From the NCBI RefSeq assembly GCF_900608595.1, contig NZ_UWYY01000005.1, positions 62,001 to 126,000 of the forward strand: a stretch of 64,000 nt of DNA. The letters run 5' to 3'. This stretch comes from Promicromonospora panici (GTDB taxonomy: Bacteria; Actinomycetota; Actinomycetes; Actinomycetales; Cellulomonadaceae). Positions 1 to 64,000 of the stretch are shown piece after piece. Below the pieces are notes generated by a model. That model saw only the letters and a list, made by a program, of their open reading frames with translations. It had not been told where the DNA came from and ran no database searches. The first letter of the stretch is position 1, and each line of letters begins with the position of its first letter. The translations under genes and the position numbers were made by a program.

Positions 1-806
1 TCCAGGTCGAGCTGGTCAACAACACCGACAAGCGCCTGTCGATCCACCCGCACGGCGTCGACTACAAGACCGAGTCCGACGGCAGCCCGTTCAACGACTC
101 GTTCAACGAGCCCGGCGAGACCCGCACCTACACCTGGGGCAGCCACGTACAGACCCAGCTCGACGACGGTCACTGGATCCCCGGCACCGCGGGCTACTGG
201 CACTACCACGACCACGCGATGGACGGGGAGCACGGGACGGCCGGGCTGCGCGCGGGCCTGTACGGCGGGCTCATCGTGCGACGCAAGGGCGACATCCTGC
301 CCGACCGCACCTTCACCGTCGTGTTCAACGACATGACCATCAACAACAAGTCGGCGCCGGACACCCCGATGTTCGAGGCGAACCTCGGCGAGAAGGTCGA
401 GTTCGTCGCGATCGGGCACGGCGACCAGCTCCACACGTTCCACCTGCACGCCCACCGCTGGGCGAACAACCGGACCGGGTACCTGACCGGCCCCGACGAC
501 CCCAGCCAGGTGATCGACACTCGCGACCTCAACCCCGGCGACTCGTTCGGGTTCCAGGTCAAGGCCGGGGAGAAGGTCGGCGCGGGCGCGTGGATGTACC
601 ACTGTCACGTCCAGTTCCACTCCGACGGCGGCATGGCCGGGATCTTTCTGGTCCGCAACGCCGACGGGTCCATGCCCGACGGCGCGCAGGACGCCATCGA
701 CCGGTTCCACGAGCACGGCGGGCACACGGCGGGCGCGGCTACCGAACCGGCCGCAGGATCCGCCGGCGAGACCGAGCCTGAGACAGCGGACCACTCCGGA
801 CACTGA
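1..806 (+). CDS. Two-domain multicopper oxidase (small laccase), 5' end outside window
   Basis: The reading frame is open from base 3, so the gene starts upstream; 267 codons are visible. All four copper-binding motifs of a laccase are present: HPHGV near base 45, WHYHDH near 200, HTFHLHAH near 434 and [14 protein letters not shown] near 593. The phrases [24 protein letters not shown] and [12 protein letters not shown] match my memory of the Streptomyces coelicolor small laccase SLAC, a secreted homotrimeric two-domain enzyme that oxidises phenols or metal ions and reduces oxygen to water. The visible part covers most of domain 1 and all of domain 2; any signal peptide is outside the window. 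The C-terminus ends in a His-rich tail (ADHSGH). It lies 35 bases upstream of a large secreted sugar-dehydrogenase-like protein, so the two are probably co-transcribed. The natural substrate cannot be told from sequence. Confidence 0.93.
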
Positions 807-830
807 CCGCCACACCCCTGATCACGCGCA

Positions 831-836
831 AAGGAG
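831..836 (+). promoter_or_regulatory. Shine-Dalgarno AAGGAG deciding the start of the giant modular protein
   Basis: AAGGAG lies 5 bases before ATG 842 but only 2 bases before the in-frame GTG at 839, so ATG 842 is the better start. Confidence 0.6.
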
Positions 837-841
837 CAGTG

Positions 842-3800
842 ATGGAACGGACAGGAAGACGCACGATCCGCGGGGCCGCCACCCCGCGAAGGATGGCACG
901 TGGCGCGCTGGCCGCACTCGCCGGCACGGCCCTCGTCGTCAGTCTGGCGACGGTCCCCGCCCAGGCCCAGCGCACGACCACCGACGCCGCCCCGGCGGCC
1001 GTCGCACCCGCCGCACCGGCGGCTCGCACCGCGGCGCAGGCCGCCGCAGACGTCACAGTGCTCGTGTTCCACGGGGCGCCCGCCCAGCAGCTCGACCCGG
1101 TGACGGCCGCCGTCCGGACGTTCCGGGAGCTCGGCGCGGAGCACGGGTTCACCGTGCACACGGCCAGCGACCCGAAGGTCTTCACGGCGAAGAATCTCGC
1201 GGAGTACCGCGGCGTCGTCTTCCTGTCCGCCGAGGGCACGGAGCTCAGCACCGCGCAGGAGGACGCCCTCAAGACCTACGTGCAGGGTGGTGGCGGGTTC
1301 CTCGGGGTCCGCGACGCCGCGCGCGCCCAGGACCGCTCGCAGTGGTTCACCGGGCTGATCGGCACGCGGCCGGCGGGCAACCTGCCGGACCCGCTGGCCG
1401 TCGCGGGCGTCACCGCGAGCGCCGAGAACCCGCCGAACGAGATCGCGACGAAGCTGATCGACGGCGACAGCGCCACCAAGTGGCTCGCCTTCGAGCCGAC
1501 GGCGTGGATCGAGCTCGAGATGGCGGAGCCCGTCGTCGCCACCCGGTACGCGCTGACGTCGGCCAACGACGCCGCCGGCCGCGACCCGCAGGACTGGACG
1601 CTGCAGGGCTCGGCCGACGGGACGACGTGGACCGACCTGGACACGCGGGCGGACCAGGACTTCCCGGACCGCTTCTCGGCGCAGGACTACCGGTTCGAGA
1701 ACGCGACCGCCTATCAGCACTACCGGCTCGACATCACGGCGAACGCGGGCGACAACCTGACCCAGCTCGCGGAGATCCAGCTCTTCGACGCCTCCGGCGA
1801 GGGGGAGCCCGACCCGGTGGTCCCGGTGCAGGAGGCGACGGTCAACGTCGTCGACCGCGCGCATCCGGCCAACGACGGGCTGCCGCTGAACTGGGAGCGC
1901 TCGGACCGGTGGCTGAACTGGTCGCCGAACCCGGTGGGCGACGTGCACACCGTGGCGCAGGTCGAGGAATGGGACTACGACGCCGGCGAGGGCGCGAACG
2001 GCGCCTTCCACCCGATCTCGTGGTGCCGCGACTACGACGGCGGCCGGTCGTTCTACACCGGCATGGGCGGCACCACCGCGAGCTATGCGGAGGCGGAGTT
2101 CCGCGACCACCTGCTGGGTGGCCTGCTGTGGTTGACGGGCATGGTCCGCGGCGACTGCCAGGCGACCATCGCGTCGAACTACGAGTCGGAGCGGCTGACG
2201 GCGAAGAACGCCGCGGGCACGCTCGACCAGATCGGCGAGCCGCACGGGCTCACGGTGGCGCCGGACGGCGGCGTCTTCTACATCGGCAAGGCGGCGTGCC
2301 CGTCGGGTCCGGTCGTGCCGTGGGAGGACCCTGACGTGGGGCTCGGCTGTGGCACGGTCCACCGCTGGGACCCGGAGTCGGGGACGACGAAGCTGCTGAC
2401 GACGCTCGACGTCATGGGCAACCGCGGCAGCGGCAGCGAGCTGGTCAAGAACGAGGAGGGCCTGCTCGGCATCACCCTGGACCCGGCGTTCGCCGAGAAC
2501 CGGTGGGTCTACCTGTACTGGATGCCGCACGAGTCGATCGACGTCGAGCGGCGCGTCGGGCAGCGGACGGTGTCGCGCTTCACGTACGACGCCGAGGCGA
2601 ACACGATCGACCAGTCCACGCGCGTGGACATGCTGCAGTGGGAGACGCAGATCCACAGCTGCTGCCACGCGGGCGGCGGCATGGACTTCGACAACGACGG
2701 CAATCTCTACATCGGGTCCGGCGACAGCAACTCCTCGGGCGGTTCCGAGGGCTACTCCGGCAACAACTGGACCCAGGAGTACGCGGGTATCTCGTTCCAG
2801 GACGCGCGGCGCACCGCCGGTAACACGAACGACCTGAACGGCAAGATCCTGCGGATCCACCCCGAGCCGGACGGTACGTTCACGATCCCGGAGGGGAACC
2901 TGTTCCCGGAGGCCGACGACCCGGGCGACAAGACGCGCCCGGAGATCTACGTCATGGGCGTGCGCAACATCTCGCGGCTGGCCTACGACAAGAAGAACGA
3001 CTGGCTGACGGCGGCGTGGGTCGGGCCGGACGCAGGCCTGCCGAACCCGGAGCTCGGGCCGGCGAAGTACGAGACCGCGACCATCATCACGTCGGCGGGC
3101 AACCAGGGCTGGCCGTACTGCATGGGCAACAGGCAGCCGTACCGGGACCGCAGCAACGAGGACGCGACGGTCCTGACCGGCTGGTACGACTGCGACAACC
3201 CGAAGAACACCTCGCCGCGCAACACGGGCCTGGTGGACCTCCCGCCGGTGCGGGACAACATGATCTGGTACTCGCCGAGCGGCGGCGGGCCGGTCTTCCC
3301 GGAGCGGGAGAACGGCATCCCGTCGTACGTGGACTCCGAGGCGACCTATACGCAGCCGTACCTGCGGGGCGGCGGCCAGGCCGTCATGAACGGCCCGACG
3401 TACCACCGGTCCGAGGTCGACACGGGCAGCGGCGACGCCTGGCCCGCGTACTGGGACGGCAAGTGGTTCATCGGTGACCAGTCGAACTCGAACAACCGGA
3501 TCGCCGTCACGGTGAACCCGGACACGGTCGAGGATGCCGGTGCCCCCGCGTTCGCCGAGGACCTGCGTCAGATCGTCCACGGCGGCAACGCTGACGACGA
3601 CGTCGACCAGTGGATGGATGCCAAGTTCGGCCCTGACGGCGCCCTGTACCTGCTTGACTACGGCGGCGGGTTCTTCTCCCTGACCGACCGCCAGAAGCTC
3701 GTCCGGATCAGCTACGAGGGCGGTCCGGCGACGCCGGTTCCCGCCGCCTCCGGGGCGAGCGTGCAGAGCGACCCGCTCACCGTCGCCTTCACGGGCGACC

Positions 3801-4858
3801 GCTCGGGCGGCGTCTCCTACGCCTGGGACTTCGGGGACGGGACGACGTCGGACGAGGCGAACCCGCGGCACACCTACGCCCGGGTCGGCAGCTACGACGC
3901 GACGCTGACGGTGACCTACGCCGACGGCGAGACGACGACGGTCGACGTACCGGTCGAGACCACGTGCACCATCCCGGACGACCGGGACACGGTCTGGATC
4001 GGCGACGACAACAGCGGCGTCACCAACGAAGACCTGGGCGGCTGCACGATCAACGACCTGATCCGCGACGAGGCCGAGTGGGACACCAACGGCCGGTTCG
4101 TGAACCACGTCACCGCGGTGGCCGACCAGCTCCAGGCCGACAAGGTCATCACCCCCAGGGAGAAGACGACGCTGGTCCAGACCGCCGAGCAGTCCGGCAT
4201 CGGCGCGGAGGGCAGCACCGGCTACCGGTGGCTGTTCGACGGCACGGCGGAGTCCCTCGCGGGCTGGCGGCAGGCCCCGGGCGGGAACTTCGACCTCCGC
4301 GAGGACGGGTCCATCCGGGCGCAGGGCGGGCTGGGCATGCTCTGGTACCCGGGTGAGGAGTTCGCGGACTTCTCGCTGAAGCTGGAGTTCAAGGACGTCG
4401 CCCCCGGTGACGGCCACGCCAACAGCGGCGTCTTCACCCGGTTCCCCGACCCGCGGGTACCCAGGGACGAACGCCCGGAGTGCGGTCAGCTGACCGACGC
4501 CGAGGCCTGGGTGGCGATCTACTGCGGCCACGAGATCCAGCTCTACGACGGGGCGACCGGCGAGCCCCAGAAGACGGGCTCGGTGTACAACTTCGACCCG
4601 AACGGCCTGGCGGACGCCGGCGTGACCCCGAAGGGCGAGTGGAACGACTACGAGATCCGGGTGGTCGGCCAGCAGTACACGATCCTGCGCAACGGCGTCG
4701 TGATCAACGAGTTCGAGAACTCGCCGGGCAAGGAGTCCTCGCGCGCCGGCGACCCGCCGACCGATCTGCGGCAGTTCCTCAGCGGGTTCGTCGGGCTGCA
4801 GAACCACAGCGACGCGGACGCCATGGACTTCCGCAACATCCGGGTGCGTGACCTGTGA
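842..4858 (+). CDS. Secreted modular protein: ThuA (split by F5/8C) - GSDH propeller - PKD - shared module - DUF1080
   Basis: This is a 1338-residue exported protein with a signal peptide (residues 1 to about 41, ending VPAQAQ). Domains in order: first half of a ThuA-like amidotransferase fold (about 70-180, LVFHGAP, GGGGFLGVRDAA); an F5/8-type-C (discoidin) domain (about 181-335) with the typical DGDSATKW and QLAEIQLFD; second half of ThuA (about 335-440); a glucose/sorbosone dehydrogenase beta-propeller (about 445-965; GLLGITLDPAF, HAGGGMDFDNDGNLYIG, NDLNGKILRI, DAKFGPDGALYLLDYGGG); a PKD domain (about 965-1040, YAWDFGDGT); an unnamed Cys-containing module (about 1041-1118) shared with the next gene; and a C-terminal DUF1080/3-keto-disaccharide hydrolase domain (about 1120-1338). 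GSDH relatives use PQQ; ThuA and DUF1080 families are linked to 3-keto-sugar chemistry. I infer a secreted enzyme that oxidises or cleaves (keto-)glycosides next to copper redox partners; the substrate is unknown. Confidence 0.9.
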   Translation: MERTGRRTIRGAATPRRMARGALAALAGTALVVSLATVPAQAQRTTTDAAPAAVAPAAPAARTAAQAAADVTVLVFHGAPAQQLDPVTAAVRTFRELGAEHGFTVHTASDPKVFTAKNLAEYRGVVFLSAEGTELSTAQEDALKTYVQGGGGFLGVRDAARAQDRSQWFTGLIGTRPAGNLPDPLAVAGVTASAENPPNEIATKLIDGDSATKWLAFEPTAWIELEMAEPVVATRYALTSANDAAGRDPQDWTLQGSADGTTWTDLDTRADQDFPDRFSAQDYRFENATAYQHYRLDITANAGDNLTQLAEIQLFDASGEGEPDPVVPVQEATVNVVDRAHPANDGLPLNWERSDRWLNWSPNPVGDVHTVAQVEEWDYDAGEGANGAFHPISWCRDYDGGRSFYTGMGGTTASYAEAEFRDHLLGGLLWLTGMVRGDCQATIASNYESERLTAKNAAGTLDQIGEPHGLTVAPDGGVFYIGKAACPSGPVVPWEDPDVGLGCGTVHRWDPESGTTKLLTTLDVMGNRGSGSELVKNEEGLLGITLDPAFAENRWVYLYWMPHESIDVERRVGQRTVSRFTYDAEANTIDQSTRVDMLQWETQIHSCCHAGGGMDFDNDGNLYIGSGDSNSSGGSEGYSGNNWTQEYAGISFQDARRTAGNTNDLNGKILRIHPEPDGTFTIPEGNLFPEADDPGDKTRPEIYVMGVRNISRLAYDKKNDWLTAAWVGPDAGLPNPELGPAKYETATIITSAGNQGWPYCMGNRQPYRDRSNEDATVLTGWYDCDNPKNTSPRNTGLVDLPPVRDNMIWYSPSGGGPVFPERENGIPSYVDSEATYTQPYLRGGGQAVMNGPTYHRSEVDTGSGDAWPAYWDGKWFIGDQSNSNNRIAVTVNPDTVEDAGAPAFAEDLRQIVHGGNADDDVDQWMDAKFGPDGALYLLDYGGGFFSLTDRQKLVRISYEGGPATPVPAASGASVQSDPLTVAFTGDRSGGVSYAWDFGDGTTSDEANPRHTYARVGSYDATLTVTYADGETTTVDVPVETTCTIPDDRDTVWIGDDNSGVTNEDLGGCTINDLIRDEAEWDTNGRFVNHVTAVADQLQADKVITPREKTTLVQTAEQSGIGAEGSTGYRWLFDGTAESLAGWRQAPGGNFDLREDGSIRAQGGLGMLWYPGEEFADFSLKLEFKDVAPGDGHANSGVFTRFPDPRVPRDERPECGQLTDAEAWVAIYCGHEIQLYDGATGEPQKTGSVYNFDPNGLADAGVTPKGEWNDYEIRVVGQQYTILRNGVVINEFENSPGKESSRAGDPPTDLRQFLSGFVGLQNHSDADAMDFRNIRVRDL

Positions 4859-4884
4859 TGTCCGCCGAGACGAGAGGCGCCCCC

Positions 4885-6801
4885 ATGTCCCGACAGAAGC
4901 TGTTCCGGCAGAAGCTGTCCCGTCTCCTGGCCGCGGCCGCGGTCAGTGCCTTCGTGGCACTGCCGCTGGCCTCGCCCGGGGCCGTCGCCGCGGAGCCCTA
5001 CGACGGCGGCGTGACGTCCTGGTCCAGCCCCGCCGGGGCGAAGGACCAGGCGACCGCCGAGGCCGAGGCGACCGCTGAGGCAGCGGACCAGGTGCTGACC
5101 TGGACCGCGGACGCCAGCGTCTCGGAGTACGCCACGGCCCCGGCCACGGCGACCGCCGGGGCCGCCACCGTGGTCTTCGAGAACAGCACCGCCACGGGCA
5201 ACAACATCGGCATGTCCCACACCCTGACGTTCGACACGAGCACGCCGGGGTACAACCACGACGTCACCCTGGACATCCTGGCCAACCCGCTGGACAACAA
5301 CGGCGGCCGGTACGAGGCCGAGGTCGTCCTGACCCCGGGCACGTACCGGTACTTCTGCGCGATCCCTGGCCACGGCACGATGATGGGCGAGCTCGTGGTC
5401 ACGGAGGGGCCGGGCGAGGACACCACCGCCCCGGTAGTCACGGCGCAGGTCGCCGGGCAGCAGGACGCCGACGGCGCCTACATCGGCTCGGCCACCGTGA
5501 ACCTCGCGGCCGAGGACGACAGCTCGGGCGTCGCGTCCGTCGAGTACTCGCTCGACGGCGGCGCGTACGTCCCGTACACCGAGCCCGTCGTCCTCGACGA
5601 GCCCGGTACGTACACACTGGAGCACCGGGCCACCGACAACGCCGGCAACGTCTCGGAGCCGGGGACGGTGAACGTGGTGGTGGTGCCCGCCGACGGGGAG
5701 GACACGACGGCGCCCGTCGTCACACCCGAGGTCACCGGCGAGCTCGACGACAACGGCGCCTACGTGGGGTCCGCGACCGTGAGCCTCGCGGCCCTGGACG
5801 CCGGCTCCGGCGTGGCGAGCGTCGAGTACGACCTGGACGGCGCGGGGTGGACGGCTTACACGGACCCGGTGGTCGTCGAGGAACCGGGTGAGCACACGGT
5901 GTCCTACCGGTCCACCGACAACGCCGGCAACGTCTCGGAGCCCGGCTCGGCGACGTTCACCGTCGTCGAACCGTCCCAGGAGGACACCACACCACCCACC
6001 GTGACCACCCAGGTCACCGGGGAGCAGGACGCCGACGGCGCGTACGTCGCCTCGGCGACGGTGGCGATCCTGGCCGAGGACGCCGGATCCGGCGTGGCGA
6101 GGGTCGAGTACGACCTCGACGGCGCGGGGTGGACGGCCTACACGGATCCGGTGGTCGTCGACGTCACGGGCGCGCACACGGTGTCCTACCGGGCCACGGA
6201 CGTCGCCGGGAACACCTCGGCGCCGGGCACGGTGGAGCTGGTCGTCGTCGGCGGCAGCGACCCGCCGGACCGGACGCCGCCGATCGCGTCGGCGCAGGTC
6301 GACGGGGACCAGGACGAGCTCGGCGCCTACATCGACGCCGCGACGGTGTCCATCACCGCGCGGGACGACGAGTCCGGGGTGGCGTTCATCGAGTACGCGC
6401 TCGCCGACACCGCGTTCCGCGAGTACACCGGCCCGTTCGACGTCACCGACCCGGGCGCCCACGCGCTCGCGTACCGGGCGACCGACAACGCCGGGAACAT
6501 CACCCGGACGGGGACCCTCAGGTTCTCCGTCTCCCGGAACGCCACCGACGCCTGCCCGGTCTCCGACGAGCGTCCCACGGTCATCCTCGGGAACGTGGAC
6601 AGCAGGGTGGCCAACGTCGACACCGGCAACGGGTGCACCGTCGCCGACCTCGTCGACGCGGACGGGGGGTGGGTCAGCCACACGGCGTTCGTGAGCCACG
6701 TCCGCCAGATCGCCGACCGGCTCGCCGCGGCCGGCACCCTCACGGCCAGAGAGGCGGACAGGCTGGTGCGCGCGGCCAACCGCTCCGACGTGGGGCGGTA
6801 G
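4885..6801 (+). CDS. Secreted cupredoxin with four OmpL47-type Ig-like repeats and shared C-terminal module
   Basis: This exported protein has a signal peptide (KKL-like basic start, then LLAAAAVSAFVALPLA, cut near VAA-EP). Residues about 70-173 form a plastocyanin-like domain with a type-1 copper set: His in MSHTLTF, then Cys, His and Met in YFCAIPGHGTMM. Four repeats of about 90 residues follow (nucleotides about 5420-5690, 5700-5965, 5985-6245, 6270-6530), each with DTTAP, SGVASVEY and YRATDNAGN signatures. The last 83 residues (6550-6798) repeat a module of the upstream giant protein. ATG 4885 has AGAGG 7 bases upstream; an in-frame ATG at 4858 overlaps the previous stop (TGATG), so a longer start with translational coupling is possible. 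I infer an extracellular electron-transfer protein working with the laccase and the dehydrogenase-like protein; its partners are not proven. Confidence 0.85.
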   Translation: MSRQKLFRQKLSRLLAAAAVSAFVALPLASPGAVAAEPYDGGVTSWSSPAGAKDQATAEAEATAEAADQVLTWTADASVSEYATAPATATAGAATVVFENSTATGNNIGMSHTLTFDTSTPGYNHDVTLDILANPLDNNGGRYEAEVVLTPGTYRYFCAIPGHGTMMGELVVTEGPGEDTTAPVVTAQVAGQQDADGAYIGSATVNLAAEDDSSGVASVEYSLDGGAYVPYTEPVVLDEPGTYTLEHRATDNAGNVSEPGTVNVVVVPADGEDTTAPVVTPEVTGELDDNGAYVGSATVSLAALDAGSGVASVEYDLDGAGWTAYTDPVVVEEPGEHTVSYRSTDNAGNVSEPGSATFTVVEPSQEDTTPPTVTTQVTGEQDADGAYVASATVAILAEDAGSGVARVEYDLDGAGWTAYTDPVVVDVTGAHTVSYRATDVAGNTSAPGTVELVVVGGSDPPDRTPPIASAQVDGDQDELGAYIDAATVSITARDDESGVAFIEYALADTAFREYTGPFDVTDPGAHALAYRATDNAGNITRTGTLRFSVSRNATDACPVSDERPTVILGNVDSRVANVDTGNGCTVADLVDADGGWVSHTAFVSHVRQIADRLAAAGTLTAREADRLVRAANRSDVGR

Positions 6802-6820
6802 GCCGGAGGATCGGCAGAAC

Positions 6821-6858
6821 GTCAGGAGATCGGCAGTCCGGGCTGCCGATCTCCTGAC
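6821..6858 (+). terminator. Strong hairpin terminator of the laccase-cupredoxin cluster
   Basis: A perfect 16-bp stem (6821-6836 with 6843-6858; GTCAGGAGATCGGCAG and its complement) encloses a 6-base loop and is followed by TTCTT. It begins 19 bases after the stop codon of the cupredoxin gene, which makes it the end of the cluster transcript. Confidence 0.85.
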
Positions 6859-6917
6859 TTCTTGCCGACTGCCCGTCCGGGAATTATGTGTACGGGTGTC
6901 CAGGCACCGTGCTAGTG

Positions 6918-6935
6918 TCCGTACGATCGTACGGA
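6918..6935. promoter_or_regulatory. Perfect 18-bp palindromic operator before the alpha/beta hydrolase
   Basis: TCCGTACGATCGTACGGA is a perfect palindrome ending 26 bases before the hydrolase start. A TAGTGT box (6913-6918) touches its left edge, so a bound protein would block a -10 element. The form resembles TetR-family operators, but no TetR gene lies next to it. Confidence 0.65.
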
Positions 6936-6961
6936 TAGTTCCCCAGCACGAGGAGCGCACC

Positions 6962-7870
6962 ATGCCCCGCCTCACCGCCGCCTCGCTCCGGGCCCTCGCC
7001 CGCACCGCGCCACCGCTCGCGGCCGAGGTCGCCACCCGGTTCTTCTTCCGCGTCGGCCCGCCCGCCGCCGTCCGCCCGCAGGAGCGCGTGGCCCACGAGG
7101 CGGCACGCCGCAGCACGATCCGGTACCGGCGCCCGGCCACCACCGGACGCGAGCCCGTCGACGTCGTCGTGTACGCCTGGGGTGAGCCCGGCGCGCCCGG
7201 CGTCCTCCTGGTGCACGGCTGGCAGTCCCGCGCGTCGTTCTTCGCCCCGCTCGTCGAGGACCTGGTGGCGTCCGGCCTGCGCGTCGTCGCCTACGACGCG
7301 CCGGCACACGGCGACTCGGGCGGCCGCCGGCGCACGATCGTCGACGACGTGGCGATCGTCCACCGCCTGTCGGACGCCGAACCGGCCCCCTGGGAGGGCA
7401 TCGTCGGGCATTCCGCCGGGGCGCTGGCGGCCGGGGTCGCGCTGGCCGACGGCGTGGCGGCCCGCCGGTTCACCAGCGTGTCCGGCCCCTCGGCGGCGTC
7501 CGCGCTGGCGGACGGGTTCTTCGCGATCACCGGCCTGCCCCGGAGCCTGCGCCAGCGGTTCGACGACGTCGTGCGCCGCCGCAGGTTCCCCGACGTGCCC
7601 GACATCTACGAGCGGTACGACCTCACGCGACGGCCGGTGCCCGGCGCGGTCCCCGCCCTGCTCCTGCATGACACGGACGACCGGCAGGTCCCGTACCGCC
7701 ATGCCGAGCGCATGCTCGCGGCGCACGCGGACTCCGCGGAGCTGGTGACCACAACGGGGCTCGGCCACAACCGGATCCTCCGGGACCCCGCCGTCCGCCG
7801 CAGCGTCCTGGACCACCTCGCCGCCCCGGTCCCCGCGAGGTCAGGCGCCGGCGAGCGCTGCCGTCAGTAG
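6962..7870 (+). CDS. Alpha/beta-fold hydrolase
   Basis: This 302-residue protein has the complete serine-hydrolase core: VLLVHGWQSR (oxyanion turn), YDAPAHGDS, the nucleophile elbow GHSAG (about residue 146), an acid in HDTDDRQVPY and the histidine in GLGHNRIL near the C-terminus. The first 80 residues are a basic, Arg/Ala-rich cap leading into the first strand. GAGGAG about 7 bases before ATG 6962 fixes the start; the frame is open further upstream without a good start. It is probably monocistronic, behind a strong terminator and a palindromic operator, and its 3' end overlaps the convergent arginase-like gene by 30 bases. The substrate cannot be predicted; many close relatives are simply called alpha/beta hydrolase. 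Confidence 0.85.
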   Translation: MPRLTAASLRALARTAPPLAAEVATRFFFRVGPPAAVRPQERVAHEAARRSTIRYRRPATTGREPVDVVVYAWGEPGAPGVLLVHGWQSRASFFAPLVEDLVASGLRVVAYDAPAHGDSGGRRRTIVDDVAIVHRLSDAEPAPWEGIVGHSAGALAAGVALADGVAARRFTSVSGPSAASALADGFFAITGLPRSLRQRFDDVVRRRRFPDVPDIYERYDLTRRPVPGAVPALLLHDTDDRQVPYRHAERMLAAHADSAELVTTTGLGHNRILRDPAVRRSVLDHLAAPVPARSGAGERCRQ

Positions 7871-8731
7871 GGTCACCACCTCACGCAGGGCCGTCTCGTC
7901 CGCGTGGTCCGGGTTGACCTCGGCGCAGACCATGGCCAGCAGGCCCGGCGCCGAACCGAGAACGCCCAGTGCGCGGCCCAGCGCCGCCGGGTCGAGCCCG
8001 CGGCCGTATGTCGGGATGTCGGCCACCGGGAGGGTCAGGTAGTCGAGGACGTCGACGTCGAGATGCAGCACGAACGGGGCGTCCTCGGTGGCGGCCAGGG
8101 CACGGCGTGCGGCGTCCTCCGGGGCGGCGAGCACCTCGTCGACCGGTATCCGCGCCGCGGCGGGGACGAGGCCGTGGGTGTCCTCCTCGCCGTCGGAGTA
8201 CCCGAAGAACACGAGCCCGCCGCCGTCCAGCAGCGGACGCCGGTGCCCGAGCGCGGCGAGCGGCTCCCAGGTGCCGGGCAGGTCCAGCAGGTGCGCGACG
8301 CCCATCGAGTCGAGGATCGGCTCGTCGGGGTGGTCCGGGGGCAGCTGGAGGTCCTGACCGCCGTCCACGTACACGAGCGCCACCTCCGGATGACGCTCCG
8401 CGACGGCGGCGACGACGCCGATGGTCACGGTGCACTCACCACCGATCACCAGCGGACGCTCGCCGCGGTCCAGCACGGCCCCGACGCGATCGCGCACCTC
8501 GTGCAGGCCGTCGGTGACGCGCTCGGCGTCGTTCGGCTCGCCCGGCCCGCGATGCGCGCGCCAGGTGGCGGTCGGCAGGTCGCCGTCGTCCCGGACGCCG
8601 ACGCCGGCGTCACTCAGCGCGTCGAGCAGGCCGGCCGCGCGCAGTGCGGCGGGTGCCTTCTCGAGGCCACGAGAGTGCGCCGCGGCGCTGGACGGGACAC
8701 CGACCACTGCCCACGTACTTGTGGAGTCCAT
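7841..8731 (-). CDS. Divergent arginase/agmatinase-fold protein
   Basis: The 296-residue protein follows the ureohydrolase fold: WAVVGVPSS at the N-terminus, RPLVIGGECT where GGDHS is usual, LVYVDGGQDL where D-A-H-x-D is usual, and FVLHLDVDVLDY where S-x-D-x-D-x-x-D-P is usual. Two metal-binding histidines of true arginases are therefore replaced while the last Asp pair is kept. It may have a different metal site or no ureohydrolase activity. ATG 8731 was chosen because it precedes the conserved first strand; CAGACT six bases upstream could be the -10 of a leaderless transcript. Adjacent genes give no pathway hint. Family placement is good, function unknown. Confidence 0.75.
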   Translation of the reverse strand: MDSTSTWAVVGVPSSAAAHSRGLEKAPAALRAAGLLDALSDAGVGVRDDGDLPTATWRAHRGPGEPNDAERVTDGLHEVRDRVGAVLDRGERPLVIGGECTVTIGVVAAVAERHPEVALVYVDGGQDLQLPPDHPDEPILDSMGVAHLLDLPGTWEPLAALGHRRPLLDGGGLVFFGYSDGEEDTHGLVPAAARIPVDEVLAAPEDAARRALAATEDAPFVLHLDVDVLDYLTLPVADIPTYGRGLDPAALGRALGVLGSAPGLLAMVCAEVNPDHADETALREVVTLLTAALAGA

Positions 8732-8833
8732 CCGCCGAGTCTGCCCAAACCCGGCGCATCGCACCAGGCAGCCAGGTGCCCGGCGGGCTCGACCACTGTT
8801 CGTCGAGCCCGCCGAGGCCTCTCCTTGTTGCGA

Positions 8834-8880
8834 GCGTGATCGTTGCGACTACACGCCCGCTTCAGGCGCAACGATCACGC
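8834..8880 (-). terminator. Hairpin downstream of aconitase
   Basis: A perfect 14-bp stem pairs 8834-8847 (GCGTGATCGTTGCG) with 8867-8880, with a 19-base loop. It lies 21 bases after the aconitase stop on the minus strand and before the arginase-like gene start. It has no U-run, so it is a probable but not certain terminator. Confidence 0.6.
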
Positions 8881-8901
8881 CCACAAGCAATGACGGGCGG
8901 G

Positions 8902-11664
<2,763 letters not shown>

Positions 11665-11796
11665 TGTGGCTCCTTCTGCGGGGCTGACGGTGCGTCGGCT
11701 CTCACAGGCGCGGTCATCGCGCAAAGGAGCCTTCGCATGGGTTCCAGGGGGCTTCACCCAGCCTAAGCCGGGCTGCTCAGGCCAGCATAACGCATT

Positions 11797-11814
11797 TATC
11801 TTGACGTCAAGATA
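11797..11814. promoter_or_regulatory. Perfect palindrome over the aconitase promoter
   Basis: TATCTTGACGTCAAGATA is perfectly symmetric. Read on the minus strand it contains a TTGACG that could be the -35 of the aconitase promoter, with TATGCT 15 bases further on. It also covers the stop codon of the SGNH hydrolase gene. The shape (AT-rich arms, TTGACGTCAA core) resembles MarR-family operators; the regulator is not in this window. Confidence 0.6.
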
Positions 11815-12589
11815 TCTGCGAGATCACCCGGTGCGCTATCGCCGCGTAGCCCTTGTCGGTGACGTGGATGCCGTCGGAGTGCACGAAGCGGTCCGGCACC
11901 ACATCGGGGTCGAGCAGCGAGACGTAGGTCGCCTCCTGCTTCTCCGCGGCGGCCCGGACCGCGCTGTCCAGAGCCCTCGCCTCCAGCCCGATGTCCCAGG
12001 GTGTGGAGGGGCCGACGGCGACGATCTCCGCGTCCGGGAAGCGCTGGTGCGCCAGCTCGAAGGCCCGCGCGACGGTGCTGAACACCCGCTCCGGGTCCTC
12101 CCGGAGCTCCGGGAAGTCGTTCTGGCCGCCCGCGATCACCACGACCTGGACGCCCTTCTTCGGCGCGGCCCGCAGCTGCTCGCCGTAGGAGAGCTTCGGG
12201 ATCTTGACACTCCGGCTCACGTAGCCGGTGCCGCCCTGCGCGACGTTCAGCTCGGTCCAGCCCATCTCGTCGGCCACCAGCGTGCTCCACCGCTTCGCGG
12301 ACGACGACGCGCCCTGGCCGACCGTGTACGAGTCGCCGACGAACAGCGCCACGGGCGGCTTCGCCTTCTTCTTGGGAGGCGTCGGCGTGGGGGTCGGCGA
12401 GGGCGTCGGAGTGGGGGTGCCCGTAGGAGCGGGCGTCGGCACGCGCCCCGCCCCCGACGGCTGCGCCTGCACGACGCCGTCGCCGACGGCGATGCCGCCC
12501 GCCCCGGCGATCATGCCCACCACTATCGCCACGGCGAACGCCACCACCACACCCGCGACGATCCCGCCGCTCATCAGCCAACGCTTCAC
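11807..12589 (-). CDS. SGNH/GDSL-family hydrolase, membrane-anchored or secreted
   Basis: The 260-residue protein starts with an uncleaved-anchor or signal-like segment ([21 protein letters not shown]), then a Pro/Thr linker ([14 protein letters not shown], about residues 50-72), then an SGNH esterase fold. Block I is FVGDSYTVG, block III GGQND, and block V HSDGIHVT supplies the Asp-His pair. Such enzymes deacylate sugars or lipids outside the membrane; the linker fits a catalytic domain displayed at the cell surface. It lies upstream of aconitase on the same strand, separated by 142 bases with its own promoter, so a functional link is unlikely. The exact substrate is unknown. Confidence 0.85.
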
Positions 12590-12638
12590 GGGGCGAATCC
12601 TATGCGCCCCGAAGGATGCGTTTTGTCCAGCTCGCTCG

Positions 12639-14018
12639 TCAGGCCTGCCGGTCGAGCACGGCCACGGCCTCGACGTGGTGCGTATGGGGGAAGAGGTCGA
12701 ACCCGCGCACGCTCGTCAGGGCGTAACCGTGCGCCGCCAGGTAGCCGACGTCCCGCGCGAGCGCCGCCGGATCGCACGCCACGTAGACGATGCGGCGCGG
12801 GGTACGCGCGGCGATCGCGTCGACCACCGCTCGCCCGGCGCCCGTCCGCGGCGGGTCCAGCACCACGACGTCGGCCGCCGCTCCCCCGCTCAGCGCGCCC
12901 GCCAGCACCTTGTCCACCGCGCCCACCTCGAGCGTCACCTGGCCGAACGCGTGCGCGTTGCGGCGGGCGTCCTTCGAGGCCTGGGCGTCGCCCTCGACGG
13001 CGATCACCCGCCCCTGCGGCCCGACGGCGTCCGCCAGCGGCAGCGTGAACAGCCCGGCGCCGGAGTACAGGTCCAGGACGGTGGTGCCCTCGACGGGCCC
13101 GGCGGCGTCCAGCACGGCGCCCGTGAGCAGCGCCGGCGCCTCGCGGTGCACCTGCCAGAACCCGTCGGCGGCGACACGGTAGCGGTGGGTGCCCCAGGGC
13201 CCGGTCACGACCTCGGTCACGGACCGGCGGGCGTTGGGCCGGGAGTCGGGCTTACCACGACGCCAGGGCTCGCCGTCGACCAGCAGCACCGGGTCGCCCT
13301 CGGACGGCGCCACGAGCTTCAGCTGCGCGCCCGGCGTCCAGCTGCGGCTGAACACGTCCTCCGCCACGGCGAACGCCGAGAGCTCGGCGGTGGCCAGCGG
13401 CATCTTCTTCAGCGCGACGACGTCGTGGCCGCGGTGCGCGCGCATGCCGGCGCGCCCGTCGGCGTCGGCCACCAGCTCGATCCGGGTGCGGTAGTGCAGG
13501 CCGCGACGCTCCTCGTCGCCGGGCGCCGCCTCGACGGTGACCTCGCGCTCCAGCCACTCGGGGTCGATGCGGGCCAGCCGCTGCAGCTGCTCGACGAGCA
13601 CGGTCTTCTTCCAGTCCCGCTGCGCAGGCAGTGCGACGTGCGAGAGCTCGCCGCCGCCGACGCCGTCGACCCCGGCGGCCGGCCAGGCGGGCGCCACGCG
13701 GTCGGGCGACGCCGCCAGCACCTCGACGGCGTCGGCGCGCCAGAAGCCGGAGCCGCCCTCGGTGACGCGGGCGCGGACCCGTTCGCCCGGCAGGGTGTGG
13801 CGGACGAAGACGACGCGGCCGTCCAGGCGGGCCACGCAGTGGCCGCCGTGCGCGACCGGACCGATCTCCAGCTCGAACTCCGTGCCCACCTCGGGCGCCG
13901 GAGCGTCGCTCACGCGGCGCGCGCGGCCGGGCCGCGGGGAACGCTGCGGACGGCGGCGCGGACGGCCGCCCGACTCCGGGTCGGCGGGCGCGGTGCGGCG
14001 ATCGGGGTTGCGGGGCAT
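12639..14018 (-). CDS. TRAM-domain class I SAM-dependent RNA (uracil-C5-type) methyltransferase
   Basis: This 459-residue protein has a basic Arg/Pro-rich tail (1-40), a TRAM RNA-binding domain (about 45-105, VAHGGHCVARLDGRVVFVRH), a central domain and a Rossmann methyltransferase domain with LDLYSGAGLFTLPLA (SAM loop), VVLDPPRTGAG and the catalytic cysteine in IVYVACDPAALARD. It belongs to the RlmD/TrmA/RumA family, which makes 5-methyluridine in rRNA or tRNA; I do not see the four-cysteine iron-sulfur motif of RlmD. It is the equivalent by position of mycobacterial Rv2689c. ATG 14018 is taken as the start; a GTG at the start of SDAPAPEVG is an alternative that removes the tail. Confidence 0.88.
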   Translation of the reverse strand: MPRNPDRRTAPADPESGGRPRRRPQRSPRPGRARRVSDAPAPEVGTEFELEIGPVAHGGHCVARLDGRVVFVRHTLPGERVRARVTEGGSGFWRADAVEVLAASPDRVAPAWPAAGVDGVGGGELSHVALPAQRDWKKTVLVEQLQRLARIDPEWLEREVTVEAAPGDEERRGLHYRTRIELVADADGRAGMRAHRGHDVVALKKMPLATAELSAFAVAEDVFSRSWTPGAQLKLVAPSEGDPVLLVDGEPWRRGKPDSRPNARRSVTEVVTGPWGTHRYRVAADGFWQVHREAPALLTGAVLDAAGPVEGTTVLDLYSGAGLFTLPLADAVGPQGRVIAVEGDAQASKDARRNAHAFGQVTLEVGAVDKVLAGALSGGAAADVVVLDPPRTGAGRAVVDAIAARTPRRIVYVACDPAALARDVGYLAAHGYALTSVRGFDLFPHTHHVEAVAVLDRQA

Positions 14019-14043
14019 GTGCCCAGTATCCCTTGCCCGCCGG

Positions 14044-16041
14044 TCAGATCCGCCTGCCGCGGATGAAGGTGTCGTCCTCAAGGCCGGTCTGGCCCCGCGA
14101 CGAGGCGAGCTGCCAGGGCACCGACGCCACCACGACACCGGGTGTGAACAGGAGACTGCCCTTGAGCCGCAGCGCCGACTGGTTGTGCAGCAGCTGCTCC
14201 CACCAGTGACCGACCACATACTCGGGGATGTAGACGATCACCAGGTCGCGCGGCGACTCCCGGTGCACCGACCGCACGTACTTCAGCACCGGCCGCGTGA
14301 TCTCGCGGAACGGCGAGTCGAGGATGCGCAGCGGGACGGGCAGGTCGAGCGCCTCCCACTCGGCCACGAGCCCCTCGATCTCCTCGCGGTCCACGCCGAC
14401 GGTGACGGCCTCGAGCACGTTGGGCCGTGCGGCTCGCGCGTAGGCCACCGCCCGCATGGTCGGCTTGTGCACCTTGGAGACCAGCACGATGGCGTGCACG
14501 CGGCTCGGCAGCGAGCGCGCGGCGGAGACGTCGTCCAGCGCCAGCTCGTCGCGCACCCCGTCGTAGTGCTTCCGGATCCCCCGCATGAGGACGAACAGCA
14601 CGCCCATCGCGAGCAGCGTGATCCACGCGCCGTGGGTGAACTTGGTCACCAGCACGATGATCAGGACGGTGCCGGTGAAGCCGAACCCGATGCCGTTGAC
14701 CACGCGCGAGCGCTTCATCCGGCCGCGCACGACGGGGTTGGGCTCGGTGCGCAGCTCACGTGTCCAGTGCCGCAGCATGCCGAGCTGGGACAGCGTGAAC
14801 GAGACGAACACGCCCACGATGTAGAGCTGGATGAGGCGCGTGGTCGAGGCGTCGAACGCGACGATCAGGACGATCGCCGCGATCGCGAGGGTCACGATGC
14901 CGTTCGAGAAGGCGAGCCGGTCGCCGCGGGTGTGCAGCTGGCGCGGCAGGTAGCCGTCGCGCCCGAGGATCGAGCCCAGCACGGGGAACCCGTTGAACGC
15001 CGTGTTCGCGGCGAGGACCAGGATGAGGCCGGTGACGGCGGAGACGGCGTAGAAGGCCGGGGGGAAGCCGGAGAACACGGCCTCGGCGAGCTGGCCGATC
15101 ACGGGGATCTGCACGTAGTCGGTGGAGACCGGCTCACCGTTCACCAGGAGCTGGTCGTGCGGGTTCTCGGCGAAGCGGACGCCGGTGGCCTGGGCCAGCA
15201 GCAGGATCGAGATGATCATCGTCGAGGAGATGGCGCCGAGCAGCAGCAGCGTCGTCGCCGCGTTGCGCGATTTGGGCTTGCGGAAGGCGGGCACCCCGTT
15301 GCTGATCGCCTCGACGCCGGTCAGGGCCGCGCAGCCCGACGCGAACGCGCGGGCCAGGAGGAACGCACCAGCGATGCCGACCAGTCCTTGGTCGAACGCT
15401 GCCTCTCCCACCAGCTCGAACTCCGAGCTCTCGGCCTTCGGTAGGTTCCCCGCGAAGTAGCGGACGGCGCCGGTCACGACCAGGGCACCGACGACCGCCA
15501 TGTAGCAGTAGGTCGGGATCGCGAACGCAGTGCCCGACTCCCGGACGCCGCGCAGGTTGAAGAGGGTGAGCACCGAGATCGCCCCGACGGCGGCGAGCAC
15601 CTCGTACCCGCGCAGCCCGGGGATGGCCGACGACGCGTAGTGGGCCGCCGACGAGATCGACACGGCCACGGTGAGCACGTAGTCGACGAGCAGCGCCGAG
15701 GCGACGCCGATGCCCGCCGTCCGGCCCAGGTTGGTGGTGGCGACCTCGTAGTCACCGCCGCCCGACGGGTAGGCGCGCACGTTCTGGCGGTAGGACGCGA
15801 CCACGATGAGCAGCACCGCGACCACGACGAGACCGACCCATGGCGAGAAGGCCATGGCCGCGATCCCGGCCAGCGAGAGGGTCAGCAGGATCTCGTCCGG
15901 CGCGTAGGCGACCGACGACAGCGCGTCCGATGCGAACACGGGCAGAGCGATCCGCTTGGGCAGCAGGGTGCGGCCCAAGCTCTCGCTACGTTTGGGGCGG
16001 CCGACGAGGAGTCGTTTGGCCGCATCGACGATGTCCGACAC
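14044..16041 (-). CDS. APC-superfamily permease, KimA-like potassium transporter
   Basis: The 665-residue protein has about 12 membrane segments followed by a soluble C-terminal domain of roughly 180 residues (from about 490). The start LLVGRP...FASDALSSVAYAPDEIL is very close to the N-terminus of Bacillus KimA, a K+/H+ symporter. Asp39, Tyr46 and Asp120 keep the spacing of the KimA potassium-site residues Asp36, Tyr43 and Asp117 as I remember them, and the later Tyr in QLYIVGVF is also present. GTG 16041 is chosen by homology to the family N-terminus. It is divergent from the two RCK genes ceoB-ceoC with a 68-base shared promoter region. The usual annotation would be only amino-acid permease; potassium as substrate is an inference from motif and context. 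Confidence 0.8.
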   Translation of the reverse strand: MSDIVDAAKRLLVGRPKRSESLGRTLLPKRIALPVFASDALSSVAYAPDEILLTLSLAGIAAMAFSPWVGLVVVAVLLIVVASYRQNVRAYPSGGGDYEVATTNLGRTAGIGVASALLVDYVLTVAVSISSAAHYASSAIPGLRGYEVLAAVGAISVLTLFNLRGVRESGTAFAIPTYCYMAVVGALVVTGAVRYFAGNLPKAESSEFELVGEAAFDQGLVGIAGAFLLARAFASGCAALTGVEAISNGVPAFRKPKSRNAATTLLLLGAISSTMIISILLLAQATGVRFAENPHDQLLVNGEPVSTDYVQIPVIGQLAEAVFSGFPPAFYAVSAVTGLILVLAANTAFNGFPVLGSILGRDGYLPRQLHTRGDRLAFSNGIVTLAIAAIVLIVAFDASTTRLIQLYIVGVFVSFTLSQLGMLRHWTRELRTEPNPVVRGRMKRSRVVNGIGFGFTGTVLIIVLVTKFTHGAWITLLAMGVLFVLMRGIRKHYDGVRDELALDDVSAARSLPSRVHAIVLVSKVHKPTMRAVAYARAARPNVLEAVTVGVDREEIEGLVAEWEALDLPVPLRILDSPFREITRPVLKYVRSVHRESPRDLVIVYIPEYVVGHWWEQLLHNQSALRLKGSLLFTPGVVVASVPWQLASSRGQTGLEDDTFIRGRRI

Positions 16042-16096
16042 GTTGGAAGACTCTATGCCCAGTGTTGACGCACAGCGCACCGGGCCCAGGTCGCGG

Positions 16097-16102
16097 TAGC
16101 GT
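16097..16102 (+). promoter_or_regulatory. -10 box TAGCGT of leaderless ceoB
   Basis: TAGCGT is followed by exactly 7 bases and then the GTG start of ceoB, with no Shine-Dalgarno sequence. This spacing puts transcription start at the start codon. Confidence 0.6.
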
Positions 16103-16109
16103 TCCGTCC

Positions 16110-16778
16110 GTGCACTTCGTGATCATGGGCTGCGGCCGAGTGGGCTCCAGCCTTGCCCAGGAGATCGAGAGCCGCGGGCACTCCGTGGCCATCATCGATC
16201 AGAATCCGGACGCGTTCCGGCGCTTGCCCGCGGACTTCTCGGGCAAGAAGGTCACCGGCGTCGGCTTCGACCGGGACATGCTCGTCCAGGCCGGGATCGA
16301 GGACGCGTACGCGTTCGCCGCGGTGTCCGACGGCGACAACTCGAACATCCTGTCGGCCCGCGTGGTGCGCGAGACCTACGGCGTGGACAACGTCGTGGCC
16401 CGGATCTACGACCCGCACCGCGCCGAGATCTACCAGCGCCTGGGCATCCCGACCGTCGCCACGGTGCGCTGGACCGCCGACCAGGTGCTGCGCCGCATGC
16501 TGCCGCTGGGCTCCACCGACGAGTACCGCGACCCGTCGGGTACGGTCCGGCTCGCGCAGATCGACTACCACCGGCGCTGGGTGGGCCGGCCCGTGCTCAA
16601 CGTCGAGGCCGCCACCGGCGCGCGAGTCGCGTTCGTCACGCGATACACCTCGGCGGTGCTCCCCACGCCGGACCTCGTGCTCCAGGAGAACGACGTGCTG
16701 CACCTGCTCATGACGGCTGACGCCTCCGCCGACGTCGAGCGGATCCTCACCGCCGCCCCGCCCGCCGAGGAGGACTGA
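16110..16778 (+). CDS. ceoB: TrkA-family potassium regulatory (RCK) protein, CeoB-like
   Basis: This 222-residue cytosolic protein has an N-terminal TrkA-N Rossmann domain with the nucleotide motif GCGRVGSSLA (residues 7-16) and acidic residue after strand 2 (VAIIDQN), then a TrkA-C domain from about residue 135. RCK proteins bind NAD(H), ATP or c-di-AMP and gate potassium channels or transporters. The leaderless GTG start directly precedes the conserved first strand HFVIMGCG. Its stop overlaps the start of the second RCK gene (TGATG), so both are made together. In mycobacteria the pair CeoB-CeoC has the same arrangement. No TrkH/KtrB membrane subunit is in the window; the divergent KimA-like permease is the obvious candidate partner. 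Confidence 0.92.
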   Translation: MHFVIMGCGRVGSSLAQEIESRGHSVAIIDQNPDAFRRLPADFSGKKVTGVGFDRDMLVQAGIEDAYAFAAVSDGDNSNILSARVVRETYGVDNVVARIYDPHRAEIYQRLGIPTVATVRWTADQVLRRMLPLGSTDEYRDPSGTVRLAQIDYHRRWVGRPVLNVEAATGARVAFVTRYTSAVLPTPDLVLQENDVLHLLMTADASADVERILTAAPPAEED

Positions 16779-17443
16779 TGCGCGTAGTCATCGCAGGAGC
16801 CGGCTCGGTGGGCCGCTCGATCGCCCGCGAGCTGCTGAGCCACGACCACGAGGTCACCTTGATCGACAAGAACGCCTCTGCCATGCGGGTCTCGCAGGTG
16901 CCCGAGGCGGAGTGGGTGCTCGCCGACGCGTGCGAGCTGCCCGCGCTGGAGGCCTCCGAGATGGAACAGGCCGACGTCGTCGTCGGTGCCACGGGCGACG
17001 ACAAGGTGAACCTCGTGTTCTCGCTGCTGGGCAAGACCGAGTTCGGGGTGCCGCGCACCGTCGCGCGGGTGAACAACCCGAAGAACGAGTGGATGTTCGA
17101 CCAGTCGTGGGGCGTGGACGTCGCGGTCTCGACGCCGCGCATCATGACCGCGATGGTCGAGGAGGCCGTCGCGGTGGGCGACCTCGTGAAGATCTTCAGC
17201 TTCAGCCAGTCGCACGCCGACCTGCTCGAGCTCACCCTGCCCGCCGACTCCCGCGTCGCCGGGACGCGCGTGGGCCGGGTCGTGTGGCCGGCCGACGTCA
17301 CGCTCTCGACGATCGTGCGCGACGGCCGCCCCCTGGTGCCCAGCCCGGACGACACCCTGGAGGCCGGCGACGAGCTGCTGCTGGTCGCCGGTGACGACGC
17401 CGACACCGACGCCCTCCAGAAGCTGCTCGTGCCGAAGGGCTAG
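16778..17443 (+). CDS. ceoC: TrkA-family potassium regulatory (RCK) protein, CeoC-like
   Basis: This 221-residue protein again has TrkA-N (MRVVIAGAGSVGRSIAREL, acidic D in VTLIDKN) and TrkA-C (about 140-219, with LVPSPDDTLEAGDELLLVAG near the end). It starts at the ATG overlapping the ceoB stop by one base, so translation is coupled. The two proteins are only moderately similar and probably form a hetero-octameric or paired gating ring. Its stop overlaps the convergent DUF3159 gene by four bases. Confidence 0.92.
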   Translation: MRVVIAGAGSVGRSIARELLSHDHEVTLIDKNASAMRVSQVPEAEWVLADACELPALEASEMEQADVVVGATGDDKVNLVFSLLGKTEFGVPRTVARVNNPKNEWMFDQSWGVDVAVSTPRIMTAMVEEAVAVGDLVKIFSFSQSHADLLELTLPADSRVAGTRVGRVVWPADVTLSTIVRDGRPLVPSPDDTLEAGDELLLVAGDDADTDALQKLLVPKG

Positions 17444-18198
17444 GCCGCTGCGCCCACCCGGGGCCGGCGCACGACGTACCACGTCAGGTACAGCACGAGC
17501 GCCCACAGCGGCACGCCCAGCACCAGGTGGAACGTGCCGAGCCAGCCGATGTAGCCCAGGTAGAACAGCGGCACCTTCACCGCGAGGCGCACGGCGAACA
17601 GGCCCACCCAGAGCCAGGTGGCGATGGCGTAGGTACGCATCTTCGCCGGGTCGTCCCGCCAGGCGGTCAGCGCGGCGAACACCGACGGCGCCTCGTCGTC
17701 GGGGGCCCGGTTCGCCTCGGCCTTCACGGCCTCCGGCGTCAGGCCGGCGCGCAGTGCCTCCACGACGTAGCCGACGGCGGGGCGGCGCACGAGGATGGTC
17801 GCGAGCAGCACCACGAGGTAGCCCGCGTTGAGCAGGAGGCCGCCCGCGTAGTAGTTCTCGGCCTCACCGGACCGCCACGCCCACACCACGCCGATCGCGA
17901 TACCGAGCAGGCCACCCAGCGCCTGGGTGACGGGCGTGCCCTGCACCAGCCGCGCCACGACGAGCACCAGCGCCGAGACCACCGAAGCGATCAGTGGAAC
18001 GGTCAGGTCCGTGAAGATCACGAATGCGACCACGAACACCAGGCCGGGCAGCACCGCCTCCACCAGGCCGCGCACCCCGCCCACCGCCTGAGCCGCGGAG
18101 AACTCCTCGCCGGTGAGGGCGCGCACCCCGCGCGCGGGGGCCGGATGGGACTGCTGGCCGGGCTGCGGGGGCACGTCAGGACGTGCTGGTTCGCTCAT
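17440..18198 (-). CDS. DUF3159 family integral membrane protein
   Basis: The 252-residue protein has a short Pro-rich cytosolic start (PARPDVPPQPGQQ), then about six hydrophobic segments: LVFVVAFVIFTDLTVPLIASVVSALVLVV-type helices near residues 45-85 (two), two more around 100-150, and two in the C-terminal third (WLWVGLFAVRLAV; LVLGVPLWALVLYLTWYVV). The pattern and position (after the OB-fold and DUF3710 genes, convergent with ceoC) match the DUF3159 family, equivalent to Rv2693c. It is the last gene of a probable dut-DUF3710-OB-DUF3159 strand, 31 bases after the OB-fold gene. Function is unknown; the conserved linkage with potassium RCK genes is suggestive only. Confidence 0.85.
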   Translation of the reverse strand: MSEPARPDVPPQPGQQSHPAPARGVRALTGEEFSAAQAVGGVRGLVEAVLPGLVFVVAFVIFTDLTVPLIASVVSALVLVVARLVQGTPVTQALGGLLGIAIGVVWAWRSGEAENYYAGGLLLNAGYLVVLLATILVRRPAVGYVVEALRAGLTPEAVKAEANRAPDDEAPSVFAALTAWRDDPAKMRTYAIATWLWVGLFAVRLAVKVPLFYLGYIGWLGTFHLVLGVPLWALVLYLTWYVVRRPRVGAAA

Positions 18199-18229
18199 GG
18201 GGTTTATTGTGCCGTGCTCGCCGGGGTGC

Positions 18230-18610
18230 TCATTCACCCGGCCGGGGCCGGAGCTCGTAGCGCGGGTTGAACATGGTGCGGCGCCCGTCGACGTCGCACA
18301 CCATGCCCTCGACGCGGATGCGACGGCCGGGCTCGATGCCGTCGATGGTCCGCCGCCCGAGCCACACGAGGTCAAGGGCGCCGGAGCCGTCGAACAGCTC
18401 GGCCTCCAGCGCGGGCACGCCCTCGCGGGGGCGCAGCACCACCGAGCGCAGCACGCCCGCGATCTTGCCGCGGCTGCGGACCGGCACGGACGCGACGGCC
18501 GTACAGCCCACGTTCCGGGAGGCGTCGGCACGCTCCTCGGTGTCCTGGACCTGCTCGTTGGACGCGAGCGTCTCGCGGATGCGGGACGCCAGCGCCGAGC
18601 GCAGCGTCAT
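18230..18610 (-). CDS. OB-fold nucleic-acid-binding protein
   Basis: This 126-residue protein has an N-terminal helix (TLRSALASRIRETLASNEQV) and a five-strand OB fold (about 35-120) with VRSRGKIAGVLRSVVLRP, LFDGSGALDLVWLGRRTIDGI and GRRIRVEGMVC, the pattern of tRNA-anti/RecG-type OB domains. It sits 15 bases after the DUF3710 gene and is positionally equivalent to Rv2694c. RNA or single-stranded DNA binding is likely from the fold; no catalytic domain is present. Confidence 0.82.
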   Translation of the reverse strand: MTLRSALASRIRETLASNEQVQDTEERADASRNVGCTAVASVPVRSRGKIAGVLRSVVLRPREGVPALEAELFDGSGALDLVWLGRRTIDGIEPGRRIRVEGMVCDVDGRRTMFNPRYELRPRPGE

Positions 18611-18625
18611 CAGCGATTCACTTCC

Positions 18626-19351
18626 TCAGCCGATCTGAGTGATCTCGGGGCCGCGACGCAGCGGGTCGATGTCGGACATCTGCGGTACCGCGTCCGCCGG
18701 GCCGGCAGCGGGCGCCGCCGACTGTGCATCATCCTTGCGCGCCGACTTCGGCAGCGCCAGGGGCAGCAGGTCACGGGGCGGTCGCGGGCTCTGGTCGCGG
18801 ACCACCACGATGTTCGCGAACACGGACTCCAGCGCCTTGGCCGCCTCGGCGTCGAGCGCCGCCTTGCCCGCGAGCACGCCGCGGATGAACCATCGCGGCC
18901 CGTCCACCCCGATGAACCGCGCGGGCCGCTGCCCGGACTGCCCCTCCGGGCCCTTGACCGGCATCCGGACCAGCAGCTCGCGCCCGAACACGCCGGGCAC
19001 GTCGTCGACGATCCCGCCCTGCCCGCTCACGGACTGCGCGATCTCGTGCCGGATCTCGTCCCAGATGCCCTCGGTGCGCGGCGCGGCGAAGGCCTGTATC
19101 TGGAGGTTCGACCCCTCCAGCGCGGCCGTCACCCCGGTCACCTTCTGCGTCTTCTTGTCGATCTCCATGCGAAGCTCGAGGCCCGGCATCACCGGCAGCC
19201 AGATGGCACCGAGGTCGACGCGCGGGCCCATCTCGCCCACCTGCGACCGGTCGAACGGCCCGTGCGGCCGCTTCTGCTGCTCGGCCTCCACCGACGCCCA
19301 CTCGACCGGGGCGGGCTCATTCGCCGTGCCTCGTCGGCTGAACAGACCCAC
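18626..19351 (-). CDS. DUF3710 domain-containing protein
   Basis: The 241-residue protein is soluble. It begins with GLFSRRG, typical for the family, has a core with GPFDRSQV, VDLGAIWLPVMPGLELRMEID, FIGVDGPRWFIRGVLAGKAA and IVVVRDQSPRPPRDLLPL, and ends in an Ala-rich tail. GTG 19351 is chosen because GGAG lies 7 bases upstream; another GTG at 19357 is too close to that site. It belongs to the same conserved strand as dut and the OB-fold gene. No enzyme function is known for the family. Confidence 0.85.
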   Translation of the reverse strand: MGLFSRRGTANEPAPVEWASVEAEQQKRPHGPFDRSQVGEMGPRVDLGAIWLPVMPGLELRMEIDKKTQKVTGVTAALEGSNLQIQAFAAPRTEGIWDEIRHEIAQSVSGQGGIVDDVPGVFGRELLVRMPVKGPEGQSGQRPARFIGVDGPRWFIRGVLAGKAALDAEAAKALESVFANIVVVRDQSPRPPRDLLPLALPKSARKDDAQSAAPAAGPADAVPQMSDIDPLRRGPEITQIG

Positions 19352-19491
19352 AGCCACGCTCCTTCGTAGTTCGTCCGGCTGCGTGCGCACGCGATCGCAG
19401 CGCACAGCAGCGTTATCCACTCGTTACTTATAGCCTAGACCCGTCCGGGGCAGAGCCGGTACGGAAGTCGGGACGGCTAGGTCCCGGGCGT

Positions 19492-19968
19492 TCAGCGCCC
19501 CGCGAAACCGCCGCTGGAGCCGAAGCCGCCGTCGCCACGGTGCGAGCCGGGCAGGGTCTCGGCGACCAGGAACCGGGCCCGCTCGACCTTCTGGATCACG
19601 AGCTGCGCCACCCGGTCGCCCCGGGCGAGCTTCACCGCCTCGGTGGGGTCGGTGTTGAGCAGGATGACCTTGATCTCGCCGCGGTAGCCCGCGTCAACCG
19701 TGCCCGGCGCGTTCACTATCGTGACGCCGTGCTTCGCCGCCAGGCCGGACCTGGGGTTCACGAACGCCGCGTAGCCGTCGGGCAGCGCTATCGAGACTCC
19801 CGTAGGCACCACCACCCGGCCCTGGGGCGGGATCTCGACGTCGACCGTGGTCACCAGGTCGGCGCCGGCGTCGCCGGGGTGCGCGTAGTGGGGTGCGGGA
19901 ACGTCGTCGAGGAGGCTGATCAGCACGTCGACCGTGCTGCCGTCGTCGGTTGGCACAGGGGTGGGCAC
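19492..19968 (-). CDS. dut: Deoxyuridine 5'-triphosphate nucleotidohydrolase (dUTPase)
   Basis: This 158-residue enzyme is a trimeric dUTPase hydrolysing dUTP to dUMP and pyrophosphate, which keeps uracil out of DNA and feeds thymidylate synthesis. The five dUTPase motifs are visible: HPGDAGADL (I), NPRSGLAAKHG (II), GTVDAGYRGEIKVILLN (III), RGDRVAQLVIQ (IV) and the C-terminal RGDGGFGSSGG (V). GTG 19968 is preceded by TACTCT and six bases, so the gene is probably leaderless; the divergent DUF3093 gene starts only 36 bases away. The thymidine kinase gene elsewhere in the window serves the same pool. Confidence 0.97.
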   Translation of the reverse strand: MPTPVPTDDGSTVDVLISLLDDVPAPHYAHPGDAGADLVTTVDVEIPPQGRVVVPTGVSIALPDGYAAFVNPRSGLAAKHGVTIVNAPGTVDAGYRGEIKVILLNTDPTEAVKLARGDRVAQLVIQKVERARFLVAETLPGSHRGDGGFGSSGGFAGR

Positions 19969-19974
19969 GCCGGA

Positions 19975-19980
19975 AGAGTA
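19975..19980 (-). promoter_or_regulatory. -10 box TACTCT of leaderless dut
   Basis: On the minus strand TACTCT is followed by six bases and the GTG start; no Shine-Dalgarno is present. The whole dut/DUF3093 divergent promoter region is only 36 bases long. Confidence 0.5.
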
Positions 19981-20004
19981 CGCCACCTCTGGGATGATGT
20001 CCCC

Positions 20005-20448
20005 ATGACGGCGACCACCCTCACGTTCCACGAGCGTCTCCTGCCCGGTCCCGGTGGCTGGCTCGGCACGGTCGGTCTGGGCGCCATCGCGGCGATCGCG
20101 CTGTGGCCGGTGCACGCGGCGGCGGGGATCGTCGCAGGGCTGCTGGTGTGCGTGGGGTCGGCGGTCGCCCTGGCGGCGACCTCCCCCGTCGTGGAGGTGT
20201 CCGACGGCGTCCTGCGCGCCGGGAACGCCCGTGTCCCGGTCACGCTGCTCGGGCCTGCCGAGGCGCTCGACGTCGCCGCCATGCGGCACGAGCTGGGCCC
20301 GGGGCTCGACGCCCGGGCTTACGTGTGCCTGCGCGCGTGGGCCCGTACCGGGGTGCGGGTCGCGCTCGACGACCCCGCCGACCCGACCCCCTACTGGCTC
20401 GTCTCCACGCGCCGTCCGGAGCTGCTGGTGCAGGCTCTGCGGAACTGA
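20005..20448 (+). CDS. DUF3093 domain-containing membrane protein
   Basis: The 147-residue protein starts with TFHERLLPGPGGWL, has two adjacent membrane helices (about 20-55, LGAIAAIALWPVHAAAGIVAG and LLVCVGSAVALAA) and a C-terminal soluble domain (60-147, VEVSDGVLRAGNARVPV, TPYWLVSTRRPELLVQAL). This is the DUF3093 pattern and position (Rv2698 equivalent), divergent from dut. Function is unknown; the soluble half looks like a PH-like bacterial membrane-associated domain. Confidence 0.85.
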   Translation: MTATTLTFHERLLPGPGGWLGTVGLGAIAAIALWPVHAAAGIVAGLLVCVGSAVALAATSPVVEVSDGVLRAGNARVPVTLLGPAEALDVAAMRHELGPGLDARAYVCLRAWARTGVRVALDDPADPTPYWLVSTRRPELLVQALRN

Positions 20449-20466
20449 GCTGAGAGCCTGACCCGG

Positions 20467-20510
20467 ACACGACGAAGGCTGCCACGCATCGCATGACAGC
20501 CCGGTCGTGT
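20467..20510. terminator. Nested bidirectional hairpin between DUF3093 and DUF4193 genes
   Basis: Outer arms ACACGAC (20467-20473) and GTCGTGT (20504-20510) enclose inner arms GGCTG (20477-20481) and CAGCC (20497-20501). It separates two convergent genes and lacks a U-run. Confidence 0.5.
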
Positions 20511-20534
20511 CGTCAGTGCCGAAGGCCTGGTGGA

Positions 20535-20834
20535 TCAGGCAGCGCACTCCGTGCAGATCATCTGGCCGGCCTTCTCGTAGGCCAGCTGGCTGCGGTGGTG
20601 CACGAGGAAGCAGCTGGAACACGTGAACTCGTCCGCCTGACGCGGCAGCACGCGCACTGCGAGCTCCTCGCCGGACAGGTCCGCGCCCGGGAGCTCGAAG
20701 CCCTCGGCCGCCTCGGTCTCGTCCTCGTCCACAACGCCCGAGGACTTGTCAGAACGACGTGCCTGCAGCTCCTGGATCGAATCCTGCTCGACATCCTCAT
20801 CGGTCTTACGTGGGGCGTCGTAGTCAGTTGCCAT
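20535..20834 (-). CDS. DUF4193 family protein with zinc-ribbon cysteines
   Basis: This small acidic protein (99 residues) starts ATDYDAPRKTDED and ends in a zinc-ribbon-like arrangement CSSC (about 70-73) and CTEC (about 94-97), with VHHRSQLAYEKAGQMI between. It matches the actinobacterial DUF4193 family (Rv2699c equivalent). Members are abundant small proteins; function is unknown. It has a long 311-base upstream region of its own. Confidence 0.88.
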   Translation of the reverse strand: MATDYDAPRKTDEDVEQDSIQELQARRSDKSSGVVDEDETEAAEGFELPGADLSGEELAVRVLPRQADEFTCSSCFLVHHRSQLAYEKAGQMICTECAA

Positions 20835-21145
20835 GTGGTGTTCTCCGTCGGTAGGTGGTCGCGCCGGAAGGTTTCGGGTCATCCGGGGATTCGACGCCGC
20901 CCCGGCCGGGTCACCGCAAGCGCCGTCGAACGGCGTCCGTTACGGGTGTACGCGCAGATAATGCACACGGCCCCGGATTTGTTCCCGAGTCGGCCCACGG
21001 ATTGTGCACCATTTCTGTCAGGCGCGCTACATCTGCGGGTGTAACCCCGGTCACGTACGCTCTGACCTGCATCAACGCCCGGATAATCGCCTTTGGACCC
21101 CCATCAGGGGTGAGGGCTCTCTCGGGGGTGTGTCAGAAAAAAAGA
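20835..21145. other. 311-base intergenic region between the DUF4193 gene and suhB
   Basis: I find no convincing gene here. On the minus strand it must hold the DUF4193 promoter and leader; CTGACA followed by an AT-richer stretch (GGTGCACAATCC) is one candidate. It also has a run of seven T (minus strand, 21137-21143) just after the suhB stop and a short inverted repeat ACCCC/GGGGT near 21099-21112. I see no known riboswitch. Confidence 0.5.
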
Positions 21146-22009
21146 TCACCCGATCTCGTCGGTTCCCGCCCCGTCCGCGTCGGCCGCCTCGAGGATCTCG
21201 GCAAGCTGCGCGACGAGCTCGGGCCGACCCGCCACCGTCATCGCATTACCCGCGGGACCGCCCCGCAGACCGGTCACGACGGCGCCCGCCTCGGTGGCCA
21301 CCACCACGCCGGCGGCCATGTCCCACGGGTTCAGCCCGCGCTCGTAGTACAGGTCCATCGAACCGTCCGCGAGCAGGCACAGGTCGATCGCCGCGGAGCC
21401 GAGCCGCCGGATGTCGCGGATCTTCGGCAGCACCTGGGTGAGCACCTGGGCCTGGTGGGCGCGGCGTCCGGCGTCGTACCCGAAGCCCGTGCCGACCAGC
21501 GAGGTGCCGAGGGACGCCGCGGCACCCACCCGGATCGGCTCGCCGTCGCGGGTGGCGCCCTCGCCGAGCCCGGCCGACCAGGTACGCCCGTCCGCCACGC
21601 TGTGCACGCAGCCGGCCAGCACGGTCCACGCACCGGGCTCGGGCGGGCCGGCCACCACGGCCACCGACACGGCCCAGGAGGCCACCCCGTACAGGTAGTT
21701 CACCGTGCCGTCGATCGGGTCGAGGACCCAGGTGAGGCCGCTGGTGCCGGCGACGTCGTCGCCCTCCTCGCCCAGGATCGCGTCGTCGGGCCGCTCGGCG
21801 GCGATGATCTCGCGCAGCAGGTCCTCGGAGGCGCGGTCCATGACGGTCACCGGGTCCACCTCGCTCGACTTGGTGGCCGCGACCACCACGCGGTCCGGTC
21901 TACCCTCACGTACCAGAGCACCCGCTGCTGTCGCGAGGCGGACGGCGAGGTCGCGGAGGGCGGTGACGGTGACGCCGTCGGGCAGCTCGGGCAGTGCGGG
22001 TGAGATCAC
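21146..22009 (-). CDS. suhB: Inositol monophosphatase family protein (SuhB-like)
   Basis: This 287-residue enzyme has the Mg-dependent phosphatase signature: GEEGDD (metal Glu), VLDPIDGTVNYLYG (DPxDGT) and NPWDMAAGVVVATEAGA near the C-terminus. It hydrolyses inositol-1-phosphate or related sugar phosphates; in mycobacteria SuhB lies in the same place (Rv2701c). GTG 22009 precedes ISPALPELP, with AGGA upstream; a frame extension above it lacks a good start. It is divergent from sepH across 120 bases. Confidence 0.93.
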   Translation of the reverse strand: MISPALPELPDGVTVTALRDLAVRLATAAGALVREGRPDRVVVAATKSSEVDPVTVMDRASEDLLREIIAAERPDDAILGEEGDDVAGTSGLTWVLDPIDGTVNYLYGVASWAVSVAVVAGPPEPGAWTVLAGCVHSVADGRTWSAGLGEGATRDGEPIRVGAAASLGTSLVGTGFGYDAGRRAHQAQVLTQVLPKIRDIRRLGSAAIDLCLLADGSMDLYYERGLNPWDMAAGVVVATEAGAVVTGLRGGPAGNAMTVAGRPELVAQLAEILEAADADGAGTDEIG

Positions 22010-22129
22010 GCACCCATCCTGCCGCAAGCGCCTACGGGCCACTATCCCGCGGCACACCGACGCGCCTGCGCCGCGCGACCGCCGCGCGGTGGCAGGCTCG
22101 CCTCACAGGACTACCCCGGGAGGACTGGC

Positions 22130-23311
22130 ATGGACGAGCTGGAGCTGGTACGGCTGCACGAGGACGGTGAACGACTCGTCCTCGTCGCGCGCGACGGCGC
22201 CCAGAGCACCCTGCCCATCACCGATGCCCTGCGTGCCGCTATCCGTGGTGACCGACCGCGCATGGAGTCGATCCGCGCCCAGGAGGAGTCGGCGCTGCGC
22301 CCCCGCGAGATCCAGGCGCGCCTGCGCGCGGGCGAGACCTGCGAGGAGCTCGCCGAGGCCTCCGGCCTGCCGATCGACCACGTGCGCCGGTTCGAGTACC
22401 CGGTGATCTCCGAGCGTGAGCACTCGATCTCCCGGGTCCGGGCCAAGGCCGTCCTGACCGATGACGACGGCGCCACCACCCTGGGCGAGGTCGCCGACGA
22501 GCGGCTGCGCTCGCGCGGCGTCCGCCCCGACGACGCCCGGTGGACCGCCACCCGCGAGGGCACCCACCCCTGGATCGTGCAGGTCGAGTTCACCGCCGCC
22601 GACCGGCCGCGGGTCGCCCGCTGGTCCCTGGAACCGCGCGGCGGCTTCGTGACGGCGCTCGACGACGAGGCGCGCTGGCTCGGGCTCCCGGAGGACGACG
22701 GCGGCCCGGCGCTCGCCGGCGTGTCCACGCTGCCGCCGCACCGGAGCAACCAGCACCCGTCCCGCCCGCGGCCGCCCGAGCCCGACGACACGGACCTGCT
22801 GCTCGACAACCTGTCGGAACGCCGCGGCCAGCGGCCCGCCCGGCGCTCCATCCCGGACGCCGAGGTGTCGGACCTGCTGGAGCTCGACGACCTGGACGGC
22901 CGCACGGACGGCCGCGACGCACCCCCGGACCCGGCGCCCGAGCCCGAACCCGCCGCGGAGCCGTCCGCCGCCGTCGTCGACATCGGCGCGCGGCGCGGCG
23001 GGTCGCGCCCCAAGATGCCGTCGGTGAAGGTGCCCGACTCCCCCGCCGACCTGGACTGGGAGGGTCCCAGCCAGTGGGAGATCCCGGACCGGGCGCCGAG
23101 CGCCGAGCAGAAGCCGGACCCGGACCCGCGCCCGGCGGACGAGCCCACGGCCACCGACAACCCGGCGCCCAGGCCCGAGCCCGACAAGCCGCCGGAGAAG
23201 CCGGCCGAGCAGGCGCCGCCCAAGCGCCCGGCGGCCAAGCGCGGCCGCAAGTCGCGCGCGCAGGTGCCGAGCTGGGACGAGATCGTGTTCGGCTCGCGCC
23301 CGGAGGTCTAG
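22130..23311 (+). CDS. sepH: Septation protein SepH (DUF3071)
   Basis: The 393-residue protein has the conserved N-terminal SepH domain (residues 1-160): MDELELVRLHEDGERLVL, an HTH-like segment LRPREIQARLRAGETCEELAEASGLP and RFEYPVISEREH. A long acidic, Pro-rich disordered tail (about 205-380) leads to a conserved C-terminal patch RAQVPSWDEIVFG. In Streptomyces SepH binds FtsZ and stimulates its assembly at division sites. GGGAGG 8 bases before ATG 22130 supports the start. The gene converges on tdk with one base between stops. Confidence 0.95.
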   Translation: MDELELVRLHEDGERLVLVARDGAQSTLPITDALRAAIRGDRPRMESIRAQEESALRPREIQARLRAGETCEELAEASGLPIDHVRRFEYPVISEREHSISRVRAKAVLTDDDGATTLGEVADERLRSRGVRPDDARWTATREGTHPWIVQVEFTAADRPRVARWSLEPRGGFVTALDDEARWLGLPEDDGGPALAGVSTLPPHRSNQHPSRPRPPEPDDTDLLLDNLSERRGQRPARRSIPDAEVSDLLELDDLDGRTDGRDAPPDPAPEPEPAAEPSAAVVDIGARRGGSRPKMPSVKVPDSPADLDWEGPSQWEIPDRAPSAEQKPDPDPRPADEPTATDNPAPRPEPDKPPEKPAEQAPPKRPAAKRGRKSRAQVPSWDEIVFGSRPEV

Positions 23312-23312
23312 C

Positions 23313-23957
23313 TCAGCTCCAGAGCGACTCGTGGGCGGACCGCCGCCGCGCGGTGAGCGCCGTCATCCGCCGCATGTGGTGGCGGCGGCACAGCACCTCG
23401 TAAGCCACCTCGGCCGGGGTCTCGCGCTCGCCGACATCGCCGATCACCACCTGTTCGCCCTCGGTGACCATGACGCCGTCGACGGTGCGCGCGTTGAGCG
23501 TGGCGCGCGCACCGCACCAGCAGAGCGACTGCACCTGGAGCACCTCGATCCGGTCGGCGAGCTCGATGAGGCGGGCCGAGCCGGGGAAGAGCCTGGTGCG
23601 GAAGTCGGTGGTGATGCCGAACGCGAAGATGTCGATCTCCATCTCGTCCACGAGCCGGGCCAGCTGCTCCACCTGCCCGGGCGAGTAGAACTGCGCCTCG
23701 TCGCACACCAGGTAGTCCACGGCCTCGCCGCCGGCGATCCGGCCGCTGATCTCGGCCCAGAAGTCGGTGGTGTCGGTGACCTCGTGGGCCGCCACCTCGA
23801 GCCCCAGCCGGCTGGAGACCCGGGACTCACCCGCGCGGTCGCCCCGGCTGAAGATGAGCCCCTCGCGCCCGCGGGCGCGGTAGTTGTGGTCCGTCTGGAG
23901 GGCGAGGGTGGACTTTCCGGAGTCCATGGTCCCGGAGAAGAAGACGAGCTCGGCCAC
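23313..23957 (-). CDS. tdk: Thymidine kinase
   Basis: This 214-residue type-II thymidine kinase phosphorylates salvaged thymidine. Visible are the P-loop FFSGTMDSGKSTLA (residues 6-19), the Walker B/base Glu in DYLVCDEAQFY, FGITTDFR, and zinc-binding cysteines (CWCGARA and the late CRRHHM). It is the last gene of a same-strand group with a phosphodiesterase 8 bases upstream, DUF5998 and the PatA-like gene. Confidence 0.96.
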   Translation of the reverse strand: MAELVFFSGTMDSGKSTLALQTDHNYRARGREGLIFSRGDRAGESRVSSRLGLEVAAHEVTDTTDFWAEISGRIAGGEAVDYLVCDEAQFYSPGQVEQLARLVDEMEIDIFAFGITTDFRTRLFPGSARLIELADRIEVLQVQSLCWCGARATLNARTVDGVMVTEGEQVVIGDVGERETPAEVAYEVLCRRHHMRRMTALTARRRSAHESLWS

Positions 23958-23965
23958 GGTTCCCC

Positions 23966-25162
23966 CTAGGCGACTGCGGTCAGCATGGGCACGAGCATCT
24001 CGTGGGGGGTCAGGGAGCCGTGCACGCCGGGCAGCGCCCGGGCGTCCGCGGAGTGCACCCGGGAGTCGACGACGGTGGCGGCGCCGGTCATCGCGACCAC
24101 GACGTCGCCGATCGAGGGCAGCACGTGCTCGGCGACGGGCCCGAACCAGCCGTCAGCGACGGCCGTCTCCCGCCGCACGACGACGGCGTGGTCGCCCAGC
24201 CGCTCGGCCCACCGCAGGGCGACGTCCGCCGGGTCGGTGCCCTCGTCCGTGTACACGTGCAGGGCGCGCGGCTCACCGCCGACCAGCACGACGCCGGGAT
24301 GCAGCACGGGGTCGGAGGCGACGTCCCACTGGGTCGTCAGGTCCGCCTTGATCTGGCCGTGGTCGGCCGTGACCAGCACGAGCGTGCCGCGCGGGACCCG
24401 GCGCAGCAGGCTGCGCAGCTCGCGGTCGGTGGACTCCAGCGCGTCGCCCCACTGCCAGGAGTCCCAGCCGTGGCTGTGGCCGATCTTGTCGACCTCGCCC
24501 TGGTACAGGTAGACGAGGCGCTGCCCCGCGGTGCCCCGCTCCCGCAGGGCGGCCACGGTGGCGTCGACGCGCTGCTCGAACGTCTCGGCGGCCACGTAGA
24601 CCGGGCCGCGCAGCGCGGCCTGGGTCATGCCGGACCCGGCGAACTTGCGCGGGCCGGTGGCCGTGACCCGGGTGCCGGCCGCGGCGAGCGTCTCGAACAC
24701 CGTCGGCTCGCGCTGCACGTCGGCCGGGTCGCCCAGGTCCTTCCACTGCACCACCGCGGCCAGGTGGCCCGTCGCCGGGTTGCGCTGCGTGTAGCCGAGC
24801 ATGCCCGTGCGGCCGGGAGCCGTGCCCGTGCCGAGGATGCTCAGGCCGGCGGCCGTGGTGGACGGGAAGCTGGAGGTCAGGGTGGCGGCCTGCGCGTCCC
24901 GCTCCCGCAGGAGCCCGCGCAGGAACGGCGCGTGGCCACCGCGCTCGGCGAGGTTGCGGATCCCGAGGCCGTCCACCAGCACGACGACCACGTGCTCGGC
25001 GTCGGGCAGGCCGAGGGCATCGCGGCAGTGGGCCGCGGTGAGGCCGGTGGCCGTGGTGAGGTCATGGCCCAGCGCGCCGGCCACCGCCGGCATCACCGCG
25101 GCCAGGCTCGTCGTGTCGTACGTCGGCGCGACCAGACCGTCGGGGAGGTTCAGTGCCGTCAC
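23966..25162 (-). CDS. Alkaline-phosphatase-superfamily phosphodiesterase/nucleotide pyrophosphatase
   Basis: This 398-residue protein has the two-zinc fold of type I phosphodiesterases: [14 protein letters not shown] (first Asp), the nucleophile region TLTSSFPSTTAAGLSILGTGTAPG (Thr), KIGHSHGWDSWQWG and LVTADHGQI with the metal Asp-His. No signal peptide is visible, so it acts in the cytosol. GTG 25162 overlaps the DUF5998 stop by four bases, indicating coupled translation. It is conserved next to tdk and DUF5998 in actinobacteria; its substrate is unknown, a nucleotide or phosphodiester being likely from the fold. Confidence 0.88.
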   Translation of the reverse strand: MTALNLPDGLVAPTYDTTSLAAVMPAVAGALGHDLTTATGLTAAHCRDALGLPDAEHVVVVLVDGLGIRNLAERGGHAPFLRGLLRERDAQAATLTSSFPSTTAAGLSILGTGTAPGRTGMLGYTQRNPATGHLAAVVQWKDLGDPADVQREPTVFETLAAAGTRVTATGPRKFAGSGMTQAALRGPVYVAAETFEQRVDATVAALRERGTAGQRLVYLYQGEVDKIGHSHGWDSWQWGDALESTDRELRSLLRRVPRGTLVLVTADHGQIKADLTTQWDVASDPVLHPGVVLVGGEPRALHVYTDEGTDPADVALRWAERLGDHAVVVRRETAVADGWFGPVAEHVLPSIGDVVVAMTGAATVVDSRVHSADARALPGVHGSLTPHEMLVPMLTAVA

Positions 25163-25755
25163 TTCGGCGCGGACGTGGCCCTGGACAGGGCACGGGCGAA
25201 GTCGACGGCGGCCCGGACGGCGTCGTTCCCCTCGGCCTCGCCGGAGACCCGGACCACCACGTCGTCGGGTGTCACCTGGCCGGTCAGGCCGTGGTCCGCC
25301 GTGCAGTTCGGGTCCACGCAGGTGGCGGGCTCCAGGTCGACGCGGGACACGGCGCCCCAGCCGATCGCGAGCGTGACCTCGCGGGTCGCGCCCGCGCGCG
25401 GGTAGCGCTCCGGGTCCGCGATCACGTGGGTGAGCGCCACGGAGCGGATCTCGCGCACCGGCACCACCTCGGTGGTCGCCGACGCGGAGCCGGGCCGGGC
25501 GGGGTCCTCCCCCGAGTGGTCGTCCACGTGGGCGGTGACCAGGCGGGTCGGCGTCAGCACCAGGACCGTGAGGTGCCGGCGCACCTCCGAGTCGAAGGTC
25601 GTCTCCGCCTGCACGAGGTGGGCCACCACCTCCTCGTCGGCCAGCGCCACATCGAGCACGTCCGCGACGAGCTCCGGGTAGTAGCCGGCCCGGTGCAGGT
25701 GGGCGGTCAGGTCATCACGGGCATCGGTAGGGGCATGGGGCACAGGGGGAATCAT
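25159..25755 (-). CDS. DUF5998 family protein
   Basis: The 198-residue soluble protein begins with a helix (DDLTAHLHRAGYYPELVADVLDVAL), then a PH-like beta region (RHLTVLVLTPTRLVTAHVDDH; REIRSVALTHVI; TLAIGWGAVSRVDLEPA) with a Cys pair in CVDPNC, matching actinobacterial DUF5998. It overlaps the phosphodiesterase gene and follows the PatA-like gene by 22 bases. Function unknown. Confidence 0.85.
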   Translation of the reverse strand: MIPPVPHAPTDARDDLTAHLHRAGYYPELVADVLDVALADEEVVAHLVQAETTFDSEVRRHLTVLVLTPTRLVTAHVDDHSGEDPARPGSASATTEVVPVREIRSVALTHVIADPERYPRAGATREVTLAIGWGAVSRVDLEPATCVDPNCTADHGLTGQVTPDDVVVRVSGEAEGNDAVRAAVDFARALSRATSAPK

Positions 25756-25777
25756 CCCACGAGAGGGCCTCTCGCCG

Positions 25778-28537
25778 TTAGCCCGGCAGCGCCCGGCGCG
25801 GTGCGTCCGTCCGGCGCTCCGCGGGCCGCAGCCGGATCACCGCGTGCAGCACGGACGCGCCGTGCTCCGCGACCGCCACGGGGTACAGCTCCAGCGACGC
25901 GAGCTCCGGCAGGTCCTCCGCCATGACCGACACGCGCGCGAGCACGTCCTCGAGCGCCGCGACATCGGCGGCGGGCGCGCCCTGGTACCCGAACAGCCGG
26001 GGAGCCGCGCGCACACCGCGCACCATGCGCGCCACGTCGACGTCGGTCAGCGGCGGCACGCCGTGGGTCACGTCGTCGAGCAGGTCGACGGCGTCGCCCG
26101 CCACGCCGAACGACACGACGGGTCCGAACAGCTCGTCCTCGACCGACCGCACCACGCAGGCCACGCCGGTGGGCGCCATGGCCTGCACCTCCAGCACCGG
26201 GTCGGGCGCCGGCAGCAGGGACGTCGCCGCGGCCAGCATCCGCTCGGCATCCTCGCGCAGGTCCTCGGCGTCGGCGATGTCGAGGCGCACGCCGCCCAGG
26301 TCGGCCCGGTGGCGCAGGGCGGGCGCGGCGATCTTGAGCGCGACCGGCCAGCCCAGCTCCTCGGCGGCGGCGACCGCCTCGTCCGCCGTGCGCACGCTCC
26401 GCGACCCCCACAGGGTCAGGCCGTAGCAGGCCAGCAGCTCGGTGGCGGCCGCCTGGTCCAGGACCATGCCGTCGGGGGCGTCACCCGGCAGCGAACCGAG
26501 CAGCGACTCGACGAGCGTGCGGGCCTGGGCCCGCGCGGCGCCGTCGGACAGCCCCTCCCGCAGGGCCGGGCGGACCGGCGTCCCGTGGTCCTGGGTGCGC
26601 CACTGCGCGTAGCGGACCACCTCGCCGAGGGCCCAGACGGCGTCCTCCGGCGTCGAGAAGGCGGGGATGCGGACGTCGCCGGACGCGAGCTCGTCGGGCA
26701 TGCCGTGCAGGCCGAGCGCGCTGACGACGGTGGTGCGGCCGGTGCGCGCCGCGGCGGCGGCCACGGCCCGGGCTATCGCGTCGGTGCGCGGCAGCACCAC
26801 GGGCACGGAGACCACGACCACGGCGTCGCAGGCGCCAGGCGCGTAGAGGGCGTCGACGGCGGCGGCGATCTCGTCGTCGGGCGCGCCGGCGGACAGCGGC
26901 TCCGGCGGCCTGACGACGGTCAGGCCCGCCGCGGCGACGGCGTCGGCCACGAGCGCCGCGAGCGACGGCGAGCTGGCGAGGATCCCCACCCGGCCGCCCG
27001 CCGGGAGCGGCTGGTGCGCCAGCACTTGCGCGACGTCCATCAGCTGGTGCGTGTTCTCCGCGCGGATGACGCCGGACTGCCGCAGCACCTCGTCGAGCAT
27101 CCGCCGCGGCGCGCGCGTGGCGCGGACCGTGTGCCCGGGCGGCACCACGCTGCCGTGGCGGCCCGCCACGACCACGACCACGGGCTTGACCTGCGCCAGC
27201 CGCCGGGCGATCCGCGAGAACTTGCGGGGGTTGCCGAGCGTCTCCAGGTACAGGCAGACGACGTCGGTGTGCGGGTCGTCCTGCCAGTACTGCATGACGT
27301 CGTTGCCGGACACGTCCGCCCGGTGCCCCGCGGAGACCAGCGTGGACAGGCCCAGGCCGCGGCGCTTGACCGTCTCGGCGGCCGTGACCGCCACGGGCGA
27401 GCTCTGGCTGAACAGGCCGACGCGGCCGGGCTTCGGGGTGGTCAGCGCGAGGCTCGCCCGCAGGCGGGCGCCCGGGACGTTGGTGAGCAGGCCGTAGCTC
27501 GCCGGCCCCACCACCCGCATGCCCTGGGCGTGCGCGGTGCGCAGCAGCTCGCGGCGGCGGGCGACGCCGTCCGGCCCCGTCTCGGCCCAGCCCGCCGACA
27601 GCACGACGACGCCCCGCGCGCTCGTGCCACGCAGACGCCGGACGGCGTCGATCACCTCGTCCGGCGGGGCGGCGACCACCGCGAGGTCGACGTCCCAGGA
27701 CGCCCCGGTTCCGAGGTCTGCCCACGTCACGTCGTCGCCGAGCACCCTTAGCTCGGTGTCGCCGGGGTCGGTCGCGTGGGCCTCGCGGACGCGCGCAGCC
27801 AGGAGCTCGTCGACGGTGCCGTTTTCCGAGGGGCCCACCAGCAGCACGCGCCGAGCCGAGAGCAGCCCCTGCATCGAGCGGGCCTCGGTGCGGTGCTCGC
27901 GGTCGGCCATGACCTCCCGGGACCGGTCGGTCGGGTCGAGATCGATCGACACCGTGACGACGCCGTCGTCCAGGTGCTGCTCGACGGCGTAGCCCGCCTC
28001 CCGGAACACGCCGAGCATCGCGCGGTTCTGGGGCAGCACCTCGGCGATGAACCGGTGCACGCCCCGTTCGCGCGCCGCGGCGGCGATGTGCTCCAGCAGG
28101 ACCGAGCCGAGGCCGTGGCCCTGGAGCGCGTCCGCGATGTTGAACGCGACCTCGGCGGTGCGGCGGCCGGGCTGGTCGTCGGTCACGTCGTAGCGCGCGA
28201 CGCCGACGATGTCCTCGCCGGCGGCGCCGTCCCTGCCCGGGCCCGGCCGGACGGCGACCAGCGCCGTCCGCCGCACGTGGTCCACGGTGACGAGCTGGGT
28301 GAGCAAGCGGTCCGGGATGCGCTGCAGCGCCGCGAAGAACCGCAGGTAGGTCGAGCGCTCCGACTGGGCCATCTGGAAGCGCTGGAGCGCGTCGGCGTCC
28401 TCGGGGCGGATCGGGCGCACGTGCGTGGTCGACCCGTCGCGCAGCACGACGTCGGCCTCCCACTCCACCGGGTACTCGGTCGAGTAGGGCAGGCGCACCG
28501 TGCCCACCGGTCGGTCGGCCCGTCCTGGCTGGTCCAC
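25778..28537 (-). CDS. PatA-like protein: N-terminal GNAT acetyltransferase fused to ADP-forming acyl-CoA synthetase-like domain
   Basis: This 919-residue protein starts with a GNAT domain (about 25-195; HVRPIRPEDADAL, acetyl-CoA loop LQGHGLGSVLLEHI). Then come a CoA-binding Rossmann part (about 215-330), a succinyl-CoA-ligase-like part with VVVVVAGRHGS and the His loop PPGHTV (about 350-600), and a C-terminal ATP-grasp domain (about 700-919; LKIAAPALRHRADLGGVRL). Proteins of this type acetylate lysines of enzymes such as acetyl-CoA synthetase; the ligase half senses acyl-CoA. The order GNAT-first is the reverse of E. coli PatZ and is what I recall for Streptomyces PatA. The GTG start at 28537 follows TAGCCT by seven bases, a leaderless arrangement. 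The open frame extends upstream but without family similarity. Confidence 0.9.
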   Translation of the reverse strand: MDQPGRADRPVGTVRLPYSTEYPVEWEADVVLRDGSTTHVRPIRPEDADALQRFQMAQSERSTYLRFFAALQRIPDRLLTQLVTVDHVRRTALVAVRPGPGRDGAAGEDIVGVARYDVTDDQPGRRTAEVAFNIADALQGHGLGSVLLEHIAAAARERGVHRFIAEVLPQNRAMLGVFREAGYAVEQHLDDGVVTVSIDLDPTDRSREVMADREHRTEARSMQGLLSARRVLLVGPSENGTVDELLAARVREAHATDPGDTELRVLGDDVTWADLGTGASWDVDLAVVAAPPDEVIDAVRRLRGTSARGVVVLSAGWAETGPDGVARRRELLRTAHAQGMRVVGPASYGLLTNVPGARLRASLALTTPKPGRVGLFSQSSPVAVTAAETVKRRGLGLSTLVSAGHRADVSGNDVMQYWQDDPHTDVVCLYLETLGNPRKFSRIARRLAQVKPVVVVVAGRHGSVVPPGHTVRATRAPRRMLDEVLRQSGVIRAENTHQLMDVAQVLAHQPLPAGGRVGILASSPSLAALVADAVAAAGLTVVRPPEPLSAGAPDDEIAAAVDALYAPGACDAVVVVSVPVVLPRTDAIARAVAAAAARTGRTTVVSALGLHGMPDELASGDVRIPAFSTPEDAVWALGEVVRYAQWRTQDHGTPVRPALREGLSDGAARAQARTLVESLLGSLPGDAPDGMVLDQAAATELLACYGLTLWGSRSVRTADEAVAAAEELGWPVALKIAAPALRHRADLGGVRLDIADAEDLREDAERMLAAATSLLPAPDPVLEVQAMAPTGVACVVRSVEDELFGPVVSFGVAGDAVDLLDDVTHGVPPLTDVDVARMVRGVRAAPRLFGYQGAPAADVAALEDVLARVSVMAEDLPELASLELYPVAVAEHGASVLHAVIRLRPAERRTDAPRRALPG

Positions 28538-28544
28538 GGGACCA

Positions 28545-28550
28545 AGGCTA
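28545..28550 (-). promoter_or_regulatory. -10 box TAGCCT of the leaderless PatA-like gene
   Basis: Minus-strand TAGCCT, seven bases, then GTG 28537; no Shine-Dalgarno precedes the start, which supports this start over longer alternatives. Confidence 0.5.
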
Positions 28551-28572
28551 ACGACTGCGCCCCGCCAGGGTG

Positions 28573-29028
28573 TCAGCGGATCAGCACCATGCCGACGAGC
28601 AGCATCACCGCGAACCCCACGAGCACCAGCCGCTGCCGGCGGTTCGGGCCCGACGCCGTCAGGATGGCCGCGACCGCCGGCCCCGCCGCGAGCAGGAGCC
28701 ACGCGCCCGGCGCCGGCGCCACGTTCGCGGACACCGCGGCGACGGCGACGACCACCAGGCCGTGCACCACGCCGAGCCCGACCCGCATCGCGACGACCAC
28801 GTGCAGCACGGCGGCGAGCACCGCCAGGCCCGCCCACATGGTGATGCCCTCCTCGAGGCAGCCCCACTCCTGCTGGGCGCACTGCCAGGACTGCATCCAC
28901 CAGGTCACCAGCGCGCCGAGCACCAGGACGGGCACCACGCTGAGCCCGACCACTCCGTAGGCGAGCCCGATGCGGACCAGCCATCCCGGCAGGGTGGTTG
29001 ACCTGCTGAGCAGCGGCAATTCGGGCAT
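28573..29028 (-). CDS. Small multi-pass membrane protein of unknown function
   Basis: This 151-residue hydrophobic protein has about five membrane segments (near residues 20-45, 63-82, 84-102, 106-124, 132-150). Two Cys lie in the first loop ([15 protein letters not shown]), perhaps a disulfide outside the membrane. ATG 29028 is preceded by CACTAT and six bases, so it may be leaderless. It lies 35 bases upstream of the PatA-like gene on the same strand and divergent from parC. I do not recognise a named family. Confidence 0.65.
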
Positions 29029-29178
29029 ACCCGCATAGTGCCAGGTGCGCCGGGAAAAGTGCACATGTCTCGGCCCTTGACCTCGCCCGACGTCCAGCGA
29101 GGTGCCACCGGAGTGTGGGTGGCGCGGGGTACGGTTTGCCTGTCCGATCCGCCCCAGAGTCCAGGAGCCCCACGAACC

Positions 29179-31656
29179 ATGGCGCGCAAGCCGTCGCAGC
29201 CGCTCGACGAGAGCGAGATCCACGAGAAGGTCGTGGACATCGACGTCGCCTCGGAGATGGAGGCCTCGTTCCTCGAGTACGCCTACTCCGTCATCTACTC
29301 CCGCGCCCTCCCGGACGCGCGCGACGGCCTCAAGCCGGTGCAGCGCCGCATCCTCTACATGATGTCGGACATGGGGCTGCGCCCCGACCGTGCGCACGTG
29401 AAGTCGTCGCGCGTGGTGGGCGAGGTGATGGGAAAGCTCCACCCGCACGGCGACGCCCCCATCTACGACGCGCTGGTGCGCCTGGCGCAGGACTTCTCGC
29501 TGCGGCTACCGCTCGTGGACGGGCACGGCAACTTCGGTTCGCTCGACGACGGCCCGGCCGCCCCCCGGTACACCGAGGCGCGCCTGGCCGCGCCGTCGAT
29601 GGCGATGACCACGGGCCTCGACGAGAACGTCGTGGACTTCGTGCCGAACTACGACAACAAGCTCACCCAGCCCGAGGTGCTGCCCTCGGCGATCCCGAAC
29701 CTGCTGGTCAACGGCGCGTCCGGCATCGCCGTCGGCATGGCGACGAACATGGCGCCGCACAACCTCGTCGAGGTCGTCTCCGCGGCGCAGCACCTGATCA
29801 AGAACCCCGAGGCCACGCTGGAGGACCTGCAGCGGTTCGTCCCCGGCCCGGACCTGCCCACGGGCGGCAAGATCGTGGGCCTGGAGGGCGTGCGCGACGC
29901 GTACCGCACCGGCCGCGGCAGCTTCCGCACCCGGGCGACCGCGCGGATCGAGAACGTCACCCCGCGCCGCAAGGGCATCGTCGTCACCGAGCTGCCCTAC
30001 CTCGTGGGCCCGGAAAAGGTGATCGAGAAGATCGCCGACGGCGTCAAGGCCAAGCGCATCCAGGGCGTGACCAACGTGCAGGACCTCACCGACCGCACGC
30101 ACGGGCTGCGCCTGGTCATCGAGGTCAAGACGGGCTTCGACCCGGACGCCGTGCTGGAGCAGCTGTACCGCGTGACGCCGCTGGAGGACTCGTTCGGCAT
30201 CAACAACGTGGCGCTGGTCGACGGCCAGCCGCGCACCCTCGGCCTGGTCGAGATGCTGCGCGTGTGGGTGGAGCACCGCATCCTCGTGGTGCGGCGCCGG
30301 TCGCAGCACCGCCTGGACAAGCGCCTCGAGCGGCTGCACCTGGTGGACGGCCTGCTCGTCGCGATCGTCGACATCGACGAGGTCATCCAGGTGATCCGGT
30401 CGTCCGACGACGCCGGCATCGCCCGCGACCGGCTGCGCGAGATCTTCGACCTGTCCGAGCCGCAGGCGTCCTACATCCTGGACCTGCAGCTGCGCCGGCT
30501 GACCAAGTTCTCCCGCATCGAGCTGGAGAAGGAGGCCGAGGAGCTGCGCCGCGAGATCGCCGAGCTGGAGCGGATCCTCGGCGACGAGAAGCTGCTGCGC
30601 CGCGTGGTCAGCACCGAGATGGGCGAGGTCGCCAAGACGTACGGCACGCCGCGCCGCACGGTCCTGCTCGACGCCGCCGGCGGGTCCGTGGGCTCGGTGG
30701 CCGTGGCCCCGTCGAACGGGCGCAAGAAGGCAGTGGAACCCATCGACCTGCAGATCAAGGACCTCCCGACCCGCGTGGTGCTGTCCGCGACCGGCCTGCT
30801 GGCGCGCCTCCCCGACGACGCTCCGGTGGCGCGCGACGGGAACCGCGCGGCGCATGACGCCCTGCGGGGCGACACCACCGCGACCACCCGGGGCCAGGTG
30901 GGCCTCGTGACGTCGGCGGGCCGCATGCTGCGCATCTCCGTGCTGGACCTCCCGTCGCTGCCGCCGACCGACGGCGCGCCGTCGCTGTCCGGCGGCATCC
31001 CGGTCAGCGAGCTCGTGGAGCTGGAGCACGGCGAGACCGTGCAGACGGTCACCGCGCTCGGCCCCGACGCCCCGACGGTCGCCGTCGGCACGGCGCAGGG
31101 CATCGTCAAGCGTGTGGCGCCGTCCGACGCTCCCGCCAAGGGCGACGAGTGGCCTGTCATCGCGCTCAAGGACGGCGACGTCGTGGTGGGCGCGGCCGTG
31201 GTGAGCGACGACGACGAGCTCGTCTTCGTCGCCGACGACTCGTCGCTGCTGCACTTCCCCGCCTCCGCCGTCCGGCCGCAGGGGCGCGCCGCCGGCGGCA
31301 TGACGGGTATCAAGCTGGGCGCCGACAAGAAGGTGGTGTTCTTCGGCGCGGTACCGGCCGGAGTCGATGCCACGGTGGTGACGATCGCCGGCGCCGCCGA
31401 CTCGCTGCCGGGCGTGGAGCCCGGCGCGGGCAAGGTGACGCCGTTCGCGCTGTACCCGGGCAAGGGCCGCGCGACCGGTGGTGTGCGGTCGCAGCGGCTG
31501 CTCAAGGGTGAGGACGGCCTCATCCTGGCCTGGGTGGGTGCTGCTCCCCCGCGTGCGCTCGGCGCCGGCGGCCAGCCGGTCGAGCTGCCCGAGGTGGACG
31601 AGCGTCGTGACGGGTCGGGCACCCCGATCGCGGCGCCGGTCGCGGTGATCGGCTGA
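29179..31656 (+). CDS. parC: DNA topoisomerase IV/gyrase subunit A (ParC-type)
   Basis: The 825-residue protein is a type IIA topoisomerase A subunit. The breakage domain has [18 protein letters not shown], the quinolone region [17 protein letters not shown] and the catalytic tyrosine in PRYTEARLA (about residue 131). A coiled-coil gate follows ([20 protein letters not shown], about 450-475) and then a C-terminal beta-propeller with [19 protein letters not shown] near the end. The last motif and the lack of a clear GyrA box fit ParC of actinobacteria, which decatenates chromosomes. CAGGAG upstream of ATG 29179 supports the start. No parE is in the window. At the GyrA Ser83 position it has Ala followed by Pro. 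Confidence 0.93.
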
Positions 31657-31682
31657 TCCGTCGAAACCAGTTCTGCCGAGGC

Positions 31683-31709
31683 TGTCGATTCTGGCGTCGC
31701 TCGCCCGTC
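31683..31709 (+). promoter_or_regulatory. ECF42-type promoter TGTCGA-N17-CGTC
   Basis: TGTCGA (31683-31688) and CGTC (31706-31709) are separated by 17 bases and lie about 40 bases before the YCII gene. This matches the bipartite motif I recall for ECF42 sigma factors, and an ECF42 gene is the second gene of this operon, so the operon is probably autoregulated. Confidence 0.65.
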
Positions 31710-31746
31710 CAAGGCGTGTCAACATTCCAAGAACGAGGAGCTCGAC

Positions 31747-32127
31747 ATGGCTGACAACTGGGTCTTCCTGATCCGCGAGAACGACTGGAACTCGGACGCC
31801 TACCTCCCGGAGAACCTGAAAGGGCGGGACCCTTCCGAGGACCCTGACATGGCCGCGCACGGGCGCTTCATGCAGGCCGTCGAAGAGCTCGGCGTCAAGA
31901 TGACGGGCGCCGCGGCCCTGCAGAACGCCAAGTACGGCGGCTGGGTGGCGCCGGGCAAGGACGGTGCCGAGCCGGTCTACACCGACGCGCCGTTCACCGA
32001 CACCAACGAGGTCATCACCGGCTTCTACCAGTTCGAGTGCGACGAGGCCACGGCACGCAAGATCGCGGCCCTCGTGCCCACCGGCAACGTGATCGAGTGG
32101 CGCAAGGTCCACAACTTCGGTTCCTGA
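31747..32127 (+). CDS. YCII-related (DGPF) domain protein
   Basis: This 126-residue protein carries the YCII/DGPF signature in variant form (DAPFTDTNEVITGFYQFE) and HGRFMQAVEELGVKMTGA. GAGGAG before ATG 31747 is a good ribosome site. Proteins of this family are the constant neighbours and targets of ECF42 sigma factors. The molecular function is not established; the fold is a small ferredoxin-like barrel with a conserved His-Asp pair. Confidence 0.9.
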   Translation: MADNWVFLIRENDWNSDAYLPENLKGRDPSEDPDMAAHGRFMQAVEELGVKMTGAAALQNAKYGGWVAPGKDGAEPVYTDAPFTDTNEVITGFYQFECDEATARKIAALVPTGNVIEWRKVHNFGS

Positions 32128-32133
32128 GCTTCG

Positions 32134-33372
32134 GTGCAGATCGACCCCGCGGCGTTCCGCACCGCCTGGCCCCAGGTGGTGCGGTCGCTCGCGGTGACCA
32201 CGCGCAGCCTGGACAGCGGTGAGGAGTACGCCGCGGAGGCGTTCGCGCGCGCCGCGGCCCAGCCGGACGGCGTGATCGACGACCTCGTGGGCTGGTGCGT
32301 CCAGGTCGGGCGCCGGACCTGGCTCGACACGGTGCGGCACCAGGCCGTGTTCACGCGGATCCAGCCCCAGCTCGCGCGCCCGGAGGTGGCCGCCGTGGAC
32401 GTGCCGACCGAGCCGGGCGACGACCTCGACGACCGTCTCGCCCTGCTCTTCGTCGCTTGCGACGACGCCATCACGCCGGGCGCGCAGCTCGTCCTCGCGA
32501 TGCGGGTCGTCTGCGGCCTCACGATCCGGCAGATCGCGGGACATCTCGGCATCGCCGAGGCGACGGCCGCCGCCCGGCTCACCCGCGCCAAGTCCGCGCT
32601 GGCCAAAGCCCGCGGCGAGTTCGCGGTGCCCGACGGCGCAGCGCGGGCCCGGCGGCTGCCCGTGGTGCTCGCCTGCGTGGCCGGTCTGTTCACCGTGGGC
32701 CAGCGGGACGGGCTGGAGCCCGCCGACGCCACACAGGACCCGGCCCGCGACGCGCTGACGCTCGCCGAGGCGCTGGCCGCCCAGTACCCGGACGATTCCG
32801 AGGTGATCGGCCTGCGCGCCGTGTGCCGCCTCGGCCTGGCCAGGCGCCCCGGCCGGGTGCGCGACGGCGTGGCGCTGCCCCTCGATGAGGTCGACCGGTC
32901 GGCCTGGGACCAGCGGCTGCTGTCCGCCGGCCTGGACGACGCCACGGCGGCGATCGCTCGCACGGGGACGCCGGGCCGCTTCGCGCTGGAGGCCGCGATC
33001 TCCGGCGTGCACGCCTCGGCCCGGAATGCGGGCGGCACGGACTGGTCGCGACTCGCGCAGCTCTACGACGCTTTGCTGCAGGTCTGGCCTTCGCCTGCGA
33101 CGCGTGTAGCGCGGCTGGTCGTGCTCGGCCGGCTCGCCCTGCGTGACGACGACGGCAGCGGTCTCGGCCGTGATCTCGACCCGATCGAGCGCGAGCTCGA
33201 GGACCTCGTCGCGGACGGTCCCCCGTACGCCGCCCGGGACGCGAGCCTCGCCCTGGCCGACCTCGCCCGGCGCACCGGACGGACCGACGAGGCCGCCGGC
33301 CGCTACCGCGAGCTCCTGGACGTGATCCCGGCCGGCCCGCTGCGAGAGTTCTGCCGCCGGTACGCGGCGTAG
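32134..33372 (+). CDS. RNA polymerase sigma factor, ECF42 group (DUF6596)
   Basis: The 412-residue protein has a degenerate sigma region 2 (10-75), a sigma region 4 helix-turn-helix (about 120-160, LAMRVVCGLTIRQIAGHLGIAEATAAARLTRAK) and the long C-terminal extension with DUF6596/TPR-like helices (about 170-410) that defines ECF42. No anti-sigma gene is nearby; in this group the extension is thought to control activity. GTG 32134 lies 6 bases after the YCII stop, so the pair is an operon. It most likely transcribes its own operon from the TGTCGA/CGTC promoter upstream. Confidence 0.93.
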   Translation: MQIDPAAFRTAWPQVVRSLAVTTRSLDSGEEYAAEAFARAAAQPDGVIDDLVGWCVQVGRRTWLDTVRHQAVFTRIQPQLARPEVAAVDVPTEPGDDLDDRLALLFVACDDAITPGAQLVLAMRVVCGLTIRQIAGHLGIAEATAAARLTRAKSALAKARGEFAVPDGAARARRLPVVLACVAGLFTVGQRDGLEPADATQDPARDALTLAEALAAQYPDDSEVIGLRAVCRLGLARRPGRVRDGVALPLDEVDRSAWDQRLLSAGLDDATAAIARTGTPGRFALEAAISGVHASARNAGGTDWSRLAQLYDALLQVWPSPATRVARLVVLGRLALRDDDGSGLGRDLDPIERELEDLVADGPPYAARDASLALADLARRTGRTDEAAGRYRELLDVIPAGPLREFCRRYAA

Positions 33373-33552
33373 CAGCCGGCCGAGTCTCCCGCGAGTGCCA
33401 CTCCGGTGGGCTGGGCACTGCGTCGAGCACGTCCGAACGACGTCCACGACGGCGCCGACCGACTCTTCGGGTGCGTCAGTGGGTCCGCGGGGTGCCGGGC
33501 CTGCGACGCGACGCGGACTCACTGACCTCGCTGACGCCGATGTGGGGCCCGG

Positions 33553-35445
33553 TCAGAAGGGTGGGTCGTTCGGGTCGGCGGGCTGGTCTGCGGTTGTGTC
33601 GATCGGCGTCGTGTCGGGCGGTACGGCTCCTGGTTCGGTTGCCTGGTAGGTGCGGGGTAGGTGTTGGCCGGTGAGTGCTCGGAGGGTGAGGTCGTGGCTG
33701 GTGTCGGGGTCGATGTCGTCGAGGTCGATGTGGGTGTCCAGGACGGTGGGTGGTCGGGTGTGGGTGCGTCCGGTGGGGGTGGTCCAGGTGGTGATGCCGG
33801 TGTCGGGGTCGCGGACGATGCCCCAGCCGGCGTGGGTTTTCAGGAGGTGGTGCTTGCGGCACAGGGGGTGGAGGTTGTGGGCGCGGGTCTGTTCCTGTCC
33901 GGCGTCCTTGCTCCTGTTCTTGCTCCTGTTCTCGTTCGTGCTCGTGTTCTCGTGCGTGTTCGTGGTCGTGGCCTGGTCGTTGTTGTGGTCGTGGTTGAAG
34001 GGTTGGATGTGGTCCAGGTCGCATTGGCTGGCCGTGGTGTCGCACCAGCCGAAGGTGCAGGTCTTGTCGCGGGCTTCGACGGCTGCGCGTAGGACTGTGC
34101 CGGGTTGGTAGGTGGTGGTGGAGTAGTCGGTCAGGATCCCGGTGACGGGGTCGGTGAGCAGGCGTTGCCAGGTCGCGTCCTGGGCGATGGCTGCAGCGGT
34201 CTCGGCGGGGATGGGTCCGTATCCGGTCAGGTCGCCTGGGGCGTCGTTCAGGCCGAGGAGGGTGCTGGCCGGGATGGTGACCCGGATGACGGGGCGGGTC
34301 GGTGTGATCCGCACGGGTTGCACGATTTCCTGCACGACGACTTGTTGGACGGGTGCCTTGCCGCCGCAGGTGCACACCGGCGCCTGGGTAGCGCCGTCCG
34401 CGTCGGTGCCAGCGGTGTCGGTGTCGGTCTCTTCGTCGGTGTCGGTGTGGGTAAACCGGTCGGCGGGTAGGAGCCGGCCGGTGATGATGCCGGTCAGGGA
34501 GTCGGCGCGCAGTTGTCCCAGGGTGCGGTCCTCGCCGGTGGCGTGGCGGAGCTGGTGGGCCATGTCGTCCACGACGCCCCAGACGGCTGCGGCGTCGGTC
34601 GCGGGCAGGTAGGCGGACAGCCAGCCCATGTCGTTCTCCGCCCGGTCCACGTGCACGGACCGTCGGGCCGCCTCGGCCTTCGCAGTCTGGGCGGCGCCGT
34701 GCCGGTTCTTCGCGAACACGAGCATCTTGCGCTGCAGCCACTTCCACGTCCGGCGTGGCGCGTGGGGCAGGTACCGGCGGATCGCCTCGGCGCGCTCAGC
34801 GACGGTCAGCTGGGACGCGGACCGCAGCAGGGTGTGCGCCTTGCGCACGTCGATCCGGCCCGCGACCAGAGCCTGGATCACGCTCGGGTGCTGGGCGCCG
34901 GACTCTGCCCGGACCACGACCTCGGTCGCTTCGGGCTCGGTCACGACCAGCTCGCTGGTGACCTGCCCGACCAGCGAGCTGTGCGCGAGCGGGTGAGACT
35001 CCCGGGCCGCGCGTTCGGCCACGACGCGAGCCTGGATACCGGCCGCCCACGACTGCAGGCGCCCGCACGCGACCATCAGGTCGCCCAGGGCGTCGTCCGA
35101 CATGCCGTCGAGCACGCCCGAACCCAGCCCGTCCGAACCGAGGTCGTCGGGCGCAGCCGGGTGCCCGAGGTGGTCGGGGGCGAGGTTTCCAGCCAGGTCG
35201 ATCGCCTCGGCGACCACCCGCGCCAGCCACGGGCCGGGCGCACCGGTCAGGGCCTGTCGCAGGGTCTCCTCCGGCCACAGGAACACCGGGACAGCGTCCG
35301 GCGGCCACTCCGGTCCAGGTTCCGGCATCTCGTCGGGACCAGACACCGCGCCCGCCCAGGGACCCTCACCACGCGCCTGGTGGTCCACGGCAGGGTCGTC
35401 CAGGAGAGAGCCGGCCAGGTCGTCGTCCGGCAGTTTCTCGCTCAT
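33553..35445 (-). CDS. DUF222 (13E12-type) HNH endonuclease domain protein
   Basis: This 630-residue protein has an acidic N-terminus, a DUF222 domain (about 95-400; GRIDVRKAHTLLRSASQLT, MGWLSAYLPATDAAAVW) and an HNH domain (about 470-560) with TCTFGWCDTTASQCDLDHIQPF and NLHPLCRKHHLLKT. Between the two halves of the HNH motif lies a low-complexity Asn/Thr/Glu/Lys-rich insert (nucleotides about 33885-34000), and another Asp/Thr repeat lies near 34390-34450. The family is multicopy in actinobacteria and its role is unclear; a nuclease activity is inferred. ATG 35445 has GAGGAG 8 bases upstream. A LexA-like box lies about 60 bases upstream. Third codon positions differ from the neighbours (stretches rich in GGTG/GTGG on the plus strand), consistent with repeat expansion or transfer. 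Confidence 0.85.
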   Translation of the reverse strand: MSEKLPDDDLAGSLLDDPAVDHQARGEGPWAGAVSGPDEMPEPGPEWPPDAVPVFLWPEETLRQALTGAPGPWLARVVAEAIDLAGNLAPDHLGHPAAPDDLGSDGLGSGVLDGMSDDALGDLMVACGRLQSWAAGIQARVVAERAARESHPLAHSSLVGQVTSELVVTEPEATEVVVRAESGAQHPSVIQALVAGRIDVRKAHTLLRSASQLTVAERAEAIRRYLPHAPRRTWKWLQRKMLVFAKNRHGAAQTAKAEAARRSVHVDRAENDMGWLSAYLPATDAAAVWGVVDDMAHQLRHATGEDRTLGQLRADSLTGIITGRLLPADRFTHTDTDEETDTDTAGTDADGATQAPVCTCGGKAPVQQVVVQEIVQPVRITPTRPVIRVTIPASTLLGLNDAPGDLTGYGPIPAETAAAIAQDATWQRLLTDPVTGILTDYSTTTYQPGTVLRAAVEARDKTCTFGWCDTTASQCDLDHIQPFNHDHNNDQATTTNTHENTSTNENRSKNRSKDAGQEQTRAHNLHPLCRKHHLLKTHAGWGIVRDPDTGITTWTTPTGRTHTRPPTVLDTHIDLDDIDPDTSHDLTLRALTGQHLPRTYQATEPGAVPPDTTPIDTTADQPADPNDPPF

Positions 35446-35504
35446 ACGGCACACTCCTCACCGGGGTGGGGTTGTTCATAAGGGTAACCATCAACGCCAT
35501 ATCT

Positions 35505-35520
35505 GCGGACGTTTGTTCGA
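35505..35520 (-). promoter_or_regulatory. LexA-like SOS box before the DUF222/HNH gene
   Basis: Minus strand TCGAAC-AAAC-GTCCGC matches the mycobacterial SOS box TCGAAC-N4-GTTCGA at 10 of 12 defined bases, the left half perfectly. Some 13E12-family genes of mycobacteria are known LexA targets. Confidence 0.45.
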
Positions 35521-35631
35521 CTCTAGCTTCGACCACTGACACCCGCCCGATCATCTGCTGTCCGCAGAAGGAAGGCAGAAGAAGGTGTGAGCGCCTCGAT
35601 CCACTGGTACCGGCGCCCGCGCCAACGGCGC

Positions 35632-36561
35632 TCAGCGCCGCCCGAGCTCCGCGATCGCCTCGGCGAACAGCTCCAGCATCCGAGGTCCGCCGTGCCCCTC
35701 GTCCTCCACGATGTGCAGGTCGCTCGCGGGCCAGGCCCGGTGCAGCCGCCAGGCGGTCACGACCGGGCTGCTCACGTCCCGCCGGCCGTGGATCAGCACC
35801 GCCGGGATCTTCCGCAGGGCCCAGACGCCGTCGAGGATGCCGGTCGGGCCGAGGAACGCGTCATTCGCCCAGTAGTGCGTCACGAGCGTCGCCTGGTTCC
35901 GGTCGACGGCCACCGGGCCCGGCGAGAATCCCGGGTCGAGCGAGACATGCGTCGCCTCCCACTCAGCCCAGGCGGTGGCGGCCAGCTCCCGGATCTCGGG
36001 TTCCGCGCTCCGCAGACGGCGGGCCACAGCCTCCACCACCCGTTCCCCCGGTCGCGGCTCGGCGACGCCGAGCAGTCGGGCCCATGACTCGGGAAACAGC
36101 CGCGAGACGCCGTCCGTGATCCAGTCCACCTCTTCCCGGCTCGTAGTGGTCACTGCCAGCAGCGCAAGCCCGTCGACCCGTTCGGGGTGTGCCTCGGCGT
36201 ACGCCAGCGCCAGGGTCGAGCCCCAGGACACGCCGGCCAGGAGCCACCGCTCGATCCTCAGCTGCTCGCGCAGCGCCTCGATGTCCCGGATCAGCTGCTG
36301 CGTCGTGTTCTGATCGAGGACGTCCAGCGCGGCGGTCGCGAGGGGGCGGCTGCGCCCGCTCCCCCGCTGGTCCAGGCCCACGACCCGGAAGACCGACGGG
36401 TCGAACCAGGTCCGGTACCGGCCGTCGCGCAGGCCGCTGCCAGGTCCGCCGTGCAGGTAGAGCGCGGGCCGGCCCGCGGGATCTCCGGACTGCTCCCAGT
36501 ACAGGGCCACGCCGGCTGTCTCCAGGGTTCCGGATTCGTAGGGCTCTACGTGGGGAAACAT
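35632..36561 (-). CDS. pip: Prolyl aminopeptidase (proline iminopeptidase)
   Basis: This 309-residue cytosolic enzyme releases N-terminal proline from peptides. It has the S33-family oxyanion motif YLHGGPGSG, VVGLDQRGSGRSRP, the nucleophile elbow GVSWGST (about residue 112), an acid in HGRRDVSSPV and the catalytic His in VEDEGHGG. Length and order match the family well. ATG 36561 follows TAGGGT by six bases, so the gene is probably leaderless. Neighbours give no further hint. Confidence 0.93.
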   Translation of the reverse strand: MFPHVEPYESGTLETAGVALYWEQSGDPAGRPALYLHGGPGSGLRDGRYRTWFDPSVFRVVGLDQRGSGRSRPLATAALDVLDQNTTQQLIRDIEALREQLRIERWLLAGVSWGSTLALAYAEAHPERVDGLALLAVTTTSREEVDWITDGVSRLFPESWARLLGVAEPRPGERVVEAVARRLRSAEPEIRELAATAWAEWEATHVSLDPGFSPGPVAVDRNQATLVTHYWANDAFLGPTGILDGVWALRKIPAVLIHGRRDVSSPVVTAWRLHRAWPASDLHIVEDEGHGGPRMLELFAEAIAELGRR

Positions 36562-36567
36562 CTCGCG

Positions 36568-36573
36568 ACCCTA
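36568..36573 (-). promoter_or_regulatory. -10 box TAGGGT of leaderless pip
   Basis: Minus strand TAGGGT, six bases, then ATG 36561; no Shine-Dalgarno sequence. Confidence 0.5.
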
Positions 36574-36630
36574 ACCCCGCCCACTCATTGCGCTCGGCCG
36601 GTGTCAGTGACCAGTGATTGACTCCGGACC

Positions 36631-37080
36631 ATGAACGACGCGCTCTATGAGTTCTCCATTGACCCGGCCCGTATCGACGCCGCCCGCGTGCACGAGCTCG
36701 TCTCCCGGCACACCTACTGGGCCAAGGACCGCCCGCGTGAGGTGATGGACGCCGCCCTCGCCGGCTCCCGGCCCTACGGCGTCTACCGCCGCGACACGGG
36801 CAAGCAGGTGGCGTTCGCGCGCGTCGTGACCGACGGCGCGACGTTCGCCTGGCTCGCCGACGTCATCGTCGACCCGGACGAGCGGGGGCAGGGCATCGGC
36901 AAGCTGCTCGTCGCGGGCGTGGTCGCCGACATCGAGCCGCTCGGCCTGCGCCGCACGCTCCTCGCGACGGCCGACGCCCACGGCCTGTACGAGCAGTTCG
37001 GCTGGCAACCGGTCACGGACCAGTTCAAATGGATGGAGCGGCCGGGGACCGGAGCCGTCACACGGGGAGCAGTTGGATGA
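36631..37080 (+). CDS. GNAT family N-acetyltransferase
   Basis: The 149-residue protein has a single GNAT domain: VAFARVVTDGATFAWLADVIVDPDERGQGIGKLLVAG contains the acetyl-CoA loop RGQGIG, and LLATADAHGLYEQFGWQPV is motif B. It resembles arylamine/small-molecule acetyltransferases of the YjdJ type. Its stop overlaps the macrodomain gene start (ATGA), so the two are translationally coupled. Substrate unknown. Confidence 0.88.
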   Translation: MNDALYEFSIDPARIDAARVHELVSRHTYWAKDRPREVMDAALAGSRPYGVYRRDTGKQVAFARVVTDGATFAWLADVIVDPDERGQGIGKLLVAGVVADIEPLGLRRTLLATADAHGLYEQFGWQPVTDQFKWMERPGTGAVTRGAVG

Positions 37081-37604
37081 ACATGTCCGTCGAGATCGGT
37101 GACCTCACCCGCGTCGAGGCCGACGCCGTCGTCAACGCCGCGAACTCCACGCTCCTCGGCGGTGGTGGGGTCGACGGCGCCATCCACGCCGCTGCCGGGC
37201 CCCGACTGCTCGAGGCATGCCGACGCCTGCGCAACACCACCCACCGCGACGGCCTGACGGTCGGCGACGCCGTCGCCACGCCGGCGTTCGACCTGCCGGC
37301 GTCCTGGGTCATCCACACCGTCGGGCCGAACCTGCACCGCGGCCAGGACGATCCCGCGCTGCTCGCCTCATGCTTCACCCGGTCCCTCGACGTCGCCGCC
37401 GAGCTCGACGTACGCTCGGTCGCCTTCCCGGCGGTGAGCGCGGGCGCCTACGGCTGGCCCACGGCCGACGTCGCTCGCATCGCCGTCGGCTCCTGCCGTA
37501 CCTGGCTCGCCGAGCACCCGGACGCCAGCCCCAAACAGGTCCGGTTCGTGGTGCTCGACCAGCGGCTACGGGACATGTTCGACGCCGAGCTCCAGGCGGC
37601 CTGA
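37077..37604 (+). CDS. Macrodomain protein (O-acetyl-ADP-ribose deacetylase type)
   Basis: This 175-residue single-domain protein is a MacroD-class macrodomain: VNAANSTLLGGGGVDGAIHAAAGP is the ADP-ribose loop with catalytic Asn/Asp (kept in two parts VNAANS and GGGGVDGAIH), and FPAVSAGAYGWP is the second loop. Such enzymes remove ADP-ribose from proteins or hydrolyse O-acetyl-ADP-ribose. ATG 37077 has GGGGAG 7 bases upstream and overlaps the GNAT stop. The coupling with an acetyltransferase suggests a small acetyl/ADP-ribose module. Confidence 0.92.
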   Translation: MNMSVEIGDLTRVEADAVVNAANSTLLGGGGVDGAIHAAAGPRLLEACRRLRNTTHRDGLTVGDAVATPAFDLPASWVIHTVGPNLHRGQDDPALLASCFTRSLDVAAELDVRSVAFPAVSAGAYGWPTADVARIAVGSCRTWLAEHPDASPKQVRFVVLDQRLRDMFDAELQAA

Positions 37605-37706
37605 CGGGCAACCGGGCGCGCCTGCCTGCCCAAGAGAGTCCGCCCGACGGCGCCCGTCCGGTGCTGACCCGCGGGCGCATGACCGGCACGGCAGTCGAGC
37701 CGCGCC

Positions 37707-38249
37707 TCACAGGTCCTTGCCGTACCAGTGCTCCGAGTACTGGGCGAACGTGTACGGCTCGATCTCGTCGTAGCCGAGCCGCTCGTACAAGGCACGGGCG
37801 GCCACGAAGTCGGACCGGGTCTCCAGGACCATGCGGGTCGCCCCCAGGCGTCGGGCCTCGTCCTCGGCAGCGCCGACGATGAGCTCGGCGCCGCCCTTGC
37901 CTCGGAACTCCGGGCGCAGGTAGACCCGTTTCAGCTCGGCCCGCGCGTTGCCCGCACGCGCATCGGCCACCCGCGCATCACCCACCCGCGCACCGTCGAG
38001 CAGCCGGACGCCGGCCATGCCCGCCGCCGCGCCCTCGTAGCGCGCGATCACCAGTGCTCCTCCGGGTGGTGCGAAGTCCGTGCCCGGGTCGGCGGCGATC
38101 TCTCGCTCGAGCTCGTCTGGGTCGGTGCGGCGGTTCTCCCTGAGCAGGTACCAGCTGTCACTCATGTGGGTGTAGCACTCGCGCCACAGCGCGACGGCGT
38201 CGGGCGAGTCGAACGGCTCCGGGGCGACGATCCAAGCTTCGTGCGTCAT
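37707..38249 (-). CDS. GNAT family N-acetyltransferase with internal Ala-Arg repeat
   Basis: The 180-residue protein shows a GNAT fold: VIARYEGAAAGMAGVRLL, ELKRVYLRPEFRGKGGAELIVGAA (acetyl-CoA loop RGKGG) and LETRSDFVAARALYERLGYDE. Between strands 3 and 4 lies a four-times repeated five-residue pattern (ARVGD ARVAD ARAGN ARAE; nucleotides about 37941-37999), encoded by tandem CACCCGCGCATC-like units. This loop insertion is unusual for the family. ATG 38249 is the likely start. Substrate unknown. Confidence 0.85.
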   Translation of the reverse strand: MTHEAWIVAPEPFDSPDAVALWRECYTHMSDSWYLLRENRRTDPDELEREIAADPGTDFAPPGGALVIARYEGAAAGMAGVRLLDGARVGDARVADARAGNARAELKRVYLRPEFRGKGGAELIVGAAEDEARRLGATRMVLETRSDFVAARALYERLGYDEIEPYTFAQYSEHWYGKDL

Positions 38250-38301
38250 CACTGTCGTTTCTTACGCGGCGCCGCCGGCGACGTCCAGCGCGTTCGGCCG
38301 A

Positions 38302-38970
38302 TCAGTCCCGGCGCACCGGGGGCGAGACGAGCCCCGACTGGTAGGCGAGCACGACGAGCTGGGCGCGGTCCCGCGCGTGCAGCTTGGTCATCGCGCGGCT
38401 CACATGGGTCTTCGCCGTCGTCGGGCTGAGCACCATCCGCTCGGCGATCTCGTCGTTGCTGAGTCCGTACGCGACCAGCGCCACGACCTCGCGCTCCCGG
38501 TTGGTGAGGAGGTCGAGGTCGGGCGAGGAGAGCACGTCAGGCGGACGCGCCACGAACTCGCTGATCAGCTGCCGCGTGACGGACGGCGAGAGCAGCGCGT
38601 CCCCACGCGTCACCACGCGCAGCGCCTGCAACAGGCTCGCCGGGTCGGTGTCCTTGAGCAGGAACCCTGCCGCACCCGCACGCAGGGCACGGAACACGTG
38701 CTCGTCCAGGCCGTAGTTCGTCAGGATCACCACCCGCACGCCGGCCAGGCGGTCGTCCTCGACGATGCGGCGGGTCGCCTCGATGCCGTCCAGCACCGGC
38801 ATCTGCACGTCCATCAGCACGATGTCGGGCCGGTGATCGAGCGCGGCAGCAACGCCCTCCTCGCCGTTGCCCGCCTCGGCGAGCACGTTCAGGTCGTCCT
38901 CGCTGTCCAGCAGCGCCCGGATCCCCGAGCGGATGAGCTCCTGGTCGTCGACCAGGACCACCGAGATCAC
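38302..38970 (-). CDS. LuxR/NarL-family response regulator
   Basis: The 222-residue protein has a receiver domain (VVLVDDQELIRSG, phospho-Asp in VLMDVQMPVLDG at about residue 54, Lys in FLLKDTDP) and a C-terminal LuxR helix-turn-helix (about 150-210, LTNREREVVALVAYGLSNDEIAERM). GTG 38970 overlaps the histidine kinase stop by four bases. It most likely acts on the divergent flavoprotein/ABC exporter operon via the inverted repeat at 39822-39839. Confidence 0.93.
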   Translation of the reverse strand: MISVVLVDDQELIRSGIRALLDSEDDLNVLAEAGNGEEGVAAALDHRPDIVLMDVQMPVLDGIEATRRIVEDDRLAGVRVVILTNYGLDEHVFRALRAGAAGFLLKDTDPASLLQALRVVTRGDALLSPSVTRQLISEFVARPPDVLSSPDLDLLTNREREVVALVAYGLSNDEIAERMVLSPTTAKTHVSRAMTKLHARDRAQLVVLAYQSGLVSPPVRRD

Positions 38971-39761
38971 GGCCGTCCCCCAGCAGGCCGGGCCGGACCT
39001 GCCTGCCCGGTCGGCAGCTCGGCCGCCACCGAGAACCCCGCGGCGGGGCCGGGACCGGTCCGCAGCTGTCCGCCCAGCCCGGTGACCCGCTCCCGCATGC
39101 CGATCAGCCCGTGGCCGGGCACGGGCGGCGTCCGGGACGCCGATCCGTCGTCGTCGACGCCCACCCTCAGCACTCCGGCGCCGTAGGTGATCCGCACCGT
39201 CGCCGTCGCCTCGCCGGCGTGCCGGCTGACGTTGGTCAGCGCCTCCTGGACGACGCGGTACGCCGTCTGGTCGACCTCGGGCGGCAGCGGCCGCGGCGTT
39301 CCCTCGACCGTGACGGTGATCGGCAGACCGGACGAGCGCGCCCGCTCGACCAGCGCGGGCAGCCGGTCCAGCCCCGCGCCGTTCCCGTCGTCCTCGCGGC
39401 GCAGCGTGTCGAGGGTCGAGCGGAGCTCGCGGGCGGCGTCGCTGCTCGCCTCCTGGATCGCGAGCAGCGCCGGGGCCGGTTCCTCCCCGCGCTTGCGAGC
39501 CAGGTGCGCCGCGACGCCGACCTGGACGTTGATCACCGAGATGCTGTGCGTCAACGAGTCGTGCAGCTCGCGGGCGATGTGCAGCCGCTCCTCGACGGCG
39601 CGCCGGCGGGCCACTTCCTCGCGGGTCCGCTCCGCGTCGTCCGCCCGCTGCTCCACCTCGCGCACGTGGGCGCGCCACAGCACGAACGCGACAGCGGCGA
39701 CGCCCGCGGTCGCGAGCCAGCCCGCCGCGTAGAACCGTCGCCAGCCCAGATCGGTGCGCAT
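38967..39761 (-). CDS. Sensor histidine kinase (HisKA_3 type), short N-terminus
   Basis: The 264-residue kinase has one membrane helix (about 10-30, AAGWLATAGVAAVAFVLW), a helical linker, the dimerisation/phosphoacceptor motif IARELHDSLTHSISVI (His about 89), and an HATPase domain with DQTAYRVVQEALTNVSRHA (N box) and GHGLIGMRERV (G box). Most NarL-type kinases have four to six membrane helices, so sensing is probably reduced to this single helix or a partner. ATG 39761 is the first start after the promoter region; TAGGCT lies 8 bases upstream. Confidence 0.88.
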   Translation of the reverse strand: MRTDLGWRRFYAAGWLATAGVAAVAFVLWRAHVREVEQRADDAERTREEVARRRAVEERLHIARELHDSLTHSISVINVQVGVAAHLARKRGEEPAPALLAIQEASSDAARELRSTLDTLRREDDGNGAGLDRLPALVERARSSGLPITVTVEGTPRPLPPEVDQTAYRVVQEALTNVSRHAGEATATVRITYGAGVLRVGVDDDGSASRTPPVPGHGLIGMRERVTGLGGQLRTGPGPAAGFSVAAELPTGQAGPARPAGGRP

Positions 39762-39821
39762 GGTCGTCGAGCCTATGGCGCGGCCGCCACCTGACGCATC
39801 CCCCGCAGGGAGCACTCCGCG

Positions 39822-39839
39822 CTACTCCCTGGGTAGTAG
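39822..39839. promoter_or_regulatory. Imperfect palindrome, candidate site for the adjacent response regulator
   Basis: CTACTCCCTGGGTAGTAG has 7 of 9 base pairs symmetric. It lies 61 bases upstream of the kinase gene and about 150 bases upstream of the divergent flavoprotein operon, the position expected for a NarL-type regulator site. Confidence 0.45.
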
Positions 39840-39988
39840 CCAAGCGCGACGCTGCTGCCGCACCGGTAGCCGCAGGTGTCACCCCTCGGACGACGAAAAC
39901 CGAGGTCACCCCGCGAAGGATCGATGTCGTCCGAGAACCGACCACGGACGAGACCGACCGCCACGAGACCGACGACCGAGGAGTGACC

Positions 39989-41470
39989 GTGATCCACGAG
40001 CCACCGAGAACGGACCAGGGCAAGGGTCCACGCAAGGACCCGAGCAATGGCCCACGCAACCACGCGCGCAGCGACCTGATCGACGACAGTCTGCCCGGCA
40101 CCGGCCGGCCCGGCGGCGACCGATCCGCCGACAACCTGTCCGGCGACGTCCTGCTGCCCGGCGACGACGGTTATGCCGACGCCGCGACCACCTTCTTCGC
40201 GAGCGGCAAGCCCGCGATCGTCGTCCGGCCCCGCGACGCCGCCGGCGTCACCGCAGCGATCGCCCACGCCCGGCGGGAGGGGCTCGCCCTCTCGGTCCGT
40301 TCCGGGGGCCACGGCCTCCTGGGCGCCGCCACCAACGACGACGGCATGGTCCTGGACCTGGCTCACCTCGACACCGTCGAGCTCGTCGACCCGGTCAACC
40401 GGGTGGTCCGGGTCGGAGCGGGCGCCACCTGGGGCCGCACGATGGCGACCCTCGCGCCGCACGGGCTGGGCCTGACGGCCGGCGACACGGCGGGCGTCGG
40501 CGTCGGCGGCCTGACGCTCGGTGGCGGTATCGGCCGGCTGGTCCGCAAGCACGGCCTGGCCGTCGACAACCTGGTCGCGGCCCGGGTCGTCACCGCGGAC
40601 GGGCGCGTGCTGGTGGCCGGCCCGGACGAGCACGCCGACCTGTTCTGGGCGATCCGGGGCGGCGGCGGCAACTTCGGCGTGGTCGTCAGCTTCGACTTCG
40701 TCGCCGCGCGGATCGAGCTCGTGCACTTCGGCTCCATCACCTACCGTCCCGACGACCCCGAACGGCTCGTCACGGCCTGGCGCGACCACATGCGCGCCGC
40801 CCCCGACAGCCTCACCAGCACCCTCGCGCTGGTCCCGCCGATGTTCGGCGGCTCGGCGGCGGCCACGGTGACACTCTGCTACACGGACGACGCCGTCGGC
40901 CCGCTGCGGGCGATCGGCCCGCTGCGGGCCATCGGCCAGGTGCTCACCGACAACGTCCGCGTGCTCCCGTACCCCGACGTCCTCGCGGACGCGCACCGGC
41001 CGCCGGGCGGCCGCCTGCTCTCCCGCAACACCCTGGTGCGCGCCCTCGACGACGACGTCATCGAGGCCGCCGTCGCCGTCTACCGCGGCGGCACCTCCGT
41101 CGTGCTGCGCAGCCTCGGCGGCGCCTTCGGCCGGGTACCGGCGGACGCCACCGCGTTCGCGCACCGCGACGCCGAGGCGATGATCGTCTGCGGCGCGTTC
41201 CTCCCGCCCGACGCCACCGACGCCGACGCCGACGCCGTCCTCGCCCCGTGGGCGGCCGTCGCGCGCCAGGGCACCGGCGTCTACCTCAACTTCCAGGGGT
41301 CGGACGCCGCGGCCGACCTGGCGACCGCCTACCCGCCGCGGACGTACGCCCGCCTGGCCGAGGCCAAGCGCCGGTACGACCCCGACAACGTTCTCGGGCG
41401 CAACCACAACATCGCGCCCGGCAACAGCGCGCCCGGCAACGGCACACCCACGGAAGGACCGGACCAGTGA
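39989..41470 (+). CDS. FAD-binding oxidoreductase (BBE/PCMH family)
   Basis: This 493-residue flavoprotein has an N-terminal polar extension (1-50), the PCMH FAD domain (about 70-240) with LSVRSGGHGLLG, where His is the usual covalent FAD attachment site, and GVGVGGLTLGGGIGRL, where the second attachment Cys of bicovalent enzymes is absent. The C-terminal BBE tail is YDPDNVLGRNHNI. Related enzymes oxidise sugars or secondary-metabolite intermediates. GTG 39989 has GAGGAG 5 bases upstream; GTG 39983 overlaps that site. An 18-bp exact-type tandem duplication (40898-40933) repeats GPLRAI. It overlaps the ABC ATPase gene by four bases, so detoxification plus export of the same compound is plausible. 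Confidence 0.9.
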   Translation: MIHEPPRTDQGKGPRKDPSNGPRNHARSDLIDDSLPGTGRPGGDRSADNLSGDVLLPGDDGYADAATTFFASGKPAIVVRPRDAAGVTAAIAHARREGLALSVRSGGHGLLGAATNDDGMVLDLAHLDTVELVDPVNRVVRVGAGATWGRTMATLAPHGLGLTAGDTAGVGVGGLTLGGGIGRLVRKHGLAVDNLVAARVVTADGRVLVAGPDEHADLFWAIRGGGGNFGVVVSFDFVAARIELVHFGSITYRPDDPERLVTAWRDHMRAAPDSLTSTLALVPPMFGGSAAATVTLCYTDDAVGPLRAIGPLRAIGQVLTDNVRVLPYPDVLADAHRPPGGRLLSRNTLVRALDDDVIEAAVAVYRGGTSVVLRSLGGAFGRVPADATAFAHRDAEAMIVCGAFLPPDATDADADAVLAPWAAVARQGTGVYLNFQGSDAAADLATAYPPRTYARLAEAKRRYDPDNVLGRNHNIAPGNSAPGNGTPTEGPDQ

Positions 41471-42429
41471 GCTACGCGTTCGAGGCCGAAGGCCTGGTCA
41501 AGCGGTACGGCAGCACGACGGCGCTCGCGGGCGTCAGCCTGCACGCGCGGCGCGGGACCGTGCTCGGCGTCCTGGGCCCCAACGGCGCCGGCAAGACGAC
41601 GGCCATCCAGATCCTCGCCACGCTGCTCCGGCCCGACGCCGGCCGCGCCACGGTGGGCGGGCTCGACGTCGTGCGCGACGCCGCCCGCGTGGGCCGGCTG
41701 GTGGGGCTCACCGGCCAGTACGCCACCGTCGACGAGGACCTCACCGGTGCCGAGAACCTCGTGCTCCTCGGCCGGCTGCTCGACCTGCCGCGCGCCGCCG
41801 CCCGGTCGCGCGCGAGGGCGCTGCTGACGCAGGTCGGCCTGATGGACGCCGCGCACCTGCGGGTGTCGGCGTACTCCGGCGGGATGCGGCGCCGGCTCGA
41901 CCTCGCCGCGGGCCTGATCGGCCGCCCCGAGATCGTGTTCCTCGACGAGCCAACCACCGGCCTCGACCCGGGCAAGCGGGAGGACCTGTGGGCCACGATC
42001 CGCGCCCTGGCCGCCGAGGGCGCCACGGTCCTGCTCACCACCCAGTACCTGGAGGAGGCCGACGCCCTCGCCGACGAGATCACGGTGATCGACCACGGCC
42101 GGGTGATCGCGCACGACACCCCGGCCGGGCTCAAGCAGCTGGTCGGGGGCCGGACCATCGTCGTCCGCCCGTCCGATCCCGCGCTGCTGGGCGCCGCCGC
42201 CCGCGTCGTCGAGCGCGTGACCGGCCGGCCTGTCGAGCAGCAGCACGGCGGCGCGCTCACCACGCCGGTCGAGTCCGCGCGGGCGTTCACCGACGTCGTG
42301 CGGGCGCTGGAGACCGCCCGGGTGGACGTCGCCGAGCTCGCGCTCCGCCTGCCGAGCCTCGACGAGGTGTTCTTCAGCCTGACCGGTGTGACCGAGACCA
42401 GCGCGACCGGGACCGAGGAGACAGCATGA
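41467..42429 (+). CDS. ABC exporter ATP-binding protein (DrrA-like)
   Basis: The 320-residue ATPase has Walker A LGPNGAGKTTA (about 39-49), signature YSGGMRRRLDLA, Walker B IVFLDEPTTGLD and switch His replaced by the Gln of TTQYLEEAD, typical for the DrrA drug-resistance subfamily. The C-terminal extension (from about 225) with LPSLDEVFFSLTG is also DrrA-like. GTG 41467 overlaps the flavoprotein stop and its own stop overlaps the permease start, so three genes form a tightly coupled operon. Confidence 0.95.
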   Translation: MSYAFEAEGLVKRYGSTTALAGVSLHARRGTVLGVLGPNGAGKTTAIQILATLLRPDAGRATVGGLDVVRDAARVGRLVGLTGQYATVDEDLTGAENLVLLGRLLDLPRAAARSRARALLTQVGLMDAAHLRVSAYSGGMRRRLDLAAGLIGRPEIVFLDEPTTGLDPGKREDLWATIRALAAEGATVLLTTQYLEEADALADEITVIDHGRVIAHDTPAGLKQLVGGRTIVVRPSDPALLGAAARVVERVTGRPVEQQHGGALTTPVESARAFTDVVRALETARVDVAELALRLPSLDEVFFSLTGVTETSATGTEETA

Positions 42430-43247
42430 CCACCCTCAGCACGCAGGCACCCGCCGTCCGCCGACCCGCCGTGGACGCACCCCGGCCCTGGCCCTTGCTC
42501 CGGCACAGCTTCGCCCTCGCCGGCCGGAGCCTCACCAAGACCTGGCGCAATCCCGGCATGCTTCTGGAGGCGCTGTTCATGCCGGCCATCTTCCTGCTGA
42601 TGTTCGTCTACCTCTTCGGAGGTGCCGTGAGCGGCTCGTCCCGGGAGTACCTCCAGTACGTCTTCCCGGGCGTGCTCGTCCTCACCACGATCCTCACCGG
42701 GCAGGTCTCGACCGGCGTGAGCATCGTGGTCGACATGAAGAAGGGGGTGTTCGACCGCTTCCGCAGCATGCCGATCGCCCGTTCGGCACCGCTCCTCGGC
42801 TCGATGCTGGGTGACGCCGTCCGCTACCCGGTGGCCGTGACGATGTTGTTCGGCCTCGGCTACCTGCTCGGCTTCCGGGTCGAGACGGACCTGGCCTCCG
42901 CCCTGGGCGCCGTGGCCCTCACTATCGGGTTCGGGTTCTCCCTGAGCTGGCTCACGGTGCTCGTGGCCGTGCTGCTCGGGGACGAGAACATGGTGAGCTG
43001 GGTCGCGTTCCTCGTGCCGTTCCCCCTGGTCTTCGGCACGAGCATGGCGGCACCCGCCGAGACGATGCCCGGCTGGCTGCAGGCCTGGGCCGAGGTCAAC
43101 CCGGTGAGCCACGCGATCGACGCGAGCCGGCGGCTGCTGCTCGGCGGGCCCGTCGCCGAGCCCGTGCTGATGACCCTGCTGTGGGGCGGAGCCGCCCTCC
43201 TGGTCCTGGCCCCGCTCGCCGCGTGGGCCTACCGACGGCGTATGTGA
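42426..43247 (+). CDS. ABC-2 type permease (DrrB-like)
   Basis: This 273-residue membrane protein has six predicted helices of the ABC-2 family, with RSLTKTWRNPGMLLEALFMPAIF-type N-terminus (read as KTWRNPGMLLEALFMP) and PVSHAIDASRRLLLGGP before the last helix. It pairs with the DrrA-like ATPase to export a hydrophobic compound, perhaps an antibiotic or the substrate of the upstream flavoprotein. Confidence 0.94.
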   Translation: MTTLSTQAPAVRRPAVDAPRPWPLLRHSFALAGRSLTKTWRNPGMLLEALFMPAIFLLMFVYLFGGAVSGSSREYLQYVFPGVLVLTTILTGQVSTGVSIVVDMKKGVFDRFRSMPIARSAPLLGSMLGDAVRYPVAVTMLFGLGYLLGFRVETDLASALGAVALTIGFGFSLSWLTVLVAVLLGDENMVSWVAFLVPFPLVFGTSMAAPAETMPGWLQAWAEVNPVSHAIDASRRLLLGGPVAEPVLMTLLWGGAALLVLAPLAAWAYRRRM

Positions 43248-43248
43248 G

Positions 43249-43938
43249 TCAGCTCGTGAGCAGCTTGCGCAGCTCGCGCGGCGTCGTGGCGATCGCGGCG
43301 GCGCCGGCGGCCTCCAGCTCACCGGGCGCCGCGTAACCCCAGGTCACGCCAACGGTCGGGACGCCGTGGTGGGCGGCCGCGTGCACGTCGTGCTCGCGGT
43401 CGCCCACCATGACCACCTCGCCGGCGTCGGCGCCGAGCGCGACTGCGTGCGCCAGCGCGCGCTCGACCACCACCTCCTTGCCCTGCATCTCGCCGGCCGA
43501 GTAGTCGGCGGCACCGTGGACGCCGTCGAGCCCGCCGGCGAGGTGTTCGTCGAGCCCGAAGTGCTCGACGATCTTCCGCGCGTAGTACTGCGGCTTGGCC
43601 GTGGCGACCAGCAGCGTCACCCCCGCGGCACGCAGTTCGGCGAGCTCCTCCGCCACGCCCGCGAACACCGAGTTGTCGAACATGCCGTGCACCTCGAAGT
43701 CGCGCCGGTAGGCGGCGATGGTGGCGGTGGCGTCTGCGGCGGACAGGCCGATCCGGGCCAGGCTCGTCCCCAGGGGCGGGCCCACGAAGGTCCGCAGGAC
43801 TTCGTCGGACGGGACGGCGAACCCGGCGTCCGCGAATCCGGTGCGCAGGGACGCGATGATCCCGGGCGCGGAGTCGGTGAGGGTGCCGTCGAGGTCGAGC
43901 AGGACGTGCGTGATGCGGTGGGGAAGCGAGAGGGTCAC
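43249..43938 (-). CDS. HAD-superfamily hydrolase (phosphoglycolate-phosphatase-like)
   Basis: The 229-residue enzyme has HAD motif I LLDLDGTLTDSAPG (residues about 12-25), motif II LVATAKPQ, motif III Lys in GKEVVVER and motif IV VMVGDREHDVHAA. The helical cap of about 70 residues between motifs I and II makes it a subclass IA phosphatase, similar to Gph/5'-nucleotidase-like enzymes. GTG 43938 precedes the first strand. It lies 20 bases downstream of the multicopper oxidase gene, same strand; substrate uncertain. Confidence 0.9.
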   Translation of the reverse strand: MTLSLPHRITHVLLDLDGTLTDSAPGIIASLRTGFADAGFAVPSDEVLRTFVGPPLGTSLARIGLSAADATATIAAYRRDFEVHGMFDNSVFAGVAEELAELRAAGVTLLVATAKPQYYARKIVEHFGLDEHLAGGLDGVHGAADYSAGEMQGKEVVVERALAHAVALGADAGEVVMVGDREHDVHAAAHHGVPTVGVTWGYAAPGELEAAGAAAIATTPRELRKLLTS

Positions 43939-43958
43939 CCGGTGAGCGTGCCACAGGT

Positions 43959-45470
43959 TCAGTGGTGGCCCTGGTGGGTGTCCGCGCCGCCGTGCCCGCG
44001 GCTGGGCGGGGTCCCCGCCTCCTGCCCCGGTTCGACGACGACGAACTGCCCCATCATCCCCTCGTCCTCGTGCAGCAGCATGTGGCAGTGGAACATGTAC
44101 GGGACGTCGGGGTTCGTGTAGTCGTCGAACCGCATGAGCAGCCGGTAGGTGCGGTTCGGCTCGAGGTACACGGTGTCCTTGGGGCCGGCCAGCTCGGGCG
44201 GCGGGCCGTCGCCGTCGATCGACAGGATGCGGAACTGCACGTCGTGCACGTGGAAGCTGTGCGGCATCGGCACGATGCTGCGCACCTCCCAGATCTCGGT
44301 GCTGCCCTCGTCGACGACCTCGTCGATACGCCCCATGTCCATGCTCCGGCCGTTGATCTTGCGGTCGTCGAGCTCGAACGTGCGGGTCACGGCCGCGTCG
44401 TCCTCGTGCAGCGCGTCCCGCGCGGCGTGAGCCGACGACTGCCAGGCGGGCTCGGGCGACGGCGCGAGCTCGTCGGCGGCCCGGAGCTCCAGCACGTCGA
44501 ACGCGTCGTTGGCGCCCATCGCGAACGGGACGACGACGCCGCCCAGGTCGGCCTCGAACGAGTGCAGGCGCGTGGTCTCGCCCGGCTGCATCCGCACGAT
44601 GACCTCGGCGCGCTCGCCGGGGGCCAGCCGCACGTGGTCGAGCCGGACGGGGGCGTCCAGCAGCCCGCCGTCGGTGGCGACGAGGTCCATCTCCCGGTCC
44701 GGGAAGCCGAGCTGGAACGTGCGCGCGGTCGACCCGTTGAGCAGGCGCAGCCGCACGCGTTCGGTGGTGACCTCCTGGTACGCGCCGATGGTGCCGTTGG
44801 TCATGACGACGTCGCCGAGCGTACCGGGCTCGCTGCCGTCGTCCGAGAGCTCGAGCTGCCCGTCCTCGTCGAGGACCTTGTCCTGCACGATCACCGGGAC
44901 GTCGTCCACGCCGTAGTTCTGCGGCAGGTCGGCGGCACGCGAGGCGTCGTCGTCCAGGAGGAACATGCCCGCCAGGCCGCGGTAGACGTGCTCCTCCGTG
45001 GCGCCGTGCGGGTGCGGGTGGTACCAGAGCGTCGCGGCGGGCTGGTCGATCTCCCAGGTGGGACGCCAGGTGGCGCCCGGTTCGACCTCCTGGTGCGGCC
45101 CGCCGTCCATCGCCGGGGGCAGGTGCATGCCGTGCCAGTGCACGCTGGTCGGCTCGCCGAGGTCGTTGGTCACCTCGACGGTGACCCGCTCGCCGCGTCC
45201 GGCGCGCAGCGTCGGCCCGAGGTAGGAGCCGTCGAAGCCCCACGTCTCCGTCTCGACGCCGGGCCGGAACTCGGTGACACCATCCTGCGCCGTGAGGGAG
45301 AAGACGCGCGTGCCGTCCACGACCCGCGACGGCGCCAGCGGCGGGATGGCGAGCTCGTTCGTGAACTCCGGCTCGTCGACCGACGTGACCGAGCCGGGGA
45401 TGAGCGCGCAGCCCGCGAGCGCTAGGGCGGCGAGGCTCGCGAGGCCGGTGAGCGCGGCGGTCCGCCTCAT
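43959..45470 (-). CDS. Multicopper oxidase, lipoprotein (three-domain, CueO/bilirubin-oxidase-like)
   Basis: This 503-residue protein has a lipoprotein signal (LASLAALALAGC, lipobox Cys about 21). The copper motifs are SVHWHGMHLP and LWYHPHPHG in domain 1, and MPHSFHVHDVQF and YMFHCHMLLHEDEGMM in domain 3; the final Met is the axial T1 ligand. Domain 2 has lost copper sites, as usual. A His/Gly-rich tail (HGGADTHQGHH) may bind copper. It is probably a surface cuprous or metal oxidase for copper tolerance, distinct from the small laccase at the window start. Its start overlaps the stop of the upstream membrane protein (ATGA), and a two-component system is divergent. Confidence 0.94.
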   Translation of the reverse strand: MRRTAALTGLASLAALALAGCALIPGSVTSVDEPEFTNELAIPPLAPSRVVDGTRVFSLTAQDGVTEFRPGVETETWGFDGSYLGPTLRAGRGERVTVEVTNDLGEPTSVHWHGMHLPPAMDGGPHQEVEPGATWRPTWEIDQPAATLWYHPHPHGATEEHVYRGLAGMFLLDDDASRAADLPQNYGVDDVPVIVQDKVLDEDGQLELSDDGSEPGTLGDVVMTNGTIGAYQEVTTERVRLRLLNGSTARTFQLGFPDREMDLVATDGGLLDAPVRLDHVRLAPGERAEVIVRMQPGETTRLHSFEADLGGVVVPFAMGANDAFDVLELRAADELAPSPEPAWQSSAHAARDALHEDDAAVTRTFELDDRKINGRSMDMGRIDEVVDEGSTEIWEVRSIVPMPHSFHVHDVQFRILSIDGDGPPPELAGPKDTVYLEPNRTYRLLMRFDDYTNPDVPYMFHCHMLLHEDEGMMGQFVVVEPGQEAGTPPSRGHGGADTHQGHH

Positions 45471-45904
45471 CGGTCCGCCCCCCGCAGCCGCTGCACGCCG
45501 GCGGCGGCCAGGCCGGCGAGCGCGCCCCAGAACGCGTCGCTGAGCAGCGCCGGGATGATGGTCCAGGCCGGCTCGGCGGCCGAACCGCCGGGCCCGTCGA
45601 AGCCGCCGAGCGCCGGGACGAGCAGGCCGAGCGCGACCGTGACGAGCCCGTACGCCACGCCGGTGAGGGTGAGGGTGAGCACGGGCCGCGGCACGCGGCC
45701 CAGCCCGACCACCCCGATCCAGACGACGGCGGTGATGCCGATGATGGTCAGCGCCCGGGGTGCGCCGGTCCCGAGGGCGCCGGTGAGGCCGGTCAGCGGC
45801 CAGAGCAGGGCCAGCGTGGAGAGGCCGGCGACGACCGCCCAGGGGATGGTGGGCGATGCGGGTCGGCCCGGTGCGGGCTGTGCGGGAAGGTGTGGTGATG
45901 TCAT
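45467..45904 (-). CDS. Small four-helix membrane protein coupled to the multicopper oxidase
   Basis: The 145-residue protein has a Pro-rich start and four hydrophobic segments (WAVVAGLSTLALLWPLTGL; ALTIIGITAVVWIGVVGLG; LTLTGVAYGLVTVALGLLVPAL; IPALLSDAFWGALAGLAAAGV). It is the first gene of the transcript leading into the multicopper oxidase, overlapping it by four bases. I do not recognise a named family; a role in copper handling is only implied by coupling. Confidence 0.75.
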   Translation of the reverse strand: MTSPHLPAQPAPGRPASPTIPWAVVAGLSTLALLWPLTGLTGALGTGAPRALTIIGITAVVWIGVVGLGRVPRPVLTLTLTGVAYGLVTVALGLLVPALGGFDGPGGSAAEPAWTIIPALLSDAFWGALAGLAAAGVQRLRGADR

Positions 45905-45961
45905 ACCTCGACGGTGCCCGCCGGGGTGCCCGTCCCACATCGGCCCTGGATCGTCTCCACG

Positions 45962-45979
45962 TGTCGCCCGGGGGCGACA
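45962..45979. promoter_or_regulatory. Near-perfect palindrome between the oxidase operon and a two-component system
   Basis: TGTCGCCCGGGGGCGACA is symmetric except at its central base pair. It lies 58 bases upstream of the membrane-protein/multicopper-oxidase operon and 72 bases upstream of the divergent kinase gene, so the adjacent NarL-type regulator is the obvious binder. Confidence 0.55.
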
Positions 45980-46038
45980 AGAACCCTGACTCAGCGCCCG
46001 GACGGCTCGGGGCTGATGCCTCAGGGCCGCCCCGTCCG

Positions 46039-46044
46039 TAGGGT
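46039..46044 (+). promoter_or_regulatory. -10 box TAGGGT of a leaderless kinase gene
   Basis: TAGGGT, six bases, then GTG 46051; no Shine-Dalgarno sequence. Confidence 0.5.
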
Positions 46045-46050
46045 GACGGT

Positions 46051-47211
46051 GTGTCCGAGCCGAGTGTGTCCCCGCAGACAGTCGACCCCCGTGTCACCGA
46101 CATCGCCCTGGGGCTCGCCATGGCGCTGGTGGTGGCGGTCGTCATCGCGGCGGACCCCGACGCCCTGCGGCACGCCGGCCCGGGTGCGTACCTGTTCGCG
46201 GCGGGCTTCGGGGCGCTGGTGCTGCTGCGGCGCCGGGTGCCGCGCACCGTGCTCGTGGTCACCGTGCTGGGCGTGTTCGTCTACTACACGCTCCAGTTCG
46301 CGCCCATCGGCATGGCGCTGCCCGCGGTCGCGGCGCTGTACTCGGCGGCGGAGATGCGGCGGACCGGCTGGGCCGTCGGTGCGGGCACCGCGCTGATCGC
46401 CGTCTCGACCTACTACCGGACGGTGGGCAACACACCCGAGGAGGCTCTGACGCCGTACGAGCTCGTCACCGACGTGGCGCTGGTCGCGGCGGCGATCGCG
46501 CTCGGGGTGGCGGTGCGGCTGAGCCGCGAGGCGCGGGTCCACGAGGCCCACGCCGCCGAGCAGCGGCTGCAGGCCGAGCGCCTGCGCATCGCCCGCGACC
46601 TGCACGACGTCGTGGGGCACAACCTGTCGGTGATCGCGCTGCACTCGGGCGTGGCCGCCGAGGCCGTGGGCCGGGACGACGACGCGGCCCGGGGCGCGCT
46701 CGCGCACGTGCGCGAGGCGACGTCGGGCACGCTGCACGAGCTGCGGTCGACGGTCCGGGTGCTGCGCGACCCGGCGCGTGCCTCGGCGCAGCGGGACGCC
46801 GCGCCCGACGCCGCGCCCACCGGCCTGGCCGGTGTCGAAGCCCTGGCGGCCTCGGCGCGGGCCGCTGGGCTCGCCGTCGAGGTCGAGCTGGACGTGCCGG
46901 CAGGGACCCTCGACGGCGCCATCGACGCCGCCGCCTACCGGGTGGTGCAGGAGTCGCTCACCAACGTGCTGCGGCACGCCGCGGCCACGCGCGTCACGGT
47001 CTCCGCGGCGGTCGCCGACGACCGCCTCGCCCTCCGCGTGGCCGACGACGGCCGTGGTGCCGGCCCCGGCCTCGTGCCCGGCTCCGGGATCTCGGGGATG
47101 CGCGAGCGGGTGGCCCTGCTCGGCGGCACCCTCACCATGGGCGATGCCCCCGGCGGCGGGTTTCGTGTGGCCGCAAACCTGCCGCTGCGGCTGGAGACGG
47201 GAGAAGCATGA
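46051..47211 (+). CDS. Sensor histidine kinase (HisKA_3 type)
   Basis: The 386-residue kinase has about five membrane segments in residues 15-160, then IARDLHDVVGHNLSVIALHSG (phosphoacceptor His about 191) and an HATPase domain (DAAAYRVVQESLTNVLRHA; GSGISGMRERVALLGG). It overlaps the response-regulator gene by four bases. The membrane sensor has short loops, suggesting it senses a membrane or lipid-soluble signal. It is divergent from the multicopper-oxidase operon and may control it. Confidence 0.93.
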   Translation: MSEPSVSPQTVDPRVTDIALGLAMALVVAVVIAADPDALRHAGPGAYLFAAGFGALVLLRRRVPRTVLVVTVLGVFVYYTLQFAPIGMALPAVAALYSAAEMRRTGWAVGAGTALIAVSTYYRTVGNTPEEALTPYELVTDVALVAAAIALGVAVRLSREARVHEAHAAEQRLQAERLRIARDLHDVVGHNLSVIALHSGVAAEAVGRDDDAARGALAHVREATSGTLHELRSTVRVLRDPARASAQRDAAPDAAPTGLAGVEALAASARAAGLAVEVELDVPAGTLDGAIDAAAYRVVQESLTNVLRHAAATRVTVSAAVADDRLALRVADDGRGAGPGLVPGSGISGMRERVALLGGTLTMGDAPGGGFRVAANLPLRLETGEA

Positions 47212-47861
47212 TCCGCATAGTGCTGGTGGACGACCAGGAGCTCGTGCGCGCGGGGCTGCGTGCCCTGGCGGAGAGCGAGGGCGACATCACCGTCGTCGGC
47301 GAGGCGGCCGACGGGCGCTCGGGGGTGTCCCGGGTGCGGGAGCTGCGGCCCGACGTCGTGCTCATGGACGTCCGGATGCCGCGCCTGGACGGGCTGGCCG
47401 CGACGAGGGAGATCGTGAGCGACCCGGCGCTGGCCGGCGTGCGGGTGCTGATCCTGACCACGTTCGACGAGGACGAGCACGTCTTCGAGGCCATCCGGTC
47501 CGGGGCCGCCGGCTACCTGCTCAAGGACGTCGCCCCGGCCGAGCTGCGCCGCGCCGTCCGCGTGGTCGCGGCGGGCGAGGCGCTGCTCGACCCGGGCGTC
47601 ACGGCCACCGTGCTGCGGGCGGTCGCGGCGGGCCCGGCGCCCCGGTCCGGCGTCGACCGGCTCGCCGGGCTCACGGAGCGCGAGCGCGAGGTGCTGCAGC
47701 AGCTGGGCCGGGGCCTGACGAACGACGAGATCGCCCGCGAGCTCTACCTCAGCCCCGCCACCGCCCGCACCTACGTGAGCCGCCTGCTGGCCAAGCTCGG
47801 CGCGCGGGACCGCGCGGCACTGGTGATCCTCGCCTACGAGACGGGGCTCGTGCGGCCGTGA
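47208..47861 (+). CDS. LuxR/NarL-family response regulator
   Basis: The 217-residue regulator has receiver motifs VLVDDQELVRAG, VLMDVRMPRLDG (Asp about 53), YLLKDVAP and a LuxR HTH (LTEREREVLQQLGRGLTNDEIARELYLS). ATG 47208 overlaps the kinase stop. Its stop codon lies in the loop of a hairpin shared with the convergent fgd gene. Confidence 0.94.
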   Translation: MIRIVLVDDQELVRAGLRALAESEGDITVVGEAADGRSGVSRVRELRPDVVLMDVRMPRLDGLAATREIVSDPALAGVRVLILTTFDEDEHVFEAIRSGAAGYLLKDVAPAELRRAVRVVAAGEALLDPGVTATVLRAVAAGPAPRSGVDRLAGLTEREREVLQQLGRGLTNDEIARELYLSPATARTYVSRLLAKLGARDRAALVILAYETGLVRP

Positions 47862-47871
47862 GCCGCACGAG
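47847..47871. terminator. Bidirectional hairpin between the response regulator and fgd
   Basis: A perfect 10-bp stem (CTCGTGCGGC, 47847-47856, with 47862-47871) has a 5-base loop that contains most of the response-regulator stop codon. It ends 10 bases before the fgd stop and can terminate both convergent transcripts; no U-run is present. Confidence 0.6.
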
Positions 47872-47880
47872 TCCCCGGGC

Positions 47881-48882
47881 TCACAGCGCCTTGAGGCGCG
47901 GCAGCACGTCCTCGCTGAACTGCGTCAGGAACCGCTCCTGGTCGTGGCCGGGGCCGTGCACCACGAGGTGGTTCAGGCCGGCGTCGACGTAGGGCTTGAT
48001 CAGCTCGACGGCCTGCTCCGGGTCGGACGCGACGATCCAGCGCTTCGCGACCTGCTCGATCGGCAGCTCGTCGGCCAGCTGCTCCATCTCGGTGGCCGAG
48101 GTGACGCTGTGCTTCTGCTCCGGCGTGAGCGACAGCGGCGCCCAGAACCGGGTGTTCTCCAGCGCGGTGGCGGCATCGCGGTCGTACGAGATCTTGATCT
48201 CGATCATCTTGTCGACGTCGGAAGCGGAGCGCTCCGCCTTGGCCGTGCCCTCGGCGACGGCCGGCAGCAGCTTCTCCGTGTACAGGTCCATGCCCTTGCC
48301 GGAGGTGCAGATGAAGCCGTCGCCCGCGCGGCCGGCGTACCTGGCCACGAGGGGGCCGCCCGCCGCGATGTAGACCGGCACCGGGTTCTCGGGCCGGTCG
48401 TAGATCTGGGCGCCGACCAGCTCGTAGTAGTCGCCCTTGAAGTCCACGCTGTCCTCGGTCCAGAGGGCCCGCATGAGCTGCACGGCCTCGCGCAGCCGGG
48501 CGAACCGCTCCTTGAACTCGGGCCACTCGCGGCCCGAGACGGCGATCTCGTTGAGGGCCTCGCCCGTCCCGACGCCGAGGAGCACGCGGTTCTCGGTGAG
48601 CAGCGCCAGCGTGGCGAACTGCTGCGCGATGACGGCGGGGTTGTAGCGGAACGTCGGGGTCAGCACGCTCGTGCCGAGCTGGATCCGCGAGGTACGCTCG
48701 CCCGCGGCCGCGAGCCAGGCCAGCGCCGACGGCGCATGGCCACCCTCGTGCCGCCACGGCAGGAAGTGGTCGGAGACCATCGCGCTGTCCAGTCCCACCT
48801 CCTCGGCGCGTACGGCGAGCTCAACCAGCTCGCGCGGCCCGAACTGCTCGGCGGACGCCTTGTAACCGATCTTCAGAGTCAC
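47881..48882 (-). CDS. fgd: F420-dependent glucose-6-phosphate dehydrogenase
   Basis: This 333-residue luciferase-like oxidoreductase is close to mycobacterial FGD1: [75 protein letters not shown] and [14 protein letters not shown] all agree with my memory of that enzyme. It oxidises glucose-6-phosphate to 6-phosphogluconolactone and reduces coenzyme F420, so the organism should make F420. GTG 48882 follows TAGGGT by seven bases, again leaderless. Other F420 genes are not in the window. Confidence 0.93.
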
Positions 48883-48889
48883 AGCTGCG

Positions 48890-48895
48890 ACCCTA
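48890..48895 (-). promoter_or_regulatory. -10 box TAGGGT of leaderless fgd
   Basis: Minus strand TAGGGT, seven bases, then GTG 48882; no Shine-Dalgarno sequence. Confidence 0.5.
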
Positions 48896-48949
48896 CGCTC
48901 GATCACCGACACCCGAACACGGAGGTCGCGCAGATCACATCCGGGCAGG

Positions 48950-50200
48950 TCACGCGCGCCGCATCGCCGATGCCGACCATCCGCCCGCGAGCGCCACCAG
49001 CACCACGAAGACTCCCAGGACCACGGCGGTCGGCACGTACACCAGGCCGACGCCGACCGCGAGCACCGGGACCACCAGGCCCGCGTAGGCGACGAGGAAC
49101 ACGAGCGCCAGCGCCTCCGCCCGCTCCCCCGGCGGCACGAGCGAGGCCGTACGGCCCAGCGCCGCCTTGAACAGCAGCCCCGCGGCCCCGCCGGCCAGCA
49201 GTCCGCCCAGCACGAAGAGCCACGTGGAGGCCAGCACCACACCGCCGAACAGCCCGGCCGGGCCCGCGACGATGAGCACGGCCGCGAGGCGGAGCTGGGA
49301 CTCCTGCGTGCGCGCGGCCACGAGGGTCTGGCCGAGGGCGCCGGCCAGGAACGGCGTCCCCGCGACGGCGCCCGCGACGATCAGGGACGGCTGGCCCAGC
49401 TCGTCGCGGACGAACGACGCCGCCACCGAGCTGAACAGGCCGAAGACCGCGAACGCGGTGAACGCGCCGACCCCGCTCGCCGCGAAACGGCCGCGCAGCT
49501 CGCTGCCGATCGCCACGCGCTGGGGCCGGTAGGGCAGCAGGCCCGGCCGGTGCAGCACGGTCTCCGGGACGAACAGCGTGGCGACCAGGAGCGCGACCAT
49601 CACCACGCCGAACACCGCGTACGGCACCACCAGCGGGTGGGCGGACGGCGCCGCGAGCAGCCCGGACAGGACCGGACCCAGACCGATCCCGCCCAGGTTC
49701 GCCACGGTGGCGACGACCGCGGCGCGTCCCGGCGCGGGCCGGGATCGAGCGCCGTCGAGCTCCGCGAGGTAGGCGGTGGCCGTGGCGGTCAGCGCGCCGA
49801 TCCCGACACCCGAGACCACGCGGGCCACCAGGAGGCCCGCCAGGTCGTCCCAGACCAGGAAGCCGACGGCGGCCAGGACCTCCAGCGTCACCGCGAGCAG
49901 GATCAGCGGACGGCGGCCCACCCGGTCGCTCAGGTGCCCGACGAAGAACAGGCTGGCGACGACCCCCACGGCGTACGCCGCGAAGATCACCGTGACCGTG
50001 AACGGGCCGTACCCGTCCCGGGCCGCGTAGAGCGTGTAGAGCGGGCTCGGCACCGCCGCGAACGCCATGAGCAGCAGGAAGGTGAGGCCGGTGACCCAGA
50101 ACCCGGCGCCGTGGCGGCGCGGGCCGGCGGGAGTGGGTCGAGCGGCGGGTGCGGAGACGGAGTGCGCGGTAGTCACCTCCGCAGTCTGCGGCCGCCCCAT
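48950..50200 (-). CDS. Major facilitator superfamily transporter
   Basis: The 416-residue protein has 12 hydrophobic helices with the MFS motif [13 protein letters not shown] in the loop between helices 2 and 3 and [23 protein letters not shown] in helix 4-5. This resembles drug-efflux (DHA1-like) carriers. It is divergent from a LysR regulator across 69 bases, a common arrangement for efflux pumps induced by their substrate. ATG 50200 is chosen; an in-frame GTG at 50176 is an alternative. Confidence 0.9.
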
Positions 50201-50234
50201 TCATCCACACAAGCGAATCATTCTGATCACGCTT

Positions 50235-50249
50235 ATCGCGCTCTGCGAT
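50235..50249. promoter_or_regulatory. Inverted repeat in the MFS/LysR divergent promoter
   Basis: ATCGC-GCTCT-GCGAT has perfect 5-base arms and the T-N11-A spacing typical of LysR-type sites. It lies between the divergent MFS and LysR genes. Confidence 0.5.
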
Positions 50250-50269
50250 ATATGAGAGATACTCGGCGG

Positions 50270-51169
50270 ATGGACACCCGGCACCTGGAGTACTTCGTCG
50301 CCGTCGCGGAGGAGGGCAGCTTCACCCGCGCCGCCCACCGGCTGCAGACCGTCCAGTCGGCGGTGTCCGCGGGGGTGCGCACGCTCGAACGGGAGGTGCG
50401 CGCCACGCTGTTCGTGCGCTCCACGCGCCGCGTCGAGCTGTCCGACGCCGGCCGGGCGCTCCTGCCCGAGGCGCGCGCCGCCATCGAGTCCGTGGACCGC
50501 GTCTTCGACGTGGTGGCCGCCACCGAGAGTGGCCTGCGCGGGCGCCTGCGCCTCGGCGTCTTCCCCAACTCCGACGTGGTTGACGCCCCCGCCTTCGCCG
50601 GGCGGTTCCACGAGCTCTATCCGGGGGTCACGCTCAGCGTCGTGGCGTCCCCCACCGGCTCCACCGGCCTGGCCGACGACGTCCGCGCCGGTCACCTCGA
50701 CGTCGCGATCACCGGGCTCCCGCTCGCCGACCTCAAGGGCCTCCGCACGCGCGAGATCCTGGTGGACGAGCTCGTGGCGGTGGTCCCCGAGTCCCACGAG
50801 CTGGCGCGGCGCACCGTGCTCTCGCTCGACGAGCTGGTCGCCGAGCCGTTCGTCGACGGGCCGCCCGGGTTCGGCCACCGGGTGGTCGTCGAGCGGCTGC
50901 TGGCCGTGCGCGGGCTGCGCCGGGACGTCGTCGTCGAGAGCCCGGACATGGGGCTCGTCTCCCGGTTCGTCGCCGCCGGGCTCGGCGTCGCCGTGGTGCC
51001 CACCTTCGTGCTGCGCCCCACCCCGGGCGCGGTGACCCGGCCCCTGGACCCGGCGCTTCCCTTCTCGCTCCAGTCCGTCAGCCGGCCGCGCACCACGCGC
51101 CCGGTCGAGGCGGCGCTGGCCCTGCTGCACCGGCTGACGGCGGAGGCGCCCGCGCAGGAACGGGCCTAG
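50270..51169 (+). CDS. LysR-family transcriptional regulator
   Basis: The 299-residue protein has an N-terminal winged HTH (MDTRHLEYFVAVAEEGSFTRAAHRLQTVQSAVS, here at residues 1-33) and a periplasmic-binding-like effector domain (about 90-290, LRLGVFPNSDVVD, VAVVPESHELARR). ATG 50270 is chosen by homology; ATG 50252 in frame is less typical. It likely controls the divergent MFS exporter and itself. Its 3' end overlaps the convergent HMG-CoA lyase gene by four bases. Confidence 0.93.
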   Translation: MDTRHLEYFVAVAEEGSFTRAAHRLQTVQSAVSAGVRTLEREVRATLFVRSTRRVELSDAGRALLPEARAAIESVDRVFDVVAATESGLRGRLRLGVFPNSDVVDAPAFAGRFHELYPGVTLSVVASPTGSTGLADDVRAGHLDVAITGLPLADLKGLRTREILVDELVAVVPESHELARRTVLSLDELVAEPFVDGPPGFGHRVVVERLLAVRGLRRDVVVESPDMGLVSRFVAAGLGVAVVPTFVLRPTPGAVTRPLDPALPFSLQSVSRPRTTRPVEAALALLHRLTAEAPAQERA

Positions 51170-52113
51170 GGCCGCAGCGCCTGCAGCACGCGGCTCGGCG
51201 ACGGGCGCCCCAGGTGCCCCTCCAGCCAGGTCCCGGTCTCCACGAGGCGCGGCATGGAGACGCCGGTGGTGATCCCGAGCCCGTCGAGCATCCAGAGCAG
51301 GTCCTCGGTGGCGAGGTTCCCCGTGGCCGACTCCGCGTACGGGCACCCGCCGAGCCCGCCCGCCGACGTGTCGAACGTCGTCACGCCGTGCCGCAGCGCG
51401 GCGGCCACGTTGCCGAGCGCCTGCCCGTAGGTGTCGTGGGCGTGCAGCGCGAGCACGTCGTCGCTCAGTCCGGCGTCGTTCAGGGCGTCCAGGAGCGCGA
51501 CGACGTGCCCCGGCGTCCCGACGCCGATCGTGTCGCCGAGCGAGAGCTGCTCAGCCCCGAGGTCCATGAGCCGCTTGCCCGCCGCGACCACCTGGTCGAG
51601 CGACACATCGCCCTCCCACGGGTCGCCGAAGCACATCGAGACGTACGCCCGCACGCGCATCCCCGCCGCGCGGGCCCGCGTCATGACCGGCTCGAACATC
51701 GCCCACTGCTCGTCCAGGGACCGGTTCAGGTTCCGCCGCGCGAACGTATCGGTGGCGCTGGCGAAGACGGCTATGTGCCGCAGTCCCAGGTCGTACGCCC
51801 GCTCCAGGCCGCGTTCGTTGGGCACCAGCACGGGCAGGTCGCGGGCGCGGTCGCCGAGCCGGTCCACCAGCGCGGCGAGCACCTCCTCGGCGTCGGCCAG
51901 CTGGGGCACCCAGCGCGGGTGCACGAGGCTCGTCGCCTCGACGTACGGCAGGCCGGCGTCGAGCAGCCGCTCGACCAGACCCACCTTCACCGCCGCCGGG
52001 ACCACTGCCCTCTCGTTCTGCAGGCCGTCGCGTGGGCCGACCTCGTAGATCGTCACGCGGCCGGGCAGGGTCGGGTCGGGCACCACCTGGGGGTTGCGGA
52101 GCTGCTCAGTCAT
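51166..52113 (-). CDS. mvaB: Hydroxymethylglutaryl-CoA lyase
   Basis: This 315-residue TIM-barrel enzyme splits HMG-CoA into acetyl-CoA and acetoacetate, the last step of leucine degradation. Motifs are VTIYEVGPRDGLQNE (metal Asp), YVEATSLVHPRWVPQ, ALHAHDTYGQALGN and the active-site Cys loop GGLGGCPYAESATGN. Its start overlaps the carboxylase alpha-subunit stop by eight bases, so it is the third gene of an operon with both methylcrotonyl-CoA carboxylase subunits. Confidence 0.94.
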   Translation of the reverse strand: MTEQLRNPQVVPDPTLPGRVTIYEVGPRDGLQNERAVVPAAVKVGLVERLLDAGLPYVEATSLVHPRWVPQLADAEEVLAALVDRLGDRARDLPVLVPNERGLERAYDLGLRHIAVFASATDTFARRNLNRSLDEQWAMFEPVMTRARAAGMRVRAYVSMCFGDPWEGDVSLDQVVAAGKRLMDLGAEQLSLGDTIGVGTPGHVVALLDALNDAGLSDDVLALHAHDTYGQALGNVAAALRHGVTTFDTSAGGLGGCPYAESATGNLATEDLLWMLDGLGITTGVSMPRLVETGTWLEGHLGRPSPSRVLQALRP

Positions 52114-54109
52114 GGGTCACCTCCTGCTCGTCCGACGTCGGCTCGATCTCGAAGAGCACCTGCCGGGCCGCCACCTGGTCCCCGGCCGCCGCGCGCACGC
52201 GCACCACACCGTCCGACGGCGCCACGAGCGCCACCTCCATCTTCATCGCCTCGAGCACGCCGAGCTGCTGCCCGGCGGTCACCAGGTCGCCGTCGGCCAC
52301 CTCGACCCGGGCCAGCGAGCCGGGCATCACGGCGAGGACGACGCCGTCGGACAGCTCGGTGGCCGCGGCGCTCGACGCGCTCGGCCGGACGAACCGGAAC
52401 GTGTGCCCGCGGGTGCTCACCTCCACGGACCGGGGTGTCACGTCGATCGCGAACCGCGCGGTCACGCCGTCCAGCGCGAGGCGGACGTCGCCCGCTGCGT
52501 TGCTCCCGGTGTTGCCCCCTGCGTTGCTCTCCGTGCCGCCTCTTGTGACGCCCACCGCGCGGCACGACGTCGGCGGCTCACCCTCGCGGCGCACCTCACC
52601 TCGGGCGGTGCTCACCCGGAGCACCGTGTCGTCCAGCTCGACCCATGTGTCGGCGGGCGGCCCGCCGAGGCGCCAGCCGTCGCCGCCGTCGGCCGCTGCG
52701 GCGGCCGCGACCGACCAGGCGGCCGCGACGAGCGCGGGGCTCGGATCCGGCGGCGGCAGCTCGTGGGTGTCCAGCCACGCGGTGTGGACCTCCCCGTCGC
52801 GGAACGCCCCCGAGTCAGCGAGCGCCCGCACGAACCCGGTGTTGGTGACCAGGCCGCCGATCGCGGTGGCGTCGAGCGCGTCGACGAGCCCGCGCCGGGC
52901 GGCCTCGCGGTCGGGGCCGTGGGTGATGACCTTGCCGATCATGGGGTCGTAGGCGGCGGGGACGACGGTGCCGTCCTCGATGCCGGCCTCGACGCGGGCG
53001 TCCTGGGGCCATCGCACCCGCGTCGCGGTCCCGGCCTGGGGCAGGAACCCGCCGAAGGCGTCCTCGGCGTAGATCCGCGCCTCGATCGCGTGGCCGACGA
53101 CCGCGACGTCGTCCTGCGCGAAGCCGAGCTGCTCGCCGGCCGCGACGCCGAGCTGCTGCTCGACGAGGTCGATGCGCTCGCCGCGCACCCGGACGACCTC
53201 CTCGGTGACGGGGTGCTCGACCTGGAGGCGGGTGTTCATCTCGAGAAACCAGGCGCCGTGGGCGCCCTGCGCGGCGTCCACCAGGAACTCGGCGGTCCCC
53301 ACGCCGGCGTAGCCGACCTCGCGGGCCAGGTCCACGGCCCAGGTGTGCAGCGCGTCGCGCAGCACCGGGTCGAGGTCGGGCGCCGGGGCCTCCTCCAGGA
53401 CCTTCTGGTGCCGGCGCTGGGCGGAGCAGTCCCGCTCGTGCAGGTGCAGCACGTTGCCGTGCTCGTCGGCGAGGATCTGCACCTCGACGTGCCTGCCCCG
53501 TTCGACGTAGGGCTCCATGAGCAGGGTGTCGTCGCCGAACGCGGCGGCGGCCTCCCGGCCCGCGGCGGCGACGGCGGGGGCGAGCTCGGCCTGTTCGCGG
53601 ACGACGCGCATGCCCTTTCCGCCGCCGCCGGCGGCGGCCTTGACCAGGAGCGGGAAGGGGAGGTTTCCCTGAGCGGCGAACCACCCGCCGCGGATGTTCC
53701 CGAGCGACCGCAGCACCGGGACCCCCGCCTTCTCCGCGATCTTCCGCGCCGTGTCCTTGCGCCCCATGGCGTCCATCGCGTCGGGCGGCGGCCCCACCCA
53801 GGTCAGTCCGGCGCCGACAACCGCGCGCGCGAAGTCGGCCTGCTCGGACAGGAACCCGTATCCGGGATGGACGGCGTCGGCGCCGGTCTCCTTGGCGGCC
53901 GCGAGCAGCGCGGGGATCGACAGGTAGGACTCGGCCGCGGGCGTGGGCCCGATCCGGACGGCGACGTCGGCGGCGCGCGTGTGCGGCGCACCGGCGTCGG
54001 CGTCCGAATAGACGGCGACCGTGCGCAGGCCGAGCCGGCGCGCGGTGCGGATGATCCGCAGGGCGATCTCGCCGCGGTTGGCGATCAGGAGGGTGTGCAG
54101 CGTGGGCAT
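52106..54109 (-). CDS. Biotin-dependent acyl-CoA carboxylase alpha subunit (methylcrotonyl-CoA type)
   Basis: This 667-residue subunit has the biotin carboxylase fold (1-445; LIANRGEIALRIIRTARRLG, ATP-grasp KAAAGGGGKGMR, HERDCSAQRRHQKVLEEAPAP, EMNTRLQVEHPVTE), a linker and a C-terminal biotinyl domain with EAMKMEV (biotin Lys about 623). Context with an AccD-type subunit and HMG-CoA lyase makes 3-methylcrotonyl-CoA the likely substrate. ATG 54109 starts 5 bases after the beta-subunit stop. A short low-complexity stretch (SNAGGNTGSNAAGD) lies in the linker. Confidence 0.93.
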   Translation of the reverse strand: MPTLHTLLIANRGEIALRIIRTARRLGLRTVAVYSDADAGAPHTRAADVAVRIGPTPAAESYLSIPALLAAAKETGADAVHPGYGFLSEQADFARAVVGAGLTWVGPPPDAMDAMGRKDTARKIAEKAGVPVLRSLGNIRGGWFAAQGNLPFPLLVKAAAGGGGKGMRVVREQAELAPAVAAAGREAAAAFGDDTLLMEPYVERGRHVEVQILADEHGNVLHLHERDCSAQRRHQKVLEEAPAPDLDPVLRDALHTWAVDLAREVGYAGVGTAEFLVDAAQGAHGAWFLEMNTRLQVEHPVTEEVVRVRGERIDLVEQQLGVAAGEQLGFAQDDVAVVGHAIEARIYAEDAFGGFLPQAGTATRVRWPQDARVEAGIEDGTVVPAAYDPMIGKVITHGPDREAARRGLVDALDATAIGGLVTNTGFVRALADSGAFRDGEVHTAWLDTHELPPPDPSPALVAAAWSVAAAAAADGGDGWRLGGPPADTWVELDDTVLRVSTARGEVRREGEPPTSCRAVGVTRGGTESNAGGNTGSNAAGDVRLALDGVTARFAIDVTPRSVEVSTRGHTFRFVRPSASSAAATELSDGVVLAVMPGSLARVEVADGDLVTAGQQLGVLEAMKMEVALVAPSDGVVRVRAAAGDQVAARQVLFEIEPTSDEQEVTHD

Positions 54110-54114
54110 CGTGA

Positions 54115-55677
<1,563 letters not shown>

Positions 55678-55685
55678 AGTCCGCC

Positions 55686-55703
55686 GGTTAATGATCGTTA
55701 ACC
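55686..55703. promoter_or_regulatory. Inverted repeat before the methylcrotonyl-CoA carboxylase operon
   Basis: GGTTAA-TGATCG-TTAACC has perfect 6-base arms and lies 9 bases before the first ATG of the operon. The TTAAC-type arms resemble TetR-family operators of acyl-CoA pathways; no such regulator is adjacent. Confidence 0.5.
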
Positions 55704-55735
55704 CCTGGGTGTGTTGCCACACCCCACCGCACCGC

Positions 55736-57376
55736 TCATGCCAGCGCCCCGACCTCCCCGCAGACGTGCACCTCCACGCCCAGACCCTCGAAGAACGCGG
55801 CCTTGGCGACCAGCGCGCCGTCGGCGGTCGCGGCGTCCGGCGCGTAGGCCACGTTGAGGTGGTTGGCCTTGTGCCGGGCCATGAACTGGTCGCGGCTCAC
55901 GCCGTGCAGCACGGCGTGCATGATCGGCCACTCCGGGTTCGTGGCCTGCCAGCGGCGCTCGGTCTCCTCCGCGGGCAGTGCGACGGCGGAGGCGCGCCCG
56001 AGGTCGACGTGCAGCCGGCCGGCCGCGATGTAGACGCGGGACCACACGATCTCGCCCGCCCTGGAGACCCCCTTGATGGTGGAGCCGCCGAGCGGGAAGT
56101 ACACCGGGTTCTGCCGCCAGCCCTGCGCGCCGGCATAGCCGCCCTCCAGGTGCGACGGCGGCACGGAGCCCGAGATCTCGAACACCCACACGAACTCGCC
56201 GTCGTACTCCTCGCCCCAGCGCACGTCGTGCAGGGTCGTGGCCGGGTCCAGCCCCATCGCGGTCCACAGCCGGTTGGTCACCAGCGCGTCCACGGCGACA
56301 CCCTCGTCGGCCTCGTTGAAGTGCGGCAGCGCGCGGCCGTCCCACAGCACGCGCTCGCCGTCACGCGAGGTGACCGGCGGCCGGACCACGTTGTTCAGCA
56401 GGCCCTCGGCCAGGTCGGAGGCGGGGCTGAGGTCCTTCAGCCCTTGCTGGTACTGGATGCCGACGGCGTCCAGGCCGAAGTCGTCGGCGATGCGCAGCGC
56501 GGCGACGTACATCTTGTGCTGCCAGCGCAGCTGCGCGGCGGTGAGGTCGGTGGCCTCGTCCTGCCCCAGGCGGAACGTCATGCCGGCGTCCTCCAGCCAG
56601 GCCTGGACGGCGTCGGCCTCGGCGTCCGGCACCCGCTGCATCTCCGCCCACAGCGCGGACTGGGACAGGCGCTCCTTGTAGATGCCGATCGGGTTGAGCA
56701 GCTCGTCGTCGATGATGGCGTTGTACATGCCCATGCAGCCCTCGTCGAAGACGCCGATGATCGCCTTGTCGCGCAGGAGCTGGTCGGCCAGGGCGCGCCC
56801 GAGGTCGGCCTGCGGGCCGGCGGGCAGGGCCGGCGCGTCGGTCACGTGCGAGGCGTCGTGCTCGATCGCGCCCGTCTCCAGCCACTGCCGGATGCCGTCG
56901 CGGAACCACTGGTCCGTGAAGTCCACGCTCCAGATCGTCGAGTACGGCTTGCCCATCTTGGTCAGCCCGGCGTTGAGCCCGAGCAGCCCCACCAGGCCGG
57001 GCCAGTCGCCCACGAAGTTCGCGACCGTGAGGATCGGGCCTTCGTGGGTGCGCAGGCCCGCCAGCACGTGATGGCTGTACTGCCAGACGGCCTCGGCCAC
57101 GATCAGCGGCGCGGTCGGCGGGACCGAGCGGAACACCTCGAGCCCCATTCGCTGCGAGCTGATGAACCCGTGCCCCGTGGCGGGGTCGACGTCGTTGGCG
57201 CGTACGACGGTCCAGCCGAGCTCGGCGAACGCCGCCGTGATGTCGGCCTCCATGGCGGCCTGCGTGGGCCAGCCGGCCTGGTTCGCCGACTCGCGCAGGT
57301 CGCCGCTGGCGACCAGGTAGGCCGTCTTCGGCGCCGCCTGGGGACGCGAGGTGACGGCGGGAAGGTCGTAGAACAT
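55736..57376 (-). CDS. L-fucose/D-arabinose isomerase family protein
   Basis: The 546-residue enzyme belongs to the FucI-like sugar isomerases. Signatures are [16 protein letters not shown] (catalytic Glu), [51 protein letters not shown] (metal ligands) and the late His in [11 protein letters not shown]. FucI enzymes act on L-fucose and on D-arabinose, making D-ribulose from the latter. GAGGGAG 6 bases before ATG 57376 fixes the start. A LacI-type operator (57421-57432) lies in its promoter. The GH172 gene of the same regulon makes D-arabinose an attractive substrate, but this is inference. Confidence 0.85.
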
Positions 57377-57420
57377 GTGGTGCTCCCTCATCTGATGCGT
57401 GCCTTCTGACCACTGTGTCA

Positions 57421-57432
57421 GAAATCGATTTC
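57421..57432. promoter_or_regulatory. LacI-type operator in the isomerase promoter
   Basis: GAAATCGATTTC is a perfect palindrome with the central CG of LacI/GalR sites. On the minus strand it lies between a TTGAAC (-35, 57435-57440) and CACAGT 17 bases later, so a bound repressor would block RNA polymerase. Confidence 0.7.
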
Positions 57433-57488
57433 ACGTTCAAGGTGCCAGAACGGCGGTCCTGGGGCCGTCGTGCCGGGCCCGCGGTCGG

Positions 57489-58478
57489 TCAGGTCGCCGC
57501 CCGGTGCCGCCCGGGCACGAGCTGGTTGCGCAGCACTATGGTGCGGGCCGGCTGGGTGTCGCCCTTGATCCGCTCGATCAGGATCCGCGCCGCCGTGACG
57601 CCCATGTTCCGGGCGGGCAGCCGCACCACGGTGACCGCGCTGGGCGGCAGAGTGGTGAACGGGAGCCCGCCGATGACGGCGACGCCGACCCGCAGCGGCG
57701 TCAGCTCGCGGTCGGTGAGCACCTGCAGCGCCCCCACGCCCAGCAGGTTGTTCGCTGCCACGAGCGCGTCCGGCGGCTCGGGCAGGGCGAGCAGGTCGGT
57801 CATCACCTTGACGCCGCCGTCCACGCCGAAGGTCGAGTACCGCAGGTACTCCTCGGGGTCGTCGAACATCTCGTGCCGGGTGACGACGTCCTTCCAGCCC
57901 TGGGCCCGCTCGTACGCCGTCTCGATGTCGGCCGGGCCCGTGATGCAGGCGATCCGACGGTATCCAGCCTGGTAGAGCGCATCCGTCGCGGCCCGGCCGG
58001 CCGGCCGGTTGGACATCACCACCGCGTCGACGTCGAAGTCGGTGGTGCGGTCGACGGTGACGACCGGGCGGCCCCGCGCTATGACGTCGGTGAGGTCGCT
58101 CCGACTCGAGGCCGGGGCGACGATCACGCCCGCCATGCTCTCGGAGAGCGCGATCTGGAAGTACGTCGCCTCCTTGGCGAGCTGCGAGTCGGTGTTGCAC
58201 AGCACCACCGAGAACCCCGCCTCCTGGGCGACGTCCTCGACGCCGCGCGCCATCTCCGTGAAGTACGGGTTCTCGATGTCGGGGATGACCAGGGCGATCA
58301 CCTCGGAGTGCTGCCGGCGCAGGGTGCGTGCGGTGCGGTTCGGCGTGAAGTTCAGCTTCTTCGCCGCCTCGCGGACCCGCTCGGCGTTGCCGGGCGACAC
58401 CCGGGTGCCGTTGAAGACGCGGGAGACCGTCGCCGGGGAGACGCCCGCGAGCTCGGCGACCTCGTAGATCGTGGCCAT
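57489..58478 (-). CDS. LacI-family transcriptional repressor
   Basis: The 329-residue regulator has the LacI HTH and hinge (ATIYEVAELAGVSPATVSRVFNG; LNFTPNRTARTLRRQ) and a periplasmic-binding-like effector domain (60-329; IALVIPDIENPYFTEMARGVED, GVIVAPASS, ALVAANNLLGVGAL). GGAGG 7 bases before ATG 58478 supports the start. It sits between the isomerase and GH172 genes, both of which have LacI-type operators, so it probably represses both until a sugar ligand binds. Confidence 0.95.
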   Translation of the reverse strand: MATIYEVAELAGVSPATVSRVFNGTRVSPGNAERVREAAKKLNFTPNRTARTLRRQHSEVIALVIPDIENPYFTEMARGVEDVAQEAGFSVVLCNTDSQLAKEATYFQIALSESMAGVIVAPASSRSDLTDVIARGRPVVTVDRTTDFDVDAVVMSNRPAGRAATDALYQAGYRRIACITGPADIETAYERAQGWKDVVTRHEMFDDPEEYLRYSTFGVDGGVKVMTDLLALPEPPDALVAANNLLGVGALQVLTDRELTPLRVGVAVIGGLPFTTLPPSAVTVVRLPARNMGVTAARILIERIKGDTQPARTIVLRNQLVPGRHRAAT

Positions 58479-58534
58479 CGACGTCCCTCCGGCAAGTGCT
58501 GAAACACGGCGGCAGCCGTGCGCTCCCGGGCTGG

Positions 58535-58563
58535 TTGACACGGGCCTATGCCGACCCTACATT
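58535..58563 (+). promoter_or_regulatory. Consensus promoter of the GH172 gene
   Basis: TTGACA (58535-58540), a 17-base spacer and TACATT (58558-58563) form a near-consensus housekeeping promoter. The operator at 58566-58579 covers the expected transcription start. Confidence 0.7.
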
Positions 58564-58565
58564 GG

Positions 58566-58579
58566 TGAAATCGGTTTCA
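58566..58579. promoter_or_regulatory. LacI-type operator before the GH172 gene
   Basis: TGAAATCGGTTTCA has one mismatch from perfect symmetry and shares GAAATCG/TTTC with the operator at 57421-57432. It lies directly downstream of the -10 box and also upstream of the divergent repressor gene. Confidence 0.7.
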
Positions 58580-58626
58580 CAAGGAAGGCCCTCCGCGGGC
58601 CCTCACACGAGGAAGCGTGGTTCCAC

Positions 58627-59724
<1,098 letters not shown>

Positions 59725-59748
59725 CCCCGTCCACAACAAAAAGGGGGG
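59725..59748. terminator. Short weak inverted repeat between convergent genes
   Basis: CCCC (59725-59728) and GGGG (within 59743-59748) flank an A-rich loop; on the minus strand the loop reads as a T-run. This is all that separates the GH172 and AraC genes and only weakly resembles a terminator. Confidence 0.3.
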
Positions 59749-60597
59749 TTAGCGGTAGGTGCGGCGGTAGGTGGCCGGGGGTGTTCCGCACACCTGGCGG
59801 AACGTCTCGTAGAAGCTGCTCTGGGCCGTGAAACCCGCGGCGTGCGCGATCTCGGCGGTGGTACGGTCCGACGTGATGAGCAGGCGCTGCGCCTCCGCGA
59901 CCCGGCAGCGCGCGATATACGTGCCGACGGTCGTGCCGATCACCCGCTTGAACAGGGTCATCGCGTGGCTCGGGCTCAGGTGGACGGCGCGGGCGACGTC
60001 GGCGGCGGTGATCGGCGAGCGGTAGTTCTCGGCGACGAACTGTGCCATCGCCGCGGCGCGTTCGGCGGCGCCGGACTGCGGGAGGGGCACGCACTCCGCG
60101 ACCGGCCCGGGTTCCGGCTCGGAGCGGGCCGCGCCCGCCAGGACCCGCCGGACGAACGCCTGGGCCTCCAGCATGACCACCGTGTCGTGCCCGCCGTCCA
60201 GGACGTCGTGGTGCCAGCTCGCGAACAGGGCGGCGACGTCCCGCACCAGAGCCGTCGCCGGCGCGACGATGGGCCGTGCCTGCAGCAGCACCGCCACCTG
60301 CTCGGTAGGCAGTGCCCAGCTCAGCACCTCCGTCAGCGGGATGTGCACCCACGACCCGTCGGTCGGTGTCGCTCCCTGGTCCACGAGCTGGTGCGGGGTG
60401 CCGCCCCAGAACAGCGCCACCTGGCCCGCCTCGACCCGCAGGTACGAGCCGCCGAAGAGGTAGTCGAGCCGCCCGGTGTGCACGAGGTTGAGCTCGAGGT
60501 CGTCGTGCCGGTGGGGCCGCTGCATCACGGGCGGCGCGCCCTGCCGCACCCACAGTGCGGGTTCGGCCAGCTCCACCTCGTCGTCCGCGAGCGCCAT
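59749..60597 (-). CDS. AraC-family transcriptional regulator
   Basis: The 282-residue regulator has an N-terminal cupin ligand domain (about 25-115; RPHRHDDLELNLVHTG, ALFWGGTPHQLV) and two C-terminal AraC helix-turn-helices (about 180-282; SPITAADVARAVHLSPSHAMTLFKR; TTAEIAHAAGFTAQSSFYETFRQVCGTPPATYR). It is divergent from the GH4-ABC importer operon and probably activates it in response to a sugar. TATGCT lies 8 bases before ATG 60597, perhaps a leaderless start. Confidence 0.93.
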   Translation of the reverse strand: MALADDEVELAEPALWVRQGAPPVMQRPHRHDDLELNLVHTGRLDYLFGGSYLRVEAGQVALFWGGTPHQLVDQGATPTDGSWVHIPLTEVLSWALPTEQVAVLLQARPIVAPATALVRDVAALFASWHHDVLDGGHDTVVMLEAQAFVRRVLAGAARSEPEPGPVAECVPLPQSGAAERAAAMAQFVAENYRSPITAADVARAVHLSPSHAMTLFKRVIGTTVGTYIARCRVAEAQRLLITSDRTTAEIAHAAGFTAQSSFYETFRQVCGTPPATYRRTYR

Positions 60598-60695
60598 GGG
60601 ACGGGAGCATAGGTGCCCTGCGGGCGGAGCGCACGATCGAAGGATTCCGGAGAGGCGGGGCACGCAGCCGGAGGCTTCGCCGTTTTCCTCGCGCC

Positions 60696-60701
60696 TAGCG
60701 T
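60696..60701 (+). promoter_or_regulatory. -10 box TAGCGT of the leaderless GH4 gene
   Basis: TAGCGT, six bases, then ATG 60708; no Shine-Dalgarno sequence. Confidence 0.55.
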
Positions 60702-60707
60702 CGCCGT

Positions 60708-62081
60708 ATGGCTTCCTCCCCCAAGATCACCATCATCGGCGCCGGTGGTTTCGTCTTCCCGTTCCGGCTCATCGGCGACCTGCTCAGCTTCCCCGCCCTG
60801 CGTGGGGCGACGCTCAGCCTCATGGACCTCGACGCGGGCCGCCTGGACCGGGTGGCGAGCGCCACCCGCGAACTCGTGGCCCACCACGGCCTGCCGACGG
60901 TCGTGGAGCAGACGACCGACCGGCGCGCTGCGCTGCGGGACGCGGACTTCGTGATCATCACGTTCCAGGTGGGCGGTGTGGAGTCCTACCGGCACGACGT
61001 CGAGATCCCGCGGCGCTACGGCGTCGACCAGACCGTGGGCGACACGGTGGGGCCGGGCGGGGTGTTCCGGTTCCTGCGCTCGGTGAGGGCGTACGAGGAC
61101 ATCGCGGCCGACGCGCTGGAGGTGTGCCCGGACGCGCAGTTCATCAACTACGCCAACCCGATGGCGATGGCCACGGCGTACCTGAACGCGCTGGGCCTGC
61201 GGACGGTGGGGCTGTGCCACAGCGTGCAGGGCACCACCCGGATGCTGGCGCGCACGCTCGGCGTGCCGTACGAGGAGGTGTCCTTCCGTTGCGCGGGCAT
61301 CAACCACCAGGCGTGGGTCCTGGAGTTCCGCCGGGGTTCGGAGGATCTCTACCCGCGGCTGCGCGAGGTGATGACGGACCGCCACCGGCGGGGCCGTGCG
61401 GCGGCCGACCTGCTGTCCGACGACGGGGACCACTCCGAGGAGGCCCTGGCCGCCAGCAACTACGAGGGCGGCAACGAGCAGGTCCGCACCACGCTGATGA
61501 ACCACTTCGGGTACTTCGAGACGGAGTCGAGCCATCACGCGTCGGAGTACGTGCCGTACTTCCGCAAGGACGCGACCACGACGAAGGAGTACATCCCGGA
61601 GCGCTGGGACTACTACGAGATCTGCGCGGCGCACGACGAGCAGGGCGACGTCGACGAGCAGCTCGCGCGCCTGAAGGCGGATCTGAGCCCGTCGGTCGAG
61701 TACGGGGCCTCCATCGTGAACGCCGTGGTCACGGGCGTGCCGGCGGTCGTGTACGGGAACGTGCCGAACGCGGGCCGCGTGATCACGAACCTGCCCGACG
61801 ACGCGTGCGTCGAGGTGGCCTGCCTGGTCGACGCGAACGGTGTGCAGCCCACGAGCGTCGGGGACCTGCCACCGCAGCTCGCGGCGCTCAACCGCACGAA
61901 CACCAACGTGCAGACGCTCGCGGTCCGCGCGGCGCTGACCGGCGACGTCGAGCACGTGCACCATGCCGTGGCGATGGACCCGCTCACCTCCGCGCACTGC
62001 ACGCTGGAGCAGATCCGCGCGATGACCGACGAGCTGCTGGAGGCGCACGCGGCGTTGCTGCCGGCCGCGCTGGTGCGCTGA
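60708..62081 (+). CDS. Glycoside hydrolase family 4 (alpha-galactosidase type)
   Basis: The 457-residue enzyme uses NAD and Mn: ITIIGAGGFVFPFRL is the N-terminal nucleotide motif, INYANPMAMATAYL follows, GLCHSVQGT (about residue 170) holds the metal Cys, and CAGINHQAWVLEF (about 199) the metal His. The CHSVQGT form is typical of alpha-galactosidases (MelA/AgaL) and alpha-glucuronidases rather than 6-phospho-beta-glucosidases. The reaction goes through 3-keto intermediates. It is the first gene of the importer operon, 72 bases before the binding protein, in the cytosol. Confidence 0.92.
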   Translation: MASSPKITIIGAGGFVFPFRLIGDLLSFPALRGATLSLMDLDAGRLDRVASATRELVAHHGLPTVVEQTTDRRAALRDADFVIITFQVGGVESYRHDVEIPRRYGVDQTVGDTVGPGGVFRFLRSVRAYEDIAADALEVCPDAQFINYANPMAMATAYLNALGLRTVGLCHSVQGTTRMLARTLGVPYEEVSFRCAGINHQAWVLEFRRGSEDLYPRLREVMTDRHRRGRAAADLLSDDGDHSEEALAASNYEGGNEQVRTTLMNHFGYFETESSHHASEYVPYFRKDATTTKEYIPERWDYYEICAAHDEQGDVDEQLARLKADLSPSVEYGASIVNAVVTGVPAVVYGNVPNAGRVITNLPDDACVEVACLVDANGVQPTSVGDLPPQLAALNRTNTNVQTLAVRAALTGDVEHVHHAVAMDPLTSAHCTLEQIRAMTDELLEAHAALLPAALVR

Positions 62082-62153
62082 GCACACGCGGTGCCCCCGG
62101 GCGACGACGCCCGCGGGCACCGCGCCGACCACCCTCAACGAAGAGGAGACGAT

Positions 62154-63461
62154 ATGCCCACCCATCCGGTGCCCCGGGCGCCCGGCGGACGGCGGCTGTC
62201 CCGCCGCACCTTCCTCGCGGTCGCGGGGATCAGCGTGGCGGGCGCCCTCGCCGCCTGCTCCGGCGCCCCGACGGGGACCAAGCACCTGCGCCTGTCCTCG
62301 TGGAACATCCCGCTGGACCTGGAGTCCTACCAGGTGATCGCCGACGAGTTCGTGGCGGCCCATCCCGGCACCAGCGTGGCGGTGGAGGTGACGACCGGCC
62401 AGTTCCACCAGTGGTTCATCACGCGGCTCGCCGCGGACCTCGCGCCGGACATCATCCGGATCACCCCGCAGCAGATCGGCCGGTACGCGGCCAACGGCAG
62501 CCTGGTGGACCTGACGGGCGCGGTACCCGCTGAGTACCAGGACGACTACTCGGAACCGTTCTGGGCGATCGGCGCACGGGAGGACGGCCTGTACGGCGTC
62601 TTCCAGCACACCGACAACTTCATCACCTACTACGACCGGCGGGTGGTCCAGCAGATCGGCGTGACGCCGCCGTCGTCGCTGGCGGACGCCTGGCACTGGG
62701 ACGAGTTCCTGGAGATCGCCCGCGAGGCCCGGAAGGTGACGGGCGGCTACGGCTTCGGCTACGGCTGGGGCGGCGCGGAGACGGCGTACCGCTGGCTGCC
62801 GATCGTCTACCAGAACGGCGGCACCTTCCTCGGGGAGGACGGCGAGACGCCGTCGATGGACAGCGCCGAGGCGGTCGGGGCCCTGGACTTCGGGCGCCGC
62901 TGGTACAGCGAGGGACTCGTGTCCCCGGCGAACATGAGCAAGTCGGGCGGCACGCCGGGCCGCGATCTCTTCCTCACCGGGCAGATCGGCCTCCTGCTCG
63001 ACAACCCGGAGTCCATAGCGCCGCTGGACGAGGGCCTGCCCGACGAGTGGGGCACCGCGCCCATGATCCGCAACACCGGCGAGGCGTCCGACCTGGGCGG
63101 CAACGCGCTGGCGGTCACGAAGTCCAGCAAGCATCCGGAGCTCGCGGCCGAGCTGGTCGCGTACATCACCAGCCGGGCCAACGTCGTCGAGTTCTGCAAG
63201 CGGGGCAACTGGCTGCCCGCCCGGTCCTCGCTCGACGCCGCGGACATCGGCTACGAGCGGCACGCCGGCACCATGCAGCAGTTCATCGACCAGGCGACCA
63301 CCATCCCCCTGTCGATGGTGCGTGCGGAGTCGGGCCAGTACTTCAGCTCCCTCAACTCGGTGCTCGCCGACTACCTCGACCTGTGCTTCCTCGGCGAGCT
63401 CTCCCCCGCCGAGTGCGGCACCCAGATGACGGAGGCGATGCGCAGTGTCACCACGCGATGA
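62154..63461 (+). CDS. ABC sugar importer, extracellular solute-binding lipoprotein
   Basis: This 435-residue family-1 binding protein has a twin-arginine lipoprotein signal (RRLSRRTFLAVAGISVAGALAAC, Cys about 35; read as SRRTFLA then LAAC) and a typical fold with FVAAHPGTSVAVEV, GVFQHTDNFITYYDRR and FLTGQIGLLLDN. GAGGAG 5-6 bases before ATG 62154 is a strong ribosome site. It should deliver an oligosaccharide to the permeases that follow; the sugar is probably one cleaved by the GH4 and/or GH172 enzymes. Confidence 0.94.
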   Translation: MPTHPVPRAPGGRRLSRRTFLAVAGISVAGALAACSGAPTGTKHLRLSSWNIPLDLESYQVIADEFVAAHPGTSVAVEVTTGQFHQWFITRLAADLAPDIIRITPQQIGRYAANGSLVDLTGAVPAEYQDDYSEPFWAIGAREDGLYGVFQHTDNFITYYDRRVVQQIGVTPPSSLADAWHWDEFLEIAREARKVTGGYGFGYGWGGAETAYRWLPIVYQNGGTFLGEDGETPSMDSAEAVGALDFGRRWYSEGLVSPANMSKSGGTPGRDLFLTGQIGLLLDNPESIAPLDEGLPDEWGTAPMIRNTGEASDLGGNALAVTKSSKHPELAAELVAYITSRANVVEFCKRGNWLPARSSLDAADIGYERHAGTMQQFIDQATTIPLSMVRAESGQYFSSLNSVLADYLDLCFLGELSPAECGTQMTEAMRSVTTR

Positions 63462-64000
63462 AGTCCTCACGCGCCGGCCCGACGACGGCGCACGCCAGCC
63501 CCGCTGGGCGCCCTACCTGTTCGTCGGGCCGGCGGGCCTGCTCTTCCTCGCCTTCTCCCTGCTCCCCATCGTCATCGCGATCACCTTGTCCTTCCAGGAC
63601 ACGGCGACGCTCGGCGACGGCGAGTGGGTCGGCGCCGCGAACTACGAGACGATGCTCGGCGACCCGCTGCTGCGCACCGCACTGCTCAACACCCTGGTCT
63701 TCACGGTCGGCACCGTGCCGACGGCGATGGCGATCGGGTTGGCCCTCGCGGTCGCGCTGAACCGCCCGCTGCCGGGGCGCGGCCTGCTGCGGGCGCTGTT
63801 CTTCGTCCCGATGATCGCCGCCGGCGTCGTGGTCGGCGTCATCATGTCGTGGATCTTCAACCCGGACTACGGCGTCGCGAACAACGCGCTCGCCGCCCTG
63901 GGACTGTCCGGCCTGCCCTGGCTGACCTCCCCGAACACCGCGATGTTCACGCTGATCGCCGTGGTCGTGTGGACGCGGATCGGGTTCTGCATGGTGATCT
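63445..64000 (+). CDS. ABC sugar importer permease (MalF/UgpA type), 3' end outside window
   Basis: The first 185 residues are visible. It starts at GTG 63445, overlapping the binding-protein stop by 17 bases, with a short basic N-terminus and membrane helices YLFVGPAGLLFLAFSLLPIVIA, LLNTLVFTVGTVPTAMAIGLALAVALN, ALFFVPMIAAGVVVGVIMSWIFN and TLIAVVVWTRIGFCMV. The phrase NTLVFTVGTVPTAMAIGLALA is the BPD-transporter entry of MalF-type permeases. A second permease gene is expected beyond the window. Confidence 0.93.
   Translation, partial: MSPRDEVLTRRPDDGARQPRWAPYLFVGPAGLLFLAFSLLPIVIAITLSFQDTATLGDGEWVGAANYETMLGDPLLRTALLNTLVFTVGTVPTAMAIGLALAVALNRPLPGRGLLRALFFVPMIAAGVVVGVIMSWIFNPDYGVANNALAALGLSGLPWLTSPNTAMFTLIAVVVWTRIGFCMVI

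Follow-up and report, generated by a model that had tools for sequence, protein, structure and literature searches.

A small laccase gene of the SLAC type, a gene for a giant secreted protein with a sugar dehydrogenase-like propeller and a gene for a cupredoxin protein form a unit that is conserved in eight families of the Actinomycetes, and the partnership of the three genes is real. The cluster suggests a natural role for the small laccases that are widely used as catalysts. From the domains that they encode, the three genes could together specify one secreted, copper-dependent system for the oxidative processing of glycosides, a reading to which an even chance is given.

The window is a stretch of 64,000 nucleotides (bases 62001-126000 of contig 5 in a genome of 6.58 Mb), and the cluster extends past its left end. 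As described in the initial annotation, the three genes lie in a row on the plus strand, with only the 3' part of the laccase gene inside the window; the full reading frame (L009:11718-12806, 362 aa) starts 283 bases upstream of it. A gap of 32 bases separates the laccase gene from the GTG at 839 that opens the giant gene, and the stop of the latter overlaps a start of the third gene (TGATG at 4856-4860), which may instead begin at the ATG at 4885. The strong terminator assigned to the end of the cluster is real as a hairpin, with a folding energy of -55.2 kcal/mol for 6801-6880 (z -7.25), but it is absent from the output of a consensus terminator scan of the stretch and is not followed by a long T run. 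Transcription likely terminates at this hairpin. The features are collected in the table.

Features of the laccase, giant and cupredoxin genes, in window coordinates
Feature	Position	Strand	Remark
Laccase, 3' part (two-domain, SLAC-type)	1..806	+	full ORF G000:C5:61718-62806
Giant secreted protein of 1339 aa, with ThuA (interrupted by F5/8), GSDH-fold propeller, PKD, shared module and DUF1080	839..4858	+	
F5/8 type C (discoidin-like) domain, inserted between the ThuA halves	1409..1774	+	Pfam
ThuA domain, second half	1823..2131	+	Pfam
GSDH-fold propeller region	2159..3718	+	predicted fold similar to PQQ sugar dehydrogenases, best Z 33.4
His-Ser-Cys-Cys-His motif, at propeller active-site His	2654..2668	+	
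PKD domain	3731..3940	+	Pfam
Shared module "sh", copy 1, about 85 aa	3953..4216	+	predicted domain, three helices, mean pLDDT 90
3-keto-disaccharide hydrolase domain (DUF1080, PF06439)	4226..4849	+	Pfam
Cupredoxin protein, with a cupredoxin domain, four OmpL47-type repeats and the shared module	4855..6801	+	
Cupredoxin domain	5083..5430	+	
Likely type-1 Cu ligands	His 5218-5220, Cys 5356-5358, His 5371-5373, Met 5380-5382	+	
OmpL47-type / bacterial Ig-like repeats	5430..6540	+	approximate limits
Shared module "sh", copy 2	6544..6798	+	
Terminator-like hairpin, 17-bp stem and 4-nt loop	6821..6858	+	stem 6821-6837/6842-6858

The laccase had been read as a two-domain enzyme, and it matches both Cu-oxidase domains of Pfam, with small laccases as its best PDB matches (E 3.9e-127 for the top member, 2e-118 for 3cg8). 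Its copper-ligand motifs HTFHLHAH and YHCHVQxHSDxGM are intact, and the pattern YHCHVxxHxDxGM recurs in 77 of the 80 laccase-type proteins of the named loci introduced below; two of the three exceptions read HSETGM and the third is a larger oxidase of 617 aa. By its sequence, the window laccase is a member of the SLAC-type family, the one to which SLAC of S. coelicolor, Ssl1, SgfSL and CjSL belong. Its start appears to be of the twin-arginine type (SRRTIL), as judged by eye, which is how the signal peptides of all cluster proteins were assessed. The second gene was correctly described as a ThuA/GSDH/DUF1080 fusion, all three domains being found by Pfam (ThuA 191.5 bits, GSDH 76.9, and 118.8 for DUF1080 against a curated cut-off of 26.8); the F5/8 and PKD domains had been missed.

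The third product retains the residues of a type-1 copper site, to judge from the His-Cys-His-Met set in its cupredoxin domain. This agrees with the earlier description, which had overlooked the C-terminal module of about 85 aa. The Copper-bind Pfam score lies exactly at the cut-off (21.2 bits), while the OmpL47 repeats match in four stretches (E 9e-103). A profile of the domain matches plastocyanins, auracyanins, rusticyanins, azurins and cupredoxin-like parts of nitrite reductases at E <=0.1, mostly weakly, the best E being 1e-4. A strict His-Cys-His-Met pattern is found in 75 of the 80 cupredoxins of the best-matching loci; two of the five misses vary only at the residue two positions before the first His and three have a shorter His-Met loop. 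Among the weak matches are copper nitrite reductases with an added cupredoxin domain (2dv6, 6tfd, 6hbe), in which a cupredoxin is paired with a two-domain copper enzyme. In the cluster, by contrast, the proteins are separate and the partner is a laccase.

The initial annotation had asked for conserved adjacency in other genomes, and this was found. The cupredoxin profile recovers 378 relatives in named genomes, of which the best 80 were examined with flanks of up to 10 kb by means of own gene calls and profiles. These 80 loci are a biased set because they hold the closest cupredoxins; in them, a laccase is present in 79 and a ThuA-GSDH protein in 78. The two counted as lacking the giant are L085, where the contig ends, and L063, which has laccase and cupredoxin but no giant in the stretch examined. 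The genes for giant and cupredoxin are direct neighbours in 77 of the 78 typed loci, and an Isoptericola locus (L029) has a laccase of 337 aa. A propeller tree covers Promicromonosporaceae, Cellulomonadaceae, Allobogoriellaceae, Pseudonocardiaceae, Jiangellaceae, Micromonosporaceae, Streptosporangiaceae and Streptomycetaceae, as well as Halopolyspora, for which no family is named. The DUF1080 domain always lies within the locus but changes its place: it belongs to the giant in 56 of the typed loci, to the cupredoxin protein in 21 and to a standalone gene in one. As one branch of the tree with support 100/100 separates the 21 Streptomyces loci from the rest, the two main arrangements need only one change, in one direction or the other. 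The laccase gene has the same strand as the giant in 55 typed loci and is divergent in 23 (21 Streptomyces, 2 Planotetraspora), which rules out one universal operon. A gene of the LacI family lies in 21 of the 80 loci, with one member confirmed in Pfam, and a gene named by eye as ROK-type adjoins the laccases of one further genome (G347).

A less biased test is an even draw of 296 genomes from the class, in which 40 genomes have the cupredoxin and 42 the laccase, and every genome with the cupredoxin also has the laccase. Cluster-type propellers were taken to be the 41 GSDH matches of at least 626 bits among those listed, the next match scoring 269 bits. With this definition, 50 of 52 laccase matches lie within 6.3 kb of a cupredoxin and/or a high-scoring propeller. 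The two partnerless matches (G212:C15 and G224:C3) come from genomes that hold another, clustered copy, so that at least one laccase copy is near a cupredoxin and/or propeller in all 42 laccase genomes. Two genomes (G258 and G273) have laccases and the giant but lack this cupredoxin. At a finer scale, the distribution of the cluster is patchy, six of the 198 genomes from the order having the cupredoxin; in a draw of 246 genomes from the phylum it occurs in five, all of the same class as the window.

The most plausible core of the system is electron transfer between cupredoxin and laccase. Two-domain laccases as a group are described in the available text as having a low redox potential of 0.35-0.45 V (PMC8236229), which suits a cupredoxin donor. 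The cupredoxin protein could instead store copper or act as a chaperone that supplies it to the laccase, with the giant as a separate neighbour acting on sugars. Such a role, like that of the cupredoxin-laccase pair as the electron-transfer core, would agree with three genomes of one genus in which the cupredoxin adjoins two laccases on a contig without a high-scoring propeller among the matches listed, the contig ending at the cupredoxin in one of them. It is nevertheless highly improbable: the full set of type-1 ligands is kept in the cupredoxin, its solved relatives are mostly electron carriers, the propeller is linked to the cluster as tightly as the cupredoxin is, and active SLAC has been obtained from E. 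coli grown with copper, according to the portion of the report available (PMC3918160).

The AlphaFold model of the propeller (pTM 0.87, mean pLDDT 80) has the fold of a sugar dehydrogenase of the sGDH/Asd type as predicted: its top structural matches are PQQ sugar dehydrogenases with Z from 33.4 to 27, led by 3a9g (rmsd 2.7 over 334 aligned residues), and the next match is hedgehog-interacting protein (Z 24), which is not known to be an enzyme. Part of the active site is likewise shared with Asd and sGDH (PF07995). An active-site His and an Arg-Asn pair, which are presumed to be His144, Arg228 and Asn229 of sGDH, are conserved in 32 of 32 propellers, as is a Glu at the position of an sGDH Gln. 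These likenesses would fit a PQQ-dependent sugar dehydrogenase that takes its cofactor from the environment, and PQQ can be imported, own synthesis being not strictly required.

Against such an enzyme stands the loss of the Arg pair that contacts the PQQ carboxylates, taken here to be Arg406/Arg408 of sGDH; it is replaced in all 32 propellers, none of which keeps either Arg. The Asd enzymes of the source genome and a profile alignment served as references. Since the profile-profile alignment spans only domain residues 98-324, the C-terminal arginines were assessed in the gap-free run that leads up to a PDG motif, in the columns 8 and 6 before it, which were located by sequence and not from coordinates. 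The GSDH Pfam model is matched only over positions 44-225 of 332. PqqE, a marker of PQQ synthesis, was sought in 47 genomes that have the cluster or one of its variants; it scores over the cut-off in just four and is absent at that cut-off from the other 43, including the source genome; these four were the only positives of a search in which none of 14 named control genomes passed. With the Arg pair replaced throughout and PqqE so rare, the PQQ reading is weak and very doubtful even with an external supply, and a simple identity of the propeller as a PQQ sugar dehydrogenase is weakened accordingly. The initial annotation had proposed that the propeller oxidises a sugar, the cupredoxin carries the electrons and the laccase passes them to oxygen; the conserved unit speaks for this scheme, while a dehydrogenase of the PQQ type as its first member is not supported. 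In addition to lacking the anchoring arginines, the cluster propeller differs from Asd and sGDH by an extra His-x-Cys-Cys-His motif and by its fusion to ThuA, F5/8, PKD and usually DUF1080. Written as HxCCHxGG, the motif is missing from only one of the 79 ThuA-GSDH proteins in the 80 loci, a paralogue in L092; the other 78 have it.

The nature of the chemistry is suggested by DUF1080, which the initial annotation had named without giving its meaning: Pfam calls the family 3-keto-disaccharide hydrolase. According to the available parts of one study, the DUF1080 protein BT2157 is a 3-ketotrehalose hydrolase, CCNA_01705 is a proposed periplasmic 3'-ketolactose hydrolase and THTE_1561 is an endo-xanthanase/lichenase (PMC9007349). 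Because of the last example, DUF1080 alone is no proof of 3-keto chemistry. The same text describes that lactose use by Caulobacter needs a DUF1080 protein, for which a signal peptide is predicted, beside a lactose 3-dehydrogenase (PMC9007349). This 3-ketoglycoside pathway resembles the cluster in its proposed extracytoplasmic glycoside oxidation next to a DUF1080 hydrolase. The Caulobacter oxidant is LacABC, a membrane-bound dehydrogenase of three components, in place of which the cluster has propeller, cupredoxin and laccase. No C3-dehydrogenase was recognised among the recurrent families of the cluster loci, which were read by eye with few checked in Pfam.

A working model of the glycoside-processing system would begin with the binding of a sugar or glycoside by the giant. 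The propeller, or another partner, would oxidise it, probably to a 3-keto sugar, which DUF1080 and ThuA might then process. The electrons would pass to the cupredoxin and on to the laccase, which would reduce O2 to water, and shared modules could keep the components together, either on a common surface or as a complex. Counting against this model, besides the points on PQQ, THTE_1561 and the C3-dehydrogenase, are the genomes and the locus that lack one of the three parts, the divergent laccases in 23 typed loci and the patchy distribution.

Several shared modules and tails hint at such a physical assembly of the partners, as far as sequence likeness can indicate it. The "sh" module of the giant has 39% identity to the copy on the cupredoxin protein, and both proteins carry it in the window, as they do in 44 of the 80 named loci. 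Streptomyces loci have it on the cupredoxin protein only, Streptosporangiaceae loci as a rule on the giant only. Its model is good (pLDDT 90); a Foldseek comparison with solved structures gave no convincing relative (best E 2.1), and its Pfam matches are scattered and weak.

Further hints come from six loci with tandem laccases (G212, G258, G273, G280, G329 and G347). Each of them has one laccase with the type-1 motif preserved and one in which ligands are lost, through His to Tyr in four loci and through Cys to Thr together with His to Phe in two; the changed residues are taken to be type-1 copper ligands. The ligand-deficient laccase has a C-terminal extension in all six. Comparison of these ends with a partner protein covers four of the loci. 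In G347, the laccase tail of about 95 aa shares 90% identity with the one on the cupredoxin protein and 85% with the one on a TIM-barrel protein of the same locus, and in G329 and G280 the laccase and cupredoxin tails are alike by eye. In G258, the giant has a FIMAH domain at its end (29.7 bits), and so does the ligand-deficient laccase (24.4 bits, just below the cut-off of 24.8). The second C-terminal tail type, found in G212, G280, G329 and G347, occurs also in one paralogue of the source genome (40% identity), and its profile has no match in the 80 named loci. Taken to its furthest extent, the model would make the small laccases of actinobacteria the terminal oxidases of an extracellular copper chain that opens glycosides oxidatively, with electrons running from a non-PQQ, sugar-acting propeller through cupredoxin and laccase to O2. 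The chain would be assembled at the surface by shared docking modules and, in some lineages, by a copper-site-deficient pseudo-laccase as adaptor, and the His-Ser-Cys-Cys-His motif of the propeller would be a cofactor site new to this fold. In this complete form the proposal is speculative and distinctly unlikely to hold.

The genes could also be co-regulated parts of a lignocellulose module in which the laccase oxidises phenolics directly and the giant deals with the sugar portion of phenolic glycosides or of complexes between lignin and carbohydrate; the cupredoxin would then be a shuttle or scavenger and not a link from sugar oxidation to O2. The sugar-type regulators described above, of the LacI family and by eye of the ROK type, lie close by and speak for such a module. 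A silA mutant of S. ipomoeae yields solubilised lignin at about 20% of the wild-type level and respires 40% less on straw, according to the sections available (PMC5675413); this deficit of a laccase mutant fits a phenolic substrate equally well. A search with the published silA primer matched none of 295 genomes. The role of a cellobiose-oxidising enzyme, assumed here to be cellobiose dehydrogenase, is also of relevance. In the accessible text of a review, this enzyme reduces radicals and quinones, thus supporting laccase mediators (PMC7036934). The module alone leaves unexplained that cupredoxin and laccase occur together in 40 of the 42 laccase genomes and that their proteins have tails in common, and it is considered possible but somewhat improbable.

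For the oxidative glycoside-processing system, the wider context is that SLAC-type laccases are well-studied catalysts which, among the literature matches listed and in the text available for them, are treated as stand-alone phenol oxidases and studied without genomic partners; in none of these matches is a small laccase connected with ThuA, OmpL47, DUF1080 or a gene for a cupredoxin. The partnership in all 42 laccase genomes of the class draw provides a testable candidate for the natural electron donor and substrate class of these enzymes. If the chain is real, it would mean O2-driven breakage of glycosides outside Gram-positive cells and would offer a design for sugar-fuelled biocatalysis; CjSL has already been placed on electrodes, as the available text reports (PMC10707984). 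The cloning primers of CjSL were designed on Catenuloplanes japonicus NRRL B-16061, according to the accessible part of its description (PMC8236229), and both match the ends of the laccase gene exactly in the cluster of that strain (L088:4903-5940). By this primer match, CjSL is the laccase of the Catenuloplanes japonicus copy of the cluster. For the laccase in the S. cyaneochromogenes cluster, the scores are 649 bits against 4m3h and 635 against SLAC (3cg8). In the source genome itself, a ThuA-GSDH paralogue adjoins Gfo/Idh/MocA and DUF1080 genes, and TIM-barrel and sugar ABC transport genes, recognised by eye, lie nearby.

The module of about 85 residues found once in the giant and once in the cupredoxin protein carries the signature CxxxDxRxTV...GCTINDLI..., and its fold, predicted with confidence, would be that of a largely helical domain. 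No convincing match to the module was obtained in Pfam, nor any convincing relative of the predicted fold among solved structures. A further secreted-looking protein is encoded immediately 3' of the cupredoxin gene in 15 of the 80 best-matching cupredoxin loci, while in 3 others its gene lies beyond the laccase; the single member searched had no Pfam match.

Coordinates of the features discussed
Feature	Location	Strand	Further copies
Module copy in giant	window 3953-4216
Module copy in cupredoxin protein	window 6544-6798
Secreted-looking protein, ~310-340 aa	L061:11428-12444		17 further loci of the 80
Laccase-like protein, type-1 copper ligands lost, extra C-terminal tail	L110:5668-7131
Same	L111:6205-7788	-
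Same	L112:9928-11169
Same	L113:11106-12350	-
Same	L116:4697-6253	-
Same	L117:1178-2434
LacI-type regulator	L087:5037-6092	-	20 further loci
Second ThuA-GSDH giant cluster, own genome	L010 = G000:C24:1-20000
Canonical Asd-type sugar dehydrogenase, own genome	L103 (contig 14)
Same	L104 (contig 12)

At the tandem-laccase loci, each ligand-deficient protein is adjoined by a laccase that keeps the type-1 motif (6/6), and the deficient proteins are possibly adaptor pseudo-enzymes.

In the second P. panici cluster, Pfam places beside the giant a GSDH-PKD protein as well as Gfo/Idh/MocA and DUF1080 with CBM domains. Two TIM barrels, a ROK-like gene and ribose-type ABC parts were further recognised there by eye. 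The two Asd-type enzymes listed for this genome retain the arginine pair that anchors PQQ, yet no PqqE scored above its cut-off there.

Of the 21 loci carrying the LacI-type regulator, most are from Streptomyces, and in 19 it stands 1-3 genes past the laccase, which suggests control by sugar. On the propeller tree, the copy labelled Sphaerisporangium cinnabarinum (L042; Streptosporangiaceae) groups among Cellulosimicrobium copies on a terminal branch of zero length, reflecting either a mislabelled genome or a transfer.
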